A stretch of 64,000 nucleotides of DNA from contig OX638341.1 of NCBI GenBank assembly GCA_951812965.1, positions 726,438 through 790,437 on the forward strand, in the 5' to 3' direction. This document shows positions 1-64,000 of the stretch, in pieces; within the stretch, counting starts at the first letter, position 1; each line of letters begins with the position of its first letter. The notes under the pieces were generated by a model that worked only from the letters and a program-made list of their open reading frames with translations, was not told the origin of the DNA and did no database searches. A program made the position numbers and the translations under genes. Source of the stretch: an uncultured Pseudohongiella sp. Its GTDB lineage: Bacteria > Pseudomonadota > Gammaproteobacteria > Pseudomonadales > Pseudohongiellaceae.

Positions 1-1448
1 CTGCGTATGTCCTTCGAGCCCGGGTCGACGCCGAGGGCGATGGCGATGTCGTGCACCGCCTGGGAGGCGAGAATCTCGCCGGAGTCGACTTCCCAGGTGT
101 TCAGGATCTTGCCGCGCAGGGGCATGATGGCCTGGAACTCGCGATCCCGCGCCTGCTTGGCGGACCCGCCGGCGGAATCGCCTTCCACGAGAAACAACTC
201 GCCCTGCATCACGTCCTCGGTGGAGCAGTCGGCGAGCTTGCCGGGCAGGGCCGGGCCCGAGCCGATCTTCTTGCGCACGACCTTCTTGCTCGCCTTGGAG
301 CGGCGCTGGGCATTACCGATCACAATTTCAGCGATGGTTTCGGCTTCGGCGGTATGCTGGTTCAGCCACAGGCTGAAAGCGTCCTTGATGACGCCGGCGA
401 CGAAGACCGCGCATTTGCGCGAGGACAAGCGTTCCTTGGTCTGGCCGGAAAATTGCGGGTCGAGCAACTTGGAAGAAAGTACGAAGCTCAGGTTCTCGAA
501 CACGTCGTCGGGCGTGAGCCGCAGGCCGCGGGGCACGAGATTGCGGAACTCGCAGAACTCGCGCAAGGCATCGAGCAGGCCGGTGCGTAGGCCGCTGACA
601 TGGGTGCCGCCGAGTGGCGTTGGTATCAGGTTTACATAGCTTTCGCAGACCTGGGCGCCGCCCGCGGGCAGCCATTGCAGCGCCCAGTCCACGGCTTCGT
701 CGTTGCCCTTGACCGAACCGGTGAAAGGCTCGGCGGGGACGGTTTCCCATTCCTCGGTGGCCTGGCCGAGGTAGTCCCTGAGGCCGTCCTGGTACTGCCA
801 GGACTCGCTCTGCGACTTGTCGCCGGCGGCGGTATGGTCGAAGAAATTAACAGTGAGGCCCGGGCACAGCACCGCCTTGGCGCGCAAGGCGTGTTTCAGC
901 TTGGGAATCGAGACCCGAGTGGTGTCGAAATAGATGCCGTTCGGGACGAAGCGAATTCTCGTACCGGTATTGCGCATGCCGACTTCGCCGGTGACGCCGA
1001 GATCGCAGGTTTTCTCGCCGTCGCGAAAGACCATGTTGTAGACCTTGCCGCCGCGCTTGACCTCGACTTCGAGATCGCTGGAAAGCGCATTGACGACGGA
1101 TACGCCGACGCCATGCAGGCCTCCGGAGAAGCGATAGCTGCGATCGGAAAACTTCGCGCCGGCGTGAAGCCGCGTGAGGATCAATTCGACCCCGCTGACG
1201 CCTTCTTCGGGATGAATATCGACAGGCATGCCGCGGCCATCGTCGCTGACTTCGACCGAGCCGTCCTGATGCAGGCTGACATTGATTTCCGCGGCATGGC
1301 CGGCAAGCGCCTCGTCGACGCTGTTGTCGACGACTTCCTGCACCAGATGGTTGGGCCGCGAGATGTCGGTGTACATGCCGGGACGCTTTCTGACCGGGTC
1401 CAGTCCGGCCAGTACCTCGATGGCGTCGGCGTTATAGCTACTTCCCAT
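1..1448 (-). CDS. parE: DNA topoisomerase IV subunit B (ParE), 3' end outside window
   Basis: ATPase subunit of topoisomerase IV, which pairs with ParC to unlink daughter chromosomes. The visible 482 codons start MGSSYNADAIEVLAGL, the ParE-type beginning. The GHKL ATP-binding motifs follow: VVDNSVDEALAG near residue 40, DDGRGMPVDIHPEEG near 70 and FSGGLHGVGVSVVNAL near 105. The TOPRIM signature EGDSAGGSAKQARDR is near residue 420. The start ATG is preceded by CAGGAGAG. It is the last gene of a nudF-yqiB-parE order also found in enterobacteria. The reading frame is open to base 1, so the C-terminus lies beyond the window. Confidence 0.97.
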   Translation of the reverse strand, partial: MGSSYNADAIEVLAGLDPVRKRPGMYTDISRPNHLVQEVVDNSVDEALAGHAAEINVSLHQDGSVEVSDDGRGMPVDIHPEEGVSGVELILTRLHAGAKFSDRSYRFSGGLHGVGVSVVNALSSDLEVEVKRGGKVYNMVFRDGEKTCDLGVTGEVGMRNTGTRIRFVPNGIYFDTTRVSIPKLKHALRAKAVLCPGLTVNFFDHTAAGDKSQSESWQYQDGLRDYLGQATEEWETVPAEPFTGSVKGNDEAVDWALQWLPAGGAQVCESYVNLIPTPLGGTHVSGLRTGLLDALREFCEFRNLVPRGLRLTPDDVFENLSFVLSSKLLDPQFSGQTKERLSSRKCAVFVAGVIKDAFSLWLNQHTAEAETIAEIVIGNAQRRSKASKKVVRKKIGSGPALPGKLADCSTEDVMQGELFLVEGDSAGGSAKQARDREFQAIMPLRGKILNTWEVDSGEILASQAVHDIAIALGVDPGSKDIR

Positions 1449-1535
1449 TCTCTCCTGTTCCAAAACAGCAAAAATTTCGCGTAACGGACTATAAAGTTAT
1501 CGCGCGGACGCTGCTTTTCTTGATGTTTCGGCGGC

Positions 1536-2057
1536 TCAGACCTGCAGTGCGATTTCCTCGCCGAGTCCGACGCGTCCGCATTGCAGGCAATGGGTGAGCC
1601 ATTCGCCGAGGAATCGGTTGATCTGAGCTTTCTCGTTGACCTGGTACATGTGCTTGTTGGGCTGCTTGTAACGCAGCTTGAAGCCGCGGTGGCCCTGGTA
1701 GGAAAGCACTTCGGCGGAATTGACGTCGTGGTAGACGCGCACGTGCATGGTCGGATTGGCAATGCGGTCGGGGTCGCCGGGCTGCTGCACGATTTCGAGG
1801 CCGGTGGTGAAGCGGAAGGCTTCGGTGACGCGAATTCTCAGGGTGACGTCTTCGCCGTCCCGGCCGGGAAGCAGAAAGGTGGAAGTATGGCCTTGCAACT
1901 CGGCGGCGGCCTGTTCTTCGTCGAATTCAGATTTCTTGCGGCGCGAGAGGTCACGCCATGCGCGTAACCCGGGTAAAAGTCGCAGCAGCCGAATGTAGTT
2001 GGCATCGCGTTCGGCGATTTCTTCCACCAGGCTGACTTTGTGTTTCCGTTTTGCCAC
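1536..2057 (-). CDS. yqiB: DUF1249 family protein YqiB
   Basis: 173-residue protein of the DUF1249 (YqiB) family, whose molecular function is unknown. The family-like core includes the segments PTMHVRVYHDVNSAEVLSYQ and YKQPNKHMYQVNEKAQINRF, ending LTHCLQCG. The start is GTG, with GGGGAA about 9 bases upstream. It lies between nudF and parE on the same strand, the position it has in E. coli, which supports the assignment. No signal peptide or membrane segment is visible. Confidence 0.88.
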   Translation of the reverse strand: MAKRKHKVSLVEEIAERDANYIRLLRLLPGLRAWRDLSRRKKSEFDEEQAAAELQGHTSTFLLPGRDGEDVTLRIRVTEAFRFTTGLEIVQQPGDPDRIANPTMHVRVYHDVNSAEVLSYQGHRGFKLRYKQPNKHMYQVNEKAQINRFLGEWLTHCLQCGRVGLGEEIALQV

Positions 2058-2148
2058 GGACGTTCCCCGCTTGCCGAATTCGGTCAGGGGCGACTTCCGA
2101 CGCCCCGAGAATCATTGTAACCATTAAAGCGGGGACGCGCACAAGGGC

Positions 2149-2230
2149 GGGCGAGGCTTGCCTCGCACCTACGATTTAGCCAAATTCCTGCTGGTGCGTC
2201 GTTCCTGTAGGGGCGACGCATGCGTCGCCC
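2149..2230. repeat. Type A / type B palindrome pair
   Basis: A degenerate type-A palindrome (2149-2168, ends CTCGCAC instead of CTCGCCC) is followed by a perfect type-B palindrome, GGGCGACGCATGCGTCGCCC (2211-2230), between yqiB and nudF. The pair shows the A-spacer-B organisation seen elsewhere in the window, here with a short, partly decayed spacer. Confidence 0.85.
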
Positions 2231-2275
2231 GCGGGATGCCCGTGATCTGTGACCGGCGAATTCCTGCCGTTTCGT

Positions 2276-2905
2276 TTAACTGATTTCCCAAAGGCGAAGC
2301 AATTCTTCGTGGTGGAGTTGGAGCCACTGGACGGCGATGATGGTCATGGCGTTGTTGATGCGGCCATCCTCGACGGCGGCGATGAGATCATGGTAAGGAA
2401 CCACCACGACTTCGATGTCTTCGTGTTCTTCATCGAGGCCGTGGATGCCGCCGGCGCTGCTTGCGTCCACTTTTCCGCAGAATAGGCTGATGTGTTCGTT
2501 GCCGACGCCGGGGCTGTTGTAGTAGTCGCAGATTCGAACGACGTTTACGGGTTCGATGCCGGATTCCTCGCGGCTTTCGCGATGGGCGACCCGCAGCGGG
2601 TCTTCGCCTTCGTCGACCATGCCGGCGACCAGTTCGAGCATCCAGGGGCTGCGCGGCTCGTCGATCATACCGACGCGGAACTGCCGCACAAGCACAGCTT
2701 CGCGGTGACCGGGGTCATAGAGCAGCACGCCCACGCCGCGGGGGCGCACGATGAGTTCGCGGCGAAACGGCTCGCTGTCGCCCCCGGCGAACAGACGGTG
2801 GCGCAGAATCAGCTCATCGACGCGCAAGTAGCCGGCGTGCAACGGCTTGCGAGCAAGGACGCTGACATGCTCGTGGCCGAATTTCGAGTACAGGTCGCTG
2901 GACAT
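2276..2905 (-). CDS. nudF: ADP-ribose pyrophosphatase (Nudix hydrolase)
   Basis: Cytosolic Nudix hydrolase of the ADP-ribose diphosphatase type, splitting ADP-ribose into AMP and ribose 5-phosphate. The 209-residue length fits NudF. The Nudix box is complete: GMVDEGEDPLRVAHRESREE followed by SGI satisfies G-x5-E-x7-RE-U-x-EE-x-G-U. The preceding MLELVAG is also typical of the ADPRase subfamily. It is the first gene of the nudF-yqiB-parE group. A 26-bp near-perfect palindrome lies about 40 bp upstream of its ATG. Confidence 0.93.
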   Translation of the reverse strand: MSSDLYSKFGHEHVSVLARKPLHAGYLRVDELILRHRLFAGGDSEPFRRELIVRPRGVGVLLYDPGHREAVLVRQFRVGMIDEPRSPWMLELVAGMVDEGEDPLRVAHRESREESGIEPVNVVRICDYYNSPGVGNEHISLFCGKVDASSAGGIHGLDEEHEDIEVVVVPYHDLIAAVEDGRINNAMTIIAVQWLQLHHEELLRLWEIS

Positions 2906-2943
2906 TTTCTGGAATTCCGCTTGCGTTCAGGAGGTCTCATTAC

Positions 2944-2969
2944 GCTACTGAGTAAATTTACTCAATAGC
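2944..2969. promoter_or_regulatory. 26-bp palindrome upstream of nudF
   Basis: TGAGTAAATTTACTCA (2949-2964) is a perfect 16-bp palindrome. Including the flanking GCTA and TAGC, 24 of 26 positions are symmetric. It overlaps the arsC stop codon and is AT-rich at its centre. It may be an operator for nudF-yqiB-parE. There is no U-run on either side, so a terminator is unlikely. Confidence 0.45.
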
Positions 2970-3380
2970 GTAACGGGCCGTATCGGCCAACAGTTTTTTG
3001 ACGCCGGCCCTGATTTCGAGGCAGACGCGGTCGAAACCCGCGCGGACTTCCTTTTCGGGGCCGGTAAAGCCGGCGGGGTCGTCGAAGGGAAGATGAAGCT
3101 TGCGCTTGCCGGGCGGGATGATGGGGCAATGAACGTCGGCGTGGGAGCAGACGGTGACGATAAGGTCTGCGCGCTCGATCATTTCATCGCTGAGTACGTC
3201 CGAAGTCTGACTGCCGATATCGACGCCCTGCCGGGCCATGGCGCCGACAGCGCGCGGATTGAGGCCGTGAGCTTCGAGGCCGGCGGAGTTGACCTCGAAA
3301 TCAGGCGCGAGGGCCTTCGCCCAGCCTTCCGCCATTTGCGAGCGGCAGGAATTTCCGGTGCAGACAAAAAGGATATTCAT
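2958..3380 (-). CDS. arsC: Arsenate reductase, LMW-phosphatase fold (thioredoxin-linked type)
   Basis: Reduces arsenate to arsenite through a cysteine relay. The 140-residue protein opens with the phosphatase-loop motif CTGNSCRS (Cys7, Arg13). It also keeps a second pair, Cys78 and Cys85, in VCSHADVHCP. Their 7-residue spacing matches the redox pair of Staphylococcus aureus ArsC, so the thioredoxin-coupled type is favoured over a plain tyrosine phosphatase. I chose the ATG giving MNILFVCTG because the P-loop is N-terminal in this family. GGAGT lies upstream. No arsenite pump or ArsR neighbour is present. Confidence 0.85.
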   Translation of the reverse strand: MNILFVCTGNSCRSQMAEGWAKALAPDFEVNSAGLEAHGLNPRAVGAMARQGVDIGSQTSDVLSDEMIERADLIVTVCSHADVHCPIIPPGKRKLHLPFDDPAGFTGPEKEVRAGFDRVCLEIRAGVKKLLADTARYAIE

Positions 3381-3507
3381 GAAGCGGGACTCCAGTCCGA
3401 CCTGAAAGCGGCGGAACGACAAGGCCGCCGCCAGGAGCACACATTATAAGTGGATTGGGTTACAATTCCGCTCGCCCCTCTACCCCAAATCAATCAGGAA
3501 CCATCAG

Positions 3508-4071
3508 ATGCCATTGCCCGAAGCCGAGGCGAGGGAGCCTCTACACACTCGCAGTATCAGCTATCAAGGATATCGGCGGAAAGATGGCCTGTGGGACATC
3601 GAAGCCCACATGACCGACGTCAAGTCCTACAGCTTCCAGAACCACTTCCGCGGCACGATCGAAGTCGGCGAGCCGCTGCACGAGATGCTGCTGCGGGTCA
3701 CCATCGACGACGAATTCGTGATCCGGGACGTGATCGCCGTAACCGAAAACGGCCCCTTCGAGAACTGTCACGAGATCGTCGACGCCTACAAATCCCTTGC
3801 CGGCATCACGATGGGCCCCGGCTGGCGCCGGAACATCCGCCAGAAGGTCGGCGGCGTGAACGGCTGCACGCATCTGACCGAATTGCTGTTTCCGATGGCG
3901 ACAGTGGCGATGCAGACCTTGTGGGCGTTCAAGAATCACCGCCGGCACAAGACCGACCAGGATCACACCCGCGATCGCGCCCGCCCCGGAATCCTCGACA
4001 CCTGCCACGCCTGGGCCGCAACATCCCCGGTAGTAAAACGCAACGCACCGGACTTCTATACTGGCCCGTAG
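3508..4071 (+). CDS. DUF2889 domain protein
   Basis: 187-residue protein of the DUF2889 family, function unknown. Family-type segments include LHTRSISYQGYRRKDGLWDIE, DDEFVIRDV, the Gly-Pro-Gly-Trp turn in LAGITMGPGW and VNGCTHLTELL. AGGAACC precedes the ATG. The last ~25 residues (from about WAATSPVV) look non-family. The TAG stop lies in the conserved GTAGG flank of a type-A palindrome, so the repeat appears to define the present C-terminus. Confidence 0.82.
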   Translation: MPLPEAEAREPLHTRSISYQGYRRKDGLWDIEAHMTDVKSYSFQNHFRGTIEVGEPLHEMLLRVTIDDEFVIRDVIAVTENGPFENCHEIVDAYKSLAGITMGPGWRRNIRQKVGGVNGCTHLTELLFPMATVAMQTLWAFKNHRRHKTDQDHTRDRARPGILDTCHAWAATSPVVKRNAPDFYTGP

Positions 4072-4151
4072 GGGCGAGGCATGCCTCGCCCGCGTTTCGG
4101 ATCTGCAACTGGGCGCGAACATCCCCGGGCGACGCATGCGTCGCCCCTACA
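4067..4151. repeat. Type A / type B palindrome pair (MITE-like unit)
   Basis: A perfect type-A palindrome (4072-4091) with flank GTAG on its left and GCG on its right faces a perfect type-B palindrome (4127-4146) with CCC on its left and CTAC on its right. The two outer flanks are mirror images (GTAGGGGCGA and TCGCCCCTAC). The whole therefore reads as an 80-bp element with long terminal inverted repeats. Confidence 0.85.
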
Positions 4152-4200
4152 GGCGCGACAATCTACATCGGATACCCGCGCAAACGATTGCCCTCGCCAC

Positions 4201-6378
4201 TTACCGATAAAACAGCGGGATGTTGACAGTAATCGTCACGCCTTCGACGTCTTCGCGATTGTCGGCGCGAATCTGGCCGTTATGGAAATCGGTGACCAGG
4301 CGGGCGATATGCAGGCCCATGCCGAGATGCGGCTGCTTCTGTTTCTGGTGCGGCCGCACTGAAACCATGGATTCGAAAATCCGGTCCTTCATTTCCTGCG
4401 GCAGATAGGGCCCCGCGTTGCTGATGCGGATCACGGCAGTGTCGCGCACGATACGGCAATCGACCGCGATGGCTTGCCCCGTGTGGGAAAATTCCACCGC
4501 GTTCGCGACCAGCTTGTCGAGTAGCTGGGCGACATATTCCGGCACGCCCTTGACGAAAATCGAATAGTCGCCGATTTCGAGGGTGAAATTCGAGTCGGGA
4601 TAGGCGAGCCGGTAGCCTTCCACGCAACCCTTGACGACCTCGGCGAGATCGATGATTTCCTTTTCCGAGGTCTGCAACATCTGTTCGAGCCGAGTCGCCT
4701 CGCTCATATTGGTCAGAATCAGATTGAGCCGGCTGATGCCCTCTTCGGCGCGCTTGATATAGACCTGGGATTCCTCGGGATTGTCGGTGCTGCCGAGATT
4801 CTCGATCGAAGAGCGCACCACGGTCACCGGCGTGCGCAATTCGTGAGAGAGCCGCGAGGACATGTTCTCCAGGTAGCTGGTGTACTGGCTGAGACGTTCG
4901 ACGATACTGGAAAAACTGCGCGAGAGGTCGCCGATTTCGTCGGAATTGGGCGAAGGCACGATGGTGTTGCGCACCCGGCCGCTGTCGTCGATGATGCCCT
5001 CGGCCTGGTTGCGCAGACCGCGTACGCGGTTGGATATTCTCGAGGCGAAGAAGAATAGGCCGAGCGTGACCGCCAGCATCACCGCGATGATGGTGTTGAA
5101 CAACCCTTCGAGCGCCTGATTGCGGAAACTGCGCAGCCCGTTCATGTTCTGGTCGACGATGACAGCCCCGATCACTTCGTTGCCCGCGAAAATCGGATGA
5201 CTGGCTTCCAGAATCACGGTCTGCGTGTCCTGCAGTTCGCGGAAGCGGGTGAAAGGCTCGCCACTGAGCGCCGCGGCAATGTGATCCCCTTCGCGGGCGA
5301 CCTCGGAATAGAGATCGTCGATGAAATTCGTGCTCGGCTGGGTAAGAAGCAGGTTGTACAGCGGCGACAGCACGTTGTTCTGGACGAAAGCCCAGTAACC
5401 TTCGTCCGACGAATTGTTGATATTGGACAGAAGCAGACCGGTGGCGCTCTGGATATCGCCCACGGTAAGCAGCACCCGGCCGGAACGGTCGACGACCTGG
5501 ATGTGTGAGTTGCTGCGGCCCATGCCGGCAACGATGCGGTCGATTTCCGGCGTCGGCCGCTGCAGCGAACCGAGCCGGTCGCCGACGAGGGACTTGTGGG
5601 TGGCGACGACTGTCGCGATATCGCGTTCGACTGGATCGTCCACGTCGAATATCGCAAAGCCGATTCTCTCGCCCAACATATCCATCGGAATTTGCAATTC
5701 GACTTCATAGCCGCCGTCGACTTCGTACCATTGCCCGCTCAGGCGCTCCTCGTAGATCGGATCGCTGAAATCCTCGTTGACGCGAAAAGGGTAAAGAAAT
5801 TCCGGCTCGTGGGGAGCGATGACGATGCGCTGCACCTCGCGGCCGTCCGCGGTCAGCATGGAAATCTGCAGGAAATCGCTGCTGATCACGCTGAGGGATT
5901 CGCGCGAGCGATAGACGATGTGATCGTCGCGCACCTTGAAATAGGCGTAGAGCGATCCGTTGTGCTCGCCCACCATGCTGCGGAAGGAAAGCGAATCGTC
6001 ATGGGCGTAGATGCGCGCGGGATTGAGCGGTGTGCGCAGGTAGTCGGCCTTGTTGTATTCGAGTTCGTATTGCTGGTAGGCGCCCCAGTCGACCAGCGAG
6101 CCGTCGTTCAGCGACAGCGGCGAATAGACGGGATAAATATAGATATCCCCGGTTCGCGTCGCGCGGCCAAAGGTGCCTTCGTCGAACAGTTCCGGCCGGT
6201 CGTTGAGCGCCGTGGCGAGCGCCCGCGCTTCGCCGAGCACGGTCAGTTCCTGGCCGCTGCGCAGGTACTCGTCCATGGCGAGGATGTACTGGTAGACCAG
6301 CACCGGAATGAGCAGCAGCAGGCTGGAAAGGAAAATCAGCTTGAAACGGATGCTGGCCAGAATATTGAGCAGCTTCAT
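4201..6378 (-). CDS. pdsS: Sensor histidine kinase, PdsS-like (proteobacterial dedicated sortase system)
   Basis: 725-residue membrane sensor kinase. An N-terminal transmembrane helix (FKLIFLSSLLLLIPVLVYQYIL) is followed by a large periplasmic region to about residue 435. A second helix, HAMP-like linker (EIGDLSRSFSSIVERL), HisKA with phospho-His in SHELRTPVTVVRSS, and an ATPase domain (N box LLDKLVANAVEFS, G box HLGMGLHIARLV) complete it. The HisKA and linker sequence resembles the dedicated-sortase kinases (family TIGR03785 from memory). Its ATG follows the regulator's stop after one base, indicating translational coupling. No sortase or sortase substrate is visible next to it. Confidence 0.82.
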   Translation of the reverse strand: MKLLNILASIRFKLIFLSSLLLLIPVLVYQYILAMDEYLRSGQELTVLGEARALATALNDRPELFDEGTFGRATRTGDIYIYPVYSPLSLNDGSLVDWGAYQQYELEYNKADYLRTPLNPARIYAHDDSLSFRSMVGEHNGSLYAYFKVRDDHIVYRSRESLSVISSDFLQISMLTADGREVQRIVIAPHEPEFLYPFRVNEDFSDPIYEERLSGQWYEVDGGYEVELQIPMDMLGERIGFAIFDVDDPVERDIATVVATHKSLVGDRLGSLQRPTPEIDRIVAGMGRSNSHIQVVDRSGRVLLTVGDIQSATGLLLSNINNSSDEGYWAFVQNNVLSPLYNLLLTQPSTNFIDDLYSEVAREGDHIAAALSGEPFTRFRELQDTQTVILEASHPIFAGNEVIGAVIVDQNMNGLRSFRNQALEGLFNTIIAVMLAVTLGLFFFASRISNRVRGLRNQAEGIIDDSGRVRNTIVPSPNSDEIGDLSRSFSSIVERLSQYTSYLENMSSRLSHELRTPVTVVRSSIENLGSTDNPEESQVYIKRAEEGISRLNLILTNMSEATRLEQMLQTSEKEIIDLAEVVKGCVEGYRLAYPDSNFTLEIGDYSIFVKGVPEYVAQLLDKLVANAVEFSHTGQAIAVDCRIVRDTAVIRISNAGPYLPQEMKDRIFESMVSVRPHQKQKQPHLGMGLHIARLVTDFHNGQIRADNREDVEGVTITVNIPLFYR

Positions 6379-6379
6379 A

Positions 6380-7072
6380 CTAGGCGGTATTCCAGCGATA
6401 ACCAATGCCGTATACGGTCTCGATGCAGTTGAATTCCGGGTCGATCTGCATGAACTTCTTGCGGATTCGCTTGATATGCGAAGTAATCGTGCTGCCGTCG
6501 ACGAAGATTTTCGACTCTTGCATCAGCGACTGGCGGCTTTTCACATGGCCGGGAAATTTCGCCAGCGCGTGCACCATCCAGAACTCGGTCACGGTCAGGG
6601 GCACCACATGGCCCGACCATTGCACCGCGAGCCGCCCGATATCCAGTGTCAGCTTGTCGCGCTGCAACAGGTTTTCCGGCGACGACGGCTTGTCGAGAAT
6701 ATCCTGGCGCCGGAACAGCGCGGCGATACGGGCCGTCAGATGGGGCAGGCTGATGTCCTTGGTCAGATAGTCGTCCGCGCCCATGCGCAAACCGCTTACC
6801 GTATCGAAATCGTTGTCGCGGGCGGTCAGGAATATGATGGGCAGGGTGTTCGACATGGAACGCAATTCCTGGCACAAGGTGAAGCCGCCGTCGATCTCTT
6901 CATCGAGCCCGATGTCGATAATCGCCAGGTTCGGCAGGCGCACGCCGAAGGCGCCCATGGCCTCCCGGCGGTTGGCGTAGGTTTGCACGTCATATCCCTG
7001 GCGACGCAATACATCCGCGTAGTTCTCGCGAAGCGCCGCCTCGTCTTCGACGATAGCGATTCGTCTGCTCAT
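6380..7072 (-). CDS. pdsR: Response regulator, PdsR-like
   Basis: 230-residue OmpR/PhoB-type regulator. The receiver domain spans about residues 3-118, with acidic pocket VEDE, phospho-Asp in AIIDIGLDEEID and Lys in ADDYLTKDIS. A winged-helix DNA-binding domain follows (VTEFWMVHALAKFPGHVKSR, SHIKRIRKKF). The receiver sequence RIAIVEDEAALRENYADVLR and DFDTVSGLRMGADDYLTKD match my memory of the regulator of the proteobacterial dedicated sortase system. It is the first gene of a two-gene operon with the kinase. Confidence 0.85.
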   Translation of the reverse strand: MSRRIAIVEDEAALRENYADVLRRQGYDVQTYANRREAMGAFGVRLPNLAIIDIGLDEEIDGGFTLCQELRSMSNTLPIIFLTARDNDFDTVSGLRMGADDYLTKDISLPHLTARIAALFRRQDILDKPSSPENLLQRDKLTLDIGRLAVQWSGHVVPLTVTEFWMVHALAKFPGHVKSRQSLMQESKIFVDGSTITSHIKRIRKKFMQIDPEFNCIETVYGIGYRWNTA

Positions 7073-7316
7073 CGGTCGGATTGCAACCCTCTTTTCACTG
7101 GCCCGATCAAATATAACGCAATCGGCGGGAGCCTTGAGAAACGGATTCAGTCGCCCCTTGTGATTGCCATTATTCTGCCATATTTAATCAGCACATGGGC
7201 TCAATCCATGCCTTGAGCCGCAATAAAGCTGCTGTTAAATGGAAACCGTTCGCCGGACCCTCGCCGGCGTTTGTTTCGGGTTTCGACCCCTATTGAAATC
7301 CGATTGGGAGCTGGAG
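7073..7316. other. Divergent intergenic region
   Basis: 244 bp between the divergently transcribed pdsR-like and GST genes, more AT-rich than its surroundings. It must hold both promoters. TTGTGA followed by ATATTTA near 7158-7190 could serve the GST, but the match is weak. No repeat, RNA gene or strong operator was seen. Confidence 0.4.
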
Positions 7317-7976
7317 ATGAAAGACATTCGACTCGTAATCGGGGACAAGAACTATTCTTCATGGTCATTGTGTCCGTGGCTACTGCTCAAGATGTACGAC
7401 ATCGAATTCGATGAAATCATGATTGCGCTGTACCAGGACAATACGGCGGAAAAACTTGGGCCGTATTCTCCCTCCCTGAAAGTGCCCGTGCTCCTGCATC
7501 GGGAGATTACCGTGTGGGATTCCCTGGCGATCTGCGAATATATCAACGAGGAATTCCTGCAAGGCAGCGCCTGGCCGGCCAGTCCGCGCCGCAGGGCCAG
7601 CGCGAGATCGGTCAGCGCCGAAGTTCATTCCGAATTCGCCACCTTGAAGGAAACCTGGCGGATGAACTGCAAGGCTTCGATCAAGTTGTCGCTGTCCGAA
7701 CAGTTGTACAACGAGGTGGCCCGTGTCGACGCGATCTGGAGTTGCTGCCGGCACAAGCACGGTGAGAACGGCAACTACCTGTTCGGCCGCTTTTCCATTG
7801 CCGATTGCATGTTCGCGCCAACCGCGGTGATCTTCAACAGCTATCAGCCGGAATTGAGCCAGACCGCCAGAAGTTATCTGAATACGCTGCTGGACAATCC
7901 CTTCATACAAAAATGGATGGTCGAGGGCCGCGGCGAAGTCGAGCGGCTGCCGGCGGCCTGGGCGCACGCAAGCTAG
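7317..7976 (+). CDS. Glutathione S-transferase family protein
   Basis: 219-residue cytosolic GST-fold protein. The N-terminal thioredoxin-like half has the catalytic-loop region IGDKNYSSWSLCPWLLLK, the cis-Pro motif LKVPVLL and the glutathione-binding WDSLAICEYINEEF. The C-terminal helical half contains FGRFSIADCMFAPTAV, the usual N-capping and hydrophobic motif. I chose the ATG preceded by GGGAGCTGGAG, which places the Trx fold at the N-terminus. The gene overlaps the convergent DAHP synthase gene by 4 bases. The substrate is unknown. Confidence 0.85.
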   Translation: MKDIRLVIGDKNYSSWSLCPWLLLKMYDIEFDEIMIALYQDNTAEKLGPYSPSLKVPVLLHREITVWDSLAICEYINEEFLQGSAWPASPRRRASARSVSAEVHSEFATLKETWRMNCKASIKLSLSEQLYNEVARVDAIWSCCRHKHGENGNYLFGRFSIADCMFAPTAVIFNSYQPELSQTARSYLNTLLDNPFIQKWMVEGRGEVERLPAAWAHAS

Positions 7977-9049
7977 CCGGGTTTGTCACGCGCGGGCAAG
8001 ACGTCCCGCAGTTTTTCGGCCATATCGAGCACGGCCTCTTCGGTCGTGTCCCAGCCCATGCAGGCATCGGTGACGGACACGCCGTATTTCATTTGCGACA
8101 GGTCGGCGGGAATATCCTGCCGGCCGGGATAGATGTTGCTTTCCAGCATGGCGCCGATGATCGATGTGTTTCCTTCGAGGATCTGGTGCGTGATGTCCTT
8201 GAGCACGAGGGGCTGCATTTCCGGATTCTTGCCGGAGTTGGCATGGCTGCAATCGATCATGATGTTGCGGCTGACGCCGCCTTTCTCGAGCGCGATTTCG
8301 CATTGGGCCACGTGCACGGTATCGTAGTTCGGGCCGCTGGAGCCGCCGCGCAATACGATATGGGCGTTGGAATTGCCGCGGGTGGTGACGACGCTGACCT
8401 GGCCCTTGCCGTTGATGCCGAGGAAGCGATGAGGCTTGAGTACGGATTGCATGGCGTTGACGGCCACCATCCAGCCGCCGTCGGTGCCGTTCTTGAATCC
8501 GATGGCCGAAGACAGCCCGGAGGACATTTCCCGATGGGTCTGGGACTCGGTGGTGCGCGCTCCCACGGCGGACCAGCAGATCAGGTCCTGCAGGTATTGC
8601 GGCGAGATCGGATCGAGCGCTTCGGTGGATGTCGGCAGGCCGATGTCGACGATGTCCTGCAACAGTTGACGACCCTTGCGCAGTCCGTCCTCGACCTTGA
8701 AGGAGTCGTCGAGGTAGGGGTCGTTGATCATGCCTTTCCAGCCGATCGAGGTTCGCGGTTTTTCGAAATAAACTCGCATAACCAGATACAATGTGTCGCC
8801 GACCTGGTCGGCCAGTTTCTTCAGCCGGCGCGCGTAGTCGAGCGCCTGTTCGGTATTGTGGACGGAGCAGGGGCCGATGACGAGGAACAGTCTTGGGTCC
8901 TCGCGTCTGAGAATGGAGAAAACGGTTTCACGAGCTACGCTTACGGCCTCTGACTGGGACTCGGACAGGGGCAGTTCGGCTTTCAACTGAACTGGGGTGA
9001 TCAGCCTTTCGTTGGACTCGATATTCAGGTCTTCGGTACGCACTTGCAT
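7973..9049 (-). CDS. 3-deoxy-7-phosphoheptulonate synthase (DAHP synthase, class I)
   Basis: First enzyme of the shikimate pathway, condensing phosphoenolpyruvate with erythrose 4-phosphate. The 358-residue length fits the AroF/G/H family. Visible motifs: FLVIGPCSVHN, MRVYFEKPRTSIGWKG, ARTTESQTHREMSSGLS, GFKNGTDG and MIDCSHANSGKNP, carrying the metal and substrate ligands. Which aromatic amino acid inhibits it cannot be read from the sequence. Its substrate erythrose 4-phosphate is made by the transketolase encoded near 28 kb. Confidence 0.95.
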   Translation of the reverse strand: MQVRTEDLNIESNERLITPVQLKAELPLSESQSEAVSVARETVFSILRREDPRLFLVIGPCSVHNTEQALDYARRLKKLADQVGDTLYLVMRVYFEKPRTSIGWKGMINDPYLDDSFKVEDGLRKGRQLLQDIVDIGLPTSTEALDPISPQYLQDLICWSAVGARTTESQTHREMSSGLSSAIGFKNGTDGGWMVAVNAMQSVLKPHRFLGINGKGQVSVVTTRGNSNAHIVLRGGSSGPNYDTVHVAQCEIALEKGGVSRNIMIDCSHANSGKNPEMQPLVLKDITHQILEGNTSIIGAMLESNIYPGRQDIPADLSQMKYGVSVTDACMGWDTTEEAVLDMAEKLRDVLPARDKPG

Positions 9050-9148
9050 GGCTGGCTACCGTTTTTTATGGTCGATTCGTAAGGGGCGGAAATAATAGCA
9101 GATCGGGTGCTGGCCAGAAACGATTGATTTAATTGGGTATTGGTGGTG

Positions 9149-9475
9149 TGGCTTCGATCCGTCGCAGTCTGATGGGGGTTGTGCAGCGGACGCCGTGAAT
9201 ACGTCCCTGTAGGCTTCATTTCCCTTCTGCGTCATTCTGCGCGCAGCGAAGCGGAGTCGCAGAATCTCGGAGGGTTTGTTAGTTCGATGCGAATAGTACA
9301 TGCCGTCCCTGGCGCGGGCTCAGTGGCTTCGATTGGCCCCAGCCCCGGCATCCATGCCGGGTCGTTCGGCCTTCAAGAAGCGTTGCTTCTTGTCGGCTAC
9401 GCCGACCGGGCCTCACCCATGCCTCGCATGCCGCTGCACACCCCTCACCACGACGGCGACTCACGTTGTGCAGCC
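9149..9475. repeat. Degenerate stem-loop element (copy 1), interrupted
   Basis: The stretch GTGGCTTCGATCCGTCG through GTCCCTGTAGGCTTC (9148-9216) closely matches 14297-14365. Its arm (9161-9189) is complementary, with several mismatches, to 9431-9460 (CCGCTGCACACCCCTCACCA). Between the arms lie other repeat pieces: a 35-bp motif at 9234-9268 and hairpin-forming sequence at 9345-9400. It looks like the better-preserved element at 14.3 kb after decay and insertion of other repeats. Confidence 0.55.
9234..9268. repeat. 35-bp dispersed repeat (also inside a gene at 45601-45635)
   Basis: Begins ATTCTGCGCG and ends GCAGAATCTC, so its ends are complementary (ATTCTGC/GCAGAAT). 33 of 35 bases match the copy at 45601-45635, which lies inside the coding sequence of an NAD-dependent epimerase-like gene. 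Confidence 0.75.
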
Positions 9476-9550
9476 TCGAAAGTTTCGGTTTCATGTAGGG
9501 AAGAGCGACTCACGTTGTGCAGGCTCGAAAGTTTCGGTTTCATGTAGGGG
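9456..9550. repeat. 49-bp direct duplication
   Basis: Two near-identical units containing CTCACGTTGTGCAG, CTCGAAAGTTTCGG and TTTCATGTAGGG lie in tandem (offset 49 bp), just upstream of the M14 peptidase gene. The second copy ends in a type-A palindrome. Confidence 0.7.
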
Positions 9551-9567
9551 CGAGGCATGCCTCGCCC
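9548..9567. repeat. Type A palindrome
   Basis: Perfect GGGCGAGGCATGCCTCGCCC with the usual GTAG flank on the left. It ends 27 bp before the M14 peptidase start and would form a hairpin in that gene's leader. Confidence 0.85.
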
Positions 9568-9594
9568 GAACGTTCTATGGAAAAAGAGATCAGA

Positions 9595-10704
9595 ATGAAA
9601 ATTGACGCAGGATTTGATGGTGGGAACATTGAGGTCGTTGAGGCTGGTGGTGCGGGTGATATTCGGTTGCGGATTCGGCGGGATAATTTGTCGGACTTTT
9701 ACCAGTGGTTTTATTTTCGGGTTTCGGGGGTGCGGGGGGAGGAATGTGCGGTCAGGGTCTTGAATGCGGGCGGGGCTGCTTATCCTGATGGGTTTCGGGA
9801 TTATCGGGTGCTTTGTTCGTTCGACCGCCAGGAGTGGTTTCGGCATCCGGCGCGACTTGAGGGTGGGGTGTTGCGGTGGGATTTCAATTTCGGCAGTGAT
9901 GCGGTCTGGTTTGCTTATTTTGTTCCTTATTCGATGGAGCGGCATCATGACTTACTGGCGCGGGCGTGTCGGAACGCCCGTTGCCGGCTGATTACTCTGG
10001 GGCGGACGCTGGATGGGCAGGCGCTTGATTTGTTGCATTTCAGTACCGGGGAGGGCCGGCGGCCTTGTTGGGCAATTGCGCGGCAGCATCCTGGGGAGAC
10101 GATGGCGGAATGGTGGATGGAAGGAGCGGTGGAATGGCTTTGCAGTGGGGAGGCGGATTCGCTGCTTGAGAAATGTGATTTGTACCTGGTGCCGAACATG
10201 AATCCGGATGGGAGCCGGCGGGGGCATTTGCGCACTAATGCGGCCGGGCGCAACCTCAATCGGGAATGGGCCGGGGCAACGATGGAGCAGTCGCCGGAGG
10301 TTTTTCTGGTGCAGCGGGAGATGGAGCGGACCGGGGTTGATTTTCTGCTTGACGTGCATGGCGACGAAGCCCTGCCGTATTGCTTCATCGCCGGTACGGA
10401 AGGGCTGGCGGAATGGGACGCAGGCAAGCAGGCGCGGCTCGATTTCTATCGCGAGCGGCTGGTTGCCGCCAATGCCGATTTCCAGACTCGATACGGTTAT
10501 CCGCCCAATAGACGCGGCAAGGCAAACATGGGCATGAGCACGAACCAGACCGCCCGGCGTCACGGCTGTCTGGCCATGACGCTGGAGATGCCGTTCAAGG
10601 ACAATGCGAACGCGCCGGACGAGCGCTTCGGCTGGTCGCCGGAGCGCAGCGGACGGCTGGCGGTTTCCTGTCTCGAAGTGCTGGAGAAATATCTCGACCG
10701 ATAG
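9595..10704 (+). CDS. M14-family zinc carboxypeptidase (cytosolic carboxypeptidase-like)
   Basis: 369-residue protein with an N-terminal beta domain (about 1-120) of the type found before bacterial M14 cytosolic carboxypeptidases, then the peptidase domain. Zinc ligands are visible as His and Glu in RQHPGETMAEW and the third His in DVHGDE. The substrate-binding segment NPDGSRRGHLRTNAAGRNLN and the catalytic Glu in TLEMPF follow. No signal peptide, so cytosolic action is likely. GAGATCAGA precedes the chosen ATG; another in-frame ATG lies 18 bp upstream. Early codons are unusually rich in G-ending and rarer codons compared with neighbours. Confidence 0.85.
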   Translation: MKIDAGFDGGNIEVVEAGGAGDIRLRIRRDNLSDFYQWFYFRVSGVRGEECAVRVLNAGGAAYPDGFRDYRVLCSFDRQEWFRHPARLEGGVLRWDFNFGSDAVWFAYFVPYSMERHHDLLARACRNARCRLITLGRTLDGQALDLLHFSTGEGRRPCWAIARQHPGETMAEWWMEGAVEWLCSGEADSLLEKCDLYLVPNMNPDGSRRGHLRTNAAGRNLNREWAGATMEQSPEVFLVQREMERTGVDFLLDVHGDEALPYCFIAGTEGLAEWDAGKQARLDFYRERLVAANADFQTRYGYPPNRRGKANMGMSTNQTARRHGCLAMTLEMPFKDNANAPDERFGWSPERSGRLAVSCLEVLEKYLDR

Positions 10705-10710
10705 GGGAAT

Positions 10711-10849
10711 GTAGGGACATGTAGGGGCATGTAGGGGCATGTAGGGGCATGTAGGGGCGAGGCATGCCTCGCCCGCTGTTTTGCCTCGCCCGCGGTTTGC
10801 GTTGGTAATATGTCCAACCCTGGACGGGCGACGCATGCGTCGCCCCTAC
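10711..10849. repeat. Decamer tandem repeat plus type A / type B palindrome pair
   Basis: Five exact-period decamers GTAGGGGCAT (first unit GTAGGGACAT) at 10711-10760 run into a perfect type-A palindrome (10755-10774). A half palindrome follows near 10782, then a perfect type-B palindrome (10826-10845) ending in CTAC. The decamer is the outer flank of the A element reiterated, so it looks like slippage at the element's end. Confidence 0.85.
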
Positions 10850-10875
10850 ATCTGCCCTTCCATCCGCGCCTGCCC

Positions 10876-12861
<1,986 letters not shown>

Positions 12862-12889
12862 TCATTCATTACCAAGGCAGGTCCTAACG

Positions 12890-14287
12890 ATGACGAATTT
12901 CATCAAGTCCTCACTCATGCTGCTGACGCTTTGCCTGGCATCCTTGCCGGCATCCGCCGACAATCTGTTCGACATATTGCAACTCGCGCTGAATAACGAT
13001 CCCGTATTGCGCCAGGCGGAGGCTTCCTACCGCGCCAATCGCGAGACGATGATCCAGACCCGCTCGTCGCTGCTGCCTAATCTCGGCGCCGGCGGCGGGA
13101 CGTCTCGCCTGACAAGCGGGCCGACCTCGGACATCACCCGGGAGGTAACAAATCCGGTCACCGGCGAAACCATGCGAGTAATCGTGCAAAGAGAGCACAG
13201 TTTCAGCAACGGCGTAAACAACCACAACTGGGGCATCAGCCTGAACCAGAGCGTGCTCAACCTGGCGAACTGGTACAACTTCCAGAGCGCCAGGGCGACC
13301 AACCGGGCCGCCGCGGTGAATCTCGCCGCCCAGGAACAGGAATTGATCATGCGCGTGGCCGCGGCCTACTTCGACGTGCTGCGCGCGCTCGATACCCTGG
13401 AAGTGAATATCCAGGAAGAGGAAGCCGCCCAGCGCTCCTTCGAGCAGACGAGCCAGCGTGAGGAAGTCGGACTGGTGGCGATCACCGACGTCTACGACGC
13501 CCAGGCTGCCTACGATCTGGCGCGCAACACCACCATCCTGCAAGCCGATATCCTGCGTTCGCGCTACGAGGTGCTGGAAGCCATCACCGGTCAGTCGCAT
13601 CCGGAGATCGACGTGCTACGTGACGACTTTCCCATCGTCAACGTGGGCGGCAGCCTGGAAGAGTGGGAATCCCAGGCGATGGAAAACAGCCTGGCCGTGA
13701 CCGCGGCGGAATTCAACCTCGAAGCCTCGCGCAGGACTTTGCAGGCGCGCAAGTCGGACCGCCTTCCGACGATCGATTTCACCGGCCAGTTCGGCCATTT
13801 CGCGACCCAGCCCATCGTCAGCCAGGGCATCCAGATCGGCGGCGGCTCAAGCGACCGCACGCAGCTCGCGCTGAACCTGTCGATTCCGCTCTATAGCGGC
13901 GGCGCCATGCGTTCGCGCCAGCGCGCGGCGGAATACAGCGTCATGGCTGCGGAAGAATCGCTGGAACTGACGGAACGGCAACTGATCCAGAACATCCGCA
14001 ACGCCTATCGCCGAGTGGCTACCGACGTATTGGTGATCGCCCAGCGGCAACAGTCGATCGTTTCGGCCCAGAGCTCGCTCGAAGCAACGGAGCTCGGCGC
14101 CGAAGTCGGCACGCGCAACATCGTCGAAGTCCTGCGCGCCCGCGAAATTCTCTTCCAGGCCCTGCGAGCCTACGCCGACGCCCGCTACAACTACGTAATC
14201 GACAGCCTGGTTCTGAAACAAACGGCAGGCATCCTCACGCCCCAGGACATAATCGAACTGAATAACTGGTTACAGGAGGGGGAGTAG
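12890..14287 (+). CDS. tolC: TolC family outer-membrane efflux/secretion protein
   Basis: 465-residue outer-membrane channel protein for type I secretion or tripartite efflux. A signal peptide (MTNFIKSSLMLLTLCLASLP, cleavage after ASA) precedes mature DNLFDILQLALNNDPVLRQAEA, the typical TolC start. The two OEP repeats follow, with VAITDVYDAQAAYDLARNTT in the first half and the equivalent TRNIVEVLRAREILFQALRAY in the second. The internal duplication and LNLSIPLYSGGAMRSR strand are diagnostic. No ABC transporter or membrane-fusion protein adjoins it. It could serve the RTX protein encoded at 53 kb. Confidence 0.9.
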   Translation: MTNFIKSSLMLLTLCLASLPASADNLFDILQLALNNDPVLRQAEASYRANRETMIQTRSSLLPNLGAGGGTSRLTSGPTSDITREVTNPVTGETMRVIVQREHSFSNGVNNHNWGISLNQSVLNLANWYNFQSARATNRAAAVNLAAQEQELIMRVAAAYFDVLRALDTLEVNIQEEEAAQRSFEQTSQREEVGLVAITDVYDAQAAYDLARNTTILQADILRSRYEVLEAITGQSHPEIDVLRDDFPIVNVGGSLEEWESQAMENSLAVTAAEFNLEASRRTLQARKSDRLPTIDFTGQFGHFATQPIVSQGIQIGGGSSDRTQLALNLSIPLYSGGAMRSRQRAAEYSVMAAEESLELTERQLIQNIRNAYRRVATDVLVIAQRQQSIVSAQSSLEATELGAEVGTRNIVEVLRAREILFQALRAYADARYNYVIDSLVLKQTAGILTPQDIIELNNWLQEGE

Positions 14288-14296
14288 TCGGGATTT

Positions 14297-14420
14297 GTGG
14301 CTTCGATCCGTCGCCGTCGGGTGGCGGGGGGTGCAGCGGACGCCGTAAATACGTCCCTGTAGGCTCTAGCTCGGCTTCCTGCCTCGCACGCCCGCTGCAC
14401 CCCCCGCCACCCGACGACGA
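14297..14420. repeat. MITE-like long stem-loop element (copy 2)
   Basis: Two 30-base arms (14311-14340 and 14391-14420) are complementary at 28 positions around a 50-base loop. The left part repeats at 9149-9216 with the loop motif ACGTCCCTGTAGGCT conserved. It follows the TolC-like gene by 9 bp and may also act as a transcript end, though there is no U-run. Confidence 0.75.
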
Positions 14421-14544
14421 CTCACACCTGTGCATCGGCGAGATTTTCCTGTCGATTCGGTTCGAGTCGAAGCATTGAATCTGTGGATTCTGTACGATTT
14501 AAGTGGACGTGAGCGGCCCCGTTCGAAGTCACTGGACTTAGAAA

Positions 14545-15684
14545 TTGCAAAGTAAACTCCCACAAGTTGGCACTACTATATTTACGGTCATGTCGCGCAT
14601 GGCTGCGGAGCATGGGGCGATCAATTTGTCTCAGGGATATCCGGATTTTGATTGTCCCGAGCGCTTGCGCGAGTTGGTGGCCGAGCGCCTGAACGGCGGC
14701 TGTAATCAGTATCCGCCTATGGCCGGGGTCGTGGAATTGCGCGAGCGCATTGCGGAAAAAGTAGCCGCGTATTACGGCTTCAGCGCCGATCCGGAGACTG
14801 AAATCACCGTTACTTCCGGCGCTACCGAGGCGGTGTTCGACGCGGTGCAGGCAGTGGTGCATCCGGGTGACGAGGTGATCATGTTCGACCCGGCTTACGA
14901 CTGTTACGAACCCGCGGTGCAACTTGCCGGCGGCAGGGCCGTACGCCTGCCCCTGACTCAGCCGGATTATGGCATCGACTGGGATCTCGTGGCCGGGAGC
15001 ATCACCGGCCGCACTCGCTTGATCATGATCAACAGCCCGCATAATCCCTGCGGCTCAATTCTCGACAGCGCCGATCTCGACCGGCTTGCAGAACTGATCC
15101 GGGGCAGGGATATTTTCGTGCTTTCGGACGAAGTTTATGAACACATGGTGTTCGACGGGCTCGGTCACGCCAGCGTCGTGGGCCATGAGGAATTGCGCGC
15201 GTCGAGTTTCGCGATTTTTTCCTTTGGCAAGACCTATCATGCAACCGGCTGGAAACTCGCGTATTGTGTTGCTCCTCCGGCGTTGACGGAAGAGTTTCGC
15301 AAGGTGCACCAGTTTGTTACCTTTACCAGTTCCAGTTTCGTGCAATACGCCATCGCCGATTTCATGGCCGAATGCCCCGGGCACGCGCACGAGTTGCCGC
15401 GGTTTTATCAGCGCAAACGCGATCTGTTCTGTAAATTACTGGCGCCGTCGCGCTTTCGTTTCACGCCGTCCGCAGGCACCTATTTCCAGTTGGCGGACTA
15501 TTCGGCGATTTCCGATCTTTCCGACCGGGAATTCGTCAATTGGCTCACGCGGGAAATCGGTGTGGCCGCCATTCCGCTGTCGCCTTTCTATCGCACGCCC
15601 TCGGGTGCGCGCCACATCCGATTCTGTTTCTGCAAGGAAGACGCTACCCTGGAACGCGCGGCGGAAATCCTGTGCCGATTGTAA
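14545..15684 (+). CDS. Class I aminotransferase, methionine aminotransferase (YbdL) type
   Basis: PLP enzyme moving an amino group from methionine or other amino acids to a 2-oxo acid. 379 residues. SKLPQVGTTIFTVMSRMAAEHG and NLSQGYPDFDCP are typical of the YbdL group. The PLP lysine lies in FSFGKTYHATGWK, the Asp-Tyr cofactor motif in LSDEVYEH and NSPHNPCG. An in-frame TAG ends four bases before the TTG start, so translation must begin at this TTG or later (next ATG at 14590). The TTG start preserves the family N-terminus. It ends just before queG. Confidence 0.88.
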   Translation: MQSKLPQVGTTIFTVMSRMAAEHGAINLSQGYPDFDCPERLRELVAERLNGGCNQYPPMAGVVELRERIAEKVAAYYGFSADPETEITVTSGATEAVFDAVQAVVHPGDEVIMFDPAYDCYEPAVQLAGGRAVRLPLTQPDYGIDWDLVAGSITGRTRLIMINSPHNPCGSILDSADLDRLAELIRGRDIFVLSDEVYEHMVFDGLGHASVVGHEELRASSFAIFSFGKTYHATGWKLAYCVAPPALTEEFRKVHQFVTFTSSSFVQYAIADFMAECPGHAHELPRFYQRKRDLFCKLLAPSRFRFTPSAGTYFQLADYSAISDLSDREFVNWLTREIGVAAIPLSPFYRTPSGARHIRFCFCKEDATLERAAEILCRL

Positions 15685-15692
15685 GACGCAAG

Positions 15693-16778
15693 GTGAAAAA
15701 ACCTCGAGCAGATCTTGATTTTCCGGCCCTGGCCGGGCGCATACGCGAGTGGGGCGGGGAACTCGGTTTTCAGCAAGTCGGAATCACCGACATCGATCTG
15801 GGAAGCTATCGCAGGCATCTCGAGTCCTGGCTGGAACAGCGGCATCACGGCGAGATGTCCTATATGGCGCGCCACCACAACAAGCGCTGCCATCCGGACA
15901 AGCTCCATCCCGGCGCCGCACGCATCATCAGCGTGCGTATGGACTACGACCACGTCGGGGAAAACTCGCTCGATCCCATGGCGGAAGGAGACGCTGCCTA
16001 CGTCGCGCGCTACGCCCGGGGCCGCGACTACCATAAGATGATGCGGCTGCGCCTGCAGCGGCTGGCGGACCGGATCGAGCAAGAAGTGGGCAGCCATTCC
16101 TATCGCGCTTTCGTCGATAGCGCGCCGGTGCTCGAACGGGCGATCGCGGAGAAGGCCGGGCTCGGCTGGATCGGCAAGAACACCATGCTCATCAATCCCG
16201 AGGCCGGCTCCTGGTTCTTCCTCGGTGAACTGTTTACCGACCTGCCTTTGCCGGTGGACGAGCCTGGCGGCGCCCATTGCGGCACTTGCCGCGCCTGCCT
16301 AGACATTTGCCCCACCGGCGCTTTCACCGGCCCCAACAGCCTCGATGCGCGCAAATGCATATCCTATCTGACGATCGAATTGCGCGGGCCAATTCCGGAA
16401 GAACTGCGCGAACCCATGGGCAATCGCATCTTCGGCTGCGACGACTGCCAGATCGTTTGTCCCTGGAACAAGTTCGCGCGAATCTCGGCCGAGGCCGACT
16501 TCGAGCCGCGGCATCAGCTCGACTCGGTTGGACTGGCGCAACTGTTTGCCTGGACCGAAGACGAATTCAAGGAAAGAACCGCCGGCTCGGCAATCCGCCG
16601 CATCGGCTACGAATGCTGGCTGCGCAATATCGCCGTGGCGCTGGGTAATGCGCCGGCGAGCGAGGAAACCGTCTCGACCCTGCGCGCCCGCCTCGGCCAT
16701 CCCTCCGAACTCGTCGCGGAACACGTCCGCTGGGCGCTGGCCCGGCAGCAGGAAAAAGCGGACAGATTGTCTGATTGA
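15693..16778 (+). CDS. queG: Epoxyqueuosine reductase QueG
   Basis: Last step of queuosine synthesis in tRNA, using cobalamin and two [4Fe-4S] clusters. 361 residues. Family motifs: GFQQVGITD, HGEMSYMARH, YARGRDYHKMMR and DSAPVLERAIAEKAGLGWIGKN. The ferredoxin motif is CGTCRACLDICPTGA and the second cluster Cys set is in CDDCQIVCPWN. A HEAT-like C-terminal region (SAIRRIGYECWLRNIAVALG) is intact. I chose the GTG giving VKKPRADLDFPALAGRI from alignment with E. coli QueG. Another in-frame GTG 21 bp upstream would overlap the aminotransferase stop. Confidence 0.95.
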   Translation: MKKPRADLDFPALAGRIREWGGELGFQQVGITDIDLGSYRRHLESWLEQRHHGEMSYMARHHNKRCHPDKLHPGAARIISVRMDYDHVGENSLDPMAEGDAAYVARYARGRDYHKMMRLRLQRLADRIEQEVGSHSYRAFVDSAPVLERAIAEKAGLGWIGKNTMLINPEAGSWFFLGELFTDLPLPVDEPGGAHCGTCRACLDICPTGAFTGPNSLDARKCISYLTIELRGPIPEELREPMGNRIFGCDDCQIVCPWNKFARISAEADFEPRHQLDSVGLAQLFAWTEDEFKERTAGSAIRRIGYECWLRNIAVALGNAPASEETVSTLRARLGHPSELVAEHVRWALARQQEKADRLSD

Positions 16779-16788
16779 ACCTGTTTTC

Positions 16789-16803
16789 GGGCGAGGCATG
16801 CCT
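16789..16803. repeat. Left part of a type A palindrome cut by the IS110 element
   Basis: GGGCGAGGCATGCCT is the first 15 bases of the type-A palindrome. The expected CGCCC is replaced by the IS left end (TGTCTGTTACTAG). The missing right part, CTCGCCCCTAC, is found at 18050 on the other side of the element. Confidence 0.85.
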
Positions 16804-16860
16804 TGTCTGTTACTAGTCTGTTAGATTGAATCCCACATCTGGGCCCACGGGAGGGTCCAG

Positions 16861-17006
16861 CCTTCGGCGCCCGATGCATCGGGCGCCGAAGGTGGCGGTG
16901 GACGGGCCGTAGGCATGCTGGTCTTAGAGACCGTGGGCGAGCGTGGCCGCCACCGTCTTTCCCGACATCCTGAACGGTTGCGTGGGCTACGAGCCCGAAT
17001 GACAAG
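16861..17006 (+). ncRNA. Predicted bridge RNA of the IS110 element
   Basis: Three structures in order. (1) A perfect 32-base palindrome (16861-16892) as 5' hairpin. (2) A loop closed by GTGGCGG/CCGCCAC with inner hairpin GGTCT-TAG-AGACC. Its left side holds AGGCATGC (16911-16918), equal to the target left half. Its right side holds GGGCGAG (16935-16941), complementary to the target right half CTCGCCC. (3) A loop with inner hairpin GGGCT-ACG-AGCCC. Its left side holds ACGGTTGC (16974-16981), equal to the IS right end. Its right side holds GACAAG (17001-17006), complementary to CTTGTC at the left end. This matches the target-binding and donor-binding loops known from IS621. Exact RNA ends are unknown. 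Confidence 0.82.
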
Positions 17007-17024
17007 GTGAGGAGGACGGAAAAG

Positions 17025-17990
17025 ATGTCTGAGTATAACCCGGATTTTGTTGGTGTCGATGTATCGAAAGACTTTCTGGACGCGCATCGGCTGCGTGACG
17101 GCGTAGCAAAGCGCTATGCCAATGATCCCGGCGGGATCCGCGCACTATTGCGCTGGGCCGGACCGGAGGTGCGCGGCGTGGTGTACGAGCCGAGCGGCCC
17201 CTACCACCGCGATCTCGAGCAGGCGCTGCTGAACGCGAGCATGACAGCGCTGAAAGCGAACCCGCGGCGGGCGCGGGAGTTCGCGCGTGCGGCCGGGCGA
17301 CTGGCCAAGACCGATCGCGCCGATGCCGAATGTCTGGCGCGCATGGGCGTTGCGCTGCCCCTGCGCCCGGTCAAACCGCGCTCGAAGCAGCAGCGGGAAC
17401 TGGCCGAACTTACCCTGCTGCGCGATAGCCTGGTCCGGCAACATGTGGCCGAGAACAATCGCAGCGGGCAACTCCAGTTCGCCTATGCCAAACGCTTCCA
17501 GCAACAGTGCATCCGCCAACTGGCGAGAAAAATCGCCCAGTTGGACAAGCGCATCGCAGAACTGGTCCAGGCCGATCCCGACTTGGCGCATAGCTTGGCC
17601 TTGCTGACCTCCATCCCTGGCATCGGCCACCAGACCGCCGTCATCCTGTTGACCGACATGCCCGAACTCGGACAGCTCGATCCCAAGGCCGTCGGCAGCC
17701 TCGCCGGCCTGGCTCCGGTGGCGCGCGACTCCGGCTTGCGCAGTGGGAAGCGGCATATCCAGGGCGGACGACCACGTGTACGCCGAAGCTTGTACATGGC
17801 TGCGCTCGCCGCAATTCGTTGCGCGCCACCGCTGAAAATCAAGTACCAGCGAATGAAAAACGCCGGCAAACCCCCAAAAGTCGCCATCGTCGCCATCATG
17901 CGCAATCTCGCCGTACTCGCGAACCACTTGCTCGCCGAAAATCAGCCATGGTCTCCCGAACCACCACGAAGAGCGGCTTGCGCCTCTTGA
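17025..17990 (+). CDS. IS110-family transposase (DEDD recombinase)
   Basis: 321-residue RNA-guided recombinase. The N-terminal RuvC-like domain shows the DEDD tetrad as Asp12 (FVGVDVSKDFLD), Glu55 (VVYEPSGPYHRDL), Asp97 and Asp100 (KTDRADAE). A helical linker follows. The C-terminal Transposase_20 domain has LTSIPGIGHQTAVILLTDMP and LAGLAPVARDSGLRSGKR, where Ser236 is the likely catalytic serine. AGGAGG precedes the ATG. All key residues are present, so the enzyme is probably active. Confidence 0.95.
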   Translation: MSEYNPDFVGVDVSKDFLDAHRLRDGVAKRYANDPGGIRALLRWAGPEVRGVVYEPSGPYHRDLEQALLNASMTALKANPRRAREFARAAGRLAKTDRADAECLARMGVALPLRPVKPRSKQQRELAELTLLRDSLVRQHVAENNRSGQLQFAYAKRFQQQCIRQLARKIAQLDKRIAELVQADPDLAHSLALLTSIPGIGHQTAVILLTDMPELGQLDPKAVGSLAGLAPVARDSGLRSGKRHIQGGRPRVRRSLYMAALAAIRCAPPLKIKYQRMKNAGKPPKVAIVAIMRNLAVLANHLLAENQPWSPEPPRRAACAS

Positions 17991-18049
17991 TTACAACGAC
18001 TTCAACCCGGAGGATACAATCTGAATCAATACTTCACGCAACACGGTTG

Positions 18050-18388
18050 CTCGCCCCTACGGTCAATCGCAGAACATGCGACTCAGGCCGACACATGCTC
18101 GCCCCTACGATCAATCGCAGAACATGCGACTCAAACCGACACATGCCTCGCCCCTGCGATCAATCGCAGAACATGCGACTCAAGCCGACACATGCTCGCC
18201 CCTGCGGTCAATCGCAGAACATGCGACTCAGGCCGACACATGCTCGCCCCTGCGATCAATCGCAGAACATGCGACTCAGGCCGACACATGCTCGCCCCTA
18301 CGATCAATCGCAGAACATGCGACTCAAACCGACACGTGCCTCGCCCCTGCGATCAATCGCAGAACATGCGACTCAGGCCGACACATGC
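18050..18388. repeat. 48-bp tandem repeat array, 7 units
   Basis: Seven units of 48-49 bp start at 18050, 18098, 18147, 18195, 18243, 18291 and 18340. Consensus pieces: CTCGCCCCTRCGRTCAATCG, CAGAACATGCGACTCA, RRCCGACACATG. Units differ at only a few positions and have no unique spacers, so this is not CRISPR. Each unit begins with the right half of a type-A palindrome, and some keep CATGCCTCGCCCCT. The first unit directly abuts the IS110 right end. Confidence 0.92.
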
Positions 18389-18393
18389 TGTAG

Positions 18394-18413
18394 GGGCGAC
18401 GCATGCGTCGCCC
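18394..18413. repeat. Type B palindrome
   Basis: Perfect GGGCGACGCATGCGTCGCCC closing the 48-bp array, with TGTAG on its left. It ends 4 bp from the orn stop codon and could form a hairpin at the 3' end of the orn message. Confidence 0.85.
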
Positions 18414-18417
18414 GCGC

Positions 18418-18960
18418 TCAGCAGCCGATGAAATGGCGGCGGTAGTATTGCAGCTCGGCGACGGATTCCCGCACGTCTTCGATTGCCTTGTGGCTGCTGA
18501 CCTTGCTGTAGCCGTCCAGCACTTCGGGTTGCCAGCGGCGCGCGAGTTCCTTGACGGTGCTGACGTCGAGATTACGGTAGTGAAACCAGGCTTCGAGATC
18601 CGGCATGTAACGGGCGAGAAAGCGCCGGTCCTGGCATATGGTGCTGCCGCACATGGGCGATGACTCGCGGCTGGTATGGCGCCGGCAAAAGGAAATGGTG
18701 CGCCTTTCGGCTTCGGCCTCGTCGACCGAACTGGACCGGACTCGGTCGATCAGGCCCGACGCGCCATGGTGCGTCTGATTCCATTCGTCCATCGCTTCGA
18801 GCAGCGACTCGGGCTGGCGAATGGCGAGCACCGGGCCTTCCTCAATGATTTCGAGTTGCGGGTCGGTGATGAGGGAGGCGATTTCGAGAATTCGGTCGCT
18901 GCCCGGGTCGAGCCCGGTCATTTCGAGATCGATCCAGATCAGGTTGAGATTGCTGTCCAT
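18418..18960 (-). CDS. orn: Oligoribonuclease
   Basis: 3'-5' exoribonuclease that degrades 2-5 nt RNAs and pGpG. 180 residues, usual length. DEDDh exonuclease motifs: Asp and Glu in [12 protein letters not shown], Asp in the second motif ([14 protein letters not shown]) and His/Asp in [13 protein letters not shown]. The ATG gives [16 protein letters not shown]. It is divergent from rsgA, the same arrangement as in E. coli. Confidence 0.95.
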
Positions 18961-19049
18961 GCGAATACTTCCAATGGAAAGTGTACTGGCGCAATTGTAA
19001 CACGGCGCGGTGGCGCCCATGATTTGCAGGTGGGTGTCCCCTTGTTTCT

Positions 19050-19079
19050 TGTAGGGGCGAGGCATGCCTCGCCCCTACA
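19050..19079. repeat. Extended type A palindrome between orn and rsgA
   Basis: A perfect 30-base palindrome: the type-A core plus symmetric TGTAG and CTACA flanks on both sides. The flanks are mirror images, so this copy looks like two left ends joined at the core. Confidence 0.85.
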
Positions 19080-19193
19080 TGCTGAAGGCGCACACCAGAA
19101 TGACAGAGAAGGGGAATGTGCGATAATTCCGGCATGGGTGTCCCCTTTTCACATTTTTCCTCATTTTGTCTGCCAGAGACCGGCGGCTAGGCC

Positions 19194-20141
19194 ATGCCGG
19201 CCGGGCGCAGACTCAGCAAACAGCAGCAACGCCGCATCGCCGCGCGCATGGAAGATCGCTCCGGCGAGGAACGATCCGGAGTCATCATCAGCCATAACGG
19301 CAGGCAACTTGAAATCGAGGACGCCTCGGGCGATGTGGTGCGCTGCCATGCCCGCGCCAATCTGCCGCAAGTGGTCACCGGCGACCGGGTAAACTGGGCG
19401 CCGGACGACGCCGAAGGCGGCGTGGTCACCGGCCTCGAACCGCGCCGCAACGAGTTCGGCCGCGCCGACAAGGGTGGCCGTTTCCGGCCAATCGCCGCCA
19501 ACATCGATTTCGTGCTGACGATGTTCGCCACCGTGCCGGAAACCGAAATGAGCGTGATCGACCGATACCTGGTGGCAATCGAAAACCTGGGCGTTCAATG
19601 CCTGCTCGTGCTCAACAAGATCGACCTGCCGCCTTCGAATCCGACGCTGCTGGCGCGCATGTCCGAAATCTATCGTGAACTGGACCTGGAATTGTTCGAA
19701 GTCTCGGCGCTGACCGGCGCCGGCGTCGACGCGCTCGCCAAAAGGCTTGAGGGATTGACCGCGGTAGTCGTCGGCCAATCCGGCGTCGGCAAGTCATCGC
19801 TGCTGAACCGGCTCGGCAAGCAGCCGCTGGCCGAAGTCGGGGAACTCGACGCCTGGCGCCGCGGCGGCACCCATACCACCACGGCCGCGCGGCTGTTTCA
19901 TCTGCCGGGTTTCGATCTGATCGACTCCCCGGGAGTACGCGAGTTCAACCTCGGACATCTGCAAGCCTCCGAGGTAGTAGACGGTTTCATCGAATTGAGG
20001 TCCCTGGCCGAACATTGTAAATTCCGCGATTGTTCACATCGGGTCGAACCGGGCTGCGCGATACTGGCGGCCGCCGAAAACGGCGCCGTCAGCAGCGAGC
20101 GGCTGCGCAGTTACACGCGGATACTCGACAGCCTGCAATGA
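19194..20141 (+). CDS. rsgA: Ribosome small subunit-dependent GTPase RsgA
   Basis: Circularly permuted GTPase that matures and checks 30S subunits. 315 residues. An OB-fold region (about 30-105) is followed by the permuted motifs: G4 LNKIDLP, G1 VVGQSGVGKSSLLNRL and G3 DLIDSPGVREF. The C-terminal zinc site reads CKFRDCSHRVEPGC. The switch segment GGTHTTT is intact. The ribosome-binding site is weak. It heads a run with the sulfurtransferase, psd and rpiA genes on the same strand. Confidence 0.95.
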   Translation: MPAGRRLSKQQQRRIAARMEDRSGEERSGVIISHNGRQLEIEDASGDVVRCHARANLPQVVTGDRVNWAPDDAEGGVVTGLEPRRNEFGRADKGGRFRPIAANIDFVLTMFATVPETEMSVIDRYLVAIENLGVQCLLVLNKIDLPPSNPTLLARMSEIYRELDLELFEVSALTGAGVDALAKRLEGLTAVVVGQSGVGKSSLLNRLGKQPLAEVGELDAWRRGGTHTTTAARLFHLPGFDLIDSPGVREFNLGHLQASEVVDGFIELRSLAEHCKFRDCSHRVEPGCAILAAAENGAVSSERLRSYTRILDSLQ

Positions 20142-20166
20142 GCGCCGGACAAGGTCGGCCGAAATC

Positions 20167-20982
20167 ATGAACGAATCCAGCCTGCCCCTGATCATAGAAG
20201 CGGAAGAACTCGCGCAAGCATTGCCCGAAAAAAATCTGCTGCTGGTCACCGTCTGCGGGCCGCAAGTCTATCTGGCGCATCATGTGCCCGGTTCGCTGCT
20301 GATTCAGCCCGGAGAACTCGTGTCCGGCATCGAACCCGCTACCGGCAAGCTGCCGTCCGCCAAACGCCTGAGCGAATTGTTCTCCCGCGTAGGACTCACC
20401 TCGGACCGTCATGTCGTCGCAATCGACGATGAAGGCGGCGGCTGGGCGGGACGGCTGATCTGGACCCTGGACGTGCTCGGCCACCAGCGATACAGCTTCC
20501 TCAATGGCGGCGTGCTCGCCTGGGCTGGGGCGGGCCTGCCGCTGGAAAGCGGCAACCGGGAAGGGAAGGCGCGCCCTTTCGAGGCGCGAATCGATCGTTC
20601 GCCTATAGCCGACATGCAGCAGGTGCTCGAACAACTGGACGACCCGGAAAGCATCGTCTGGGATGCGCGTTCGGCCGAGGAGTATGCCGGCGTCCGCGTC
20701 ACCGCGCGCCGCAACGGCCATATCCCCGGCGCGGTAAATCTCGACTGGCTGGAACTGATGGATCGGCACAGGGACCTGCGCCTGCGGCCGCTGGAAGAAT
20801 TGCGCGAGCGGCTGGCGGAACTGGGCATCGAACCCGGCAGGAAGATCATCACCCATTGCCAGACTCACCATCGTTCCGGCCTGAGCTATTTCGTCGGCAA
20901 GGCGCTCGACCTCGATATCCGCGCCTACGACGGCTCCTGGTCGGAATGGGGCAATGCCGGCGATACGCCGGTGGAAAATTGA
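20167..20982 (+). CDS. Sulfurtransferase with two rhodanese domains
   Basis: 271-residue thiosulfate or 3-mercaptopyruvate sulfurtransferase. The first rhodanese domain (about 8-130) is inactive, with a Gly in place of Cys in VVAIDDEGGGWAGRLIW. The second (about 150-265) has the catalytic Cys in THCQTHHRSGLSYFV and the domain-start motif DARSAEEYAG and HIPGAVNL. The loop sequence CQTHHRS does not match the standard CGSGVTA (MST) or CRKGVTA (TST), so the sulfur donor cannot be stated. It lies between rsgA and psd. Confidence 0.88.
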   Translation: MNESSLPLIIEAEELAQALPEKNLLLVTVCGPQVYLAHHVPGSLLIQPGELVSGIEPATGKLPSAKRLSELFSRVGLTSDRHVVAIDDEGGGWAGRLIWTLDVLGHQRYSFLNGGVLAWAGAGLPLESGNREGKARPFEARIDRSPIADMQQVLEQLDDPESIVWDARSAEEYAGVRVTARRNGHIPGAVNLDWLELMDRHRDLRLRPLEELRERLAELGIEPGRKIITHCQTHHRSGLSYFVGKALDLDIRAYDGSWSEWGNAGDTPVEN

Positions 20983-20987
20983 GTCCG

Positions 20988-21896
20988 ATGCAGCGCCTGT
21001 TCGTGCTGTTGCAATTTCTGGCGCCGCAGCGCCTGCTGACCCGGGTCGCCGGCGCCCTGGCCCGCAGCGAAATACTCGCGGGCGTTTTGATCCGCCTCTT
21101 CATTCGCCGCTACGGCGTGGACATGAGCGAAGCGCGCGAGCCCGAACCGGCGGGTTATCGCAATTTCAACGAGTTTTTCACACGTGAACTCAAGCCTGGC
21201 GCACGGCCTTCGGCAAACGAGGAAGACGCCGTGCTCTGCCCCGCCGACGGCGCGGTCAGCGAACTCGGGCCGATCAGCAACGGACGGCTGTTACAGGCCA
21301 AGGGCCGTCACTTCGAATTGCAGGAACTGCTCGGCGGCGACGCCGATATGGCAAAGGCGCTGAACGGCGGTCGGTTCATCACGATTTATCTGTCGCCCAG
21401 GGATTACCATCGGGTGCATATGCCGCTGCGGGGCCGGTTGCTGCAAACCAGGCACATTCCCGGCAAACTGTTCTCGGTGAACGAGGCGAGCACCGCGCTG
21501 ATCCCCGGCCTGTTCAGCCGCAACGAACGCCTGGTCAGCGTTTTCGACGGTGGCCCAGGTCGCAAAAACGGAGATAGCAAAAACAGAGATCGCGAAGACA
21601 GGGATCGCTTCGCGGTCGTGATGGTGGGTGCGATGATTGTCGCGGGGATTGCCGCGGTCTGGGACGAGCCCGGCCGCGAAGGGCGCCTGCGCGCACCGGA
21701 ACGGAAATTCGAAGACCGGGAACTGATTCTTGCCGCCGGTGCGGAAATGGGACGCTTCGAACTCGGCTCCACCGTGATCCTGCTGTTCCCGCCGGGCGCG
21801 ATGGAATTCGATCCCGGCCTGGAGCCGGGAGACATCGTGCGAATGGGCCGCATAATCGGCCGGCTCGCCGATATATACCAGGAGGAAATTCCATGA
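20988..21896 (+). CDS. psd: Phosphatidylserine decarboxylase
   Basis: Inner-membrane-associated enzyme making phosphatidylethanolamine. 302 residues. Motifs: [41 protein letters not shown] with the catalytic His, and the self-cleavage LGST motif in [14 protein letters not shown], where Ser becomes the pyruvoyl group. An unusual hydrophilic insertion of about 16 residues ([17 protein letters not shown]) follows VFDGGP, encoded by three 15-bp tandem units. The start ATG lies 5 bases after the sulfurtransferase stop. The stop overlaps rpiA (ATGA). Confidence 0.93.
21562..21606. repeat. 15-bp triplication inside psd
   Basis: Three diverged units, GCAAAAACGGAGATA, GCAAAAACAGAGATC and GCGAAGACAGGGATC, lie in frame. 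They add charged residues to a loop between the domain core and the strand [10 protein letters not shown]. Confidence 0.7.
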
Positions 21897-22570
21897 CGGC
21901 GGACGAACTGAAAAAACAGGCGGCCGAAGCCGCCATGCGGTATGTAGAACCGAGACTCGAGCGCGATACCGTGCTCGGTATCGGCACCGGCTCCACGGTC
22001 AATCATTTCATTGACGCCCTTGGCGACATGCGGAGCAGCATCGACGCCGCCGTGTCGAGTTCGGAAGAATCCTCCCGCAGGCTGAAAGCCCTGGGCATCA
22101 GCGTGATCGACCTCAATACGGCGGGATCCGTCGATTTCTATGTGGACGGAGCGGACGAAGCCAATCGCCACCTGCAATTGATCAAGGGCGGCGGCGGCGC
22201 ACTGACACGGGAGAAGATCATCGCCGCGGTGGCGAAGGAATTCATCTGCATAGCCGATGAATCGAAACTCGTTCCGGTACTCGGCAAGTTCCCGCTGCCG
22301 GTGGAAGTGATTCCCATGGCGCGCAGTCACGTCGCGCGCAAAATCACGGCCATGGGCGGCGTGCCGGTTTACCGGGACGGATTCGTGACCGACAACGGCA
22401 ACCGGATTCTCGACGTCCACAACCTGGACTTGCGCGACCCGCGCAAAGTCGAGACACAGCTCGACCAGGTCACAGGCGTTGTAAGTAACGGACTGTTCGT
22501 GCGCCGGGCGGCTGACCGGCTATTGCTGGCCGGGGCGCAAGGCATGCGCACCTTGCTCCCCGAAGCCTGA
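21893..22570 (+). CDS. rpiA: Ribose-5-phosphate isomerase A
   Basis: Interconverts ribulose 5-phosphate and ribose 5-phosphate. 225 residues, normal. Motifs: [49 protein letters not shown] and PVEVIPMA, containing the catalytic Asp and Glu region. Its ATG overlaps the psd stop by 4 bases, suggesting coupling. Confidence 0.95.
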
Positions 22571-22590
22571 TCTCGGACCATAACGAAACC

Positions 22591-22610
22591 ACCGGCTCGG
22601 GCGAGCCGGT
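22591..22610. terminator. Inverted repeat between rpiA and csp
   Basis: ACCGGCTC-GGGC-GAGCCGGT forms an 8-bp stem between the convergent rpiA and cold-shock genes. Neither side has a clean U-run (GGTTTCGTT on the minus side), so it is at best a weak bidirectional terminator. Confidence 0.45.
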
Positions 22611-22631
22611 TCGCTTATCGCCCCGAAGGGC

Positions 22632-22841
22632 TTATAGCGGAGTTACGTTTTCCGCCTGTGGGCCTTTCTGACCCTGGCTGACCTGCATGGTGACCTTTTG
22701 ACCCTCATGCAGCGTTCGGCGACCGGCGCCGTTTATGGCGCTGAAATGAACGAAGACATCCTTGCCTTCCTGACGCTCAATGAAACCGAAACCTTTCTCG
22801 TCATTGAACCACTTGACCGTACCTTCGACTATCTCTGACAT
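22632..22841 (-). CDS. Cold-shock domain protein (CspA family)
   Basis: 69-residue single-stranded nucleic-acid-binding protein. RNP1 KGFGFI and RNP2 VFVHF are intact. The start [20 protein letters not shown] and end [10 protein letters not shown] are typical of constitutive or cold-induced Csps. It is a single gene, convergent with rpiA. The roughly 200-bp AT-richer leader could hold a structured 5' UTR. Confidence 0.95.
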
Positions 22842-22867
22842 ATCTATCTCTTGTTCCGAAAATTGGC

Positions 22868-22892
22868 ATTCCGCTTTAGCGGAATCGTTTTT
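22868..22892 (+). terminator. Hairpin with U-run upstream of csp
   Basis: ATTCCGC-TTTA-GCGGAAT followed by CGTTTTT reads as a short intrinsic terminator on the plus strand. It would stop rpiA read-through before the divergent region. On the other strand it lies in the csp leader. Confidence 0.5.
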
Positions 22893-23059
22893 CTCCCTTG
22901 CATGTTATGCGCAGGGAGAACCCTCCCCCGGACCAATCCTGCAATCATGCAAGGCCCTTTATACTTAAAATGCCCTGTCCGGGGCAGGGAATTATGGCAA
23001 CGAATTGTTACAGGGGCCGCATTCTACAGGATTAAACACTCGAATAGGTGATCATTTGC

Positions 23060-24022
23060 TCATGTTTTTGCAAACATCGAGTCTGACAGCGCACGAAATA
23101 CCGGATCGCGATATTCGGGCGACTCGTTTACCAGGTGGTGACGGGCCCCGGGAATCAGCACTTCTTTCGTGGCGGGAAACTTCGCGCGGATGGCCGTCAG
23201 ATTGAACTTCCAGTCGACGGTGTCGTCCCCGGTACCCTGGATAATCGTCAGCGGCGCCGGATTCGGGGCCGCTCCGGTGAAACGATTTCCGTAGTCGAAC
23301 ATCGCCCCGATCCAGCTTCGGGGTATGCGCGAACTTTGCAGTTCGTCCTTGTGTCGCAGAAAATCGAGAAATTCCCGGTCGTGGCTGCTTTCCGCGAACA
23401 GCCGCGGCGTGCCGTCCACGAACCAGCCGCTGAGCAGGTAGGCCAGCCGGCTCCGGTGATGGCGCAAGATTCGCACCAGGGGCGCGAGCAAGCCGACGCC
23501 TTCGAGCGCGTGGGTCTCCATCAACCGATGATGCAATATGGAATCCATCAGGATCGCCCCGCCGGTACTCTGGCCGACGGCGAACCAGGGCCGCGGGAGT
23601 TGCTGCTCGCCGGCCAGCACAAGCGCCCGGGAAAGCGCGTCGCAATAGCGCTCGAAATTGTCCACGCCGCCCATTTCCCCGCTGGACAGCCCATGTCCGG
23701 GCAGGTCGAAGACGAAGGCCGCATAACCCTGTTCGAGGCACCATTCGATCAGATGGCGGTAGATGCCGGCATGATCGAGATAGCCGTGCAGCAGAAAGAT
23801 CGTTCCTTGCGGCGAAGGCGGCGCGAAATATTGCGCGACGAGTCGCTCGCCGCCCCCGTCGAACGCTCCGAGGCTATGGTGAATCGGCTTACCGCCGCTC
23901 GCGAAGCGCAGGCCGTAATGATCGAGATAGGCCCGCTGCAACCCGCTGTCCGGCGCCGCCGCGAAACATTGCAGCGGCGGCGCCGAATCGCTCAGTTTGC
24001 TTGCGTCCGAACGGCTGAACAT
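23060..24022 (-). CDS. Alpha/beta hydrolase (lysophospholipase / monoacylglycerol lipase type)
   Basis: 320-residue serine hydrolase. The oxyanion-hole region is TIFLLHGYLDHAG, the nucleophile elbow is VGQSTGGA (Ser), the acid is the Asp in GTGDDTVDW and the His is in ARHHLVNE. The Ser-aquaporin-like fold matches the Hydrolase_4 family. No signal peptide. It starts 6 bp after the fba stop, so it is probably co-transcribed as the last gene of the tkt-epd-pgk-fba unit. Substrate unknown. Confidence 0.85.
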   Translation of the reverse strand: MFSRSDASKLSDSAPPLQCFAAAPDSGLQRAYLDHYGLRFASGGKPIHHSLGAFDGGGERLVAQYFAPPSPQGTIFLLHGYLDHAGIYRHLIEWCLEQGYAAFVFDLPGHGLSSGEMGGVDNFERYCDALSRALVLAGEQQLPRPWFAVGQSTGGAILMDSILHHRLMETHALEGVGLLAPLVRILRHHRSRLAYLLSGWFVDGTPRLFAESSHDREFLDFLRHKDELQSSRIPRSWIGAMFDYGNRFTGAAPNPAPLTIIQGTGDDTVDWKFNLTAIRAKFPATKEVLIPGARHHLVNESPEYRDPVFRALSDSMFAKT

Positions 24023-24028
24023 GCAACC

Positions 24029-25075
24029 TCAGGCGCTGGCGTAGCGGACCGACATTTCCTCCAGATTATATATCTTGCCGATGCGGTCGATCATGCCGGC
24101 GCAGCCGAACGATTCGAGCCGGGCCCTCACGATGTCGCGCATGGCGTGCATTGTCGGCGTGAGAAATTTGCGCGGATCGAATTCAGATGGATTCTCCGCC
24201 ATGAAACGACGCACGGCGCCGGTGGAGGCAAGCCGCAAATCGGTATCGATATTGACCTTGCGTACGCCATGGCGAATGCCTTCCTGGATTTCCTCCACCG
24301 GTACGCCGTAAGTTTCGGGGATTTCGCCGCCGAACTCGTTGATCACTTCGAGCCAGTCCTGGGGGACGGACGAAGAGCCGTGCATGACCAGGTGCGTGGA
24401 CGGAATCTTGGCGTGAATCTGCTTGATACGGTCGATGGCGAGGATGTCCCCCGTGGGCGGCCGGCTGAACTTGTAAGCGCCATGGCTCGTGCCCACCGCG
24501 ATGGCAAGCGCGTCCACGTTGGTTGCTTTAACGAAGTCCTCGGCTTCCTGCGGGTCGGTGAGCATTTGCGCCATGGTCAAAACGCCCTCGGCGCCGATAC
24601 CGTCTTCCTCGCCGGCCATGCCGGTCTCGAGCGAGCCGAGACAACCGATCTCGCCTTCCACCGAAACGCCGCAGGCGTGGGCCATTTCCACCGCCTGGCG
24701 GGTTACACGGACGTTGTAATCGAAATCCATCGGCGTCTTGCCGTCTTCGCCCAGCGAGCCGTCCATCATTACCGATGTGAAACCGAGCTGGATCGAGCGC
24801 TGACAGACCGCCGGAGAAACCCCGTGATCCTGGTGCATGACGATGGGAATATGCGGAAATTCCTCCAGCGCGCCCTGGATCAGGTGCCGCAGAAAGTTCG
24901 ACCCCGCGTATTTTCGCGCGCCCGCCGATGCTTGCAGGATGACCGGGCTGCTGACCGCGTCCGCTCCTTCCATGATGGCCCGCACCTGTTCCAGGTTGTT
25001 TACGTTGAAGGCGGGAACGCCGTATTCGTTCTCGGCCGCGTGGTCGAGCAGTTGTCGCAAGGTGATAAGGGCCAT
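24029..25075 (-). CDS. fba: Fructose-bisphosphate aldolase, class II
   Basis: Zinc aldolase of glycolysis and gluconeogenesis. 348 residues, the length and sequence of the Calvin-type class IIA branch rather than the E. coli FbaA branch. Zinc ligands and active site: [35 protein letters not shown] and [11 protein letters not shown]. The start codon overlaps the pgk stop (TAATG). Confidence 0.95.
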
Positions 25076-26301
25076 TATTGCTCCTGGTTGCTGAAAGTCT
25101 GTAGTGTTGGGGATGGTTCGATTGCCGTGCGCCCGGCGAGCGCGGCCACGGCGGGAAGCGTCACGCCTTGCACGGCTTCGAGAAAAGCGCCGCCTCCGGT
25201 AGAGATATAGGAAACTCCGGCCGCCACGTCAAATTGATCGATGGCGGCGACCGTCTCGCCGCCGCCGGCGAGACTGAAGGCGGGGCTGCGCCCGACGGCG
25301 CGGGAAATCTGTTCGGTGCCCGCGGCAAAGGCCGGAAATTCGAAAACGCCCATGGGGCCGTTCCAGATGATCGTGCCCATGGACTCGATCAGCGCCGCAT
25401 AGCGGGCGGCGCTTTCCGGTCCGATGTCGAGGATCAATTCGTCCTCGGTGACATCGGCCACCGGCTTGATCACGGCCTCGGCGCCGGCGTCGAATTCCCT
25501 GGCCACGCGTACGTCCACGGGCAGGGGAATATCGACTTTGTCCATCAGTTCGCGGGCGGTTTCGACAAGATCGGCTTCGTGCAGCGATCGTCCCACCGGA
25601 TAACCCGCCGCGAGCAGGAATGTATTGGCAATGCCGCCGCCGAGAAGCAGATGGTCGGCGAGGGTCGAAAGATTGCGCAGTAATTCGAGCTTACCGGAAA
25701 CCTTGGCGCCGCCGACTATGGCGAGCAGCGGCCGTTTCGGCTCGCGCATGGCGCGGCCGATGGCGTCAAGTTCCTGCGTGAGCAGCGGGCCGGCGCAGGC
25801 TTCGTCGGCGTGCCGCGCGACGCCGGCGGTGCTGGCCTGGGCGCGATGGGCGGTGCCGAAGGCGTCCATGACGAAGACGTCGCAAAGCGCTGCGTAACGC
25901 TGCGCGAGTTCATCGCTGTCGGATTTCTCGCCCGCGTTGGCGCGCACGTTCTCCAGCAGGCAAACCGGCGCATCGGGCAATGCCGCGCCGGGTTCCAGAT
26001 AGTTCTCTACCAGCGGCACCGCCGCACCGAGTATTTTCGACAGGTGCGCGGCCACGGGTTTCAGGGAGAATTCCGGCTGTGCGGAAATCGCCACGTCCTC
26101 GCTGGGCCGGCCGAGATGGGACAGGATCAGCACCCGGGCGGCGCCGCCCGCTCGGGCCGCCTCGATCGAGGGAAGCGCGGCGCGGATACGGCTGTCATTG
26201 ACGACCTCGCCCTCGTTCAGGGGCACATTGAGGTCTTCCCGGATCAGCACGCGCTTGCCGGTCAGGTCGAGCTGATTCATCCGCAAAGGAGATTCGGTCA
26301 T
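25075..26301 (-). CDS. pgk: Phosphoglycerate kinase
   Basis: Makes ATP and 3-phosphoglycerate from 1,3-bisphosphoglycerate. 408 residues from the chosen ATG ([19 protein letters not shown]). Two further in-frame ATGs, 12 bp upstream and 21 bp downstream, are possible, and the upstream one is 1 base from the epd stop. Motifs: [48 protein letters not shown] and STGGGAFLE. Confidence 0.95.
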
Positions 26302-26314
26302 GGGAAGTTGCATT

Positions 26315-27349
26315 TCACGGTCTATGGGTATGCAAGTACTGGGCCACGTCCAGCATGCGATTGGCATAAGCCCATTCGTTGTCGAACCAGACGAATACCT
26401 TGACCAGACCGGCGATTTCCCGGGTCTGCTCGAGGTCGACCACCGCCGACCTCGGATCGTGATTGATGTCGCAGGACGCCAGCGGCTCGCGAGTATATCC
26501 CAGAACGTTTACCGGCAGGTTACGCGATTCGCGAATAATCGCATCGTTCACCGCCGCGGCATCGGCAGCGCGGGCGAAGCGCAGGCTGATGTCCATCGCG
26601 GACACATTCACCGTCGGCACCCGGATCGCCCGGGCTTCGAGCTTGCCGGCAAGACCCGGCAAAATGCGGGTAATGCCTTTCGCGAGCGCGGTGTCCACCG
26701 GGATGATCGATTGCATGGCGCTGCGGGTCTTGCGCAGGTCGGAATGGTGGAAACTGTCGATTACCGGCTGGTCGTTCATCGCCGAATGGATCGTCGTGAT
26801 CGCGCCTGCCTCGACGCCGTAGGCGTCGTCGAGCACTTTCAACACGGGCACGATGCAATTCGTAGTGCAGGAAGCGTTCGACAGCACTTTCGCATCCAGG
26901 GGAATGTTTTCGTGATTGACGCCATAGACGATGGTGAAGTCGACGTCGCTTTGCGCCGGCTGCGAGAAAAGCACCCTTTTCGCGCCCCGGCCCACACCCC
27001 CGCCCTCAAAAGAGCCCAAATGCTGCCGGGCAGTGACGACATCGTGGAAGGCGCCGCTGCATTCCATCACCAGGTCGACCTCGGGCCAGCGCAGGGCGGC
27101 GACATCGGGCTCATTGAGCAACTCGATGACATCGCCTTCAATATGCAAATTGCCGTCCACGAGTTCCACTTCGCCCGGAAAACGGCCATGGGTGCTGTCG
27201 TAACGGGTCAGATGCGCCATGGTGGCCGGGTCGGCGATATCGTTGACGGCAACCACGCGCAGGCCGTTGCGGCGGCCGGCCTCGTAAGCCGCGCGCAGCA
27301 CGCAGCGGCCGATGCGGCCGTATCCGTTGATTGCGACTCTGAGTGTCAT
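26315..27349 (-). CDS. epd: Erythrose-4-phosphate dehydrogenase (GAPDH family)
   Basis: NAD-dependent dehydrogenase of the GAPDH family, 344 residues. Rossmann start [16 protein letters not shown] and catalytic Cys in SNASCTTNC. The segment [14 protein letters not shown] and [22 protein letters not shown] match Epd of E. coli rather than canonical GapA. Position between tkt and pgk, as in E. coli, also supports Epd, which supplies pyridoxal-phosphate synthesis. GAPDH activity cannot be excluded. Confidence 0.88.
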
Positions 27350-27365
27350 TGGCGGTATTGGAGAA

Positions 27366-29369
27366 TCAGTCGATGAGCGAACGCGCCGCCTCGGCGACCC
27401 GCTCTGCGGTGAAGCCGAAATGCTCCATCAGAACGCCGCCGGGAGCGGATTCGCCGAATGTGGTCATGCCGACCACGCAGCCTTCCAGGCCGACGAACTT
27501 GCGCCAGTAGTCAACCGCGCCCGCCTCGACGGCAACGCGCCTGCGAACGCTCGCGGGCAGCACAGATTCGCGCCAGCTTTCGTCCTGCCGCTCGAACACA
27601 TCGACGCTGGGCAGGGAAACAAGGCGCGCGGCAAGGCCTTCTTCCTGCAATGCGCGCACCGCATCGGCGCTGACGCCGACCTCGGACCCGGTGGCGATGA
27701 CCACGACTTCAGGCTCGCCTTCGCAGTCCACGAGTACGTAGCCGCCGCGGGCGATGGCGTCAAGTTGCTCGTCTTCGCGCTGCTGATGCGGGATGGCCTG
27801 ACGAGTGAAAACAAGCGCGGTAGGGCCCTCCTGGCGTTCGATGGCGGCCTGCCAGGCGACGGCGGCTTCGACGCTGTCGCAGGGCCGCCAGACCGAGAGA
27901 TTCGGCGTCGTGCGCAGATTCGTCAATTGCTCGACCGGCTGGTGGGTCGGTCCGTCTTCGCCCTGGCCGATGGAATCGTGGGTATAGACCAGGATATTGC
28001 GCTGTTGCATCAGCGCCGACATGCGCACGGCGTTGCGCGCGTATTCCATGAACATGAGGAAAGTCGCGCAATAGGGAATGAAGCCGCCATGCAAGGCGAT
28101 GCCGGTGGAAATTGCGGTCATGCCGAATTCACGCACACCAAAATAGATGTAATTGCCGTCGGGCGTGTCGGCGATCGAGCGGCTGCCCGACCACAAGGTC
28201 AGGTTGGATCCGGTCAGGTCGGCGGAGCCTCCAATGAGTTCGGGCAACTGGGCGCCGTATTCCTCCAGGCAACCCTGGGAGGCCTTGCGGCTCGGGATGT
28301 TCGCGCCTTCGCGCTGCAGCCGCCTGGCGTAGTCCCGCGCGCGCTCGGCGAAATCGCCATGCAATTCGCCTTTCATGCGGCGCACGAATTCCAGCGCGAG
28401 TTCGGGATATTCCTCCTCGTAGATGACGAGTTTTTCCTTCCAGGCGGTTTCCGCCATGAAGCCCTTTTCGGTGGCGTTCCAGGCTGTGAGAATTTCTTCC
28501 GGCACGAAGAACGGCGCGTGTGGCCAGCCGAGTTCCTCCCGCGCGGCCTTGACTTCGTCTTCGCCGAGCGGCGCGCCATGGGTGGCGGCAGTGCCCTGCT
28601 TGGTGGGCGCGCCGAAGCCGATGATCGTGCGGCAGCGGATCATGCTCGGCCTGGCGGTTTCGGCCTGGGCCGCCAGGATTGCCTCACTGATCGCTTCGGT
28701 ATCGTGGCCGTTGATTTCCTGCACATGCCAGCCGTAGGACTCGAAGCGTTGCATCGTGTCCTCGGAAAACCAGGGCTCGACCTCGCCGTCGATGGAAATG
28801 CCGTTGGCGTCGTAGAACACGATCAGTTTGCCGAGGCCGAGGGTTCCGGCGAGCGAGCAGGCTTCATGGGAAACGCCTTCCATCAGGCAGCCGTCGCCGG
28901 CGAAGACGTACGTGTAGTGATCGACCACGTCGTGGTCGGGGCGGTTGAACTGGGCCGCGAGGGTCTTTTCGGCGATGGCCATGCCGACGGCGTTGGCAAG
29001 CCCCTGGCCGAGGGGGCCGGTAGTGGTTTCGACCCCGGGGGTATAGCCGTATTCGGGGTGGCCGGGAGTCATCGAGTGCAATTGGCGGAACTGCCGGATC
29101 TCGTCCATGGGCAACCGGTAGCCGGTCAGATGCAACAGGGAATAGATCAGCATCGAGCCGTGACCGTTGGACAGCACAAAGCGGTCCCGGTCGAACCATT
29201 GGGGATGGCCGGGATTGTGCTTGAGAAAATCGTTCCAGAGCACTTCGGCGATGTCCGCCATGCCCATGGGCGCACCCGGATGCCCCGATTTTGCCTTCTG
29301 GACGGCGTCCATGCTCAGCGCGCGGATTGCGTTGGCGAGTTGCCTTCGCGGCAAGGCCTGCTCGGCCAT
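27366..29369 (-). CDS. tkt: Transketolase
   Basis: Thiamine-diphosphate enzyme of the pentose phosphate pathway. 667 residues. The ThDP motif begins [20 protein letters not shown] and ends NGISIDG. The pyrimidine domain has [19 protein letters not shown] and [19 protein letters not shown]. The ATG giving [19 protein letters not shown] has GGGAG upstream. First gene of tkt-epd-pgk-fba. Its promoter region has been overrun by the 79-bp repeat array. Confidence 0.97.
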
Positions 29370-29449
29370 CGACAAACTCCCGTTCTTACCTTGTTTTTGC
29401 GGGCGGCTATTGTCCCGCAGATGCGCCCGGGATGCCAGTGGCCACGGGC

Positions 29450-29946
29450 GGGCGACGCATGCGTCGCCCCTACAGCGTCGCAAGCGGTTCACAAGACCGA
29501 TTTACAGTCACGGCTTCGAGGGACGGGCGGGCGACGCGTGCGTCGCCCCTACAGCGTAGCAAGCGGTTCACAAGACCGATTTCCAGTCACGGCTTCGAGG
29601 GGCGGGCGGGCGACGCGTGCGTCGCCCCTACAGCGACGCAAGCGGTTCACCAGACCGATTTCCAGTCACGGCTTCGAGGGACGGGCGGGCGACGCATGCG
29701 TCGCCCCTACAGCGTCGCAAACGGTTCACAAGACCGATTTCCAGTCACGGCTTCGAGGGATGGGCGGGCGACGCGTGCGTCGCCCCCACAGCGTCGCAAA
29801 CGGTTCACAAGACCGATTTCCAGTCACGGCTTCGAGAGGGACGGGCGGGCGACGCGTGCGTCGCCCCTACAGCGTCGCAAACGGTTCACAAGACCGATTT
29901 CCAGTCACGGCTTCGAGGGATCGTAGGGGCGAGGCATGCCTCGCCC
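29450..29946. repeat. 79-bp tandem array, 6 units, with type B palindromes
   Basis: Type-B palindromes start at 29450, 29529, 29608, 29687, 29766 and 29847. Four have centre GCGTGC instead of GCATGC. Each is followed by a conserved 57-59 bp segment (AGCGTCGCAA, CGGTTCACAAGACCGATTTC, CAGTCACGGCTTCGAG). The array ends in a perfect type-A palindrome (29927-29946), so it has the B and A ends of one element with its interior multiplied. No unique spacers, so not CRISPR. Confidence 0.92.
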
Positions 29947-29962
29947 GCGCACTCTTCCTTAC

Positions 29963-29978
29963 ATCAAAATATTTTGAT
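29963..29978. promoter_or_regulatory. Candidate operator of the SahR-like regulator
   Basis: ATCAAAATATTTTGAT is a perfect 16-bp palindrome 66 bp upstream of the regulator's ATG, in the only sizeable gap before the methionine-cycle genes. ArsR-family regulators bind AT-rich palindromes of this size. TTGAAT (29985) and TATCGT (30008), 17 bp apart, could be the promoter it controls. Confidence 0.55.
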
Positions 29979-30043
29979 AAATGCTTGAATGCGGCCCCGG
30001 ATATTGCTATCGTTTGCCCCCAATTTGTCTACCTGAACCCGCA

Positions 30044-31060
30044 ATGAGTTCCATACCCGCTTCGATATTGTATGAGAGCGGACCGCGACCGGTCGCAGAA
30101 CCGCTGCTCACCCTCACCGCGCTGCACAAGGCGCTGGCGGACAGTCTGCGCCTGCAGATTTTGCGTCTGCTGAAAAGCGAATCTTTCAGCGTCCTCGAAT
30201 TGTGCCGCATTCTCGACATTCGCCAATCGGCGCTGAGTCATCATCTCAAGATTCTGTTGCAGGCGGGCCTGTTGTCGACGCGCCGAGAAGGCACTTCGAT
30301 TTTCTACCGGCGTGCGCTGGTGAACGATCACGTCGATTTTGCCGAGAGCCGCCGACCTATCCTCGAAGCGATCGACACATTGCCCATTTCGACTTCGCAA
30401 AATCGCAAGATCCGGCAGATTCAGCAGGAGCGGGCGCTGTCCTCCTTGCAGTTCTTCCGCCGCAACGCCGACAAGTTCCGCGAGAAACAGGGCTTGATCG
30501 TAGCCCACGATCAATACGCCGCCAGCCTGCACGACGCGATCGCCGGGCTTGGCCTCGACCGTCAGGCCCGGGTGCTGGAAGTCGGACCGGGCGAAGGCCA
30601 GATGCTGGCCGAACTCGCGGAACGTTTCCAGCGCCTGACCGCACTGGACAATTCGCCAGACATGCTCGAGAAGGCGCGCGCGACCATCGCCGCGGCCGGG
30701 CATGAGGGTGTCGAGTTCCTGCTCGGCGAAACACGTTCGGTAACGGACCGGCAGTTTGATCTGATCATCTTCGAAATGGTGCTGCACCATATTCCTTCTC
30801 CGGCAATGACCATCAAGGATTGCGCGCGCCTGCTGGCGCCTTCGGGAACCTTGCTGATCTGCGATCTGACCCGGCATGACCAGGACTGGGTGCGCGAGTC
30901 CTGCGGCGATCTGTGGCTGGGATTCGATACCGACGATCTGCACGACTGGGCCGACCAGGCGGGCCTGGAAGACCAGCAGGGATCCTTCCTCGGACTGCGC
31001 AACGGCTTCCAGATCCAGATGCGGATGTTCAGCAAGAAACGGGACGCCCGTCCCAAATAA
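30044..31060 (+). CDS. ArsR-family regulator fused to SAM-dependent methyltransferase (SahR-like)
   Basis: 338 residues. An N-terminal ArsR winged helix (about 20-100: [37 protein letters not shown]) is joined to a class I methyltransferase domain (about 130-325: [32 protein letters not shown]). Metal-binding Cys pairs of ArsR are absent. The gene is first in a run with metK, ahcY and metF, 23 bp before metK. ArsR-type SahR regulators are known to control SAH recycling in Proteobacteria, so the methyltransferase-like domain probably senses SAM or SAH. Catalysis is not excluded. Confidence 0.82.
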
Positions 31061-31083
31061 CAAACACGGAAAGGTATTTCCAT

Positions 31084-32265
31084 ATGACAGACACCAGCCT
31101 GTTTACTTCCGAATCGGTGTCCGAAGGCCATCCGGACAAGATGGCGGACCAGATTTCGGACGCGGTGCTCGATGCCTTGCTGCGCCAGGATCGCAATGCC
31201 CGGGTCGCTTGTGAAACCCTGGTCAAGACCGGCATGGTGCTGCTGGCCGGCGAAATCAGCAGTTCCGCGGTGATCGACGTGGATACGGTCGTGCGCGGCG
31301 TCGTGCGCGAAATCGGCTACACCAGCGCTACACTCGGTTTCGACAGCGAAGCCTGCGCGGTGCTCAACGCCCTCGGCCATCAATCGCCCGATATCGCCAT
31401 GGGCGTGGACGAATCCGAACTGAAGGAGCAAGGCGCCGGCGACCAGGGCCTGATGTTCGGCTACGCCACCAACGAAACCGACGTGCTGATGCCGGCCCCG
31501 ATAACCTACTCGCATCGACTCATGCGACAGCAGGCCAAGGTCCGCAAGGAAGGAACCCTGCCCTGGCTGGGCCCGGACGCGAAAAGTCAGCTCAGCTTCC
31601 GCTATCGCGACGGCCGCCCGACCAGCATCGAAACCGTAGTCGTCTCCACCCAGCACTCCGAAGACATTTCCCTGCAACAGGTGCGGGAAGCAGTCATTGA
31701 AGAGATCGTCAAGCCGGTATTGCCGCCGGAATGGCTCGATGAAGACACGCGTTACCTGATCAACCCGACCGGACGCTTCGTCATCGGCGGCCCCCACGGC
31801 GATTGCGGCCTTACCGGACGCAAGATTATCGTCGACACTTACGGCGGAGTCGCCCGCCACGGCGGCGGCGCCTTCTCCGGCAAGGATCCTTCCAAGGTCG
31901 ACCGTTCGGCGACCTACGCTGCGCGCTACGTCGCCAAGAACCTGGTGGCGGCCGGCATCGCCGAGCGTTGCGAGGTCCAGGTTTCCTACGCCATCGGCGT
32001 GGCGGAGCCTACTTCAATCAGCGTGCAGACCTTCGGCACCAGCCGGATTTCCGAGGCGCGGATCATCGAACTGATCGGCGCGCATTTCGAACTGCGGCCC
32101 AAGGGACTGATCGAGCAACTCGACCTGTTGCGGCCGATTTATCGCCAGACCGCCAGCTTTGGACATTTCGGACGAACCGAGCCTGATTTCAGTTGGGAGC
32201 GGACCGATCTGGCGGAAGCGCTGCGCTACGAGGCCGGCCCCAAGGCCCGGGCAAGCAGCCGGTAA
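31084..32265 (+). CDS. metK: S-adenosylmethionine synthetase
   Basis: Makes SAM from methionine and ATP. 393 residues. Motifs: [20 protein letters not shown] with the ATP-binding His, [16 protein letters not shown], the P-loop-like [20 protein letters not shown] and [21 protein letters not shown] precedes the ATG. It follows the ArsR-methyltransferase gene closely. No SAM riboswitch fits in the 23-bp gap. Confidence 0.97.
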
Positions 32266-32287
32266 GGATGGGAGAGGAAAACGATAT

Positions 32288-33688
32288 ATGAACAATCTGA
32301 TGATCAAGCGGCAGGAGCGTCTGCGCCAGGACTTCAAGGTGGCGGACATTTCCCTGGCCGACTTCGGCCGGCGCGAAATCAGTCTGGCTGAAACCGAAAT
32401 GCCGGCGCTTATGGCATTGCGCCGACGCTACGCCGCGGGCAAGCCGCTGGCAGGAGCGAAGATTCTCGGCTGCCTGCACATGACGGTGCAGACCGCGGTG
32501 CTGATCGAAACGCTGATGGCGCTCGGTGCCGAAGTGCGCTGGTCGTCCTGCAACATCTTCTCGACCCAGGATCACGCGGCCGCCTGCATGGCCGCCGAAG
32601 GCGTCGCGGTTTACGCCTGGAAGGGCCAGACCGAAGAAGAAGGCTCCTGGTGCATCGAACAGACGATCCTCAAGGACGGCAGGCCCTGGGACGCCAATAT
32701 GGTGCTTGACGACGGCGGCGACCTCACCGCCATGTTGCACGAAAAATATCCCGCGGTGCTCGACGGCGTGCATGGCGTCACCGAGGAAACCACCACCGGC
32801 GTACATCGCCTGCAGGAAATGCTCGAGGCGGGGCAACTCAAGGTGCCCGCGATCAATGTCAACGATTCGGTCACCAAGTCCAAGAACGACAACAAGTACG
32901 GCTGCCGCCACAGTCTCAACGACGGCATCAAGCGCGGCACGGACATGCTGCTCGCCGGCCGCCACGCCCTCGTCATCGGCTATGGCGACGTCGGCAAGGG
33001 TTCGGCCCAGAGCCTGCGCCAGGAAGGCATGATCGTGAAGATCGCCGAAGCCGATCCGATCTGCGCCATGCAGGCCTGCATGGACGGCTTCCAGCTTGTT
33101 TCGCCCTATATCGACGGCGTCAATACCGGCCGGCTCGAAGCGATCAACGAGGATCTGCTCGGTAGTCTGGACCTGATCGTGACTGCTACCGGCAACACCG
33201 ATGTCTGCGACCGTTTCATGTTGCAGAAACTCAAGGCCGGCGCGGTGGTCTGCAATATCGGCCATTTCGACAATGAGATCGACACCGCCTATATGCGCAA
33301 GCACTGGGAATGGCAGGAAGTCAAACCCCAGGTGCATCGCATTTTTCGCCGCGGCGAGAAGCATCCCGAGGACTACCTGATCCTGCTGTCCGAAGGCCGG
33401 CTGATCAATCTCGGCAACGCCACCGGCCATCCTTCCAGGGTCATGGACGGCTCCTTCGCCAACCAGGTGCTCGCACAGATTCATCTGTACGAGCGTCAAT
33501 TCGCCGAACTGCCGGCGGACTCGCGCGAGATCACCCTGACCGTGTTGCCGAAGTCTCTCGACGAAGAGGTGGCAGCGCTGATGGTTGAAGGTTTCGGTGG
33601 CGTGGTGACCCGACTGACCCCGGAACAGGCCGAATACATCGGCGTTTCCGCGCAAGGTCCGTTCAAGCCCGAAAGCTACCGCTACTAG
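32288..33688 (+). CDS. ahcY: Adenosylhomocysteinase (SAH hydrolase)
   Basis: NAD-dependent enzyme splitting SAH to adenosine and homocysteine, relieving product inhibition of methyltransferases. 466 residues. Motifs: [38 protein letters not shown]-binding [15 protein letters not shown] and the C-terminal KPESYRY. An alternative ATG lies 12 bp downstream. It sits 22 bp after metK in the same operon. Confidence 0.97.
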
Positions 33689-33710
33689 GCAGGCGCCGAA
33701 GGCTATATCC

Positions 33711-34559
33711 ATGGCATCCGTGGCGCCACAGTTCAGCGTCGAGTTCTTTCCGCCCCGGACCGAAACAGGCCGCGGCAAACTCGACCGGGTTCACGAGGAA
33801 CTCGTCGCGCTCGGCCTGAATTTCTTTTCGGTCACCTACGGCGCCGGCGGCTCGACCAAGGAAGGCACCAGGAGTATCGTGCTCGACTATAGCGCGGCGG
33901 GCTCGGAAGTCGCCCCGCATCTGTCGAGCACGGGTCAGGATCTCGATGTCGTCGGCGGCCTGCTGAACGACTATCGCGCCGCCGGCATCGACCGGCTCGT
34001 GGTCTTGCGCGGAGACACTCCTCCCGGCCGGAAGAACGCGGCGCCGAAATTCTTCGCCCAGAACCTCGTCGAATTCGTACGCCGGCATTCCGGCGATCAT
34101 TTCCACATCAAGGTAGCCTGCTATCCGGATCTTCACCCGGAGACTCCCAACTTTGCCCAGGAGATCAAGTATTTCCGGAAGAAAATCGAGGCCGGCGCCA
34201 ATGCGGCCATCACCCAGTACTTCTACAATGCGGAATCGTATTTCCGCTTCGTCGATTCCTGCCGGGAAGCCGGAGTCGACGTGCCTATCGTGCCGGGCAT
34301 CATGCCGATCACCAATTTCGACAAGTTGAGCGCTTTTTCCGCCAAGTGCGGCGCCAAGATTCCGGAATGGCTGGCCCGCCGGCTCGCCGGATTCGGCGAC
34401 GACCAGGCAGGCCTGCGCCGGTACGGTGACGAGGTCGTCAGCGAACTTTGCGACAGCCTGCTCAAGGGCGGCGCTCCCGGCCTGCATTTCTATTCACTGA
34501 ATCAGGTGGGACCGGTACGCAGGATCTGGGAAAACCTCGGTCTTTCCGGCGATCGCTGA
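33711..34559 (+). CDS. metF: Methylenetetrahydrofolate reductase
   Basis: FAD-dependent enzyme giving 5-methyl-THF, the methyl donor that turns homocysteine into methionine. 282 residues. Motifs: FSVEFFPPRTETG, FFSVTYGAGGSTKEGT, RLVVLRGDTPPG, ITQYFYNAESYFRFVD and VPGIMPITNF. Starts 22 bp after ahcY. With metK and ahcY it closes most of the methionine cycle. Methionine synthase is not in the window. Confidence 0.96.
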   Translation: MASVAPQFSVEFFPPRTETGRGKLDRVHEELVALGLNFFSVTYGAGGSTKEGTRSIVLDYSAAGSEVAPHLSSTGQDLDVVGGLLNDYRAAGIDRLVVLRGDTPPGRKNAAPKFFAQNLVEFVRRHSGDHFHIKVACYPDLHPETPNFAQEIKYFRKKIEAGANAAITQYFYNAESYFRFVDSCREAGVDVPIVPGIMPITNFDKLSAFSAKCGAKIPEWLARRLAGFGDDQAGLRRYGDEVVSELCDSLLKGGAPGLHFYSLNQVGPVRRIWENLGLSGDR

Positions 34560-34576
34560 TCCGGCAGGCCGCAGCC

Positions 34577-35311
34577 ATGCGCCATACCCGATTGCATTGC
34601 GATTCTTCCCTGGGCGAAGACATCGCCTTGCGCCTCGATGGCGACGCCGCCCACTATCTGGGCAATGTGCTGCGCCTGCGGCAGGGGCATTGCGTTCACG
34701 TCTTCAACGCCGACGACGGTGAATTCGTCGCCTGCATCGAGCAACTGGCTAAAAAGCACGCTGAACTGAGAGTGGGCCGGAAGTTGCGTGAGCCGGAGGC
34801 GCCCCGGATCGAGATTGAACTTTGCCTGGGGCTTTCCCGCGGCGACCGCATGTCCTGGGCGATCCAGAAATCCACCGAACTCGGCGTCAGCCGCATTACT
34901 CCCTTCTTCAGCGCACGCGGCGAAGTGAAATTGTCTCGCGAGCGTTCCGCGAATCGGCTGGAGCATTGGCGCCGGGTCGCGGTCAGCGCCGTGGAACAAT
35001 CCGGCGGCTTTTGCGTTCCCGACTTCAGCGAGCCGCTGGCCCTCGACCAGGTGCTGCAGTCGCCCGCGCAGACCGATTGTGCGCGCCTGTTGTTCGACCC
35101 GTCCGGCGGCGCCGGTCTGCCCGATTCACTGCCGGGAAATCGCCTGCAGATCGTCACCGGTCCTGAAGGTGGCTTCGCCGAGCCGGAGCTGAAACTCGCG
35201 GCGCGTTGCGGCTACGCGGTCATCGCCCTCGGCCCGCGCATCCTGCGCACCGAGACCGCGCCGCTGGCGGTGCTGGCGATTTTGCACCACCGTTTCGGTG
35301 ACATGGCATAA
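34577..35311 (+). CDS. rsmE: 16S rRNA m3U1498 methyltransferase RsmE
   Basis: SPOUT methyltransferase, 244 residues. The N-terminal PUA-like part contains HYLGNVLRLRQG. The C-terminal knot has QKSTELGVSRITPFFS, VTGPEGGFAEPEL and LGPRILRTETAPLAVLA. It is a SAM user placed at the end of the SAM-cycle operon, 17 bp after metF. Its stop runs into the amtB terminator hairpin, which may end transcription from both sides. Confidence 0.95.
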   Translation: MRHTRLHCDSSLGEDIALRLDGDAAHYLGNVLRLRQGHCVHVFNADDGEFVACIEQLAKKHAELRVGRKLREPEAPRIEIELCLGLSRGDRMSWAIQKSTELGVSRITPFFSARGEVKLSRERSANRLEHWRRVAVSAVEQSGGFCVPDFSEPLALDQVLQSPAQTDCARLLFDPSGGAGLPDSLPGNRLQIVTGPEGGFAEPELKLAARCGYAVIALGPRILRTETAPLAVLAILHHRFGDMA

Positions 35312-35343
35312 AAAAAACGGCGCCCCCGTTGCCGGGAGCGCCG
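35310..35343 (-). terminator. Intrinsic terminator of amtB
   Basis: Read on the minus strand: 11-bp stem CGGCGCTCCCG / CGGGGGCGCCG with a GCAA tetraloop, followed by eight U. It lies 38 bp past the amtB stop. The hairpin can also form in rsmE transcripts. Confidence 0.9.
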
Positions 35344-35380
35344 CTGGTGGGAGAACAGCGAAGATCGTTGTCGGAACTTC

Positions 35381-36652
35381 TTACTGGGTAACGAACTCCG
35401 GATAAGCTTCCATGCCGCATTCGGCGAAGTCGACGCCTTCTTCTTCTTCCTCGTCGGATACCCGGATACCCATGGCCGCCTTGAGCGCGAACCAGACGAC
35501 GAAGCTGACGGCGAATACCCAGCCCATGATCGTCAGCATTCCGATTAACTGGCCCATGAAATTGGCGTCGGGGTCGGACAGCAACACGGCGAAGATGCCG
35601 AAGATGCCGACGGTGCCATGCACCGAGATGGCGCCGACCGGGTCGTCGATCCTCAACTTGTCCAGCGTGACGATGCTCGCGACGACGATGACGCCGCCGA
35701 TGGCGCCGATGATCGTGGCCAGCAGCGGCGTCGGATCGGCGGGCTCTGCGGTGATGGCGACGAGCCCGGCGAGAGCGCCGTTGAGCGCCATGGTCAGGTC
35801 GGCCTTGCCGAACCAGAGCCTTGCCATGATCAGCGCCGCGATCAGACCGCCCGCGGCTGCGGCGTTGGTGTTCAGGAACACGTTGGCGACCTCGTTGGCG
35901 ACGCCGATGCCGCCGAGTTTCAGGGTCGAGCCGCCGTTGAAGCCGAACCAGCCCATCCAGAGAATGAATGTGCCGAGGGTGGCCAATGGCAGATTGGCGC
36001 CGGGAATCGCGCGAGTTTGACCGGAAGAGGTGTATTTGCCCTTGCGCGGTCCGAGCAGGATCACCCCCGCCAAGGCCGCCGTGGCCCCCGCCAGATGCAC
36101 GATGCCCGAGCCCGCGTAGTCGCTGTAATTCAGGCTGTACAGTCCGAAGACCGAATTGCCGCCCCAGGTCCAGCTTCCCTCGAATGGGTAGATGATGCCG
36201 GTCATGACTACGGCGAAGGCCAGGAAGGCCCATAGCTTCATGCGTTCCGCGACTGCGCCGGAAACGATTGACATCGCGGTGGCGACAAACACCACCTGGA
36301 AGAAGAAATCGCTGGCGCCGGAGTAGACCGCGTCGCCGCCGAATCCCGCATCGGCCGACTCGGCCAGCACACCGGCGATGGCCGCGTCGTCCATTTTCAA
36401 CGTGGTCGTGAGGCCGGACAGGAAATAACCGCCGCTGCCGTACATGATCTGGTAGCCGCAGATGAGATACATGGTGCAGGCCACCGCGAACAGGGCGACA
36501 TTCTTGGTCAGAATCTCGGTAGTGTTCTTGGAGCGCACGAGCCCGGCTTCGAGCATGGCGAAGCCGGCGGCCATCCACATCACCAGGGCGCCGCAGATCA
36601 GGAAGTAGAAGGTGTCCAATGCATACTGCAATTCAAAAATCTGGTTTTCCAC
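35381..36652 (-). CDS. amtB: Ammonium transporter
   Basis: Inner-membrane ammonium channel with about 11 transmembrane helices. 423 residues, no cleaved signal evident. Motifs: FYFLICGALVMWMAAGFAMLEAGLVRSKNT, DFFFQVVFVATAMSIVSGAVAER, the pore His segments SGIVHLAGATAALAG and ISVHGTVGIFGIF, and the signature LGTFILWMGWFGFNGGS. The acidic C-terminal tail (VSDEEEEEGVDF) is longer than in E. coli AmtB. Co-transcribed with glnK, 28 bp apart. Confidence 0.95.
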   Translation of the reverse strand: MENQIFELQYALDTFYFLICGALVMWMAAGFAMLEAGLVRSKNTTEILTKNVALFAVACTMYLICGYQIMYGSGGYFLSGLTTTLKMDDAAIAGVLAESADAGFGGDAVYSGASDFFFQVVFVATAMSIVSGAVAERMKLWAFLAFAVVMTGIIYPFEGSWTWGGNSVFGLYSLNYSDYAGSGIVHLAGATAALAGVILLGPRKGKYTSSGQTRAIPGANLPLATLGTFILWMGWFGFNGGSTLKLGGIGVANEVANVFLNTNAAAAGGLIAALIMARLWFGKADLTMALNGALAGLVAITAEPADPTPLLATIIGAIGGVIVVASIVTLDKLRIDDPVGAISVHGTVGIFGIFAVLLSDPDANFMGQLIGMLTIMGWVFAVSFVVWFALKAAMGIRVSDEEEEEGVDFAECGMEAYPEFVTQ

Positions 36653-36680
36653 GTGTCTTTTCCTCCAATACGAAATCCGC

Positions 36681-37139
<459 letters not shown>

Positions 37140-37197
37140 TCAGCCGTCAAGGCAACAAGGCTGCAAACAACCAAAATCAGTCACCAGGCAATTTCAC

Positions 37198-37224
37198 GGT
37201 GCATTCCTGCACCAGAACAATGCA
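37198..37224. promoter_or_regulatory. Possible NtrC enhancer sites
   Basis: TGCACCAGAACAATGCA (37208-37224) keeps the left arm and four right-arm bases of the NtrC box TGCACCA-N3-TGGTGCA. The adjacent GGTGCATTCCTGCACC (37198-37213) adds a second symmetric pair. They lie 100-130 bp upstream of the sigma-54 site, the usual distance. Confidence 0.45.
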
Positions 37225-37238
37225 GGCTTCGATCCGTC

Positions 37239-38062
37239 GCCGCCGGGGGATGGCATGAATGTTTGTCTTGCTGTAGGGGCGAGGCATGCCTCGCCCGCGA
37301 ATCCCCCGAAAATCCTGCCATACCCGCGAACGGCCCCGAAACCGTGCAACACCCGCGGGCGACGCATGCGTCGCCCCTACCGGTTCGATGGACATCGCGC
37401 CGGGGGATGGCATGAATGTTTGTCTTGCTGTAGGGGCGAGGCATGCCTCGCCCGCGAATCCCCCGAAAATCCTGCCATACCCGCGAACGGCCCGGAAACC
37501 GTGCCACACCCGCGGGCAACGCATGCGTCGCCCCTACCGGTTCGATGGACATCGCGCCTGGGGATGGCGTGAATGTTTGTCTTGCTGTAGGGGCGAGGCA
37601 TGCCTCGCCCGCGAATCCCCCGAAAATCCTGCCACACCCGCGAACGGCCCCGAAACCGTGCAACACCCGCGGGCGACGCATGCGTCGCCCCTACCGGTTC
37701 GATGGACATCGTGCCTGGGGATGGCGTGTATGTTTGTCTTGCTGTAGGGGCGAGGCATGCCTCGCCCGCGAATTCCCGGAAAATCCTGCCACACCCGCGA
37801 ACGGCCCCGAAACCGTGCCACACCCGCGGGCGACGCATGCGTCGCCCCTACCGGTTCGATGGAGATCGCGCCGGGGGATGGCGTGAATGTCTGTCTTGCT
37901 GTAGGGGCGAGGCATGCCTCGCCCGCGAATTCCCCGAAAATCCTGCCACACCCGCGAACGGCCCCGAAACCGTGCAACACCCGCGGGCGACGCATGCGTC
38001 GCCCCTACCGGTTCGATGGACATCGTGCCGGGGGATGGCATGAATGTTTGTCTTGCTGTAGG
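37239..38062. repeat. 157-bp tandem array, 5 units plus partial sixth, with both palindromes
   Basis: Period exactly 157 bp. Type-A cores at 37277, 37434, 37591, 37748 and 37905. Type-B cores at 37357, 37514 (one change), 37671, 37828 and 37985. Between A and B: GAATCCCCCGAAAATCCTGC and ACGGCCCCGAAACCGTG. Between B and the next A: CGGTTCGATGGACATCGCG and GATGGCRTGAATGTTTGTCT. The units are nearly identical, pointing to recent expansion. The several open frames through it are repeat translations, not genes. Confidence 0.95.
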
Positions 38063-38122
38063 CGGGCGCGCAATGTGTGTTGAATGCTAAAATGCGTATC
38101 CCTTTCGTTGGGGAGAACGGTG

Positions 38123-38389
38123 ATGCGGGATCGGGATTTGTTGGGGGAGATTAGTGGGCGGTTGACCGGGTTGTTGCAGTCCGGGGGGGCGGCTGCGAGT
38201 GACTTGCGGGGGAAGATTGAGGAGCAGTTGCGCGACGGCGTGGCCGAGTTGTCCGCTATTGATCGGGAGGAGTTCGACGCCCAGGTGCGTGCGCTTGAGC
38301 GCGCCGAAGAACGTATTCAGGCGCTTGAGGCGACTGTCGCCGAACTTGAGCGCCGCCTTGCCGGCGAGGATGCTCCCTCAGCGAAGTAA
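38123..38389 (+). CDS. ubiK: Ubiquinone biosynthesis accessory factor UbiK (BMFP/YqiC family)
   Basis: 88-residue helical, coiled-coil protein supporting ubiquinone assembly with UbiJ. Sequence RDRDLLGEISGRLTGLL, then KIEEQLRDGVAELSAIDREEFDAQVRALERAEERIQALEATVAELERRL, is the BMFP pattern. GGGAGAACGG precedes the ATG. The early codons are G-rich and unlike neighbours. It overlaps the 3' end of the convergent comM by 12 bases, a common arrangement. Confidence 0.87.
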   Translation: MRDRDLLGEISGRLTGLLQSGGAAASDLRGKIEEQLRDGVAELSAIDREEFDAQVRALERAEERIQALEATVAELERRLAGEDAPSAK

Positions 38390-39901
38390 CGAGCGCAGTA
38401 TCCGGCAGCGGCGGTAGCCGACGGCTTCGAGCAGGTGCGGTTCGAGGATTTCTTCGCTACCCTCCAGATCGGCGATCGTGCGCGCCACGCGCAGAATCCG
38501 ATGCGCCGCCCGGGCCGAGAGCGATAGCCGTTCCAGGGTTTCCGCCAGCCATTTTTTCTGTTGCTTGCTCAGCCGGCACCAGCGTTCGAGTTCCGTTCCC
38601 CGCAACTCACTGTTGAGCGCGCCCGCGCGGCTCGACTGCAATTCGCGACAATCGCCGACCCGGCCGCGCAAATCCTCCGGCAGAAAGGGATCGGCCGCCT
38701 CGGGCGCGTCGAGCAATTCGGCATGGGACAGCACCGGCACTTCGATGATGATGTCGAGGCGGTCAAGCAAAGGTCCGGAAATGCGGCCGAGATAGCGATC
38801 GATGCGGTCCTCGCTGCATCGGCATTCGTTGCGCGTATCGCCGGCGTATCCGCAAGGGCAGGGATTCATGGCGGCGACAAGCTGGAAGCGCGAAGGGAAA
38901 CGCAGCCGGTAATTCGCGCGACTGATGGTGATTTCGCCCGATTCCAGCGGCTCGCGCAAAGTCTCGAGTACGCTGGGCTTGAACTCGGTCAACTCGTCCA
39001 GAAACAGCAGGCCGCGATGGGCCAGGCTGATCTCGCCCGGCTGGGCCTTGCTGCCACCGCCCACGAGCGCCGGAACCGTGGCGCTGTGATGCGGTGCGCG
39101 CACCGGCCGGCAAAACCAGGACGGACATTGTCCGCGCACATTGCTCACCGAACGAATCGAAGCTACTTCCATCGCTTCCGCCGCGTCGAGCGGCGGCAGC
39201 AGGCGCGAAAGCGAATTGGCGAGCAAGGTCTTGCCGCTGCCGGGAGGGCCGATCATCAACAGATTGTGATTGCCCGCCGCCGACACCAGCAGAGCCCGCT
39301 TGGCGGACTCGTGGCCGCGGATCAGGTCGGTCCCGCGATGGCACAGGCAAGGAGGCGACGCCTCCTCCGGGTCGGGCCGGGCGAGGTCGCTGTCCTGCGT
39401 CAGATGGACGACGTATTCGACCAGGCTTGTCGCGGTGCGAGATCCCTCGTAACCGACCAGGTTCATTTCCCCGCGATTGGCGGCGGGCAGCACGATCATT
39501 CGCTGCTCCCTGGCCGCCGCCCGGATAGAGGGAATCATTCCGAACACCTTGCGCAGGCCGCCCCCCAGGGCGAGTTCGCCGAGCAACTCGACCTCGGCCA
39601 GCTTGCGGCAGTCAACCTGTCCGGAAGCGGCCAGAATGCCCATGGCGATGGCGAAATCGTAGCGCCCTCCGGTCTTGGGCAGATCGGCCGGAGCCAGATT
39701 CACCGTGATGCGCTTGGCGGGAAATTCGAGCCCTGAATTGAGAATGGCGCTGCGGACCCGATCCTTGCTTTCGCGCACCGCGGTTTCCGGCATGCCGACG
39801 ATGGCGAAACCCGGCAGGCCGCTTGAGATATGGATTTCAACGGTTACTGCAAGGGCCTCGACGCCGAGCACCGCCCTGGAATGAATAATTGCAACAGACA
39901 T
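38378..39901 (-). CDS. comM: YifB/ComM-type Mg-chelatase-like AAA ATPase
   Basis: 507-residue hexameric helicase-like ATPase aiding branch migration in natural transformation. The N-terminal S5-like domain has SSGLPGFAIVGMPETAVRES and RITVNLAPADLPKTGGRYD. The AAA core has Walker A MIGPPGSGKTLLA, Walker B LLFLDELTEF and AMNPCPCGY. The C-terminal Mg-chelatase part has LSLSARAAHRILRVARTIADLEG. All motifs are intact. Confidence 0.95.
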   Translation of the reverse strand: MSVAIIHSRAVLGVEALAVTVEIHISSGLPGFAIVGMPETAVRESKDRVRSAILNSGLEFPAKRITVNLAPADLPKTGGRYDFAIAMGILAASGQVDCRKLAEVELLGELALGGGLRKVFGMIPSIRAAAREQRMIVLPAANRGEMNLVGYEGSRTATSLVEYVVHLTQDSDLARPDPEEASPPCLCHRGTDLIRGHESAKRALLVSAAGNHNLLMIGPPGSGKTLLANSLSRLLPPLDAAEAMEVASIRSVSNVRGQCPSWFCRPVRAPHHSATVPALVGGGSKAQPGEISLAHRGLLFLDELTEFKPSVLETLREPLESGEITISRANYRLRFPSRFQLVAAMNPCPCGYAGDTRNECRCSEDRIDRYLGRISGPLLDRLDIIIEVPVLSHAELLDAPEAADPFLPEDLRGRVGDCRELQSSRAGALNSELRGTELERWCRLSKQQKKWLAETLERLSLSARAAHRILRVARTIADLEGSEEILEPHLLEAVGYRRCRILRSLLR

Positions 39902-39973
39902 GACAACTTCGATCCGAATAGTTCGAAGCCATAGTCATAGGCCGGTTTTGAAGAAAATGCCCAATTGGCGGTG

Positions 39974-39999
39974 AAAAAAGCGGCTCATCCCAGAGCCGC
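39974..39999 (-). terminator. Intrinsic terminator after the cytochrome c5 pair
   Basis: On the minus strand GCGGCTC-TGGGAT-GAGCCGC followed by six U lies 28 bp past the stop of the shorter cytochrome gene. Confidence 0.85.
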
Positions 40000-40026
40000 A
40001 CGGGAGATCGGTCAGGTTCGGCTGAC

Positions 40027-40380
40027 TTACTCGCTCGATTCGAGCATGAATTCAACGATCGCCCGCAATTCCTCGGGCGTGCAATCGAAACACAGACCTT
40101 TCGGCGGCATGGTGCCGATACCGGTGACGGTGCTTTCCACTATCGCGTCCAGGCCTTTTTCTTCAAGGCGCGGCGCCCATTCCCCGGCATTGCCGGGCCC
40201 CACCCGGGGCGCGCCGGCGGCGCCGGTGCTGTGGCAGGCGAAACAGGCGGCCATGTAGCGCGCTTCAGGGTCGAAGCCATCGCTGATCTGGGCCAGATGC
40301 ACGCCCCCGGCGCCGGGTTCGGCGCTGCTGAGCGATATCGCCGGCAGCGCCGCAAGGGAAAGACTGATCAGGTACTTCAT
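40027..40380 (-). CDS. Cytochrome c5 family protein (short)
   Basis: 117-residue periplasmic c-type cytochrome. A signal peptide (MKYLISLSLAALPAISLSSA) precedes a single haem motif CFACHSTG, with distal Met in GTMPPKGLCFDCT. The extra CFDC pair near the C-terminus fits the cytochrome c5 family. It follows a longer paralogue by 10 bp. The two share the MPPKGLC and CFACHSTG segments, indicating gene duplication. The electron partner is not known. Confidence 0.88.
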   Translation of the reverse strand: MKYLISLSLAALPAISLSSAEPGAGGVHLAQISDGFDPEARYMAACFACHSTGAAGAPRVGPGNAGEWAPRLEEKGLDAIVESTVTGIGTMPPKGLCFDCTPEELRAIVEFMLESSE

Positions 40381-40390
40381 TTCAGTGGAA

Positions 40391-40912
40391 CTATTGTTCC
40401 AGGGTCACCATGTACTGCGACAGTTCCCACAATTGATCGTCGGTGCAGGTCATGCACAGGCCCTTGGGCGGCATGGCGTTGAGACCCCGGTTCATGATCT
40501 CGATGATTTCCTCGCGCCCTTTTTCCATGCGCGGACCCCATGCTTCGGCATCGCCGGGAAGCGGCGCGCCGGACAGGCCGGTGGAATGGCAGGCGAAGCA
40601 GAAGATCTGGTAGGTGCCTTGCAGGTCGAAGCCGTCGTCGGCCTGGGCGATCTGCACGGGCGCGGCGACCGGAGCGGGCGCCGGCTCGGCAACAGGCTCG
40701 GGAGCGACTACCGCCTCGGCGGCTTGGCTCACTTTCGCGCCGACGCAGTCTTCGCCGGCGAGGCAGAGCTTGGCGATCGGAGCGAGGTTTTCCTCGGCGG
40801 ACTGGTCCGCCAGGGAAAGTTGACCGGGAAACAGCAATACGCCGGCTGTGAAAATCAGAGCCGGAATCGATGCTGCGGAGAAGGAAAATGCATTATTGCT
40901 GGGAGGTTTCAA
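40391..40912 (-). CDS. Cytochrome c5 family protein (long, membrane-anchored)
   Basis: 173 residues from a TTG start preceded by AGGAG at ideal spacing. No ATG lies upstream in frame near it. A hydrophobic segment (SIPALIFTAGVLLFPGQLSL) is the signal or anchor. An Ala-Pro-rich linker (about 60-100) leads to the haem domain with CFACHSTGLSGAPLPGD and MPPKGLCMTCT. First gene of the cytochrome pair. Confidence 0.85.
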   Translation of the reverse strand: MKPPSNNAFSFSAASIPALIFTAGVLLFPGQLSLADQSAEENLAPIAKLCLAGEDCVGAKVSQAAEAVVAPEPVAEPAPAPVAAPVQIAQADDGFDLQGTYQIFCFACHSTGLSGAPLPGDAEAWGPRMEKGREEIIEIMNRGLNAMPPKGLCMTCTDDQLWELSQYMVTLEQ

Positions 40913-41041
40913 CGAGCTACTCCTATAGATAGTGAAATTGTTCTCGCGGAAAGTTGGGCGGCTTCCACGGCACGGCGCAAGACCCAAAAACCGGCGCGGA
41001 TTATACACGGAAATCGGTGTTAAACGCTATGCGGATTCGGT

Positions 41042-41116
41042 AGGGGCGACGCATGCGTCGCCCGCGGGTCTTGCGCGATATCCGGGTCATTCGGGGGCGA
41101 GGCATGCCTCGCCCCT
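41042..41116. repeat. Type B / type A palindrome pair
   Basis: A perfect type-B core (41044-41063) and a perfect type-A core (41095-41114), here in B-then-A order with GTAG on the far left and CCTGCGG on the far right. They fill the gap between the cytochrome and rfbB genes. Confidence 0.85.
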
Positions 41117-41144
41117 GCGGTCTCGCATGCAACCGAATCATCCG

Positions 41145-42257
41145 TCAACGGTTCGTCGATTCAGCCTCCAATGTGTCTGAACCCGAACATGCGCCATCCT
41201 TCAGTTTCGTCCACCAGGCCTCGTTGTCGAGATACCAGTCGATGGTGTTTGCCAGTCCCGTGGGGAAGTCGGTCAGGGGTTTGTAACCGAGTTCCGCGCT
41301 GATCTTGCCGGCGTCGATGGCGTAGCGAGTGTCGTGGCCGGGCCGGTCGGTGACGTGGGTAATGAGGGTGCTCGATTTCCTGCCCCTGGCAGGCGGGGCC
41401 GCGGGATAGCGCCGGGCGAGGCTGTCATCGCTTGCGAAGCGCCGGTCGACGCTGGCGCACAGCAATTCAATCAGGTCGATGTTGGCGTATTCGTTTTCGC
41501 CGCCGACGTTATACGTCTCGCCGCGGCGGCCGCGGCGCATACACAGCTCGATGGCGCGGCAATGGTCCTCGACGTAAAGCCAATCGCGAATCTGGCGGCC
41601 GTCGCCGTACACCGGCAGCGGCTTGCCGGCGAGGATGTTGGTCAGGAACAGCGGAATGAGCTTTTCCGGAAACTGGTAGGGGCCGTAGTTGTTCGAACAG
41701 TTGCTGGTCACGACCGGCAGGCCGAAAGTGCTGTGATAGGCGCGCACGAGGTGGTCGGAGGCCGCCTTGCTCGCGGCGTAAGGCGAGTTGGGCGCATAGG
41801 GAGTGTCTTCCCGAAACGGCGGGTCGCCGGGGGCGAGTGTGCCGTAGACTTCGTCGGTAGAGATATGCTGGAACAGGCGCTCGGCGCGCGGGTCGCCGCC
41901 GTCGAGCCAGACCGCGCGGGCGGCCTTGAGCAGGCTGTGGGTGCCGGCGACATTGGTTTCGATGAAAGCGTCGGGGCCGGTGATGGAGCGGTCGACGTGG
42001 CTTTCGGCGGCAAAATGAACGATGGCGTCGATATTGTGGTCGCGCAGCAATTGTTCCACCAGCGCCTGATCGCGGATGTCCCCGTGAACGAAACTGAAGT
42101 TCGACGCGCCCTCGAGTCCGGCAAGATTTTCGCGATTGCCGGCGTAGGTGAGCGCGTCGAGCACGACGATCTGGTTATCCGGATGTTCGCGCCGCCAGTA
42201 ATGGGCAAAATTCGCGCCGATGAAGCCGGCGGCCCCGGTAATCAGCAGCGAGTTCAT
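41145..42257 (-). CDS. rfbB: dTDP-glucose 4,6-dehydratase
   Basis: Second step of dTDP-L-rhamnose synthesis. 370-residue extended SDR. NAD motif TGAAGFIGANFAHYW, catalytic HISTDEVYGTLAPGDPPF with Thr/Asp/Glu, and the Tyr-x3-Lys in SPYAASKAASDH. YDTP-binding GDGRQIRDWLYVEDH is typical. The C-terminal ~25 residues (SGSDTLEAESTNR) are non-family. Last gene of the rfbA-rfbC-rfbD-rfbB run. Confidence 0.95.
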   Translation of the reverse strand: MNSLLITGAAGFIGANFAHYWRREHPDNQIVVLDALTYAGNRENLAGLEGASNFSFVHGDIRDQALVEQLLRDHNIDAIVHFAAESHVDRSITGPDAFIETNVAGTHSLLKAARAVWLDGGDPRAERLFQHISTDEVYGTLAPGDPPFREDTPYAPNSPYAASKAASDHLVRAYHSTFGLPVVTSNCSNNYGPYQFPEKLIPLFLTNILAGKPLPVYGDGRQIRDWLYVEDHCRAIELCMRRGRRGETYNVGGENEYANIDLIELLCASVDRRFASDDSLARRYPAAPPARGRKSSTLITHVTDRPGHDTRYAIDAGKISAELGYKPLTDFPTGLANTIDWYLDNEAWWTKLKDGACSGSDTLEAESTNR

Positions 42258-42309
42258 TGCCGAGTTCCACAGGCGTGGGAGTCGTCGAAGTCTGTGGCCA
42301 CGCATAAAC

Positions 42310-42329
42310 GGGCGAGGCATGCCTCGCCC
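42310..42329. repeat. Type A palindrome
   Basis: Perfect type-A core with CTACAGG on its right, in the 145-bp gap between rfbD and rfbB. It would form a hairpin inside the operon transcript. Confidence 0.85.
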
Positions 42330-42402
42330 CTACAGGCAAAAGCAATCACCAACGTGCAACGCCGGTTCCAATTATGAATCGGATATCGAGGGTATCCAGT
42401 TT

Positions 42403-43293
42403 TCATTGCGGGCCTCCCTGCTCCGCGATGGCGCCTATTACTCGGATCAGTTCCGAGCGCCAGTCGCGCTCGGGCATTCCGAAATCCTCCATGGCGCGCG
42501 CGCGGTCCATGACGCTATACGCCGGCCGCGTGGCGGAGGTCGGATACTCCGCGCTTGTAATCGGCCTGATCGGAATCATTTTTTGCAACACGCCTGCGGC
42601 CTGCCCCCATTTCTGAATCTCCAGCGCGAACTCGTACCAGTTCATTACGCCGCCATCGCGCCAATGATACAAGCCCGACTTTTCGGGCGAGAGAAGCATG
42701 CGCCAGATCAGCGCGGCAAGCGAATGGGCCGAGGTAGGGCAGCCGGTCTGGTCGTTCACCACGGCGAGTTCGTCGCGCTCGGCCATCAGCCCGAGCATGG
42801 TACGGACGAAATTGCGGCCGAACTCCGAATACAGCCAGGACGCCCGCACGATCACGCCCTGCCCGGCCGGCAGCTTGTCCAGCTCATGCTCGCCGGCGAG
42901 TTTGCCGCGGCCGTATTCGCCAAGCGGCGCGGGCGCGTCATCGTGCCGGTACGGCGATGCCGCGCGCCCGTCGAACACGAAATCGGTCGAGACGTGGATC
43001 AGCCGCGCACCGTTCTCCCCGCACCAGCGGGCCAGATTCGCCACGCCCCCGGCATTGACGCGCCGAGCTTCATCGGCTTCGGTCTCGGCGCGGTCCACCG
43101 CCGTGTATGCGGCGGTATTGATTACGCAATCGGGAGCGGCCGCGCTCAGCACGGAATGCACTTGTGCGGCATCGGTGATGTCCATCTCGCCACGGGCGAG
43201 ATACGCGGCCCGCCAGCCGGGCGGTGCGCCCGCCATACGCAGGCAGCGGGCCAATTGGCTCTGCGAGCCTGTAACCAGCGCGTTCCGGGTCAT
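42403..43293 (-). CDS. rfbD: dTDP-4-dehydrorhamnose reductase
   Basis: Final step to dTDP-L-rhamnose. 296-residue SDR with start NALVTGSQSQLARCL, VINTAAYTAVDRAETE, HVSTDFVFDGRAASPY and the Tyr-x3-Lys in GEYGRGKLAGE. VVNDQTGCPTSAHSLA is a strong RmlD signature. It starts 12 bp after rfbC. Confidence 0.94.
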   Translation of the reverse strand: MTRNALVTGSQSQLARCLRMAGAPPGWRAAYLARGEMDITDAAQVHSVLSAAAPDCVINTAAYTAVDRAETEADEARRVNAGGVANLARWCGENGARLIHVSTDFVFDGRAASPYRHDDAPAPLGEYGRGKLAGEHELDKLPAGQGVIVRASWLYSEFGRNFVRTMLGLMAERDELAVVNDQTGCPTSAHSLAALIWRMLLSPEKSGLYHWRDGGVMNWYEFALEIQKWGQAAGVLQKMIPIRPITSAEYPTSATRPAYSVMDRARAMEDFGMPERDWRSELIRVIGAIAEQGGPQ

Positions 43294-43305
43294 CTGTTCC
43301 CGACC

Positions 43306-43851
43306 TCAATGAGGCAGCGGGGCCTGAGCAAGCGGCGGCGCCTTGCGGTCGCGCTCCGAGAGCATCGGCGACGGGTCGAGCAGCGGCCATTCGATGCCGA
43401 TTTCAGGATCGTTCCACGCAAGGCTCTGGTCGTCTTCCGCATGGTAATACTCGGTGCACTTGTAACACAGGTCGGCGCTTTCGCTGAGTACGTAGAAACC
43501 GTGGGCGAAACCGGGCGGAATCCACAACTGGCGTCGGTTTTCCTCGCTCAGGGGGGCGCCGAACCATTGGCCGAATGTCGCCGACTGGCGCCGCAGGTCG
43601 ACCGCGACGTCAAACGCCTCGCCGTGAACCACGCGCACGAGCTTTCCCTGGGGGTATTCAAGCTGATAATGCAGCCCGCGCAAGGTTCCGCGCTGCGAGC
43701 GGCTGTGGTTGTCCTGTACGAAACGATGAGGAATGCCATGTTCGACGAAAAAGGACTCGCGCCAGGTTTCCATGAAAAAGCCGCGCGCATCGCCATGCAC
43801 TGTCGGCTCGAGCAGCAGCAATCCGGGTATCGGCGTGGCTTCGATTATCAT
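43306..43851 (-). CDS. rfbC: dTDP-4-dehydrorhamnose 3,5-epimerase
   Basis: Third rhamnose step. 181-residue cupin-type epimerase. Motifs: DARGFFMETWRE, VQDNHSRSQRGTLRGLHYQ with the catalytic His, VVHGEAFDVAVDLR, IPPGFAHGFYVLSE and YKCTEYYHAEDDQSLAWNDP. The chosen ATG follows AAGAGCG. Another start 27 bp upstream would overlap rfbA. Confidence 0.95.
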   Translation of the reverse strand: MIIEATPIPGLLLLEPTVHGDARGFFMETWRESFFVEHGIPHRFVQDNHSRSQRGTLRGLHYQLEYPQGKLVRVVHGEAFDVAVDLRRQSATFGQWFGAPLSEENRRQLWIPPGFAHGFYVLSESADLCYKCTEYYHAEDDQSLAWNDPEIGIEWPLLDPSPMLSERDRKAPPLAQAPLPH

Positions 43852-43864
43852 GGCGAATCGCTCT

Positions 43865-44755
43865 TCATGACGAATCACTCTTCATGACTTCTGTGAGCAG
43901 TTCCAGCAGGTACTGGCCGTATCCGCTGTTGATGTGGTCCCCGGCCAGCCGCTCCAATTGCGCGTCGTCGATGAAACCCTGACGCCAGGCGATTTCTTCG
44001 GGACAGCCGATTTTCAGCCCCTGGCGGTCTTCAAGCACGCGGATGAAATTCGCCGCGTCGAGCAGCGACTGGGTAGTGCCGGTGTCGAGCCAGGCGGTGC
44101 CGCGGTCGAACAGTTCCACCTGCAATTCGCCGCGCTGCAGATAAATCTTGTTCACGTCGGTGATTTCGAGTTCGCCGCGGGCCGAAGGGCGGATCGACTT
44201 GGCGACGTCGACGACCTTGTCGTCGTACATGTACAAGCCGGTGATCGCGTAATGCGACTTTGGCCGGGCGGGTTTTTCCTCGAGGTCGATCGCGCGGTTG
44301 TTCTCGTCGAGCACGACCACGCCGTAGCGCTCCGGGTCCTGAACGTAATAGGCGAAAATGCTGGCGCCGTTGTCCTGGGCGACGGCATTGGTCAAGGTGT
44401 CCTCGATGCGGTTGCCGTAGAAAATGTTATCGCCGAGGATCAGGCAGATGCGGCTGCCGCCGATGAATTCCTCGCCGATAAGAAAGGCCTGGGCCAGGCC
44501 TTCGGGCCGCGGCTGTTCGGCGTAATCGATCGAGATGCCCCAGGCGCTGCCGTCGCCGAGCAATTTGTGGAAGGCTTCGCGGTCGCGCGGCGTGGTAATC
44601 AGCAGAATTTCGCGAATGCCCGATTGCATCAGCGTCGACAGCGGATAGTAGATCATCGGCTTGTCGTAAATCGGCAGCAACTGCTTGCTGATGGTCGTCG
44701 TGATGGGATACAGCCGGCTGCCCGCGCCGCCCGCAAGAATAATGCCTTTGGTCAT
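43865..44755 (-). CDS. rfbA: Glucose-1-phosphate thymidylyltransferase
   Basis: First rhamnose step, making dTDP-glucose. 296 residues. Nucleotidyltransferase motif [65 protein letters not shown] and [14 protein letters not shown]. All intact. It starts 2 bp after the upstream epimerase-like gene. Confidence 0.96.
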
Positions 44756-44757
44756 TT

Positions 44758-45780
44758 CTACTCCCGCGGGGCGGGTTGCTGTCTAGTCAGATCCCGGATG
44801 ATTTCCGGCAATTGCTCATACAAGACGCCGGAAGGACGGAAATCCAGCTCCTCGTATATGTCCTGGGCCGGCCAGGTACGCTCGCTCGTCAAGTTGCGCC
44901 AGGTTTGCAGTCCCGACTCGGCTTTTTTCCATCCGGCAAGACGGCCGAATTGCAACAATGCGGCCGCGGCGAAGAATACCACAGCCGGAGTGCGCCAGGC
45001 GGGCTTTTTTCGGCCGAGAGCTTCGTAAACGGCTTGTTCCACTTCGTTTGCGGTGTACCGCTGCAGGTCGGTAAGCAGCCAGCATTGACCAGGCGCGAGC
45101 AGGCTTTCCGAGGCGAGCATCGCGGCGCGGCAGACGTCGTCGACGCCAACGAGGGAAAAGCCCCGTTCGAGTTTCGGCAGGGGCGGCAGCCGGCGGGCGT
45201 GAATGAGCCGGATCATCCGCGCGATGCCGCCTTTCATGCCGGGGCCGTACACCGGCGCCGGGCGCAGCACCGTGGTCAGCAGCCCGTCTTCGCCATTGGC
45301 TTCGAGCACCAGCCGCTCGGCTTTCCACTTGCCGCGCACGTAGTCTCCGGGCCGGGCCGGCGCCTGCCCGTGATCCATCTGATCGGCCAGGGCGCTGCTG
45401 ATGAAAACCAGACGCTTTACTCCGGCGGCGCGCGCCGCCGCGAGCAGATTGCGCGTGCCTTCCACATTGGTTCGCATCGCCCGCGCATTGCGCCGGTCGG
45501 CGGTCTGGGAAACTCCGGCGAGATGGAACACCTCGCCAACGCCCTCGCAGGCCGCCTGCAACGCTTCCGGATCCAGGATATCTCCTCGTATAGCCCCGAC
45601 ATTCTGCGCGGAGCGAAGCGGAGTTGCAGAATCTCCCCATGAGTGGGTGTCCCATGGTTTTGCGGAGCGGGAAAGGCCGCGCACGCTGCGGCCTGCTGCC
45701 AGCAAATGGCGGCAAAGATGGCCGCCGATGAAGCCGCTGGCTCCGGTTATCAGGACTGGCTGCTGGTCCGTCAAAACCAC
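44758..45780 (-). CDS. NAD-dependent epimerase/dehydratase with repeat-derived insertion
   Basis: 340-residue extended SDR. Start [19 protein letters not shown] (NAD motif), [30 protein letters not shown] and the Tyr-x3-Lys in [10 protein letters not shown], then [13 protein letters not shown]. Between SRSAKPWD and GAIRGD, where relatives are short, about 20 residues ([14 protein letters not shown]) are encoded by a 35-bp dispersed repeat also found at 9234-9268. Its place between a glycosyltransferase and rfbA suggests polysaccharide sugar modification. Substrate unknown. Overlaps the glycosyltransferase stop by 10 bases. Confidence 0.85.
45601..45635. repeat. 35-bp dispersed repeat inside a coding sequence
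   Basis: Differs at two of 35 positions from the intergenic copy at 9234-9268. It is in frame within the epimerase-like gene and encodes [12 protein letters not shown] on the minus strand. Confidence 0.8.
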
Positions 45781-46583
45781 CTCCAGCCGTGAAGATTGAA
45801 AAAACGCCAGGCCGAACGGACGAACATGCCGATGTGCGCCGGCCCCTTGCCGGCGGCATTGCCTCCCGAATGCCGGATGCGCATGGCCGGCACGTAGGCC
45901 AGCTCACCCAGACGCCCAAGTCGCAGCGACAGATCGAAATCTTCGAAATACAGGAAGAAGCGCTCGTCAAAACCGCCGGCTTCGCGCAGTGGGTGTCCAC
46001 TGCACAACATGCAGCAGCCGCCGGCGATGGGGATGCCGGTACTTGGCCGGTTGTCGGGCAAGTCGCGCATTTCGTATGCGGCGAGTTTGCGGGCGAACGG
46101 TGCGTGCAGGAATGCTGGTACAAAGCCCCGCAGCAGTAGAATCAGGGCCGAGGGATGGCGCTTGCAGAGATACTGCCGTTCGCCCCCGTTGCTTGCCGCT
46201 GGGCTGACCAGCACCGCCCCGGGATTCGAAGCGAGATATCCAAGGCCGGCGCCAAGCGCGTCCGGGTCGAATTCCACATCGGGATTGAGCAGCAGATGGT
46301 AGTCGGCGGCAGACTCGCGAATAGCCAGGTTATGCGCCGCGCCGTAGCCGATATTGCCGTGGCCGCGCAACATGCGCAGTTCGCATCCCCGCAGCCGTGC
46401 GGAGCCGGCCAGTTCATCGCAGTCGCTGCCGCCATTGTCGACAATCGTGATCTGGACTTTTTCCAGCGGCAATTCCGCCCGCGCGCGTTCACAGGAGTGC
46501 GTCAGCGAGTCGAGCAGGTCGAGCACTTGCCGGCGGGGGGTGCGATAGCAGACGACCGAAACGGCCAGCGCGAAAGCCGACAT
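45771..46583 (-). CDS. Family 2 glycosyltransferase (rhamnosyltransferase-like)
   Basis: 270-residue GT-A glycosyltransferase. VSVVCYRTP start, nucleotide-sugar contacts TIVDNGGSD, GHGNIGYGAAHNLAI, the DxD-like NPDVEFDPDAL, and the GGFDERFFLYFEDFDLSLRL acceptor-side motif typical of WbbL-type rhamnosyltransferases. Adjacent rhamnose genes make dTDP-L-rhamnose the likely donor. The start ATG directly follows the stop of the upstream gene. Confidence 0.88.
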   Translation of the reverse strand: MSAFALAVSVVCYRTPRRQVLDLLDSLTHSCERARAELPLEKVQITIVDNGGSDCDELAGSARLRGCELRMLRGHGNIGYGAAHNLAIRESAADYHLLLNPDVEFDPDALGAGLGYLASNPGAVLVSPAASNGGERQYLCKRHPSALILLLRGFVPAFLHAPFARKLAAYEMRDLPDNRPSTGIPIAGGCCMLCSGHPLREAGGFDERFFLYFEDFDLSLRLGRLGELAYVPAMRIRHSGGNAAGKGPAHIGMFVRSAWRFFNLHGWRWF

Positions 46584-47312
46584 TCAATCGATTTCGACCA
46601 GGCGGTCTCCGAAAGGGGTCGAAACCACGCGCATTCCCGGCGGCACTTCGGAGGGGTCTATTCGCCGCGGACGGAACCGCGCCGGCCGCGGAACGTCCTG
46701 GCCCAGCGCCTCGGCGCGCAAGCGCGCAAAAGGGTTGTTCGGATCTCTTGCCAGATCCTCGCGGGCATCGCGGGCCTGGTCTGCCGGGTCGGGCTCCTCT
46801 TCCTGTCCGGCCTCCAGGTCGACGATTAATTGTTCGGGCACGGGCGCGGGCCGCAAGGAAAGCCAGGCGACATTGGTGCTCGCGTCGCAACTGACGCCGC
46901 TGTCCGCGGCTTCCACGCAGGAGGCGCCCGCCGGATACTGGATCGCGACCCGGCCGCCCTCGCTGGAAACGATGCGGAACTGCTCATGGCCCGGAATCGA
47001 CGTCTGCCCACTGGCGGCCACCGGCGCGGTAACGATCTCGCCGCTGCGATGCGTCAGCACCACCCGGCGCCGCTCGCCGATGCGGGAGGATCCGACCAAT
47101 ACGAATTCAGGTTCGGTCAGCGAGGGCGTGGCTGAATCGGCGGCGCTGTTACGCCCGCCGCGCTGACCGGCGCCGGGGCTGGTGCGCTCCACGTCTTCGA
47201 ACAGTTCCAGGTCCTGCGCCGAGGCCGGCCCGGCCCATGGCAGCAAGGCCGCGAATCCGGCGAACAGCGCCGGAGCCGCGAATCGAGCGATTTTGCCTGA
47301 AAAAAGTTTCAT
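46584..47312 (-). CDS. Secreted protein of unknown function
   Basis: 242 residues. A signal peptide MKLFSGKIARFAAPALFAGF ending at GPASA precedes QDLELFEDVERTSPG. The mature part has a beta-rich stretch (EFVLVGSSRIGERRRVVLTH, GHEQFRIVSSEGGRVAIQYP) with one Cys pair (ASCVEAADSGVSC). A charged Asp/Glu/Arg-rich tail follows, ending with a conserved-looking GMRVVSTPFGDRLVEID. I do not recognise a family. It heads the polysaccharide run, so an envelope role is likely. Confidence 0.65.
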   Translation of the reverse strand: MKLFSGKIARFAAPALFAGFAALLPWAGPASAQDLELFEDVERTSPGAGQRGGRNSAADSATPSLTEPEFVLVGSSRIGERRRVVLTHRSGEIVTAPVAASGQTSIPGHEQFRIVSSEGGRVAIQYPAGASCVEAADSGVSCDASTNVAWLSLRPAPVPEQLIVDLEAGQEEEPDPADQARDAREDLARDPNNPFARLRAEALGQDVPRPARFRPRRIDPSEVPPGMRVVSTPFGDRLVEID

Positions 47313-47382
47313 TGCCTGAAAGAAATCTGCCAGTTGTCGGTCTTTATACGTAACAGACGCAAGAAACCCGACTTTGGTTCGG

Positions 47383-47703
47383 TCATTGTATACCAAGGGC
47401 CGAAAAAACCGGCCGTGTCTTGTTCAGGAAATCCCCGGCCCGCTTCTTCAGTTCCGCCAGTTCCCTGGCGAAGAAGGCTTGCGATGGATTGAAATCGTTG
47501 CCATGCCACACCGACTCGCCGCCGGCGGCATGCATGTTCAGGCTTACGCCCTGGCCGAAGCCGAGTTCACAGGCGTGCTTTATTTCCGGGCAGGCAATGC
47601 CGCTGCAAGGCAGGGCAATTTTCGCGCGCATGGGATTGAGTTCGGAGAAATAGCCCCACTGGTAGCCCACTTCCGTGACGTAGCCCGAGGTCCAGTTTTC
47701 CAC
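47383..47703 (-). pseudogene. N-terminal fragment of a class I SAM-dependent methyltransferase
   Basis: 106 residues from GTG. ENWTSGYVTEVGYQWGYFSELNP, then ACELGFGQGVSLNMHAAG and GNDFNPSQAFFARELAELKK, is the start of a methyltransferase usually several hundred residues long. The sequence leaves the family after residue ~85 (RAGDFLNKTRPVFSALGIQ) and stops. The motif I glycine loop is present but the rest of the fold is gone, so it is probably a decayed gene. A shortened functional protein is less likely. Confidence 0.65.
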
Positions 47704-47776
47704 AATCTGAGTTCCCCACCGAGAGTGGTTCGGATGTTAACCTACTGTGCCGTAACGGGATAGTACGAAAACGGTC

Positions 47777-47782
47777 TATAAT
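47777..47782 (+). promoter_or_regulatory. -10 element of sapC
   Basis: Perfect TATAAT, 28 bp before the sapC ATG. No good -35 hexamer lies 16-18 bp upstream, so activator help may be needed. Confidence 0.5.
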
Positions 47783-47810
47783 CGGCGCGTGCGGATTTTG
47801 CACGGCATGG

Positions 47811-48611
47811 ATGGATTACGTGAGCAAGTTTGTTCCAGTTTCCCAGAAAACACACGCCGGATTGCGCTGGAGCAGGCCGTCCAGTTTCAGTTTCGCCGCC
47901 GGCGATCACCTGATGCCGCTGGGTTTGAAAGAGCTGCAGAAGGCGGCTTTGGGTCTGCCGGCCGGCTTCATCAAATTGCAGGACAAGTACCTGCTGATCG
48001 CCATCCAGGGCCTGCGCAACGGCGAAAACCTGGTCATGGACGAGTCCGGCAAATGGCTGGCGGCGCATCTGCCCGATGCCTACCAGGGCTTCCCGTTCCG
48101 CATGGCGCGAATCGACCAGGATCGTTACCAGGTCTGCGTACCGGAAGAGTCGGAATTCATCCGCGACGCAGAAGACGTTCCGGCTGAAGCGCAAGCCTGG
48201 AGGCAGTTTTTCGATGACGAGGGGAATCTGGAAAAATTCCTGGCGGAACTCGTCAGGAAAATGCGGCAGCACGCGACGGACCTGGTGGCGGCCGAGCGCG
48301 CCACGGCAAAACTGGCGGAACTCGAACTGATCACGGAATGGGAAATTTCCGCCGGTGATCCGGAAGCGCCGGTGCAGGTAAAAGGTCTTTATACCATCGA
48401 CCAGGAACGCCTGGCGGCCCTGGACGGTGAATCCCTTGCCGCCATGCGCGACTGCGGCGCGCTATATCTCACCTATGCCCAACTGCTGTCCGGGCGCCAC
48501 ATGCCCGCGCTGACCGAGATCGCGCGGCGCCGCTGGAAGAAGTCCGAAGAACCCGAACTCGATTTCGGCGAGTTCGACGACACCGGCAGCATCAGCTTCG
48601 ATAATCTCTAG
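47811..48611 (+). CDS. sapC: SapC family protein
   Basis: 266 residues, SapC family (first described beside Campylobacter S-layer genes; molecular role unknown). Family-like parts: HAGLRWSRPSSFSFAAGDHLMPL, YPVVFxx-like core replaced here by GFIKLQDKYLLIAIQGL, YQGFPFRM and DEGNLEKFLAELVRKMRQ. No signal peptide, so cytosolic. It starts the surface-protein region and is followed after 11 bp by the LRR-metzincin gene, with which it is probably co-transcribed. Confidence 0.8.
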   Translation: MDYVSKFVPVSQKTHAGLRWSRPSSFSFAAGDHLMPLGLKELQKAALGLPAGFIKLQDKYLLIAIQGLRNGENLVMDESGKWLAAHLPDAYQGFPFRMARIDQDRYQVCVPEESEFIRDAEDVPAEAQAWRQFFDDEGNLEKFLAELVRKMRQHATDLVAAERATAKLAELELITEWEISAGDPEAPVQVKGLYTIDQERLAALDGESLAAMRDCGALYLTYAQLLSGRHMPALTEIARRRWKKSEEPELDFGEFDDTGSISFDNL

Positions 48612-48622
48612 CGCCGCGGGCA

Positions 48623-51600
48623 ATGAACAGGCGCTTCCTTTTTGCTCTCGTATTGCTGGTCTCGCTGCCGGTTTTTGCGCAATCACCGGACTTGACCGGG
48701 AAGCGGCTGCATTTCTTTCCCCTGATCGCTCACGGAGACGATTTCCATACGATTCTGTTCCTCTCCAACGACGCACATGGGGATAATCAGTGTACGCTGG
48801 ATCTGCGCGGGCTTGGCCTGGACGCAGGCAGTTTCTACCCCCATCAGAAAGTCGTATGGTCGGGCGATCGCGCGACGATCAAATTCGACGAAGATTACCC
48901 CAGCGTGCGGGTGATCAGCAGAATCGGGAACGTGCTTTCGTTCGGTTACGCGAACCTTGATTGCGCCGGGCCGGTGTTTGCCCGCGTTTCCTTTTCCCTG
49001 TACGGGCCGGAAACCATAGTCGGCACGACTATCGTGCCGGATTCCCAGCGCGGAACCAATTTTCATTTTCCGGTGCTTCCCCGCACAGGCTCGCTTGGCC
49101 TGGCCTTCTCCAACGACTCCGCTCTGGATGCGTCCTGCTCCATACAACTGAAAAACGGCCGGGATGAAACACTGGTTCGAAATTCTTTCACCGTGGGCAG
49201 GTATTCGACCTCGTTGCGGTTTCTCGATGACTTGACGGCGGTTCCCAGGGGATTTACCGCCGGCTCGGCGTCGATTGCCTGCAACGCGCAGTTGGGCGCG
49301 GTGGGCCTCCCGTTCAAAGGGTCAGTTTTTACCGCCATCGCTTCGGTGTTGCCGCGGGGGGACGCCGCCGCGGGCAGGACACAGTACATACCACTGGTCG
49401 CGGACGGCGACGGCTTCCGCACCAGCTTGTTCGTCACCAATTCGGCCCCGGCAGCGAACCGATGCACACTCGAGCTGCAAGGCGAAGGACTCGACCATGA
49501 TCGCTTCTCCGGTCTTGCCGGTTCGAGCGCCACATTTGAGCTGGATGGGCCCGGCGCACAGGCGACGATCACAAGCGCCGGCGAAAATGCACTGGCTTTC
49601 GGCTACGCCAGGCTCGAATGCGACGGAGTCGTTGTCGCCCGCAATCTTCTCACCGCGGAAGCGCCGAATCGGATGGTGGGCGCGGCCACCATCCCCGGGG
49701 CGCCGGCAGTTACGGATTTCCGCTTCCCGGTCTTGCCGAGGAGCGGCGAGTTCGCCTTGATCTTCGCCAACGATACCGGCGCGGACATCGATTGCTCCCT
49801 GTGGGTGGACGATTATCGAAGCGATGCTCTGGACAACACCTCGCTGACGGTACCGATGAATTCCCTGGAGTTGCGGTTTATCGAAGAGCTGTTCGAGATT
49901 CCGGAGCGGTCGAGCGTGTTCTCGGTACACACGACCTGCGACGGGCCGGTCGCCGCCATGGGGATGCCGCTCAACGGCATACAGTTCTCGGCCGTGCCTC
50001 CCTTGCTTGTCGGCCCTCCGGACCGAACCGTCACCACGCCCTTGCTGCTCGACGCCGCCGGCTGCTCAAACGGCCGCTTCGTCAATGATTCCGCCCTGGC
50101 CGGGGACTGCCGCGTGCTGGTCGACTTTGCCAATACCCTGATCGAGGGCGGCTCGACGAGCGAGGACTTGCCGGTGCGTCAATGGGGCAGGGGCGATCAG
50201 GTGCGCCTGGACGACTGGACCGGGGTCGGCATCCACGACGGACGGATCAGCGCGATCAACCTGCCGGACCTCGGCCTGAGAGGCGTCATTTCATCGGACC
50301 TGGAACAGCTTGACGGCCTGACCCTTATCGATCTCAGCAACAACGACCTGACCGGCCCGATCCCGCCGGAACTCAGTCAACTGAGGTCCCTGAATACGAT
50401 CTATTTGCACGGAAACAGGCTGACCGGCGAAATTCCTCCGGAACTTTCCCGACTGACGAATCTAACGCAACTGAATCTCAACACGAATCGGCTGACTGGC
50501 CCCATACCCCCGGATCTGGGCGACCTGCGGGAATTGAAGGAATTGCGCGTGCGGGAGAACTTCCTGAGCGGAGATATCCCGGTCGGACTGTGGAGAATTA
50601 CCGATCTGGAGGTGCTCGATCTCGACGATAACCAGTTGACCGGCCCCGTCCCGCTGGAATTCGGGCGATTCCCCAGGATTCGCACATTGAATCTTGGCAG
50701 AAATCTCCTGAGCGGCCCCATTCCCTCGCAACTCGTTCAGGCGGGCACTCTCGAACGACTTGAACTCGACAGAAACGAACTTACCGGTACGATTCCCCCG
50801 CAGTTCGGCAGCCTGTCAAATATGTATTTGCTGAATCTTTCGTTCAACGAGCTTACCGGTCCCATTCCGACGCAACTTGCGCAGAATTCCCGCTTGCACT
50901 ACCTCTTTCTCGGCTATAACGAACTGACCGGGCCGCTTCCCGAGGTGTTTGCCGACCTGTTTAATTTGCGCAGGATATGGGTGCACAGCAACAAGCTGGA
51001 AGGGTCCATATCGCCCGCGTTCGCCGGCATGGCGAACCTGGACTTGCTGGGCGTCGGATTCAATAACTTCAGCGGAACCCTGCCCCGGGTGTTCTGGGCC
51101 AAGATGGCCAGCGGCGAACTTTTCGTGAATATAAACGGAACTTCGATAACCCAGGTGGAAGGCCCCATCGTACACAGGCCCGAACCGGACTACTCCCCGG
51201 ACCCCGCCGACAACGGCAACGCGGCGTTTCAATCGATTTCCCTGTTCCAGGGACCGCTGGTGGCGAATATTTCATCGAGCGGAAGTTGGGCTCGACACCA
51301 GACGCCGATCCTTAACCGGCGCACGGCGCTGGCGGTAAGCATCAACCACCAGGTACGCACGCCGCCACTGGTGGCGGGCCGCGTGTTGAACGATGTGGGC
51401 GGGATATTGGACGGGGATTTGCAGAAATCGAGCTACTACACGACCGAAAGTACGGGCGCCAATCAGTGGCGCACCGAGTATTTATTCGACTTGCCCGCCG
51501 CCATGTTCCTGCCCGGCAACGAGGTCGAATTCACGCTCGACCCGGACAACGAACTCCCGGAGACCAACGAAAACGACAATGTGTCCCGGCGAATCGTTCT

Positions 51601-52588
51601 GGAAGGCGAAGCCGCGCCGGATATGCGCATCACCTTCGTCCCGTTCCATCTGCCGGGCGAAGACCCTCCGGTGCTCGACGCCGACCTGCTGATGCGGGGA
51701 ACATACGCCTATTTTCCGATCTCCGGCGACTATGAAACGAAAATCGCCCCTGCAATCGAACTGGACTCGTCCAGCACCGGCGAAATGCTGACCGAGGTGC
51801 GCAAACTCTGGAACCTGGAAGGCGACGCGGACGAGTTCTACCACGGCATCACCATGCAGCCCATCGGCGGGCGCGCCGCCTTGTCCGGGTGGGTGGCGCT
51901 CAGCCAGGCCGCGACCTACAGCACGATTCCCCACGAATTCGGGCACAACATGAGTTTGCGGCACCCACCGGGCTGCGATGCGGCTGGACCTGACCATGGC
52001 TACCCGTACCCGGAAGGCCAACTGGGGCCGGAACGAGGCTGGGACCACAACTGGCACAGATTCGTCTCCGGCGAAATAGAACGCTTCGGCGACGTGATGT
52101 CCTACTGCACCGAAATCGACTTCATCTCGGACTATCACTACGAAAAAGCCTGGGACTACTGGCGCAGGCAAGGCTCGTACTCCAGCACCAGCTCAGTATC
52201 GACAGCGGCCGTCACCACCGAGGGGACGACCGATGGGACACCCACCGTCTCGACCCAGGCAGCATCGGCGGAAGCGGCCCAAAGCCTAGCGCTGTCGGGC
52301 GGGATCAACGCCGAAGGCGTCTGGAGTCTCGAGCAGGCGCAGGTATCCGAACGCGGGCCGCGGCCTCCCGCGGATGACGGCGAGTACCGGTTGATTCTTT
52401 ACGATGCCGCCGGCGTGCAAGTCTACGAAGAACCGCTGGCGCGCATAGAAATCAGCGACAGCGACGAGTCGTTCTGGGCCGCGAGAACGCCGCTGCCGCT
52501 TCGCACCGCCGCGGAAATCGTTATTCTTGACCCACAGGGTAACGAAGTATTGCGGGAAACACTGCCCGAACTGGACCAGAGCCTTTGA
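48623..52588 (+). CDS. Secreted LRR protein with metzincin-type metalloprotease domain
   Basis: 1321 residues. Signal peptide MNRRFLFALVLLVSLPVFA. Two copies of a ~220-residue beta domain (about 24-240 and 250-465; both contain FPxL-like repeats such as FRFPVLPRSGEFALIFAND). Then about 12 plant-type leucine-rich repeats of 24 residues (about 541-839, LDLDDNQLTGPVPLEFG pattern), a CARDB-like adhesion domain (about 930-985, LDPDNELPETNENDNVSRRI) and a metzincin domain. The zinc motif is HEFGHNMSLRH (His1104, Glu1105, His1108, His1114) and the Met-turn DVMSYC lies near residue 1156. The usual Gly of HExxHxxGxxH is Ser. Function inferred as an extracellular adhesin-protease. Confidence 0.85.
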   Translation: MNRRFLFALVLLVSLPVFAQSPDLTGKRLHFFPLIAHGDDFHTILFLSNDAHGDNQCTLDLRGLGLDAGSFYPHQKVVWSGDRATIKFDEDYPSVRVISRIGNVLSFGYANLDCAGPVFARVSFSLYGPETIVGTTIVPDSQRGTNFHFPVLPRTGSLGLAFSNDSALDASCSIQLKNGRDETLVRNSFTVGRYSTSLRFLDDLTAVPRGFTAGSASIACNAQLGAVGLPFKGSVFTAIASVLPRGDAAAGRTQYIPLVADGDGFRTSLFVTNSAPAANRCTLELQGEGLDHDRFSGLAGSSATFELDGPGAQATITSAGENALAFGYARLECDGVVVARNLLTAEAPNRMVGAATIPGAPAVTDFRFPVLPRSGEFALIFANDTGADIDCSLWVDDYRSDALDNTSLTVPMNSLELRFIEELFEIPERSSVFSVHTTCDGPVAAMGMPLNGIQFSAVPPLLVGPPDRTVTTPLLLDAAGCSNGRFVNDSALAGDCRVLVDFANTLIEGGSTSEDLPVRQWGRGDQVRLDDWTGVGIHDGRISAINLPDLGLRGVISSDLEQLDGLTLIDLSNNDLTGPIPPELSQLRSLNTIYLHGNRLTGEIPPELSRLTNLTQLNLNTNRLTGPIPPDLGDLRELKELRVRENFLSGDIPVGLWRITDLEVLDLDDNQLTGPVPLEFGRFPRIRTLNLGRNLLSGPIPSQLVQAGTLERLELDRNELTGTIPPQFGSLSNMYLLNLSFNELTGPIPTQLAQNSRLHYLFLGYNELTGPLPEVFADLFNLRRIWVHSNKLEGSISPAFAGMANLDLLGVGFNNFSGTLPRVFWAKMASGELFVNINGTSITQVEGPIVHRPEPDYSPDPADNGNAAFQSISLFQGPLVANISSSGSWARHQTPILNRRTALAVSINHQVRTPPLVAGRVLNDVGGILDGDLQKSSYYTTESTGANQWRTEYLFDLPAAMFLPGNEVEFTLDPDNELPETNENDNVSRRIVLEGEAAPDMRITFVPFHLPGEDPPVLDADLLMRGTYAYFPISGDYETKIAPAIELDSSSTGEMLTEVRKLWNLEGDADEFYHGITMQPIGGRAALSGWVALSQAATYSTIPHEFGHNMSLRHPPGCDAAGPDHGYPYPEGQLGPERGWDHNWHRFVSGEIERFGDVMSYCTEIDFISDYHYEKAWDYWRRQGSYSSTSSVSTAAVTTEGTTDGTPTVSTQAASAEAAQSLALSGGINAEGVWSLEQAQVSERGPRPPADDGEYRLILYDAAGVQVYEEPLARIEISDSDESFWAARTPLPLRTAAEIVILDPQGNEVLRETLPELDQSL

Positions 52589-52594
52589 TAAGGA

Positions 52595-52867
52595 TCACTT
52601 CTTTCCTCCGGAAAGCAGACTCACCAAATCGCCAAGTTGAGTCTCAATTCCGTTCAGGCTACGGTCTATGCGGCCCAGTCTGCTACCCATTTGGTCCAGT
52701 CTGCCGTCCATTCGTACCAGACTGTCTTCAATTCGTTCCAGTCGGCCGTCAACACCGTCAAGCCTGGTTTCCACAACGGCTGTCCTGCCGCTCAGTACGC
52801 CCAGCCCTTCCCTGATGTCATCGTTCTGGCCATCTAGGGTGAAATACACCCCTCCCGCGAGCGCCAT
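52595..52867 (-). CDS. Small coiled-coil protein
   Basis: 90 residues from an ATG giving MALAGGVYFTLDGQNDD. A heptad-type repeat LDGVDGRLERIEDSLVRMDG, then RLDQMGSRLGRIDRSLNGIE, predicts a long coiled coil. Codon third positions look coding on this strand. Its end lies 7 bp from the LRR-metzincin stop. No family recognised. Its 5' end overlaps the divergent gene at 52839. Confidence 0.5.
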   Translation of the reverse strand: MALAGGVYFTLDGQNDDIREGLGVLSGRTAVVETRLDGVDGRLERIEDSLVRMDGRLDQMGSRLGRIDRSLNGIETQLGDLVSLLSGGKK

Positions 52868-53138
52868 TGAACCGCTGGCTACGAAGGAAGATCTGCGAAA
52901 TACGGAGAAACTACTCAGGTCCGACCTGCAATCCTCCACAAAGGAAGTCAGGACTGACCTGGAGTCCGCCATCATGGAAGTCAAGATCGACCTGAAGTCG
53001 CTGGAGAAAAACATGGCGACCAAGGCCGACATTCAATCCATCAAGGTTTGGCTGCTGACCGGGCTGCTTGCCCTGGCCGGAAGCGCGCTGCTCGCGTCGG
53101 TCGGCGCCTTTTTCTTTCTGTTCAGATTCATCGGCTGA
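52839..53138 (+). CDS. Small coiled-coil membrane protein (DUF1640-like)
   Basis: 99 residues from a GTG. PLATKEDLRNTEKLLRSDLQ and EVKIDLKSLEKNMATKADIQ form a coiled coil ending in one C-terminal membrane helix (WLLTGLLALAGSALLASVGAF). The pattern ATKxDL-coil-helix resembles DUF1640 proteins. Codon use looks genuine. The upstream part of the open frame is the shadow of the antiparallel coiled-coil gene, so the true start is unsure. Confidence 0.5.
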   Translation: MKYTPPASAIEPLATKEDLRNTEKLLRSDLQSSTKEVRTDLESAIMEVKIDLKSLEKNMATKADIQSIKVWLLTGLLALAGSALLASVGAFFFLFRFIG

Positions 53139-53288
53139 AACTCGCCGCCATATGTTGTTCCGCCCCGCCCAATAGTAGTAACATCGCGTTTCATGTCTGC
53201 TCGCTCGTGGGCCTGACTGGTTTGCAGTGCAGGAAATTCGCGGGTTAACAGGCGGCGCCGGCCCCAAAAGCCGGCAATCCCGAACTTG

Positions 53289-53304
53289 TGTGACTACGGT
53301 CACA
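53289..53304. promoter_or_regulatory. Consensus CRP/Vfr binding site upstream of the RTX gene
   Basis: TGTGACTACGGTCACA is a perfect TGTGA-N6-TCACA. It lies 105 bp before the RTX start codon in a 270-bp intergenic region. The position suits activation of a promoter near 53320-53350, where TTGTTT is the best -35. Confidence 0.72.
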
Positions 53305-53408
53305 TGCGGTTCGGGGTGTCTTGTTTATGCTCGCACGACGAGTTGGCGGTCAGCTTGCGCAAGTCTGACCACGACGAAATTTGAAACTTGATATCAAGGA
53401 GTACCAAA

Positions 53409-56400
53409 ATGGCAGTCACTGCTGAAACCAGAACCAATCTTATCGGGCTGTCGGTGGTTATGCTGGGGAGCGCCCCGGGCACCGACCTGCTCAATGAGTG
53501 GGTCGGCGCAATCAACGACGGAATGTCGCTGGAAGACGTAGCGGGGCACATCGCAGCCTCCGATGCTTTCCAGGCGACTTACCCGACTTTCCTGACCAAC
53601 GAAGAATTCGCGGAATCATTCCTCGGAAACCTGATGGGCGATGAAGACGTGTCCGCGGACCTCGTGACCGCGGCAGTCAGTATTGTAACCGGTCTGCTGA
53701 ACGATGGCATGACCCGCGGCGCTCTCGCGCTGGCGGTAGTCGGTGCGATGTACGACATCCACGCCCAGGGCTCGGCCCACGACGCCTATGACGACCTCGG
53801 CTCGGTAGCGGACGGTCTCTTCAACAAGATCGAAGTTGCCGAATACTACACTGTCGATCTGCGTCAGACCGACTCCAACAGCCGCGTCCTGCGCGATGTC
53901 AACAGCGAAAACGGCCTCGACGAAGTCCGCGACAGCATCAGCGATCATCTCGATCCGCCTGATCCCATCTATCTCACCAACTCCCGCGACAATATCGAAG
54001 GTACGGCAGCGAATGACCTGATCATCTCCGAATTGGACGAAAGAGGGGATAAGACTCTGGATCCATTCGATACCATTGATGGTGGCGCGGGTTTCGACAC
54101 CCTCGAGATTTACGATAACGATGACATCGTGATCGACGCCAATGGCGCGGATGTCATGAACGTCGAACATGTCTACCTCAGCACTCGGGCTGCCATCGAT
54201 GTCAACCTGTCAGCCTGGGAAGATGTGGAATCCGTCGAACTCGGCCGTTTCGGCAATACGAGCGATGTGTCAGTCACCGTAGCCGGCGCTGCAGTCAGTA
54301 CCGATCGCACCTTCGCTGGTGATGTAACCATCACCGGAGCGGGCGGAGAAGTCGATATAACCGCCAGCCCGTTTTCGGACGTACAGATCTATTCCGTAGC
54401 GCATACCACTTCGGTTTCGGTCCAGGGCGGCGCGAGCATTGATGTAACCGGCGGGGTTTCTGCATCCGAGACGGTCACCAGCGTGTCAATCGACGGAGTT
54501 CAGCGGAATCTTGGAAATGACGAAGGGCGCGGTCCCTCCATGCAGAATGTGATAAATCCTGCTGCTGATATGACCATGCCAAACGCAACAAATAATGAAT
54601 ATTATCTGGATGCAAATGGCGACCCGACGACCGGTGAAACTGGCGCCAATGCGGCCGCTCAACAGGTCATAGAAGGCAGCGAGGATGAAGCTTCAGTGCA
54701 GATCCACTCGAAAGCGATCGAGTCTGTGAGCCTGCGCAACAACGAAGCCATCATCGCAGTGACCAACGGTTCCGACAATGCGGAAGATCTCGCGGTCACG
54801 GTCGACGGCTTCGGCAGCCACACCCGGGACGCCGGCCCGGCCGAACTTAGCCTTGCCGGCGACGGCGCGGCCGAGAACGTCAGCCTTACGGTGGCCGGTG
54901 ATTCAGATTTCAATCTGGTGGGCGATGCGATCACTACGCTCAGCGTTACCGGCGATGGCGATTTAAAACTCGGGGTTACGAAGTCTGATGCGTCAGTCTC
55001 GGGTCTTGAATCCCTTACCTTGAGCGGCGGCGGCGGGGTTAACATCAGCGTTGCCGGCATGGATGACCTGGAGAGCATTGACGCGAGCGCAAGCAGCGGT
55101 GATAACAATATCACTGGTGTCGGCGATAGCGTTGAGAGCGTCTCGGGCGGTTCCGGCTCGGATTCCGTCACAGTAAGCGGGTTCGCCTCGGGCGGTGTTG
55201 CGGTAGATCTCGGCGCCGGTGACGATTCCTTCACGGCGGGTGCCGAGAGCACCGACAGGAGCAGCGTTGACGGTGGCGAAGGCACGGACGTCCTGCGATT
55301 GACCCAAAACGATGGCTCTTACACGCCGTCAGGCGCGACAGCCCCTGTGACGATCTATTCGAACTTCGAAATTCTCGATATCGGCGGCAGCGGTGAGGCC
55401 TCGTACAACGTCGGACTGCTTGGCGTCAATAACGTCAGAATAACCGGCGCCAACACATCGGGCGAGGTAACACTGACCAATATGGCCGATGGCATGGGCA
55501 TCGGTGTCTATGGCAGCGGCGACGGCGTTTCGGCTAGTGTCGTGCATAGAATGCCGGAAAGGGAAGTTGGTTCAGCCAGGTACAGTGGAGAATTTGATGT
55601 GTCTCTAAGTGCCAATGGCGGCGCTGACGACACTACGACCAACACGACTGGTCTAGCCGCATTGTCGATTGATGTCGATCAGGAGATTGAAGTTCTCAAT
55701 ATCACCTCCAACGCCAATGCCGGCGGCGCCCGTTCCGCGGCCAATGTTCGTCCTTCATCGGGTCATTATGTAAACACGCTGACTCTGGCAGGGGACGATG
55801 AGACTGTCGAGGCGATCAACGTCAGCGGCAACGCGCAGGTGGAAGTCAGTTTCCTTTCAAACGACAATGCCAATGAGATTGAACTAGTCGATGCCGAAAA
55901 CAACACCGCAGGCGTAACCGTTGACGTCACTGGCGCCGATGGATTAGTGGTCATGCTTGGCGGCAGCGGAGGTGACACGTTCACCGGCAGCGCCCAGGCC
56001 GATGACATTCGCGGAAATGGCGGCGACGATACGTTGATTGGTGGCGAAGGAAACGACACAATCCGCGGCGGCGCCGGTGGAGACACCTTGACCGGCGGCG
56101 CGGGAGACGACGTGTTCGACTACACTGCCGCATCGGAATCCCAGGTTGCCTGGACCGCCCAAGGCCATATGTACGGCTTCGACTTCATCAGCGGATGGGA
56201 TTCTAGTTCAGCTGATGATACTATCTCCCTGGGTCGAACCTTGTTTAACTCCCTGAAGGGAGATATCAAAGCTACGACTGGTGATGATGGGATCGACAGC
56301 ACGTCTGATGCTGCGGATACCGCAGCAGACAACTTGAGAGCCTTTCTCGGTGACGGTGACGGAATTTTTGAAACTGTGACAGCTAATCCAGATGGAACAT

Positions 56401-56591
56401 TCGGCAGCAATATCGCTTATAGTTCTATAGCGACCGTTACCGAGGTTTACGTAGATGATGGTGGTACTGAAGTTAACCGAATCTGGGTTCTCATCGACGT
56501 TGACGGCGACGGTGATTTCGACGCGGCCACGGACATGGCTATCGCGATTGCCGGATCGGATCCTCTGGTGGAGAGCGACTTCACCATGTAA
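53409..56591 (+). CDS. Large RTX / S-layer-like surface protein
   Basis: 1060 residues, no N-terminal signal peptide, as expected for type I secretion. The N-terminal helical region (about 1-150: YPTFLTNEEFAESFLGNLMG, NDGMTRGALALAVVGA, FNKIEVAEYYT) resembles DUF4214 and S-layer-anchor domains. A long Gly/Thr/Ser/Asp-rich beta region follows. Calcium-binding nonapeptides lie near 845-905 (GNGGDDTLIGGEGNDTIRGG, AGGDTLTGGAGDDVF), then a C-terminal secretion region ending DPLVESDFTM. AAGGAG precedes the ATG. The composition resembles the Caulobacter RsaA class. The TolC-like protein at 13 kb could be its exit channel. Confidence 0.85.
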   Translation: MAVTAETRTNLIGLSVVMLGSAPGTDLLNEWVGAINDGMSLEDVAGHIAASDAFQATYPTFLTNEEFAESFLGNLMGDEDVSADLVTAAVSIVTGLLNDGMTRGALALAVVGAMYDIHAQGSAHDAYDDLGSVADGLFNKIEVAEYYTVDLRQTDSNSRVLRDVNSENGLDEVRDSISDHLDPPDPIYLTNSRDNIEGTAANDLIISELDERGDKTLDPFDTIDGGAGFDTLEIYDNDDIVIDANGADVMNVEHVYLSTRAAIDVNLSAWEDVESVELGRFGNTSDVSVTVAGAAVSTDRTFAGDVTITGAGGEVDITASPFSDVQIYSVAHTTSVSVQGGASIDVTGGVSASETVTSVSIDGVQRNLGNDEGRGPSMQNVINPAADMTMPNATNNEYYLDANGDPTTGETGANAAAQQVIEGSEDEASVQIHSKAIESVSLRNNEAIIAVTNGSDNAEDLAVTVDGFGSHTRDAGPAELSLAGDGAAENVSLTVAGDSDFNLVGDAITTLSVTGDGDLKLGVTKSDASVSGLESLTLSGGGGVNISVAGMDDLESIDASASSGDNNITGVGDSVESVSGGSGSDSVTVSGFASGGVAVDLGAGDDSFTAGAESTDRSSVDGGEGTDVLRLTQNDGSYTPSGATAPVTIYSNFEILDIGGSGEASYNVGLLGVNNVRITGANTSGEVTLTNMADGMGIGVYGSGDGVSASVVHRMPEREVGSARYSGEFDVSLSANGGADDTTTNTTGLAALSIDVDQEIEVLNITSNANAGGARSAANVRPSSGHYVNTLTLAGDDETVEAINVSGNAQVEVSFLSNDNANEIELVDAENNTAGVTVDVTGADGLVVMLGGSGGDTFTGSAQADDIRGNGGDDTLIGGEGNDTIRGGAGGDTLTGGAGDDVFDYTAASESQVAWTAQGHMYGFDFISGWDSSSADDTISLGRTLFNSLKGDIKATTGDDGIDSTSDAADTAADNLRAFLGDGDGIFETVTANPDGTFGSNIAYSSIATVTEVYVDDGGTEVNRIWVLIDVDGDGDFDAATDMAIAIAGSDPLVESDFTM

Positions 56592-56633
56592 GCTGTCCCA
56601 CAAACCCGGTGGCTTCGCCGCCCTTAACCAAAA

Positions 56634-56661
56634 CCCCCGGCTTCGGCCGGGGGTTTTTTTT
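56634..56661 (+). terminator. Intrinsic terminator of the RTX gene
   Basis: 8-bp stem CCCCCGGC / GCCGGGGG with a UUCG tetraloop, followed by eight U, 43 bp after the stop. One of the strongest terminators in the window, as expected for a highly expressed gene. Confidence 0.97.
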
Positions 56662-56913
56662 GCCCTTTCCTAGGCAAATCCGGCAACCTGTGTCTAAATT
56701 GCATTGTGGTTAAAATGCACTCAAGGAGACAGGCAGGGGTGATTTCACTTACCTTGCTGAAGGTTCTGGCTCTTTTGACCGGGCGCGTCAGGGTCGGAAG
56801 AAAAAAAAATAAAAAAATGAAAGAATAATTTCGCCGCTCCGGTCTATACGTAAACTACGGCGAAAAATTACCGGAAATTGGGCTTCTTCAGCCGTCACTC
56901 AGGGAATGCCGGG
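56662..56913. other. AT-richer intergenic region
   Basis: Follows the RTX terminator. It contains AAGGAGAC near 56724 without a convincing gene behind it, and a poly-A/AT stretch (56800-56830). TTGCATTGTGGTTAAAATGC could be a promoter for the next gene. No repeat or RNA gene was recognised. Confidence 0.4.
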
Positions 56914-57426
56914 ATGCGAGAGTTCGGGAAACCCCTCTCTGAACAGATCATAGAACAGTCGCTGCTCGAATTGCCGGAGCAGCGTGCGGGTTATAACGAT
57001 CGCTCGGCATGGCTGATGGCGGTGGTGAGTCAGCTTGCCTATTTTGAATTCGAGAATCACCGCACGGTGGCCGATTTGGCCGCCGACCTGGCGAAGCTTG
57101 GCAGCGATAAAAGGAAAACTAAACATTTACTGCCAAGTCAGGTCGGCGGCCTTTTTACCGGCGGGCTGGAAAGCCGGTACGAGTTTCTCGCTCACGTCCT
57201 CGGCGTCGAGCGCTACCTGACGGTGGCGGAGCCGGGAATGAACGATACCTACCCGGATCTCGACGTGATCCCGAACCCGGGCATCTTCCTGCGCCTGGAG
57301 CGTTTCATCAAACGCGTGCGCAGCACCCGAGGCAAGGGCCTCATCCGCGACCACGCCATCGGCATCTACCGCGCAAAGCTGCGCGCCCGGGCAATCTCGC
57401 TAAATTACGCCGCGATCAGATCGTGA
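56914..57426 (+). CDS. Conserved-looking protein of unknown function
   Basis: 170 residues from an ATG with AGGGA upstream (a TTG 36 bp earlier is possible). The segment NDRSAWLMAVVSQLAYFEFE recalls the N-terminus of class 3 lipase-like proteins, but no GxSxG motif is present. KTKHLLPSQVGGLFTGGLESRYEF and the basic C-terminus (RLERFIKRVRSTRGKG) are not recognised. No signal peptide. Overlaps the convergent phzF-like gene by 11 bases. Confidence 0.55.
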   Translation: MREFGKPLSEQIIEQSLLELPEQRAGYNDRSAWLMAVVSQLAYFEFENHRTVADLAADLAKLGSDKRKTKHLLPSQVGGLFTGGLESRYEFLAHVLGVERYLTVAEPGMNDTYPDLDVIPNPGIFLRLERFIKRVRSTRGKGLIRDHAIGIYRAKLRARAISLNYAAIRS

Positions 57427-58210
57427 TTACGCCTTCGAGGTAGGGGATCGCCTTGCCGGCTATCAGCACCCGTTCGCCGTCCAGGGCGCACCAGAGCTTG
57501 CCGCCCCTGGCCGAGACCTGGCGCGCGAACAGCTCGTTCTTGCCGAGACGTTCGGCCCAATAGGGAATCAGCACGCAATGGGCCGAGCCCGTTACCGGGT
57601 CTTCGTCGATCCCCACGCCGGGGCCGAAGAAACGGGACACGAAATCACAATCTTCTCCGGGCGCCGTGATGATGAGGTTTGGATTATCCAGCGCGGCGAT
57701 CTTGCGGAAGTCCGGCCTAACGTCTAGTACGGTCTGTTCCGAGTCGAGCACTACCATAGCGTAGCTAGATGCCAGTATGGCTTCGGGCTCGATCCGCGCG
57801 CCATCGCCGGACAGCGCGCCGGCGACATCGCCGACTTCGGCCGGCGTCGGCGGCTGGGCCGGGAAATCGAGCATCAGCATTTCTTCGTCGCGCACCACCG
57901 ATAGCTGGCCGCCGCGGGTATGGAAGGTGACTTTGTCGCTGTCGACCCCGAGCCGGTTGAACAGCACCCAGGCCGCGGCAAGCGTGGCGTGGCCGCAAAG
58001 CGGCACTTCGACCGCGGGAGTAAACCAGCGCAGGTCGTAGTCGCCATCGAAGCGCTCGATAAAAAATGCGGTTTCCGCCAGGTTGTTCTCCATGGCGATG
58101 GCCTGCATCGTCCCCGCCGGCAGCCATTCGCCCAACGGCAAAACCGCCGCCGGATTGCCCCCGAACACACGGTCGGTGAACGCATCGACCTGGTAAATTC
58201 TGAGTTCCAT
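57416..58210 (-). CDS. PhzF family isomerase-like protein
   Basis: 264 residues, diaminopimelate-epimerase fold. Start RIYQVDAFTDRVFGGNPAAV with the family GNPAAV motif, NNLAETAFF with the catalytic Glu, RWFTPAVEVPLCGHATLAAA and the C-terminal GPGVGIDEDPVTGSAHC. All PhzF landmarks are present. Most chromosomal members have no known substrate. No phenazine genes are nearby. Confidence 0.92.
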   Translation of the reverse strand: MELRIYQVDAFTDRVFGGNPAAVLPLGEWLPAGTMQAIAMENNLAETAFFIERFDGDYDLRWFTPAVEVPLCGHATLAAAWVLFNRLGVDSDKVTFHTRGGQLSVVRDEEMLMLDFPAQPPTPAEVGDVAGALSGDGARIEPEAILASSYAMVVLDSEQTVLDVRPDFRKIAALDNPNLIITAPGEDCDFVSRFFGPGVGIDEDPVTGSAHCVLIPYWAERLGKNELFARQVSARGGKLWCALDGERVLIAGKAIPYLEGVITI

Positions 58211-58242
58211 GCGGGCTATAGAAAAATCAATTGAAAACGGCG

Positions 58243-59100
58243 TTAGATTTCTTGGGCTTTGACGGGAATCGCTTTTCCTTCCTCTTCAGGCAAGCTGCGG
58301 TAGTCTTTGTCCAATCGCTTGTAAACGCGTAGATCGCTTAGCGTTAAGCTCTTTTCTGACAGTTTGTTAATGTCTTCAAGAACTATGTCATCTTTTTCAT
58401 AATCTTCAAAAATATCCGTAACTTTTTTGACAAAATCTTCAACTAAATCAAGCGCCTCGAGATTACTCGACCATCTATCCTCATATGCAATCAATACAGA
58501 TATTAAATAAGGCTCGTTAGCGACTTGCTCACGATCAGCGCCAGCTATGTAAATCCCCGATACGTGATCGCTTAACTCACTCTTGAATAGTTTTTCTAGT
58601 TTCTTTTCCACTTGATCGAGTCTTCGATTGAAGGCATCCGGAAAAGCCGGGCGATCATATCGTTTGGCTATCCAGCCGCAAACGAGTTTTCGATGCCTCT
58701 CTTCGAGCCATCTGCTCTCCTCTGGAACCAAGCCGGTCAAGGATTTCTTTTCCACGCGAAAACGATCATGGATAGATATCTCGTAAAAAATCTCGTCTTC
58801 GCCTGAATTTGATATTGGAAATTGTAGTACCCGGGGATTGCGCCCGTTACGATACTGGGGCTCCGGTTTAGTAACCTTCCTACTGAGCATGAATTCAACG
58901 AACGGCTCAATTTCAGAGTCTCTCACCAAATCACAGTCTTGCGTGACAACTATCAGGCCAGAAGCTCCTTGAGTTGCATCCGGAGTTGGAATTCGGTCCA
59001 CTGTTGCCAGCACTAATGACTCAATGTCGCTATGCTTGACCAGGCTTCCCTGTTTCCAATCTGAGGTTCGAATCGATGTCGATGCCGATTCTGAATCCAT
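58243..59100 (-). CDS. Unknown protein with TQDCDL motif (third gene of low-GC cassette)
   Basis: 285 residues. The motif GLIVVTQDCDLVRDSEIEPF near residue 50 and the charged, helical C-terminal half (KKVTDIFEDYEKDDIVLEDI) stand out. No signal peptide or membrane helix. I do not recognise a named domain. The DNA is clearly more AT-rich than neighbours, as are the two genes before it. It starts 3 bp after the HTH gene stop, so it belongs to one operon with it. Confidence 0.72.
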   Translation of the reverse strand: MDSESASTSIRTSDWKQGSLVKHSDIESLVLATVDRIPTPDATQGASGLIVVTQDCDLVRDSEIEPFVEFMLSRKVTKPEPQYRNGRNPRVLQFPISNSGEDEIFYEISIHDRFRVEKKSLTGLVPEESRWLEERHRKLVCGWIAKRYDRPAFPDAFNRRLDQVEKKLEKLFKSELSDHVSGIYIAGADREQVANEPYLISVLIAYEDRWSSNLEALDLVEDFVKKVTDIFEDYEKDDIVLEDINKLSEKSLTLSDLRVYKRLDKDYRSLPEEEGKAIPVKAQEI

Positions 59101-59103
59101 TCA

Positions 59104-59790
59104 TCATCCCTCACCGAGTGAACGCATATTGCTCAAAAAATTTTCATCTCCTTGAGACTTGGAAACTTGACTTCGATTTGCCCCCGAGCGCTCCAACCTT
59201 TTTACAGTCATTTCCCCTGCCATTCGCAGCAGACTTTTGATGCGTTCCGTATTCCAATTTTCTTCGCGCAGCAATTCCAAGATGCTTGGGTTGTTAGCAG
59301 AAATCGGTTCAGTCGTGTATCGGTGGTAAAGTGGGCGTCGAATATCAACCCAGATTGGAACGAGCATCCGTGCAAGCTCGGAGAGTCGAGAGGCATTTCG
59401 TTCTGATACGGTCTCGCCTTTTAGCCAATCGTAGATGGCCTGCCTTGAAACTCCAAACAGATCCCCTAGTTGACGCTTGGAAAATCCAAGCGTGTGTACA
59501 ACCAGTCGAATTTGTTCGGAGGAGGACATTTCGGACTCATTTGTAGAATCCGCCTTTCCGGCCAACACAAACCCCAATGACGTAGAACTTGAGTCAGCGC
59601 CGCCTAGCGTCCAAAAATCATCTTCAATTGCAGAAGGAAAGGGGCTGTCCAACTGATGTTTTCCCCAAATCTTTTCAATAATCCTAGCCGGGAGATTGGG
59701 ATAGGAAGACGACCTCAGCTCAACTCTCTGCAACTGTTCAATTTCATAAGAATCTTCCTCAATAACTCTAAGTGCCTGCATTAATTCCAT
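59104..59790 (-). CDS. Helix-turn-helix protein (second gene of low-GC cassette)
   Basis: 228 residues. An XRE-like helix-turn-helix occupies about 95-145 (IRLVVHTLGFSKRQLGDLFG, VSRQAIYDWLKGETVSERNA). The N-terminal ~90 residues are acidic and unrecognised. The C-terminal part (NNPSILELLREENWNTERIK) resembles antitoxin-linked regions. Its ATG overlaps the upstream gene's stop by 10 bases. Likely DNA-binding, perhaps of its own promoter. Confidence 0.75.
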   Translation of the reverse strand: MELMQALRVIEEDSYEIEQLQRVELRSSSYPNLPARIIEKIWGKHQLDSPFPSAIEDDFWTLGGADSSSTSLGFVLAGKADSTNESEMSSSEQIRLVVHTLGFSKRQLGDLFGVSRQAIYDWLKGETVSERNASRLSELARMLVPIWVDIRRPLYHRYTTEPISANNPSILELLREENWNTERIKSLLRMAGEMTVKRLERSGANRSQVSKSQGDENFLSNMRSLGEG

Positions 59791-60572
59791 TCCTCCAGCG
59801 CATCATCTGTAACGATTTCTCTAAATATAGTATCAAGCGCGTCATGCAGTTCCCAACTGGTTTCGGTCACATCATCAACCGACAGCGGTTTCCGGTATTC
59901 ACGATAGTGGTCGATGTCCAGCAGAGTAATCAGTTCTTTCTCCTTTACTTCAGCCCTTAGTCTGGGAGTTAAGGATAGGTCTGGAGGAAGAAGTGCTCCG
60001 TCACGATTTTGCGCTAGTCGGACGATCATGCGTTGATTCAAGCCCGTTTCTACAACAGACTGCATGAACAAGACTGAATTTTCCCCAGTTACAATTTCAT
60101 TCTCATGTCCATGAAATCCCCCTGCTACATAGTCTCTCCAGGATTTGCCTTCAGACGGCAGAATGGCGTCAACATATCTCAGCCCGACACGTTCAACCAA
60201 TAGATCTCCAACTGTCGTACCTACAGCGTCCAATGCAACAGAGAGGTTTTCCAGGAAATTTTCGAAATTGGAATACGCGGTGGTCTGAACGACTATGGCT
60301 GATTTACCGACAATGATACTCCAGTCTTCTTTCGACGTTCGAAACTCCCAGTGCGCTTGCTTGCGTTGCTGTACAGGATCATCCGACTGCGCCTGAACAG
60401 AAAATTCAACAATTTCACCGCCCACAAATATCGGAAAACCGTTTTTGCGCAGGATGTCCTGAATCCCAGGGATATAGCTTGAGATGTTCAGTACCGTTGA
60501 AATCCGCACTTGACAGAGTACCAACACCAACGGTGAGTTACTTAAGGTTAGAGGCTCCTGCGAGCGCTTCAT
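59781..60572 (-). CDS. TIGR04255-like protein (first gene of low-GC cassette)
   Basis: 263 residues, resembling the sporadically distributed TIGR04255 family of unknown function: SPLVLVLCQVRISTVLNIS near the start, LLVERVGLRYVDAI mid-protein, LLDIDHYRE and the C-terminal LHDALDTIFREIVTDDALEEWN. Cytosolic. The family is scattered by transfer and often sits with other unknown genes. First gene of the cassette. Confidence 0.75.
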   Translation of the reverse strand: MKRSQEPLTLSNSPLVLVLCQVRISTVLNISSYIPGIQDILRKNGFPIFVGGEIVEFSVQAQSDDPVQQRKQAHWEFRTSKEDWSIIVGKSAIVVQTTAYSNFENFLENLSVALDAVGTTVGDLLVERVGLRYVDAILPSEGKSWRDYVAGGFHGHENEIVTGENSVLFMQSVVETGLNQRMIVRLAQNRDGALLPPDLSLTPRLRAEVKEKELITLLDIDHYREYRKPLSVDDVTETSWELHDALDTIFREIVTDDALEEWN

Positions 60573-60628
60573 TCGGAAAACCCCTCAGTTGGTGGTCATC
60601 TAAGGAAAAGGAGGCAATTTCGCGGCCC

Positions 60629-60657
60629 ACTTTACATAATACTTGACACCACGTCAA
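60629..60657 (-). promoter_or_regulatory. Candidate promoter and operator of the low-GC cassette
   Basis: On the minus strand TTGACG and TAAAGT are 17 bp apart, 57 bp before the first cassette gene. The -35 region overlaps a small inverted repeat TTGAC-ACCAC-GTCAA (60643-60657, plus strand), a possible site for the cassette's HTH protein. Confidence 0.45.
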
Positions 60658-60676
60658 TTTCAATTTGGAGTTCAAA

Positions 60677-60853
60677 ATGATCGCGAACTACCCCTTCAAG
60701 GTGACTCTTGCCCTGCCTTCGACTTCAGGTATAGGCGCGATTCCGTCAATACGCAAAGAATTGGAAAAAATAGGTCAAAACCCGATGCTGATGCCGATTT
60801 CCAGGGTGGTGTCGCTGGTGTCGAACAGGCCGATGTTGCTGTCCTGTTGCTGA
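60677..60853 (+). CDS. Small open reading frame at cassette edge
   Basis: 58 codons. GGAG sits 8 bp before the ATG. The first ~40 residues (MIANYPFKVTLALPSTSGIG) look protein-like, but the end runs antisense through the 3' end of the TPR gene. It may be the stump of a gene cut when the cassette joined this site. Function unknown. Confidence 0.3.
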   Translation: MIANYPFKVTLALPSTSGIGAIPSIRKELEKIGQNPMLMPISRVVSLVSNRPMLLSCC

Positions 60854-62118
60854 TGATAGAAGTTGATCAGCAGATCGCCGGGAGCGCCGCTAAATAACAT
60901 GCCGCGGCGATATTGCAGCAACAGGTAGCTGCGATTGACCCAGCGCGGAGTACCGGCGTCGAGCAGCGGGCTGTAACCGTCGCCGTCTTCGAGCCGGGTG
61001 TGGTTGAGCACGGCGCGGAACAGGCCCTGGGGTAACGGGTATTGCCAGTCGGCGGCGACTTGCCAGCCGCCGCGGTCGCCGCCGGGCCGGTCGGGCTTGA
61101 TCGCGTGGCTGTCAAGCAGCGCGGCTTCGAGGCTGATATTGCCGAAGCTGACGGTTTCATCGCCCAGCGGGCAGGCGAAGCCGCTGCCGAGACGCGTGTC
61201 GAATGCATTCAGCCAGTTCTGGTTATGGAAAAGCTGATATTGGGTCGAGGCGTCGAAAAACGGCCGGCAGGTGAATAGCGGGGAAATGCTGTAGCGCACC
61301 TGGACGTCGGCCGCCGTGAACAGGGCCGAGCCGCCGAAAGCGAGGCTGCGGAAGCCGCTGTCGATCTGCCAGCTTTGCGCACGGCGCGGGCGCAGAAAAT
61401 TATACCGGCCGTCGAATTGCAGCAGGTCGGTGCTGCGGTCGTCACTGGCGCGGCCCTGGACTTCGGCGGTGAAGTTGTGCTGCAGGCCCGGCTCCAGACG
61501 GCGGTGGCGCGCCGACAGGCCCAGATTGGCGTACGGGCCGCTCATCGGCTCGAAATCCTCGCCGAGAGCGAGCAGCACGTTCTCGCCGGCGATGGTCAGC
61601 GTGACCTGACCCGGATCGGGGGCGCCATTGAGATTGCTGTCATAGCCGAGCAGAAAGTCGCCGCGAAAGGAAGTGTCGCGGGTTACCCCGCGCCATTCCT
61701 CAAGCCGCTGCTGCAGCGCGGGCCGCAGATTCGCGGGCAGGTCGGTACGACCGAGAACTTGTTCGTTGAGCTCGATGGCGGGGAACAATTGCCCCTGGCG
61801 AAAGAGCGCTTCGGCGTAGTCGATCTGGGCCGCGCCATTGTCCGGGTCAAGCAGCAGCGAGCGCTCAAGCGCTTCGACGGCTTCCGGCAGCAAGCCGCCA
61901 TTGAGCCACGCGGCGCCGATCAGCGCGAAATATTCACCCGATTCGAGACATTGCGACTGGAAGCCATTGAGTTCGCCGGCGACTTGCAGCCATTCGACCT
62001 GGCCGCGGGATTCCTGGCCGGCGAAGTAGGGGTTGAGGTCGGGGCAGTCCTGGGCCTGGGCCGAAAGCGGCGGGAATAGCGCCAGCACCAGCGCCAGGGC
62101 GGCCGGGAAACGGATCAT
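60775..62118 (-). CDS. TPR-containing outer-membrane beta-barrel protein
   Basis: 447 residues. Signal peptide IRFPAALALVLALFPPLSAQA, TPR-like helices (about 70-150: EAVEALERSLLLDPDNGAAQ, DYAEALFRQGQLFPAIELNE) and a C-terminal beta-barrel of alternating hydrophobic strands ending in Phe. The TPR-plus-barrel plan is like that of surface lipoprotein assembly modifiers, but I do not claim that function. GGAAGG precedes the ATG chosen. It lies 124 bp after the CHASE2 cyclase gene on the same strand. Confidence 0.75.
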   Translation of the reverse strand: MIRFPAALALVLALFPPLSAQAQDCPDLNPYFAGQESRGQVEWLQVAGELNGFQSQCLESGEYFALIGAAWLNGGLLPEAVEALERSLLLDPDNGAAQIDYAEALFRQGQLFPAIELNEQVLGRTDLPANLRPALQQRLEEWRGVTRDTSFRGDFLLGYDSNLNGAPDPGQVTLTIAGENVLLALGEDFEPMSGPYANLGLSARHRRLEPGLQHNFTAEVQGRASDDRSTDLLQFDGRYNFLRPRRAQSWQIDSGFRSLAFGGSALFTAADVQVRYSISPLFTCRPFFDASTQYQLFHNQNWLNAFDTRLGSGFACPLGDETVSFGNISLEAALLDSHAIKPDRPGGDRGGWQVAADWQYPLPQGLFRAVLNHTRLEDGDGYSPLLDAGTPRWVNRSYLLLQYRRGMLFSGAPGDLLINFYHQQQDSNIGLFDTSDTTLEIGISIGF

Positions 62119-62242
62119 CGCTGCCTTCCGCGCAGCATCGAAATTTTCTTCTTTCAAAAAGAACCTTGCTTACCGGACCGGGGCTCGGAGAGATTATCCA
62201 GAATCCATTCAAGTCGAGCAATCAAAGACGCGGAAATCGTCG

Positions 62243-64000
62243 TCAGGAACGGCCGCCGCGTATCAGTTTCAGGCCACGGTCCTCCGGGCGCTCTCCGGTG
62301 CTTGGCGGCGCGAACAGATGTTGCGGGGTGCGCAGACCGCTGAGCAGGAAATGACCCTGGGATTCGAGATTTTCGTCTTTCAGTTGCTTTGCCGCGATAC
62401 CGCCGACCAGGATCGGGTGGGCCAGATCAGCGGTCAGTTCCTGGATCCGGAACACGATGGAAACGGTATCGCCGAGCAGGACGTGGCCGCGGCGATGCGC
62501 CGGGCCGACCGAGCCGATCAGGACCGAGCCCTGCTCGATGCCGATACCCAGCGCCAGCGGTTCGAGACCCTGGGGCGATTCTTCCGGCAGCATTTCGGCG
62601 ATTTCGATTTCCTGCATCTTGCGAGCGGCCTGCAAGGCACGATGGGCGGCGGCGCCGTTCCGGGTGTCCCAGACCGCGATCAGGCCGTCGCCCTTGAATT
62701 CATGTACTCGGCCACCGAATTCCTCGACGATGTGCGTGGCCCGGGTGAAGAAGAAGTGCAGCAAGGCGGCGGATTCTTCCGGTGGGCGCGATTCGCCGAA
62801 TGCCGAGAAATTGCGCAGGTCCGCGCACAGCAGGGTCATGTCGGCGCGCCGGGCGTCGATGCTGGAACTGGGAAGGCTGTAGGCGATTTCCCGGGCGATC
62901 TCGTTCGGCAGATAGCTGGTCAGATTGCCGAAAACGCGGCCGCGTTCGGCGCGCACCCGGCCGTATTCGAGCAGCACCAGCATGCCGGCCGCCAGTGGAC
63001 TGTACAGCGCCGGGAACACCCAGCCGAGCCAGACGCCCTGCCCTTGCAGCAACTGGATGTGCAGGGTCAGCATGACGACAGGCAGCAGCACGCCCGCCAC
63101 CGGCAGGCCCAATGCCGTCCAGCGGTTTCGGCCGGTGGCGAGCAGGAACAGCGCGGCCGCGGCTGCGACGCTCAGCAGACCTTGCAGCAGACCGGCGGAT
63201 GCAGGTGTGTAGGGAATTGCGCCGTCGAGCAGGCTGGTGAGGATGCGAGCCTGGAGTTCCACGCCGGGCGCGACGCCGGCATACGGCGTCGGTACGATAT
63301 CGCCCACGCTGAATGCGGTAACGCCGATCAGCGCCCAGGTGTTGTCGAACCAGACCGGATCGAAATCGCCGTTAAGTATGTCGGCGGCTGGAATTGCGCG
63401 GAAAGCGGACGGGTCGCTGGCGTAGGAAATCCGCAGATTGCCCTCGCTGTCGAGGGGAATTTCGAGATCGGGATATGCGACCAGTCGCAGGTACTGGTCC
63501 GGGCCGAACAAGCCGCCGTCGATCAGGGTTGCGGACCAGTTATCGGCCTGCACCGCGGTCAGCCAGGCAGACAGCGCCAGCGCCGGATAGCCTTCGCCTT
63601 GCACGCAAATCGCGGCTGGCGTTTTGCGAACCGAGCCGTCGCTGGAAACGACAGGAGCGAAATGCCCTTTGGGGATGCCGGCGAATGCGCCGGCGTTCGC
63701 CAGAAAACGGTCGGTCTGCGGCAGACCCGCACCGCACTGCAGGCCGGCGAGGGGATGCGTCATGTTGCCGATTTGCACCTGTTGGTCGATAACCGGGATA
63801 CCAGCGGTTTCTCCCGCAAGAGCGTCCTGATCGAATTGCAGCAGAGGCATCTGCGCCAGAACCGCGCCGCGGCTGTCAGCGAGCGCTGCAGTCAGCGACT
63901 CGTCGCCGGGCCGCGATTCGGAATAGACGATATCGTGCAATTGCAATTGTGCGCCGGCGTCATCGATCGCCGTGACCAGGCGCGCCAGGGTTTCACGCGG
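62243..64000 (-). CDS. CHASE2-domain class III nucleotidyl cyclase, N-terminus outside window
   Basis: At least 585 codons visible; the frame stays open to the window edge. An extracytoplasmic CHASE2 sensor domain (IVYSESRPGDESLTAALADS, FDNTWALIGVTAFSVGD) is followed by three membrane helices (about 265-340). A class III cyclase domain (about 375-530) has metal-binding Asp in TLLCADLRNFSAFGES and HEFKGDGLIAVW. In the last motif the usual Asn is Ser (LLGDTVSIVFRIQEL), though Arg is kept, so activity may be reduced. Signals through cAMP or another cyclic nucleotide are inferred. Confidence 0.9.
   Translation of the reverse strand, partial: PRETLARLVTAIDDAGAQLQLHDIVYSESRPGDESLTAALADSRGAVLAQMPLLQFDQDALAGETAGIPVIDQQVQIGNMTHPLAGLQCGAGLPQTDRFLANAGAFAGIPKGHFAPVVSSDGSVRKTPAAICVQGEGYPALALSAWLTAVQADNWSATLIDGGLFGPDQYLRLVAYPDLEIPLDSEGNLRISYASDPSAFRAIPAADILNGDFDPVWFDNTWALIGVTAFSVGDIVPTPYAGVAPGVELQARILTSLLDGAIPYTPASAGLLQGLLSVAAAAALFLLATGRNRWTALGLPVAGVLLPVVMLTLHIQLLQGQGVWLGWVFPALYSPLAAGMLVLLEYGRVRAERGRVFGNLTSYLPNEIAREIAYSLPSSSIDARRADMTLLCADLRNFSAFGESRPPEESAALLHFFFTRATHIVEEFGGRVHEFKGDGLIAVWDTRNGAAAHRALQAARKMQEIEIAEMLPEESPQGLEPLALGIGIEQGSVLIGSVGPAHRRGHVLLGDTVSIVFRIQELTADLAHPILVGGIAAKQLKDENLESQGHFLLSGLRTPQHLFAPPSTGERPEDRGLKLIRGGRS

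What the first reader, a model, noticed from the sequence alone, without database searches (positions are those of the whole stretch)
16861..17006. IS110 bridge RNA whose target loop is programmed for the host's own dispersed palindrome
Seen: within a loop closed by GTGGCGG/CCGCCAC, one side carries AGGCATGC, identical to the 8 bases just left of the CT insertion point. The other side carries GGGCGAG, the exact complement of CTCGCCC just right of it. The inner hairpin GGTCT-TAG-AGACC separates them. Established: IS621 and other IS110 elements use a bridge RNA with left and right target guides flanking such a hairpin. Inference: this element is addressed to the type-A palindrome, present at more than ten places in this window alone, so it has many safe landing sites.
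Basis: partly seen in the sequence, partly recalled or inferred. Interest (0 to 1): 0.93.

Follow-up and report, generated by a model that had tools for sequence, protein, structure and literature searches.

The report
IS110 element addressed to genome palindrome
A mobile DNA element carries a predicted guide-RNA gene whose two short stretches match its landing site exactly, and all six copies in this genome sit at that same site inside a palindrome repeated about four hundred times, so the RNA likely steers the element there, as in the known IS621 system.

Summary
Window 16802-18051 is an IS110 element (1,250 bp with both CT cores). Its upstream non-coding region folds like a bridge RNA. The target loop carries AGGCATGC (16911-16918) and GGGCGAG (16935-16941), which match AGGCATGC-CT-CGCCC.

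All 6 of 6 identical copies in the genome sit at this site. The 15-mer occurs 416 + 419 times in 3.4 Mb; the reversed-pattern control gives 0. In congener G119, where the exact 15-mer occurs 3 times, 2 of 2 copies of a 95%-identical element sit at it, one where the palindrome's outer arm is broken at 2 of 5 bases.

A second IS110 (44% identical protein, 7 of 7 copies) sits at the palindrome's outer edge, TCGCCC-CT-ACGG, and its own loop matches TCGCCC-CT-ACG. So the 13 IS110 recombinases found in the genome share one repeat at two addresses.

IS110 elements in REP palindromes, and bridge RNAs, are known, so this is a new member of a known kind. Least expected: two copies share a 39-bp extension ending in a second right end, which suggests that the longer unit moved as a block. 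Transcription was not testable.

The parts
16789..16803 (+). Left flank: GGGCGAGGCATGC + core CT, the interrupted palindrome; left target AGGCATGC is 16794-16801. On the minus strand these 15 bases are again a complete target.
16802..18051 (+). IS110 element A, core CT counted at both ends (1,250 bp)
   Evidence: ends from six aligned copies
16861..16892 (+). 5' hairpin of the predicted bridge RNA (14 bp)
16894..16957 (+). Target-binding loop, closed by GGCGGTGG (16894-16901) with CCACCGTC (16950-16957)
   Evidence: fold, z -4.60 for 16860-17012
16911..16918 (+). Left target guide AGGCATGC, identical to the left target
16920..16932 (+). Inner hairpin GGTCT-TAG-AGACC of the target loop
16935..16941 (+). 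Right target guide GGGCGAG, complement of CT-CGCCC
16974..16980 (+). Left donor guide ACGGTTG, identical to the element's right end
16984..16996 (+). Donor-loop hairpin GGGCT-ACG-AGCCC
17001..17006 (+). Right donor guide GACAAG, complement of the left end CT-TGTC
17025..17990 (+). IS110 recombinase gene (321 aa): DEDD_Tnp_IS110 and Transposase_20 domains
18043..18049 (+). Right end of the element (left donor) ACGGTTG
18050..18056 (+). Right core CT and right target CGCCC

Best explanation
This is an IS110-family insertion sequence whose upstream non-coding region is predicted to make a bridge RNA; the target loop of that RNA matches AGGCATGC-CT-CGCCC, the site at which all six copies in the genome sit, and likely guides the recombinase there. 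Shown by sequence: the recombinase domains, the element ends, the four guide matches and the insertion sites. Inferred from the published IS621 work: the circular form joins the two ends around CT, the bridge RNA is transcribed, its donor loop holds that joint (ACGGTTG-CT-TGTC), its target loop holds the genomic 15-mer, and the recombinase exchanges strands at CT. The 15-mer lies on both strands of a dispersed 20-bp palindrome, GGGCGAGGCATGCCTCGCCC, so the element has hundreds of possible sites. The core lies off the palindrome's centre, so the left flank keeps a complete site on the opposite strand after insertion. A second, distant IS110 in the same genome carries guides for the palindrome's outer edge.
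For: 6 of 6 identical copies at the same site with the palindrome otherwise intact. 15-base guide-target match, 0 of 2000 random flank pairs reach it and 0 of 200 in the control that re-draws the flanks at every candidate end. Donor guides match both ends. 2 of 2 copies in G119 at the 15-mer, one where the palindrome's outer arm differs at 2 of 5 bases. Element B, 7 of 7 copies, uses another position of the repeat and its loop matches that position. Stable fold. Both IS110 domains; IS621 and ISCro4 are the nearest solved structures.
Against: No transcript, circle or activity was tested. The promoter across the joined ends is weak (best crossing it 7 of 12) and no plus-strand promoter-like site was found in 16700-18450. 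Rfam has no match. The left guide pairs poorly with the core. One G119 copy has GGCGAG in place of GGGCGAG, one base short of its target. Element B's target-guide score is weaker with fixed ends (34 of 2000 reach it). The target itself contains the palindromic AGGCATGCCT, so RNA guidance and palindrome recognition are not fully separated by sites alone.
Confidence: 0.9

Rival explanations
1. The recombinase recognises the palindrome or its hairpin directly, and the loop resembles the palindrome only because the element once captured a piece of it.
For: 8 of 8 sites of element A hold AGGCATGCCT and 7 of 8 are perfect 20-bp palindromes.
Against: The captured pieces sit exactly where the IS621 guides sit, split by a hairpin and in the right strand sense. 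Element B, in the same palindrome, cuts at its edge and its loop matches that other position. The loops of L027 and L031 match other, unrelated flanks (0 of 200 each; L049 and L058 are not significant there). In G119, 10 of the 12 other palindrome-like places (up to 3 mismatches) lack the 15-mer and none of the 12 is occupied. Against this point: about 165 sister palindromes are also unused, but with six insertions that is not significant (about 0.13 by my arithmetic).
Confidence: 0.07
2. The copies were spread by homologous recombination between repeats and not by transposition.
For: Copies are 100% identical and are flanked by the same repeat.
Against: Outside the element, pairs of copies share only 13-22 bp on the left and 5-9 bp on the right, except L003/L004 with 44 bp on the right. 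In G119 the palindrome family is small (13 places with up to 3 mismatches).
Confidence: 0.03

Closest known systems
IS621 of E. coli (IS110 family; PMC11208160, passages read)
   Same: DEDD plus serine recombinase, CT core, bridge RNA in the left end with target then donor loop, target in a REP palindrome; insertion assay hit REP elements in 144 of 173 sites in that paper.
   Different: Different repeat and guides; the right target guide matches 7 bases here (core included), and IS621's is shorter; the left guide here does not cover the core.
ISPpu9 and ISPpu10 of Pseudomonas putida (PMC1525189, abstract and results section read; ISPpu9's family is recalled)
   Same: Two dissimilar ISs in one genome, all copies in one REP family, 2-bp direct repeats.
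   Different: Those two share one position in the REP; elements A and B here use two positions of the palindrome.
ISPa11 and other IS1111-type elements with a seekRNA (PMC11187229, passages read, abstract start)
   Same: RNA-guided choice of a REP target.
   Different: IS1111 elements have the RNA region downstream of tnp and subterminal inverted repeats; here the long non-coding region is upstream.

Membership tests
IS110 family | N-terminal DEDD (PF01548) and C-terminal Transposase_20 (PF02371) domains | tested here: met
   8.8e-19 and 2.6e-19, both over the curated cut-offs
IS110 family | Short core repeated at both ends, precise re-use of one target | tested here: met
   CT at both junctions, 6 of 6 copies at one site
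IS110 family | Long non-coding region upstream of tnp (IS110 rather than IS1111 type) | tested here: met
   223 bases from the left core to the start codon (window 16802-17024) against 61 bases from the stop codon to the right core inclusive
IS110 family | Circular intermediate | not testable with these tools
   needs PCR or reads
Bridge RNA | Target loop with left and right guides matching the flanks | tested here: met
   8 + 7 bases, 0 of 2000 random flank pairs reach the score
Bridge RNA | Donor loop with guides matching the element's own ends | tested here: met
   7 + 6 bases
Bridge RNA | Structured RNA with conserved helices | tested here: met
   z -4.60; element B z -5.32; Rhodobacter-type L027 only z -1.37; 10 of 29 consensus pairs with a two-sided change in 8 aligned sequences, covariation term only -0.51
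Bridge RNA | Transcribed and bound by the recombinase | not testable with these tools
   no expression data
Bridge RNA | Promoter formed by the joined ends | tested here: inconclusive
   best site across the joint TTGCTT-17-TAGATT, 7 of 12
REP element with a RAYT transposase (for the palindrome) | Y1 transposase in the same genome | tested here: not met
   PF01797: 0 matches in the own genome; the control search rings in 5 of 14 named genomes

The most novel reading that the evidence does not exclude
Docking in a dense palindrome family lets bridge-RNA elements grow. A remnant right end left in a neighbouring palindrome is read by the same donor guide, so the element leaves with host DNA attached and re-inserts as a longer unit (1,287 bp instead of 1,248, counting one core); copies L003 and L004 already show such a unit at two sites. 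At the same time unrelated bridge RNAs converge on different positions of one docking repeat whose site survives insertion.
Probability: 0.45. Interest if true: 0.62.

Novelty: new member of a known kind. Interest (0 to 1): 0.47.

Why it matters
It is a good natural test of bridge-RNA targeting: one genome offers 835 exact sites and a congener 3, and the element sits at the guide-specified 15-mer in both. Two distant IS110s in one genome hold guides for two positions of one repeat. If the longer unit of L003/L004 did move as a block, bridge-RNA elements have a simple route to pick up neighbouring host DNA, which can be tested in a laboratory strain.

Tried and rejected
Rfam search of 15500-19500: no match up to E 1. 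Palindrome spread by a resident RAYT: not supported in this genome. IS110 as the source of the palindromes: unlikely, since congeners G104, G021, G022, G033 and G109 hold the 15-mer (44, 41, 32, 13 and 6 matches) but no DEDD_Tnp_IS110 match. Search for close relatives on DNA: one genome-contig scan gave 3 loci at 45-46%, viral contigs none, 97 relatives only the own genome at E <= 1e-60, 398 genomes of the phylum 2 at E <= 1e-75, the own one included. The 78%, 78% (partial) and 58% protein relatives (best 120 of 4479 listed) were not placed on DNA.

The automatic guide finder with all 16 core dinucleotides gave wrong, higher- or equal-scoring ends for two of the seven B copies (L010, L012), which lie among repeats, nothing for L039 and L040, and 'skipped as short' for none shown. 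With CT only L025 and L026 were mis-ended, apparently because their left core reads TT, and L058 and L048 got other ends than or uncertain ends beside. Except for elements A and B, ends were chosen by the same score, so the 'n>=obs' figures there are only fair for A (window and G119) and B; one search is the fairer control and used 7 of the 13 loci. Promoter scans: weak. The wording was mended and the direct-recognition rival kept at 0.07. Literature: the strings GGGCGAGGCATGCCTCGCCC, GGCATGCCTCGCCC and GGGCGACGCATGCGTCGCCC are in 0 papers of the library. Whether an extended unit with a second right end has been reported for IS110 was not searched for beyond the word 'tandem' in PMC11208160 (0 hits).

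Full report
What is there. The window copy is an IS110 element from the CT core at 16802-16803 to the CT core at 18050-18051. Its ends were fixed by aligning six copies found in the host genome (one contig, 3,425,201 bp): all six are identical through the element, and outside it pairs share only part of the interrupted palindrome (13-22 bp left, 5-9 bp right), with L003/L004 as the exception. The recombinase (17025-17990, 321 aa) has both IS110 domains; its nearest solved relatives by sequence are ISCro4 (9t56, 7.2e-32) and IS621 (8wt6, 1.3e-27).

The RNA. The region 16860-17012 folds better than all 200 shuffles (z -4.60). In order it holds a 14-bp hairpin, a target loop closed by GGCGGTGG/CCACCGTC, and a donor loop. 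The target loop carries AGGCATGC (8 bases, identical to the left target) and GGGCGAG (7 bases, complement of core plus right target) around the hairpin GGTCT-TAG-AGACC. The donor region carries ACGGTTG (identical to the right end) and GACAAG (complement of core plus left end) around GGGCT-ACG-AGCCC. This is the order described for IS621 (PMC11208160, passages read).

Is the match more than chance? With ends fixed by copy comparison the target guides score 15; 2000 random flank pairs average 7.13 with maximum 13. A control that re-draws flanks for every possible end and maximises again gives 0 of 200 for the window element, the G119 element, element B, L027 and L031, but 3 of 200 for L049 and 12 of 200 for L058, which therefore do not count as support (7 of the 13 loci). 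With fixed ends element B is weaker: score 11, reached by 34 of 2000.

Where copies sit. In the host genome 6 of 6 copies interrupt a perfect GGGCGAGGCATGC-CT-CGCCC. The 15-mer AGGCATGCCTCGCCC occurs 416 times forward and 419 times reverse, control 0; an intact palindrome supplies one on each strand, so there are about four hundred palindromes. The sister palindrome, counted by its half CGCATGCGTCGCCC, occurs 164 + 169 times and is not used; with six insertions that alone is not significant (about 0.13 by my arithmetic).

Congener G119 (single contig, 3,537,599 bp) is a second test. The exact 15-mer is found there 3 times, one of them being the left flank of a copy. G119 has two copies of a 95%-identical element. 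One interrupts a perfect palindrome; the other interrupts GAGAGAGGCATGC-CT-CGCCC, which has the 15-mer but differs from the palindrome at 2 of the 5 bases outside it. The two empty 15-mers of G119 each differ from the palindrome at 1 base. With up to 3 mismatches G119 has 13 palindrome-like places, one of them the flank of a copy; of the other 12, 2 hold the 15-mer and 10 do not. So both insertions are at intact 15-mers; the numbers are too small to exclude a role of the palindrome by themselves.

A second address on the same repeat. The genome has seven copies of another IS110, element B, 44% identical in protein. 7 of 7 sit at CTCGCCC-CT-ACGG, the outer edge of the same palindrome. Element B's loop has TCGCCCCT and, after a hairpin of different sequence, CGTAG, complementary to CT-ACG; the next target base is not matched. 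Its donor guides ATAGATAC and CAAACAAG match its own ends. The string CSTCGCCCCTACGG occurs 49 + 43 times, 19 of the 92 listed being the CGTC form by my count. A domain search lists 13 IS110 recombinases in this genome, the six of A and the seven of B, so all 13 share one repeat at two positions; two further fragments were found by protein search. In P. putida, ISPpu9 and ISPpu10 also share a REP, but at one position (PMC1525189, results section).

A site that survives. The core lies off the centre of the palindrome. The left flank after insertion, GGGCGAGGCATGCCT, read on the other strand is again the complete 15-base target, and one search counts exactly such a match beside the G119 copy. 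A second insertion facing the first is therefore predicted to be possible; none is seen in the six copies. Element B's insertion leaves the whole A site intact.

A longer unit. Copies L003 and L004 are identical over 1,311 bp, the other 14 pairs over 1,268-1,278. The extra bases to the right are CGCCC, a 32-base stretch that ends in CGCAACACGGTTG, and a third CT (39 bp); after the next CGCCC the flanks differ. The related locus L066 shows an undisturbed pair of palindromes around a similar spacer. The second right end thus looks like the remnant of a copy that once sat in the second palindrome. The 16-base spacer string is found exactly only at these two loci. The simplest reading (inferred) is that the donor guide accepted the outer right end and the longer unit moved as a block. 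Gene conversion is a rival, though it would have to stop close to the repeat on both sides. A 5'-truncated copy with the right junction remains at 2156351-2156479.

What is not shown. No transcript, no circle, no activity. A promoter across the joined ends is weak. 'Safe' landing rests on little: 0 of 12 exact palindromes in the window fall inside a Pfam domain, while 10 of 12 fall in crude ORFs of 100 aa or more, which cover 89% of the window and so say little. The window copy lies between the end of the gene upstream (stop at 16776-16778, queG-like by recall) and the end of an exonuclease gene (18418, RNase_T domain).

Verdict. The finding is right and stronger than its author could know, but the kind is known: IS elements in REP palindromes, ISPpu10, ISPa11 and IS621 among them, and their RNA guides are in print. 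I found no mention of this palindrome. Particular to this case are the repeat family, two addresses on one repeat, the copies in the congener and the extended unit.

Noticed in passing
G000 contig 1 at 181385, 3246972, 2140156, 1369507, 2359724, 2714572, 119899 (loci L007-L013): Second IS110 (element B, 1,289 bp with both cores), 7 copies, all at the outer edge of the same palindrome, with its own matching bridge-RNA-like loop.
   Followed up: yes
L003 and L004, right of the element: Both copies carry an identical 39-bp extension ending in a second right end CGCAACACGGTTG-CT; the extended unit seems to have moved as a block.
   Followed up: partly
window 18048-18389: Tandem array of about 7 units of 48 bp starting at the right end of the element, each unit holding CTCGCCCC, half of the palindrome.
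   Followed up: no
window 29444-29946 and 37241-38062: Tandem arrays (79 and 157 bp units) that contain the palindromes; the palindrome is also multiplied by local amplification.
   Followed up: no
genus of the window (84 genomes): The exact 15-mer is present in 11 of 84 genomes, 835 matches in this one and at most 44 in any other; how the palindrome spread is unexplained, as no Y1 transposase was found here.
   Followed up: partly
G000 contig 1: 2156351-2156479 (L015, L023, L059): Truncated copy of element A: its last 125 bp up to the right junction, with an intact palindrome close by.
   Followed up: partly
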